Assembly (NCBI GenBank): GCA_019245455.1
Contig: JAFARM010000326.1
Span: forward strand, 1-10,583
Source of the DNA: Sphingomonadaceae bacterium
GTDB lineage: Bacteria; Pseudomonadota; Alphaproteobacteria; Sphingomonadales; Sphingomonadaceae
Direction: 5' to 3'
Length of the DNA stretch: 10,583 nt
The translations under genes were made by a program, and so were the position numbers. Shown piece after piece: positions 1 to 10,583 of the stretch. Under the pieces are notes generated by a model. The model was not told the origin of the DNA, did not search any database, and worked only from the letters and a program-made list of their open reading frames with translations. Positions within the stretch are counted from its first letter, which is position 1, and every line of letters begins with the position of its first letter.

Positions 1-596
1 ATTCGCTGTATAAGGCGCACGCCTTCCTTGCGTCGGGTGGCGCGGTCGAGCAGGTCGATTCGATTGCCCGTCCCGGCCCTGTCGCCGTGCCGAGCGCGGG
101 CGCCGTGGTGCGCGCCTTCGTTGCCGCGCTGGCGATCTATGTCGCGATCGGCGCGGGCTTCGGCGCGATGTTCGGCTTTGCCCACAAGTCGCCGCAGGCG
201 CTGGCGCTTGGCGCCATCCTGATCTTCGGCGTCGCCTATCTTCTGGCACAGGGACTTGCCGACGCCGCGCCGCGGCGCCTGACGCGGATCACCGCGCTTT
301 ACGCGACGGCGGCGGCGATCGGTTACTTCACGCTGCAGACCGCGGCCGAGTGGTTGACGCGGGCGACGTTGCCGGCAGTACCCGCGCCCGGACGCCTCGA
401 ATGGACGCTGATGGCCCTGGCCGTGCTCAGCTTCGGGCTGGTGGCGGTGGCGCAGGCGCTGTTTCCGTTGTGGGCGGGGCACCCCGCTGCCGCAGGGGTG
501 CGCGTCCATCTGGCCAACGGGCTCTACGTCAACGCGGCGTTGGATCGGATGCTCGGGGGCTGGGCGACCCCGCGGCGGACAAGGGAGACGGCATGA
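1..596 (+). CDS. dabB: DabB, NuoL-like proton-channel subunit of a DAB inorganic carbon transporter (3' part only)
   Basis: The gene enters from outside the window. The reading frame is open from base 3, with no start codon inside, and gives the last 197 residues. The first visible residues, [11 protein letters not shown], match the conserved HA-x-YKA-x-LFL-x-SG block of NuoL/MrpA-type proton-translocating subunits. After it come four or so hydrophobic stretches (roughly visible residues 34-60, 66-82, 92-110 and 128-150), as expected for the C-terminal membrane helices. Because the next gene is DabA, this is best read as DabB, the cation-channel partner that couples ion flow to CO2 hydration at the inner face of the membrane. 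The stop TGA overlaps the dabA start (ATGATG), so the two are probably translationally coupled. Alone, the fragment could not be told from a NuoL or MrpA paralogue; the neighbour decides the call. Confidence 0.85.
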
Positions 597-2983
597 TGCC
601 GACAGGGACCGATGACGCGGTTGCAAGCGCTGTGCGGGCGATCCGCGCCGTGCCGCCGCAGTGGCCGCTGGCTGCCACCGTCGCGGTCAATCCTTTTCTC
701 GGCCAGGCCGGCGAGTTGCTTGCCAATGCCGCCGCGCGCCTGGCACGGGCGGCGGGGGTGCGGCTGACGATGCCGCGCCGGTGGTTCGCCGACCGCATCG
801 CCGCAGGCGAGATCGGCGACGCCGACCTTGCCGCGGCGCTGGCCGCATCCTCGGCAGCGTCGTTTTCGCTCGCCGAGCTGAAGGCGGCGGCGACGATCGA
901 CCGTCGACCGGCGGTGCCGTTGCCAACCATCGCCGATCTTGCCGCGGCGGCGTCCGGGACCGACTGGCCGGGCATCGTCGCCGATCGGATCGGTCACTGG
1001 GCGGCGGCGTACTTCGACCAGGGGCAGGCGCTTTGGGCAGCTCCGAAGGGCGATGCCTATGCCGCGTGGCGGATGGTCGCCAGCCACGACCTAACGCCCG
1101 AGATCGCCGGCCTCGGCGGCTTTGCGGCGGCTGTGGTGGCGGCCCCCGAGACCGCGGAGCTGGCGATCGCCCGCGCGGTCGCCAAGCTTGGGCTCATGCC
1201 GACGGCGGTCGAGAGCGCCTGCCACCGGCTGCTGGCCGGGCTTGGCGGTTGGGCGCAGCTCGCGCGCGGCCGCCTGTGGCAGGCCGAGCTGGCGGGGACG
1301 ACGGACGCGACGGCGACCGCGCTGCTGGCGATCCGGCTGGTCTGGGAGGAGGCGCTGCTCCGTCGCTATGCGCCCGCCATCGCCGAACGCTGGGCGGTCG
1401 TCGCCGCCGCGCACGCCGAACCCGTCGTCGCGGGCGTCGACGACGTGATCGACGCCGTGCTGCAGGAAGCGAGCGAACGCGCGGCGCAGCGGCGGCTGGC
1501 GGTGACGCTCGCCGACGGCGCGGCGCAGCGGGTGACCACTGACCGTCCGGCGCTGCAGGTCGCCTTCTGCATCGACGTGCGGTCGGAGGTGTTCCGTCGC
1601 GCGCTGGAAAGCCTTGACCCCGCCATCGTCACGCTCGGCTTCGCCGGCTTCTTCGGCATCGGGGTCGCACACCGTCGCCTCGCGTCGGATGTCGTCGAAG
1701 CGCGGCTGCCGGTGCTCCTCCCGCCCGGCATGACGTCGCGCGCCGGCAGCGACGATCCGGCGGCGCGCGCCGCCGACGGCGACGCTCGGATCAAGGCGCG
1801 GGCGAAGCGGGCGTGGGGGCGGTTCAAGCTGGCGGCGATCTCGTCCTTCGCCTTCGTCGAGGCAGGTGGTCCGCTGTACGTCGGCCGGCTGCTGCGGAAT
1901 GCGCTGGCGCTTGGTGGAGAAGCGGCCACCGCCGATCCCGCGCCGCGCTTCGATCCGCCGCTCGATGCGCCGACACGGCTGGCGACGGCCGAGGCCGTGC
2001 TGCGGGCGATGTCGCTGACCGACGGCTTTGCGCCGCTCGTGCTGCTTGCCGGCCATGGTGCCAGCGTGGTCAACAACCCCCATGCCAGCGCGCTGCAGTG
2101 CGGTGCGTGCGGCGGGCATTCGGGTGAGGTCAACGCGCGGCTGCTCGCCGGCCTGCTCAACGACGCGGAGGTCCGGGCCGGACTGCGCCGGCGTGGCATC
2201 GATATCCCGACCGATACGCGGTTCGCAGGGGCGCTCCACGACACGACGACCGATGGCGTGACGATCTTCGCCGACGATGTTCCGACCGCGATCCCGGTCG
2301 CCAGTCTCGCCCGCGCCAAGGCGTGGCTCGCAAGCGCTGGCCGGCTGGCGCGGAGCGAGCGGGCGCTGCGCCTGCCCCGCGCCGGCAGCGGTGGTGCGCT
2401 CGCCCGCCGCGCGCGCGACTGGGCGGAGGTGCGGCCGGAGTGGGCGCTCGCCGGCTGTCACGCCTTCATCGCCGCGCCGCGGGCACGGACGGCCGCCGCC
2501 GATCTCCGCGGCCGCGCATTCCTGCAGGACTACGACTGGCGACGCGACGCCGACTTCGGCGTGCTCGAGCTGATCCTGACCGCCCCGGTCGTCGTCGCCA
2601 GCTGGATCAGCCTGCAGTATTACGGCTCGACCGTCGCGCCGGCGGTGTTCGGGGCGGGCAACAAGTTGCTCCACAACGTCACCGGCGGGATTGGCGTCGT
2701 CGAGGGCAACGGCGGCGTTCTCCGCGCCGGCCTGCCGTGGCAGTCGGTCCACGACGGCGAGCGGTTGGTCCACGAGCCGCTGCGCCTGTCGGTCCTGATC
2801 GAGGCCCCGCGCGAGGCGATCACTGCCGTCCTGGCGCGGCACGCGGGCGTGCGGGCGCTGTTCGACAACGGCTGGCTGCACCTGTTCGCCCTCGACGACG
2901 CCGGCCGCATGGCGTGGCGCTATCGGCCGGGCGGGTGGGAGCCGACCGATGTGGCGGCCGAGCGGGTTCGCGCTGCGGCGTGA
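593..2983 (+). CDS. dabA: DabA (DUF2309), zinc-dependent catalytic subunit of DAB inorganic carbon uptake complex
   Basis: The gene encodes 796 residues counting from the ATG at 593, the usual size for this family. The N-terminus has the conserved WPL...VAVNPF block (about residues 24-35). The beta-carbonic-anhydrase-like zinc site is complete: CIDVRSE gives C326 and D328, GHG gives H488, and QCGACGG gives C503. The His-to-Cys distance is 15 residues, as I recall for the characterised Halothiobacillus neapolitanus protein (H524/C539). Near the C-terminus the family blocks HNVTGG and GLPWQSV, followed by HEPLRL, are present. No signal peptide is seen, in line with a cytoplasmic-face subunit bound to DabB. 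The established role is energy-coupled, one-way conversion of CO2 to bicarbonate. Start choice: ATG 593 and ATG 596 are both in frame; GGGAG at 583-587 lies 5 or 8 bases upstream, so 596 is equally plausible. The frame is open further upstream, but that part lies inside dabB. Confidence 0.95.
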
Positions 2984-2987
2984 CCCC

Positions 2988-3365
2988 TCAGCGTGGCCGC
3001 TGATAAGGGACGAACGGCCCGAAGATGCAGCTGCCGTAGTTGACGCGGCTGATCGGATCGAACACCTCGAACGTGTCGCCCTCGCAGATGCCGATGGCGA
3101 TCTCGCGCGTGAGGAGCGCGCGGTTGCGGCGGAGCGCGGCGCAGCCGGGGGCGACGTCGTTGCGGTAATAGCGTCCGCTACCGCGCTCGAAGACGATGGT
3201 CGACTGATCGACGATCGTCTGACCATGCAGGATGCGCTGGCGGATGCAGTGCTGGGCCGGCCCGGTGACGCTGCCGGACAGCAGGCGCGCGGTGTCGCGC
3301 GCGTCCGGCGGGTTCGCCGCCGCAGGAACGGCGAGGACGGCGAGGGCGAGCAGCAGGTGGCGCAT
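2988..3365 (-). CDS. Small secreted four-cysteine protein, function unknown
   Basis: The gene encodes 125 residues. The N-terminus, MRHLLLALAVLAVPAAA, is a clear Sec signal peptide with a likely cleavage after residue 17 (AAA|N), leaving a periplasmic or exported protein of about 108 residues. The mature part has four cysteines (40, 75, 94, 113), suited to two disulfides. It also has recognisable blocks: a TIVFE stretch followed by RYYRND (about 56-70), an ICEGD block (93-97) and a C-terminal GSCIFGPF (111-118). I recall similar small hypothetical proteins in sphingomonads but know no function. The frame continues upstream to 3497, but ATG 3365 is chosen because it opens the signal peptide and has GGAAGGA (3371-3377) 5 bases before it. 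It converges on dabA with only four bases between the stops. No enzyme motif was seen. Confidence 0.8.
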   Translation of the reverse strand: MRHLLLALAVLAVPAAANPPDARDTARLLSGSVTGPAQHCIRQRILHGQTIVDQSTIVFERGSGRYYRNDVAPGCAALRRNRALLTREIAIGICEGDTFEVFDPISRVNYGSCIFGPFVPYQRPR

Positions 3366-3627
3366 GACGGTCCTTCCAACCGACGGCAACGCGCCACGCG
3401 CCCGGCGGTGCCGCGCCGCGCCCTTGGCCACGGCCGATCGCGCGCGGAAGTTGACAAAGGTCATGCGATGTCCCCCCCGGCTCCTCTCTCCAGCCAAGTG
3501 CGGCGGCCGGGAGCGGCGGATAGGGCGCGAGGCGCGGCGATCGTCACGCGACCGTCATAGCAGAACCGCCGCCTGTAGGACAGCAGCGCCGCGCGCCGGG
3601 CCAGTCGGGCGCGCCGGCCGCCCCGGA
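3366..3627. other. 262-base spacer without a convincing gene
   Basis: This gap separates two minus-strand genes. The frame of the secreted protein runs on into it, with an alternative ATG at 3464 that would add a basic, unconserved-looking leader in front of the signal peptide; this is not believed to be translated. A GC-rich stem (3591-3597 with 3608-3614) lies just after the dehydrogenase stop. The spacer is presumably where the promoter of the secreted-protein gene lies, but no sigma-70 box pair could be recognised on the minus strand. Confidence 0.5.
3591..3614 (-). terminator. Weak GC-rich hairpin downstream of the small dehydrogenase subunit
   Basis: The 7-base arms GCGCGCC (3591-3597) and GGCGCGC (3608-3614) can pair around a 10-base loop, starting 14 bases after the stop of the acyl-CoA dehydrogenase gene. 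There is no T-run on the minus strand, so it is not a classical intrinsic terminator. In DNA this rich in G and C such stems also arise by chance. Confidence 0.2.
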
Positions 3628-4755
3628 TCAGCCCATCAGGCTTTCGTACCGCCGCAGGTGGTAATCGGCGTCGCCGAACTGCCCCTCGATCATCGTCGCG
3701 CGCTTGAAATAGTGGCCGATGGCGAGCTCGTTCGAGATGCCGATGCCGCCGTGGATCTGGACGGCGTTCTGCCCGACGAAGCGCAGCGACCGCGCGATCT
3801 TGTTCTTCGCCGCCGACACGTGCCGCGCGCGGTCCGCCTCGCCGAGGCGCAGCGTCGCCATCAGCGTCATCGACACGGTCTGTTCGACCTCCATGAACAT
3901 ATCGACCATGCGGTGCTGCAGCACCTGGAACTCGCCGATCGGGCGGCCGAACTGCTTGCGCTGGCGGCTGTAGTCGAGCGTCCCCTCGTGCAGCTTGCGG
4001 ACGACGCCGGCGGCCTCGGCGCAGACGGCGGCGGTCGCCTCGTCGACGACCTGCTCGATCAGGGCGAGGGCCGAGCCGTTGTTGCCGATAAAGGCGTCGG
4101 TGCCGAAGCGGACGTTTTCGAAATAGACTTCGCTGGCGCGGCCGCCGTCGACGGTCGGATAGTCGCGCCGCGTGATGCCCGGCGTGGTCGCCGGCAGCAG
4201 GACGACCGACACGCCGTCGCGGTCGCGCTGCCCGCCGCTCGAGCGAGCCGTGACGAGGAAGTGGGTGGCGAACGGCGCGTCGCGGACGACCGCCTTGTGG
4301 CCGTTGAGGACGAAGCCGTCGCCGTCGGCGCGGATCGCGGTACGCAGGTCGGCGAGGTTGTAGCGGCCCTGCGGCTCGGCATAGGCGAAGGCGATGATGG
4401 CGTTGCCGGCGATGATCTCGGGGATGACCGCCTCGGCGATGGCGCCGCCGGCGGCCTTCAGGAACCCACCGCCGATGACGACGGTCGACAGGTACGGCTC
4501 GATAACCAGCGCGCGGCCGATCTCCTCCATGACGATCATGTTCTCGATCGCCCCGCCGCCGAGCCCGCCGTCCGCTTCGCCGAACGGCGCGCCGAGGATG
4601 CCGAGCTCCTCGGCGAAGGCCTTCCACACCGCGGGGTTCCACCCGGCGTCGCCGTTCACCGTCTTCTGCCGCGAGTCGAAGTCATAGGTGTCGGCGAGGT
4701 AGCGCTGCACTGATTCGCGCAGCAGCGTCTGTTCCTCGGTAAAGTTGAAGTCCAT
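3628..4755 (-). CDS. Acyl-CoA dehydrogenase, small subunit (PimD-like)
   Basis: The 375-residue protein has the acyl-CoA dehydrogenase fold: an N-terminal helical domain (1-120), a beta domain with AYAEPQGRYNL (124-134), and a C-terminal helical domain. RQRKQFGRPIGEFQ (265-278) is the flavin-contacting RxQFGxPIxxFQ block, and QIHGGIGISNE (333-343) is the usual glycine-rich turn. Where the classical IYEGT catalytic glutamate belongs, the sequence reads MIEGQFGDADYH, with no Glu at the aligned position. An acidic pair, D238-E239, falls near the alternative catalytic site on helix G. These traits resemble the small subunits annotated as pimeloyl-CoA dehydrogenase, which act with a large subunit encoded nearby. 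The start ATG has AAGGGG (4762-4767) 6 bases upstream, inside the end of hepT, whose stop is one base away. Expression is thus probably coupled to the toxin gene. The true substrate (dicarboxyl-, branched- or steroid-acyl-CoA) cannot be read from the sequence. Confidence 0.9.
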   Translation of the reverse strand: MDFNFTEEQTLLRESVQRYLADTYDFDSRQKTVNGDAGWNPAVWKAFAEELGILGAPFGEADGGLGGGAIENMIVMEEIGRALVIEPYLSTVVIGGGFLKAAGGAIAEAVIPEIIAGNAIIAFAYAEPQGRYNLADLRTAIRADGDGFVLNGHKAVVRDAPFATHFLVTARSSGGQRDRDGVSVVLLPATTPGITRRDYPTVDGGRASEVYFENVRFGTDAFIGNNGSALALIEQVVDEATAAVCAEAAGVVRKLHEGTLDYSRQRKQFGRPIGEFQVLQHRMVDMFMEVEQTVSMTLMATLRLGEADRARHVSAAKNKIARSLRFVGQNAVQIHGGIGISNELAIGHYFKRATMIEGQFGDADYHLRRYESLMG

Positions 4756-4756
4756 G

Positions 4757-5107
4757 TCAGTCCCCTTGGATAGTGCCCTTGTCGAGTTCGGCCGAGCATA
4801 GCTGCCGCAGCGCGGCGAGGTGGTAGCGTGCGGTCGTCCAGATGATGGGCGTCGCCGAACCGAAATAGTCGTGTGCCGTCTGGTTGCGAAAGCCCACCAT
4901 CAAGGCCCAAGGCTGTTCCGGATGCCGCCGTTTCAGCTCATCACTCAGATGCCGGCTATTCTCCCCGATGTGCAGCAGGCGGTAGGCGGTGGCGTCGGCG
5001 AGCAGCGGGTGAGCGGTGAAGGCGGCGAGGTCGCAGCCGCCGAGCGAGTCGTCGATCCGGTCGATCAGGGCGACGATCGCGGCAAGCCGGTCGACATCGC
5101 TGGTCAT
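4757..5107 (-). CDS. hepT: HepT, HEPN-family (DUF86) ribonuclease toxin
   Basis: The 116-residue protein is an all-helical DUF86/HEPN protein. It has the family layout: LLHIGENSRHLSDEL (44-58), HPEQPW (62-67), then the RX4HXY RNase motif as RNQTAHDY (R74, H79, Y81). The length is close to normal and all three motif residues are intact, so the toxin looks functional. Characterised HepT proteins cleave RNA, and their motif tyrosine is AMPylated by the MntA partner, which blocks activity. The start ATG overlaps the mntA stop (ATGA), typical of coupled antitoxin-toxin translation. The stop lies one base before the dehydrogenase small subunit. Two 60-base rows in this gene (4861-4920, 4921-4980) are 58% and 60% GC, against 77% and 68% in sampled rows of the flanking dehydrogenase genes (4561-4620, 5701-5760). 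This hints at later acquisition. Confidence 0.92.
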   Translation of the reverse strand: MTSDVDRLAAIVALIDRIDDSLGGCDLAAFTAHPLLADATAYRLLHIGENSRHLSDELKRRHPEQPWALMVGFRNQTAHDYFGSATPIIWTTARYHLAALRQLCSAELDKGTIQGD

Positions 5108-5409
5108 CCGACGATCGGGATCAGGTCACGTTCGATGTTCGCTCGCATCCGCGGCAGCGACCCCGCGCTCACGATCGGCTGAACCGGCACCCCCAGATCG
5201 TCCTGCAACATCATCTGGATCCGCGCGAGGTCGAAGAGGCTGAAGCTTGGCTTCGCCTCGAAATCCACGTCGAGCAGGAGATCAACGTCCGAATCCGCGC
5301 GCGCCTCGTCGCGGGCGGTCGACCCGAACAGGCCGACGCCCCGCACCCCTTCCGCACGCAACGCCGGCAGGTGCCGGCGCAGCCTGGCGATGGCCTCGTC
5401 GCGTTTCAT
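5104..5409 (-). CDS. mntA: MntA, minimal nucleotidyltransferase antitoxin
   Basis: The 101-residue protein is of the MNT (minimal nucleotidyltransferase) type. It has the GSX10DXD active site: G29-S30, ten residues, then D41-V-D43, followed by a hydrophobic strand LLLDVDF. In characterised HEPN/MNT pairs the antitoxin transfers AMP from ATP onto the tyrosine of the toxin RX4HXY motif. One oddity: the third acidic residue usually supplied by a later VDL-type strand appears as Gln (Q77 in GVPVQPIV), so metal binding or transferase activity may be altered. It starts 9 bases after the large dehydrogenase subunit stop with no good ribosome binding site (nearest GGGG at 5424-5427 is 14 bases away), suggesting translational reinitiation. 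Its stop overlaps the hepT start. A sampled row (5221-5280) is 63% GC, lower than the dehydrogenase rows sampled nearby. Confidence 0.88.
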   Translation of the reverse strand: MKRDEAIARLRRHLPALRAEGVRGVGLFGSTARDEARADSDVDLLLDVDFEAKPSFSLFDLARIQMMLQDDLGVPVQPIVSAGSLPRMRANIERDLIPIVG

Positions 5410-5418
5410 GCGGGCGTT

Positions 5419-6639
5419 CTACAGCCCCAGCACCATCTTGGCGATGATGTTGCGCTGGATCTCGTTCGATCCGCCGTAGATGCTCGTCTTGCGCATATAG
5501 AAATAATGCGGCGCGGCGCGGTGGACGTAGTCGGGGCCGATCGGGTGCTCGTTGTCGCCCTCGCCGAAGCCGCGGAAGTAGGGCGCGCCGTAGTGGCCGA
5601 CCGCCTCCAGCGCCAGCTCGGTGATGCGCTGCTGGATCTCGGTGCCCTTGATCTTGAGGAGGCTCGACTCCGGCCCCGGACCCTTGCCCTGCGACTCGCC
5701 GGCGAGCGTGCGCAGTTCGGTGAACTCGAGCGCGGTCAGGTCGATCTCGAGCTCGGCGACCTTGCGCTTGAAGAAGGGGTTGGCGATCAGCGGCTGCGCC
5801 TCGCCGCCGAAGCTGTCGGTCTCGGTGCGGGCGATCTCCTTGACCTTCTCGATCCCCCGCTTCGACGCGGCGACGCCGGCGATGCCGGTGCGCTCGTGGG
5901 CGAGGAGGAACTTGGCGCAGGTCCAGCCCTTGTTCTCGTGGAAGACGCGGTTCTCGACCGGCACGACGACGTCCTCGAACCAAACCTCGTTGACCTCGTG
6001 CTCGCCGCCCAGCGTGATGATCGGACGGACGGTGATGCCCGGCGTCTTCATGTCGATGAGGAGGAAGCTGATCCCCTCCTGCGGCTTCGACGTGGGATCG
6101 GTACGGACGAGGCAGAAGATCCAGTCGGCGTGCTGGGCGAGCGTCGTCCACGTCTTCTGGCCGTTGACGCGGTAGTACTCCTTGCCGTCGTCGGCGGTGA
6201 AGCGCTCGGCCTTGGTGCGGAGGCTGGCGAGGTCCGACCCTGCGCCCGGCTCGCTATAGCCCTGGCACCACCAATCCTCGCCCGACAGGATGCGCGGCAG
6301 GAACTTCGCCTTCTGCTCCGGAGTCCCGAACGTGTAGATCACCGGCCCGACCATGTTGAGGCCGAAGGGCAGCAGGCGCATGGCGTCGGCGCGCGCGCTC
6401 TCCTCGGCGAAGATGTAGCGCTGTACGCTGGTCCAGCCGGTGCCGCCATATTCGACCGGCCACGCGATGCCGGCCCAGCCCTTGGCGGCGAGCACCTTGT
6501 GCCACGACAGGAAGTCCGCCTTCGACAGCTCCTCGCCGTGGTCGGCCTTGGCCTTCAGGTGGTGCGGGTAGTTGTCGGCGATGAAGGCGCGGACCTCGTC
6601 GCGGAAGGCGAGATCCTCAGGCGAGAAGTTGAGGTCCAT
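5419..6639 (-). CDS. Acyl-CoA dehydrogenase, large subunit (PimC-like)
   Basis: The 406-residue protein is a flavin-dependent acyl-CoA dehydrogenase catalysing alpha,beta-desaturation of an acyl-CoA. The N-terminal helical domain includes WAGIAWPVEYGGTGW (55-69). The beta domain has GYSEPGAGSDLASL (127-140) and RVNGQKTWTT (157-166), the usual FAD and substrate contacts. At the classical catalytic position it reads SIYGGSNEIQRN (386-397), with Gly instead of Glu. Glu249 in HERTGIAG (248-255) aligns with the helix-G catalytic glutamate of isovaleryl-CoA dehydrogenase, so it is the likely base. The RxQFG flavin block of the small subunit is missing here; NPFFKRKVAELEID stands in its place. That supports a heteromer with composite sites. 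ATG 6639 is chosen over a TTG at 6654 because GGGAG (6648-6652) lies 8 bases before it. PimC-like naming rests on resemblance only; the substrate is unknown. Confidence 0.92.
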   Translation of the reverse strand: MDLNFSPEDLAFRDEVRAFIADNYPHHLKAKADHGEELSKADFLSWHKVLAAKGWAGIAWPVEYGGTGWTSVQRYIFAEESARADAMRLLPFGLNMVGPVIYTFGTPEQKAKFLPRILSGEDWWCQGYSEPGAGSDLASLRTKAERFTADDGKEYYRVNGQKTWTTLAQHADWIFCLVRTDPTSKPQEGISFLLIDMKTPGITVRPIITLGGEHEVNEVWFEDVVVPVENRVFHENKGWTCAKFLLAHERTGIAGVAASKRGIEKVKEIARTETDSFGGEAQPLIANPFFKRKVAELEIDLTALEFTELRTLAGESQGKGPGPESSLLKIKGTEIQQRITELALEAVGHYGAPYFRGFGEGDNEHPIGPDYVHRAAPHYFYMRKTSIYGGSNEIQRNIIAKMVLGL

Positions 6640-6660
6640 GGCGGCGACTCCCAAGGCTGG

Positions 6661-6676
6661 TTTACGTGGACGTTAG
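6661..6676. promoter_or_regulatory. ACGT-N2-ACGT palindrome upstream of the large dehydrogenase subunit (candidate operator)
   Basis: The sequence TTTACGTGGACGTTAG contains two ACGT half sites separated by two bases and lies 22-37 bases upstream of the dehydrogenase ATG. It sits in the 55-base gap after the lipoprotein gene. ACGT-bearing palindromes are used by regulators of acyl-CoA and branched-chain catabolism in proteobacteria (LiuR-type, from memory). The position suits a repressor site, and an A/T-rich hexad here stands out from its surroundings. Chance occurrence cannot be excluded. Confidence 0.35.
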
Positions 6677-6694
6677 CCGCTGCCGCCGATGCCT

Positions 6695-7063
6695 TCAACC
6701 GGGACCGCGCGCCGCAAGCTGGGCGGTGAAGCAGCGCGCCGGGTCGTCGGCCTTGCCGCTCGGCAGGCGCGCCTCGGCGAAGCGCGCGGTCGGCTGCCCG
6801 GCGGCGGGGTCGGGGTAGTAATAGACGTCGAGGACGCAGCCGGCCTGCGCGAACTGCACCGCGCGGGCCGGCCCTTCGCGCCGGTCGAGGCTGGCGGGGC
6901 CGAGCGCGGCGATGGCGGCGTCGGCGGGGCGGCCGAGGATGCGCTCGAGACCGGGAACCGGAGTCAGCGCGACGGGCTGGGCGCTGACCGGCTGCGGCGG
7001 CGGTGACGGCGCGGCGCAGGCGGCGAGGGCGAGGGGAATGGCGAGGGCGAGGCGGAGGCGCAC
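6695..7063 (-). CDS. Small predicted lipoprotein, function unknown
   Basis: The gene encodes 122 residues from a GTG start. The N-terminus, MRLRLALAIPLALAAC, is a lipoprotein signal peptide with lipobox L13-A14-A15-C16, so the mature protein should be acylated at Cys16 and anchored in the envelope. A Pro-rich linker (17-37) follows. The small conserved-looking domain reads ERILGRPADAAIAALG (40-55), then LDRREGPARAVQF (59-71) and GCVLDVYYYP (75-84), with two more cysteines (76, 111) that could pair. I recall similar small lipoproteins in alphaproteobacteria; their function is unknown to me. GTG is chosen because GGAAGGAG (7075-7082) lies 11 bases upstream and no better start is present. It is 55 bases upstream of the dehydrogenase large subunit on the same strand and may lead that operon, though the candidate operator between them allows separate control. 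Confidence 0.78.
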   Translation of the reverse strand: MRLRLALAIPLALAACAAPSPPPQPVSAQPVALTPVPGLERILGRPADAAIAALGPASLDRREGPARAVQFAQAGCVLDVYYYPDPAAGQPTARFAEARLPSGKADDPARCFTAQLAARGPG

Positions 7064-7082
7064 GTCGCTGCTTACTCCTTCC

Positions 7083-7154
7083 TGTCATCCCCGCGAAAGC
7101 GGGGACCCATCTCCCGAACGCTGGAGATGGGTCCCCGCTTTCGCGGGGATGACA
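7083..7154. repeat. Perfect 32-base inverted repeat with 8-base loop, REP-like palindromic element
   Basis: The left arm (7083-7114) begins TGTCATCCCCGCGAAAGC and ends CCCATCTCC. The right arm (7123-7154) is its exact reverse complement, with loop CGAACGCT (7115-7122). Each arm also holds a shorter hairpin, CCCCGC-GAAA-GCGGGG, so the element can fold as one long stem or as a cruciform with side stems. Its translations give the peptides HPRESGDP and VPAFAGMT, well known from spurious proteins over dispersed repeats of many proteobacterial genomes. It fills the gap between two divergent genes, and its left edge touches the ribosome binding site of the lipoprotein gene. It could insulate the two genes or act on RNA stability; no T-run is present. 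Confidence 0.93.
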
Positions 7155-7203
7155 CGCCTGTGGTTGGTGGCTAGGTCCGACGCTCGCCTGCCACGGAGCC
7201 GCC

Positions 7204-8190
7204 ATGACCGCCGCCTACGACGTCCTCGCCATCGGCAACGCGCTGGTCGACGTCATCGCCACCCACGATGCCGCCTTCCTCGGCGCGCACGCCATCCCTA
7301 AGGGGACGATGCGCCTGATCGCCGCCGACGAGGCCGAGCGGCTGTACGCCCTGCTCGGTCCGGGGCGCGAGGTGTCGGGCGGGTCGGCGGCGAACAGCGT
7401 CGCCGGCATCGCCGCGCTGGGGGGCAAGCCGGCGTTCGTCGGGCGCGTCGCCGCCGACCAGCTGGGCCAGGTCTTCGCCCACGACATCCGCGCGGCGGGC
7501 GTCCACTACGCGACGCCGGCGATGGCCGACGGCCCGCCGACCGGGCGCTGCCTGATCGTCGTCACTCCCGACGGCGACCGCACCATGTCGACCTATCTCG
7601 GCGCCTGCCAGGAGCTGAGCGTCGCCGACCTCGACGCCGAGACGGTGCGGGCGAGCGCCGTCCTCTACCTCGAGGGCTATCTGTGGGACCCGCCCGCCCC
7701 GCGCGCGGCGATGCGGCTGGCGATCGCGGTGGCGCGCGCGGCGGGGCGCACGGTCGCCTTCACCCTGTCCGACGTGTTCTGCGTCGAGGGGCACCGCGAC
7801 GACTTCCGCGCGCTGCTCGGCAGCCACATCGACATCCTGTTCGGCAACGAGAACGAGGTGCGGGCGCTCTACCGGACCGACGACCTCGGCACGGCGATGG
7901 CCGAACTCGCCCGCCACGCGACGATCACCGTCGTCACCCGGTCGGAGAAGGGCGCGGTGGTCATCGCCGGCGGCGAGACGATCGAGGTGCCGGCCGAGCC
8001 GGTCGCCCGTGTCGTCGACACCACGGGGGCGGGCGACCTGTTCGCCGGCGGCTTCCTCCACGGCTTCGTCGCCGGCCGTCCGCTCGCCGAGTGCGCGCGG
8101 ATCGGCGGGATCGCCGCGGCCGAGATCATCAGCCACTATGGCGCGCGCAGCGAAGCCGACCTGAAGGCGCTCGTCGCCGCCCGGCTGTAG
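7204..8190 (+). CDS. PfkB-family carbohydrate/nucleoside kinase, probably adenosine kinase
   Basis: The 328-residue cytoplasmic kinase has both PfkB hallmarks. The N-terminal glycine-rich block GGSAANSVAGIAALGG (59-74) is the substrate-side signature. The C-terminal DTTGAGDLFAGGFL (272-285) forms the anion hole, with D278 as catalytic base. GNENE (214-218) is the NxxE metal/ATP motif. The N-terminal YDVLAIGNALVDVIA and the TMSTYLGA segment (127-134) resemble proteins annotated as adenosine kinase in alphaproteobacteria (adenosine + ATP to AMP + ADP, purine salvage). A sugar kinase of the ribokinase/fructokinase group cannot be ruled out from sequence alone. Length is normal for the family. 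The ATG has GGAG (7195-7198) 5 bases upstream. The DUF1003 gene follows 38 bases later on the same strand and may be cotranscribed. The promoter must lie in or near the palindromic element upstream, since only 49 bases separate them. Confidence 0.88.
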   Translation: MTAAYDVLAIGNALVDVIATHDAAFLGAHAIPKGTMRLIAADEAERLYALLGPGREVSGGSAANSVAGIAALGGKPAFVGRVAADQLGQVFAHDIRAAGVHYATPAMADGPPTGRCLIVVTPDGDRTMSTYLGACQELSVADLDAETVRASAVLYLEGYLWDPPAPRAAMRLAIAVARAAGRTVAFTLSDVFCVEGHRDDFRALLGSHIDILFGNENEVRALYRTDDLGTAMAELARHATITVVTRSEKGAVVIAGGETIEVPAEPVARVVDTTGAGDLFAGGFLHGFVAGRPLAECARIGGIAAAEIISHYGARSEADLKALVAARL

Positions 8191-8228
8191 CGGCGGGTCC
8201 GATCGTCGCCGCCCGTCGTTGGGGCGGG

Positions 8229-8759
8229 ATGACGAGCCCGACCGTCCCGCCGCCCGCACCCGAGGGGATGAACTCGGCGCTCGACCGCAACATCGCCGCG
8301 CTGACCCGCAGGCGGGCCGAGCACGAGGCGTCGGCGAACCTCGAGGAGCGGTTCGCCGAAGCGGTCAGCCGGTTCGCCGGAAGCCTGCGCTTCGTCTACG
8401 CCCACCTTGTCATCTTCGGCCTGTGGGTCGCGGCGAACGCCGGCGACCTGCCCGGCATCCCCCGCTTCGATCCCGGCTTTGTCGGGCTGGCGACGGTCGC
8501 CTCGGTCGAGGCGATCTTCCTGTCGACCTTCATCCTCATCAGCCAGAACCGCGCCGCGGCGCTGGCCGACAAGCGCGCCGACCTCGACCTCCAGGTCAGC
8601 TTGCTTACCGAGCACGAGGTGACGCGGCTGATCAAGATCACCGCCGACATCGCCGCCCACCTCGGCCTCGAGGTCGCGGCCGACCCCGAGATCGAGGAGC
8701 TGAAGCGCGACATCGCCCCCGAGGCGGTGCTCGACCGCATCGAGGACGAGGGCCCCTAG
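8229..8759 (+). CDS. DUF1003 family membrane protein
   Basis: The 176-residue protein carries the DUF1003 pattern: RFAGSLRFV (48-56), a first membrane helix (about 53-70) ending in an Asn, FDPGFVGLA (80-88), a second helix (about 83-103) and the characteristic ISQNRAAALADKRADLD (104-120). A hydrophilic, charged C-terminal tail (128-176) is probably helical. Two membrane spans with cytoplasmic ends are likely. The biochemical role of the family is not established as far as I know. The frame is open far upstream through the kinase gene, but ATG 8229 is the first sensible start after the kinase stop; the G-rich GGGGCGGG just before it is a poor ribosome binding site, so coupling to the kinase is possible. 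A second ATG at 8268 would cost 13 residues. Its TAG stop overlaps the stop of the permease on the other strand. Confidence 0.88.
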   Translation: MTSPTVPPPAPEGMNSALDRNIAALTRRRAEHEASANLEERFAEAVSRFAGSLRFVYAHLVIFGLWVAANAGDLPGIPRFDPGFVGLATVASVEAIFLSTFILISQNRAAALADKRADLDLQVSLLTEHEVTRLIKITADIAAHLGLEVAADPEIEELKRDIAPEAVLDRIEDEGP

Positions 8760-10234
8760 ACGGTGAAGTCGGCGGCGTCGGCGCTGTCGGTGACACCGCG
8801 GGCGACGTTCGAGCGCGTCCGCCCATAAGCGAAGTAGAGCACCAGCCCGAGCGCGGTCCAGCCGAGGAACAGCTCCTTGGTCAGCGACGACAGCGAGAAG
8901 AACAGGAAGGTGCAGCCGATCGCCGCCAGCGGGGCCGTCACCCAGATCAATGGCGCGCGGAACGGCCGCCGCCGGCCGGGGTCGCGGACGCGCAGCACCA
9001 TCGCGCCCACCGCCACCGCGACGAAGGCGAGCAAAGTGCCGGTGTTCGACACGTCGGCGAGCAGGTCGACCGGGAACAGCGCCGAGAACACCGCGACGAA
9101 CACGCCGGTCGCAATCGTGATGACGTGCGGCGTGTGGAAGCGCGGGTGGATCTTCGACAGGACCGGCGGCAGCAGCCCGTCGCGCGACATGACGAAGAAC
9201 ACGCGCGTCTGCCCGTACATCAGCGCCAGGATGACCGACGGCAGGGCGATGCCGGCGGCGATACCGAGCAGGTTGGCCGCCCCGGGAAAATTGATCGTCT
9301 TCAGCACATAGGCCAGCGCCTCGCTCGACTTGGCGAGGTCGCTCGTCGGCTGCGCCCCGACCGACCCCGTCGCGGCGAAGCCGACCAGGATGTAGAGCAC
9401 GGTCGAGATGCCGAGCGCACCGATCAGGCCGATCGGGATGTTGCGGTTGGGGTTGATCGTCTCCTCGGCCGCGGTCGAGACGCTGTCGAAGCCGACGAAG
9501 GCGAAGAAGATCGTCGCCGCCGCCGCCGACACGCCGACCGAGGCCATGATGCCCGGCTTGAACGGGTCGGGCACCTCGTGGCTGAAGAAGCCGTTGGGCA
9601 TGAACGGCGTGAAGTTCGCCATGTGGACGACCGGCAGGGCGAGCGCCAGGAACATACACAGCGCCAGGATCTTGATCATCACCAGCACGGCGTTGAAGCG
9701 CGCGCTCTCCTTGGTGCCGATGACGAGCAGCGTCGTCACCGCCGCGGCGATGAACATCGCGGGGATGTTGATCGTGCCGGGCGTCGCATCGAACGGCCCG
9801 TGGACGAAGGTCGGCGGCACGACGGTGTTGAAGAAGCGATTGACCAGCCCGACCATGTAGCCCGACCAGCCTACCGCGACCGCCGAGCAGGCGATGGCAT
9901 ATTCGAGCGCCAGCCCCCAGCCGACGATCCACGCCGGCACCTCGCCGAAGGTCGCGTAGCTGAAGGTGTACGCCGACCCCGACACCGGCATCATCGCCGC
10001 AAGCTCGGAATAGGCGAGCGCGGTCAGCAGGCAGACGACGCCGCAGATGACGAAGCTGATCATCATCGCCGGCCCGGCCTTCGACGCCGCCGTCGCGGTC
10101 AGGACGAAGATGCCGGTGCCGATCGTGCCGCCGATGCCGAGCATGGTCAGCTGGAACGCGCCCAGGCTGCGCGTCAGCGGCTTCTTCTCCGCGGTGGCGA
10201 GCACCGCGTCGAGCGACTTGATCCGCCAGTCCAT
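8756..10234 (-). CDS. APC-superfamily amino acid permease (cationic amino acid transporter-like)
   Basis: The 492-residue inner-membrane protein has about 12 hydrophobic segments in the APC fold and imports amino acids, presumably by proton symport or exchange. The first helix holds GIGGTIGTGIFVLT (33-46), the unwound substrate-binding GxGxGIF site. Then come YSELAAMMPVSGSAYTF (75-91) and a helix with AFVGFDSVSTAAEE (245-258), both typical of the CAT/YfnA-like group. The loop GQTRVFFVMSRDGLLP (341-356) is also highly conserved there. Substrate specificity cannot be read off; arginine/lysine or broad use is possible. ATG 10234 is chosen over an upstream TTG at 10261 because AAGGGG (10241-10246) lies 6 bases before it, the same arrangement as for the small dehydrogenase subunit. 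No regulatory site was recognised upstream. It converges with the DUF1003 gene. Confidence 0.93.
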   Translation of the reverse strand: MDWRIKSLDAVLATAEKKPLTRSLGAFQLTMLGIGGTIGTGIFVLTATAASKAGPAMMISFVICGVVCLLTALAYSELAAMMPVSGSAYTFSYATFGEVPAWIVGWGLALEYAIACSAVAVGWSGYMVGLVNRFFNTVVPPTFVHGPFDATPGTINIPAMFIAAAVTTLLVIGTKESARFNAVLVMIKILALCMFLALALPVVHMANFTPFMPNGFFSHEVPDPFKPGIMASVGVSAAAATIFFAFVGFDSVSTAAEETINPNRNIPIGLIGALGISTVLYILVGFAATGSVGAQPTSDLAKSSEALAYVLKTINFPGAANLLGIAAGIALPSVILALMYGQTRVFFVMSRDGLLPPVLSKIHPRFHTPHVITIATGVFVAVFSALFPVDLLADVSNTGTLLAFVAVAVGAMVLRVRDPGRRRPFRAPLIWVTAPLAAIGCTFLFFSLSSLTKELFLGWTALGLVLYFAYGRTRSNVARGVTDSADAADFTV

Positions 10235-10340
10235 CAACGTCCCCTTGATCCCGCCTCTCAAGCGGGCGGTGGATTGCGGCGCGCAACGTGGCTTGGGGGA
10301 GGGGCGGCGGTCAAGCGATAAGGCGGAAGGTCACACAAGT
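10235..10340. other. 106-base spacer upstream of the permease
   Basis: Apart from the AAGGGG ribosome binding site (10241-10246) no promoter pair, hairpin or operator was convincing. The part around 10310-10350 is less GC-rich than its surroundings and is the most likely place for the permease promoter. Confidence 0.4.
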
Positions 10341-10583
10341 TCACGAAATGACCGGTTTCGCGCGGGCTTTCGCCGCCGCCGCCGCGCGGCGGGCGCGGCG
10401 GGCGTGGGCGCGAAGCTGCGCCAGGAACCAGCTGTCGGCGTTGGGCGCGGCGTCGGCGGCGGCGATGATCCTCGCGTCCAGCCTGGCCGCGTTCCGCTCG
10501 ATGTCCGCCTCGACGGTCGCATCGTCGAGCGTCGCCTGCTGCCACGCTGCGGCGATGGCACCGCCGGCGGGGTGGGCGCGCAG
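10341..10583 (-). CDS. 3' end of an unidentified Ala/Arg-rich protein
   Basis: On the minus strand one frame is open from the window edge (10583) to TGA at 10341-10343, giving 80 residues with no start inside the window. Third codon positions are almost all G or C, which favours this frame over the other two open minus-strand frames here. The visible part contains a likely helical stretch, ADIERNAARLDARIIAAADA (27-46), then ADSWFLAQLRAHARR (50-64), and ends in a basic Ala/Arg/Lys tail, PVIS at the terminus. I do not recognise the family. It is on the same strand as the permease, 106 bases upstream of it, so cotranscription is possible but not shown. It could be a helical-domain or nucleic-acid-binding tail; no function is assigned. 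Confidence 0.6.
   Translation of the reverse strand: MRAHPAGGAIAAAWQQATLDDATVEADIERNAARLDARIIAAADAAPNADSWFLAQLRAHARRARRAAAAAKARAKPVIS

Follow-up and report, generated by a model that had tools for sequence, protein, structure and literature searches.

The persistence of chromosomal toxin–antitoxin pairs without obvious benefit is a long-standing question. It is raised again by a stretch of 10,583 nucleotides from a Sphingomonadaceae bacterium (contig JAFARM010000326.1 of genome G000; the whole stretch analysed is called the window hereafter), in which a pair of the HepT/MntA family lies between the genes for the large and small subunits of an acyl-CoA dehydrogenase (ACAD). What holds such a pair in this position, and does it still work as a toxin and an antitoxin? 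The minus strand carries all four genes, in the order large ACAD, mntA, hepT and small ACAD, with the following features:

5419..6639, minus strand: large ACAD subunit gene (406 aa, pimC-like), the presumed first gene of the operon
5410..5418, minus strand: junction of 9 bases between the large-subunit stop and the mntA start; the same length with different bases in the related genome G002
5104..5409, minus strand: mntA (101 aa), a minimal nucleotidyltransferase gene; GSx10DxD kept, third Mg-ligand Asp replaced by Gln
5104..5107, minus strand: ATGA overlap of 4 bases between the mntA stop and the hepT start
4757..5107, minus strand: hepT (116 aa), a HEPN RNase-like toxin gene; its RX4HXY motif reads RNQTAHDY
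4761..4767, minus strand: Shine-Dalgarno AAGGGGA of the small-subunit gene, within the last hepT codons (Q-G-D), predicted from sequence and duplex energy
3628..4755, minus strand: small ACAD subunit gene (375 aa, pimD-like), with 1 base between the hepT stop and its start

We hold with moderate confidence, from comparison of sequences, that this is a HepT/MntA-family pair placed between usually adjacent dehydrogenase genes, and that translation of the small subunit is likely coupled to that of the toxin gene.

Gene block and dehydrogenase subunits

The sequence bears out the spacing described in a sequence-only reading of the window: 9 bases between the large gene and mntA, the ATGA overlap of 4 bases between mntA and hepT, and 1 base before the small gene. 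The outer junction lengths (9 and 1) are equal in G000 and G002 although the protein identity of the pair is 42-44%, and both the mntA and hepT reading frames are intact in the two genomes.

A domain search matched both dehydrogenases to PF02770, PF02771 and PF00441. The best families were TIGR03204 for the large subunit (509.8 bits, under the cut-off of 623.85) and TIGR03203 for the small subunit (433.5 bits, under the cut-off of 652.7), without a PimC or PimD equivalog call. Among solved structures, the large subunit is closest to chain A of 4x28, which also contains a different ACAD chain; 6wy8_A and 4x28_D are two of the many matches of the small subunit. Entries of this kind, with two different ACAD subunits (4x28; Tcur3481/Tcur3483, 6wy8), head the solved relatives of the large subunit and recur among those of the small subunit. 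From homology and gene adjacency, the two genes are presumed to encode a two-subunit enzyme. The earlier description of the subunits as obligate partners is supported as far as homology goes. In G010, a relative of 10 contigs and completeness 100, the large and small genes are placed on separate contigs.

Occupied and empty sites

Counting the window, 91 loci in which the large gene precedes the small one were compared: 84 have only a spacer, of 3-183 bp, five hold other DNA and two hold mntA-hepT. The pair is found between the ACAD genes in G000 and G002, two of the five readable species of the genus, and is absent from this site in the three others; one further genus mate was unreadable. Gene order around the site is conserved within the genus, and the proposal of a clean insertion agrees with these data, in that the large and small genes are adjacent in most relatives examined and the pair was added with the surrounding order undisturbed. 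The tight ancestral large/small junction that had been taken for granted gives way to the spacer seen in the 84 loci. Among the 61 spacers that were folded, 37 were more stable than shuffled sequence; with other DNA in five of the 91 gaps, the site therefore accepts sequence. No exact 200-base stretch common to the unnamed and named ACAD loci was found.

Low GC of the pair had been read as a sign of recent insertion. At the level of whole genes this does not hold: GC is 67.3% in mntA, 65.5% in hepT, 66.8% in the large gene and 68.5% in the small gene, and a range of 65.5-68.5% throughout rules out low GC as a mark of recent arrival. A local dip to 60% occurs at 4651-4950, and GC3 is lower in mntA and hepT (86 and 83) than in the large and small genes (95 and 94). 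A recent event is unsupported by the divergence of the G000 and G002 pairs, which differ at 56-58% of aligned residues, with fourfold agreement of about 35%.

G000 and G002 were grouped by an ACAD concatenate with an outgroup (nucleotide/protein bootstrap 100/99) and, without an outgroup, by gyrB (99/98) and gyrB+parE (100/99); parE alone gave 80/85, and the large-subunit tree alone did not resolve the grouping. As the two genomes group together, one gain of the pair in their common ancestor is the simplest account. This single gain is challenged by the very strong divergence of the pair: fourfold identity between G000 and G002 is 34.6% (26 sites) and 34.5% (29 sites), whereas gyrB, parE and the ACADs reach 73-78%. 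The site may instead have received the pair independently in each lineage, or an allele may later have been replaced there. Low identity is seen as well in the neighbour gene hyp2988, which evolves fast and stands at 48% between the two genomes. In the HepT tree, the window and G002 alleles lie in different parts of the group whose HepTs end in Gly-Glu or Gly-Asp (GE/GD); the split isolating this group had a support of only 21, and for this reason the tree was set aside as a guide to allele ancestry.

Erosion of antitoxin residues and conservation of the toxin motif

MntA matches PF01909 at 34 bits (cut-off 21) and HepT matches PF01934 at 63.3 bits (cut-off 23.5); both are below the NCBIfam equivalog cut-off of 60 bits, MntA with 30.4 bits for NF047752 and HepT with 22 bits for NF047751. 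The top PDB matches are 1wot, 8xeo and 7bxo for the MntA model (m1dac85f9d4f2) and the HEPN-MNT toxin entries 7bxo, 5yep and 7ae6 for the HepT model (m9504109e0600), the latter with probabilities of 0.98-1.00 but E values of 0.02-0.5. Of 26 close HepTs, 24 retain RX4HXY.

The antitoxin has fared differently. All 18 MntAs of the window's group, G002 included, lack the third Mg-ligand Asp, a position held by Asp in 88 and Glu in 4 of 102 other MntAs (92/102 Asp or Glu); the column is equated with the Mg ligand D71 of Shewanella oneidensis MntA (PMC7641770) on the basis of its distance from DxD, which a count by eye found equal in 1wot. GSx10DxD is kept in 102/102 of the other MntAs and in 14/18 of the group, the window among them, and is lost in G002 (P0005), P0066, P0068 and P0071; the natural motif of G002 MntA is GD/EXE. 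According to PMC7641770, EXE and GS substitutions in S. oneidensis MntA abolish AMP transfer and reduce neutralisation, and the EXE form still binds HepT. Motif erosion thus speaks against a fully working AMP-transferring antitoxin in this lineage, at least in G002, and we infer that AMP transfer is weakened in the window and lost in G002. Therefore, neutralisation is probably achieved by binding, or HepT has turned mild. The HEPN-MNT pair thus sits within a catabolic operon and, judged from its residues, is losing its antitoxin chemistry.

These residues bear directly on whether the pair still functions in full as a type VII toxin–antitoxin system and guards the operon as an addiction element, such that loss of the locus would free HepT from AMP transfer and stop growth. 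The conserved toxin motif, GSx10DxD in the window and most of its group, predicted folds that best match solved HEPN and MNT proteins, and an antitoxin gene placed first, as is usual for MNT-HEPN pairs (PMC3710099), are all compatible with such an element. We nevertheless consider it unlikely, given the third Mg ligand absent throughout the group, the loss of GSx10DxD in four members including the sister species G002, scores under both equivalog cut-offs, and no obvious need for addiction in a chromosomal gene pair.

A C-terminal GE/GD tail was found in 23 of the 26 close HepTs (window and G002 included) versus 1 of 123 others, among which P0015, a relative without the tail, is counted; the profile used to gather the HepTs itself bears the tail in 9/10 rows, and DNA was seen for 2 of the 23 tailed HepTs. 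For the HepT and MntA database relatives P0007-P0014, P0057-P0072 and P0175-P0190, the site is tentatively assigned from the HepT tail, and the same-contig pairing of P0177/P0058 (1145) and P0007/P0066 (1019) from contigs equal in size and source. The tail is kept although its distance to the HEPN domain varies, and it could be kept for a protein-level reason.

Such conservation also weighs on the idea of a decaying passenger, that is, a mobile or selfish pair lodged in a tolerant spacer, functionless and to be lost, whose tight junctions reflect the chance of a compact genome. Other DNA or unusually stable structure in many gaps, the decay of the MntA motif and rapid divergence would suit a passenger; intact frames in both genomes, the kept RX4HXY, a tail retained at varying distance and junction lengths equal in two distant alleles would not, and of the explanations weighed here we regard this one as the least probable.

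Start signals and a possible translational lock

We return to the coupling of the small subunit to the toxin gene. The claim that its ribosome-binding site lies within the toxin gene was confirmed: AAGGGGA at 4761-4767 is inside hepT. The last hepT codons (GGGGAC or GGGGAG) form the predicted Shine-Dalgarno of the small gene, with duplex energies of -7.4 (window) and -7.9 kcal/mol, and small-subunit translation is for this reason likely coupled to toxin-gene translation. The GE/GD tail that most close HepTs share counts in favour of this reading. For hepT itself no Shine-Dalgarno was detectable (-0.8 and +1.0 kcal/mol in G000 and G002). The window duplex of -7.4 just misses the 5th percentile of random positions in this GC-rich window (-7.7), so that initiation at the small gene may be independent, as is needed in the spacer-bearing relatives. 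A simple consensus scan of 3400-6900, of low power (chance expectation only 0.3 and 1.2, both strands), turned up neither a promoter-like site nor, on the minus strand, a terminator-like one, and a promoter or terminator separating the four genes was set aside on this basis. One plus-strand terminator-like site lies inside the large gene.

Under the proposed coupling, ribosomes would pass from the large gene through mntA and hepT to the small gene by termination and reinitiation. Should the pair suffer a frameshift or deletion, less small subunit would be made and the presumed two-subunit enzyme would fall out of balance. Its position would in this way keep the pair in place, as a translational lock, with or without a working toxin–antitoxin function. 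This positional answer, the start signal of the next enzyme inside the toxin gene, is directly testable, and a single genus offers both occupied and empty sites for comparison.

Other loci and carriers

The same HEPN-MNT family docks flush before coaBC, behind ubiB, in five other genera of the same bacterial family. In ubiB-[mntA-hepT]-coaBC, the gap after ubiB is 4 bases in 6/9 loci (40 in L112, several hundred in L125; all loci but L116 were measured), and the overlap with coaBC is 4 bases in 8/9. The docking is flush as at the ACAD site but in a different operon, and, unlike the window's group, these MntAs keep the third Asp in all 8 of the 9 loci that were read by eye. HepT searches covered 397 family, 396 order and 385 class genomes, from which 74 loci were read, not every match being assigned a locus; among these 74, no further pair was found at the ACAD site, and the two with ACAD genes nearby, L002 and L111, represent a single place in G002. 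As to mobile carriers, one viral contig scan gave only a single weak, partial HepT relative, and plasmids gave no MntA match.

Docking at unrelated operons is also relevant to a second functional alternative, in which the pair would now serve as a post-transcriptional operon regulator: HepT would bind or cut the operon mRNA and MntA would modulate it, by analogy with a proposal for the HEPN-family protein MtlR, which is encoded in and represses the mannitol operon and for which RNA binding is a suggestion of PMC3710099. A position within a catabolic gene pair and an RNase motif kept while antitoxin catalytic residues are lost would accord with regulation. The very fast protein sequence evolution is odd for a dedicated regulator, and with the same family at unrelated operons this alternative appears quite improbable, less so only than the passenger.

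The lock itself might extend beyond this locus. It is conceivable, although we hold it doubtful, that Sphingomonadaceae HEPN-MNT pairs persist by flush docking at start-codon junctions of co-translated genes (ACAD large/small and ubiB/coaBC, and ahead of nadE and cysS in further families of the class), with the next start signal inside the toxin gene. The chemistry could then erode, and the dehydrogenase-lineage pair would be a non-AMP-transferring, operon-bound module that sets the subunit ratio.

Comparison with known systems

With the type VII HepT/MntA of S. oneidensis (SO_3166/SO_3165; PMC7641770), the pair shares HEPN and MNT domains, RX4HXY, GSx10DxD (in the window), a two-gene arrangement and predicted folds. 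It differs in the position of D71, replaced in all 18 MntAs of the group, in the natural GD/EXE of G002, in its nesting between enzyme subunit genes with the downstream Shine-Dalgarno inside hepT, and in scores under the equivalog cut-offs. The HEPN-MNT system of Legionella pneumophila has a small MNT of about 100 residues, as here, and its MNT antitoxin (8xeo) is the second-best structural match of the window MntA; the Legionella MNT has an active DXD centre, in which D48E and D50E each abolish modification (PMC11586414), unlike the natural EXE state of G002. The natural loss of the AMP-transfer motif with the toxin motif kept lends itself to testing whether AMP transfer is required at all.

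MtlR is not known to have an MNT partner gene. Like HepT here, it is a HEPN-family protein in a catabolic operon; according to PMC3710099, it represses the mannitol operon and the HEPN motif is lost in a large fraction of MtlR proteins, whereas RX4HXY is kept in 24/26 close HepTs.

The pair and its host genes

Four minus-strand genes, together with the lengths of their junctions, were confirmed in the sequence as the sequence-only reading had given them: 9 bases lie between the large acyl-CoA dehydrogenase (ACAD) gene and mntA, an ATGA overlap joins mntA to hepT, and 1 base separates hepT from the small ACAD gene.

5419-6639, minus strand: large ACAD gene; PimC model nearest, below its cut-off; three ACAD domains (Pfam)
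5104-5409, minus strand: mntA, antitoxin; NTP_transf_2, above Pfam cut-off
4757-5107, minus strand: hepT, toxin; HepT-like, above Pfam cut-off
3628-4755, minus strand: small ACAD gene; PimD model nearest, below its cut-off; three ACAD domains (Pfam)

Among the solved relatives of both dehydrogenases are entries that combine two distinct ACAD chains (4x28 and 6wy8/6wy9); 4x28 is a mycobacterial heterotetramer. The predicted HepT structure (pLDDT 87.8) has HEPN-MNT toxin chains (7bxo, 5yep, 7ae6 and others) as its top 15 PDB matches, with probabilities of 0.98-1.00 and E values of 0.02-0.5, and the predicted MntA structure (pLDDT 90.8) matches 1wot, 8xeo, 7bxo and 7ae9. The lower GC content ascribed to the pair did not hold, whole-gene GC being 65.5-68.5% in all four genes; it is only in GC3 that the pair falls lower, at 86 and 83 versus 94-95 in the ACAD genes.

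Elsewhere in the window, a perfect inverted repeat (32 bases, 8-base loop, CCCCGCGAAAGCGGGG core), similar to a REP-type palindrome, lies at 7083-7154 between an unknown small gene (6695-7063) and pfkB. The gene at 530-2983 encodes a DabA inorganic-carbon transporter (PF10070, 845 bits); it is preceded and overlapped by a membrane-protein-like frame (87-596) that may represent the end of the partner gene, DabB.

Occupied and empty sites

Relatives with and without the pair, whose comparison the sequence-only reading had proposed, were both found. Among 103 small-subunit loci read, window included (the best 23 from one search and the best 80 named from another), 91 have a same-strand large gene upstream; the large-small gap is 3-183 bp in 84 of these, holds 292-1302 bp of other DNA in five, and holds the pair in two. 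The remaining 12 are without a readable upstream large gene, several owing to contig ends; in the relative G010, the two genes lie on separate contigs. The nearest of the named loci belong to Sphingomonadales, which makes this order, and within it Sphingomonadaceae, the probable origin of the window. The other DNA, which contains open frames (L048, L080, L086, L088 and L095), indicates that the site accepts inserts; one frame in L080 resembles a DUF559 protein. A second, paralogous ACAD pair in the relative G008 (L030) has the reversed order, small first and large second.

Within the genus, sampled by six genomes, the order large-mntA-hepT-small occurs in the window genome (G000) and its sister species G002, while G001, G004 and G005 carry the large and small genes 149-151 bp apart without the pair, and the G003 contig starts within the small gene. 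The flanking gene order is identical across the genus as far as contigs extend. The ACAD concatenate, rooted on the outgroup G008, unites G000 and G002 (bootstrap 100/99, nucleotide/protein), as do gyrB (99/98), parE (80/85) and gyrB+parE (100/99) in trees without an outgroup; in single-gene ACAD trees, the small gene supports the grouping at 91-92 and the large gene leaves it unresolved. On these trees, a single gain in the common ancestor of G000 and G002 is the simplest account.

The pair is far more diverged between these two genomes than its host genes. Protein identity is 42% for MntA and 44% for HepT, versus 92% and 84% for the ACADs, and fourfold-site agreement at conserved residues is 34.6% (n=26) and 34.5% (n=29) in the pair, versus 73-78% in large, small, gyrB and parE, 61% in the neighbouring gene hyp6695 and 48% in hyp2988. 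Fast vertical change, allele replacement at the same site or two insertions may lie behind this divergence; these data do not separate the three.

Junctions and translation signals

Despite the distant alleles, both genomes have outer junctions of 9 and 1 bases. No Shine-Dalgarno sequence is detectable for hepT (duplex -0.8 kcal/mol in G000 and +1.0 in G002), and that of mntA is weak and distant (-4.7 in both), whereas that of the small gene is clearer (-7.4 and -7.9). As proposed from sequence alone, the predicted small-subunit ribosome binding site lies inside the toxin gene, being formed in both genomes by the final hepT codons (CAA GGG GAC TGA C ATG in G000; CTA GGG GAG TAG C ATG in G002). 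Since random window positions reach -7.7 at their 5th percentile, of which the G000 duplex falls short, Shine-Dalgarno strength taken alone is a modest sign, and the comparative HepT tail is a stronger one. A terminal Gly-Glu or Gly-Asp is found in 23 of 26 close HepTs (E <= 1e-28, window and G002 included) versus 1 of 123 other collected HepTs, with DNA read for two of the 23 and a search profile that carried the tail in 9 of 10 rows and may slightly favour tailed proteins. The tail is kept though its distance from the HEPN domain varies.

Shine-Dalgarno and folding analysis covered 61 of the 67 pair-free gaps of 40-183 bp. A Shine-Dalgarno-like word precedes the small gene in 55, a count without chance control, and 37 form structures more stable than those of shuffled sequence (z < -2, single-base shuffles), some being clear palindromes. 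These hairpins and palindromes vary by lineage (L010, L011, L014, L016, L019, L035, L042 and others). The pair may have replaced a spacer, the end of hepT coming to coincide with the start signal of the small gene.

Erosion of the antitoxin motif

In the window lineage, the AMP-transfer side appears to be eroding with the RNase motif conserved, as indicated by MntA motif losses and by retention of RX4HXY in 24 of 26 close HepTs. The window MntA group (18 proteins at E <= 1e-25, window and G002 included) was set against 102 other listed MntAs: all 18 have Gln, His, Arg or Trp at the third acidic position, versus Asp or Glu in 92 of 102, and the nucleotidyltransferase motif GSx10DxD is lost in four of 18 and kept in 102 of 102. 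In G002, GD...EXE replaces it. The motif is partly or wholly lost in P0005 (the G002 MntA), P0066, P0068 and P0071, for which no Pfam family matched at E up to 1.

In Shewanella, one study (PMC7641770) describes the addition of three AMPs to HepT by MntA, D71 as a Mg ligand in addition to D39 and D41, abolished AMP addition and lowered neutralisation upon GS or DXD substitutions, and persistent HepT binding by an EXE variant; a study of Legionella (PMC11586414) reports modification likewise abolished by the same substitutions. The addiction element suggested by the sequence-only reading needs working antitoxin chemistry, which the MntA sequence of the window lineage makes doubtful.

Window MntA (5104-5409) also matches PADLOC models PDC-S09, a candidate phage defence (best E 8.4e-18); as HepT matched none of the PADLOC models at E 0.001, we claim no role in defence.

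Docking of related pairs

Of 397 genomes searched in the bacterial family, 36 yielded HepT relatives. A script scan of 74 hepT loci recognised the hepT frame in 34, representing 29 distinct places, nine of which, across five genera, directly precede coaBC.

L112, L114-L118, L120, L122, L125: mntA-hepT before coaBC; other genera, same bacterial family

The coaBC overlap with hepT is 4 bases in eight loci and 14 in L125; CoaBC was identified by NCBIfam in all five tested and by the start of the sequence in the other four. All nine have an upstream UbiB-like frame 64-100% identical to that of L115, with UbiB the best NCBIfam family, below cut-off, in all three tested, these genes being truncated by the locus end. 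Between ubiB and mntA lie 4 bases in six of nine loci (L116 unmeasured), 40 in L112 and several hundred in L125. Among the 30 coaBC loci most like that of L115, ubiB is within reach upstream in 25, with the pair in one, the same place as L115; of the 24 pair-free ubiB-coaBC junctions, eight are 4 bases long or overlap by 4, four span 8-106 bases and 12 span 522-1214. In single cases from other families of the class, hepT overlaps nadE (L190) and cysS (L191) by ATGA. Together with the coaBC loci, these overlaps show flush docking ahead of housekeeping genes to be a recurrent feature of this family of pairs.

A probable positional account and known systems

A positional account of the pair is best supported by these comparisons. 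The pair sits nested within a presumed ACAD operon, its translation likely coupled to that of the small subunit; its careless removal would unbalance the presumed two-subunit enzyme, and position would thereby retain the pair whether or not toxin and antitoxin work. A literature search combining toxin-antitoxin with acyl-CoA dehydrogenase and translational coupling did not find this arrangement in the collection searched, although reports may exist elsewhere; one combining toxin-antitoxin with coaBC found no such site, going by titles, and a broader search found no report. A role as operon regulator is possible but unsupported, the analogy being with MtlR, a HEPN protein of the mannitol operon that has such a role (PMC3710099).
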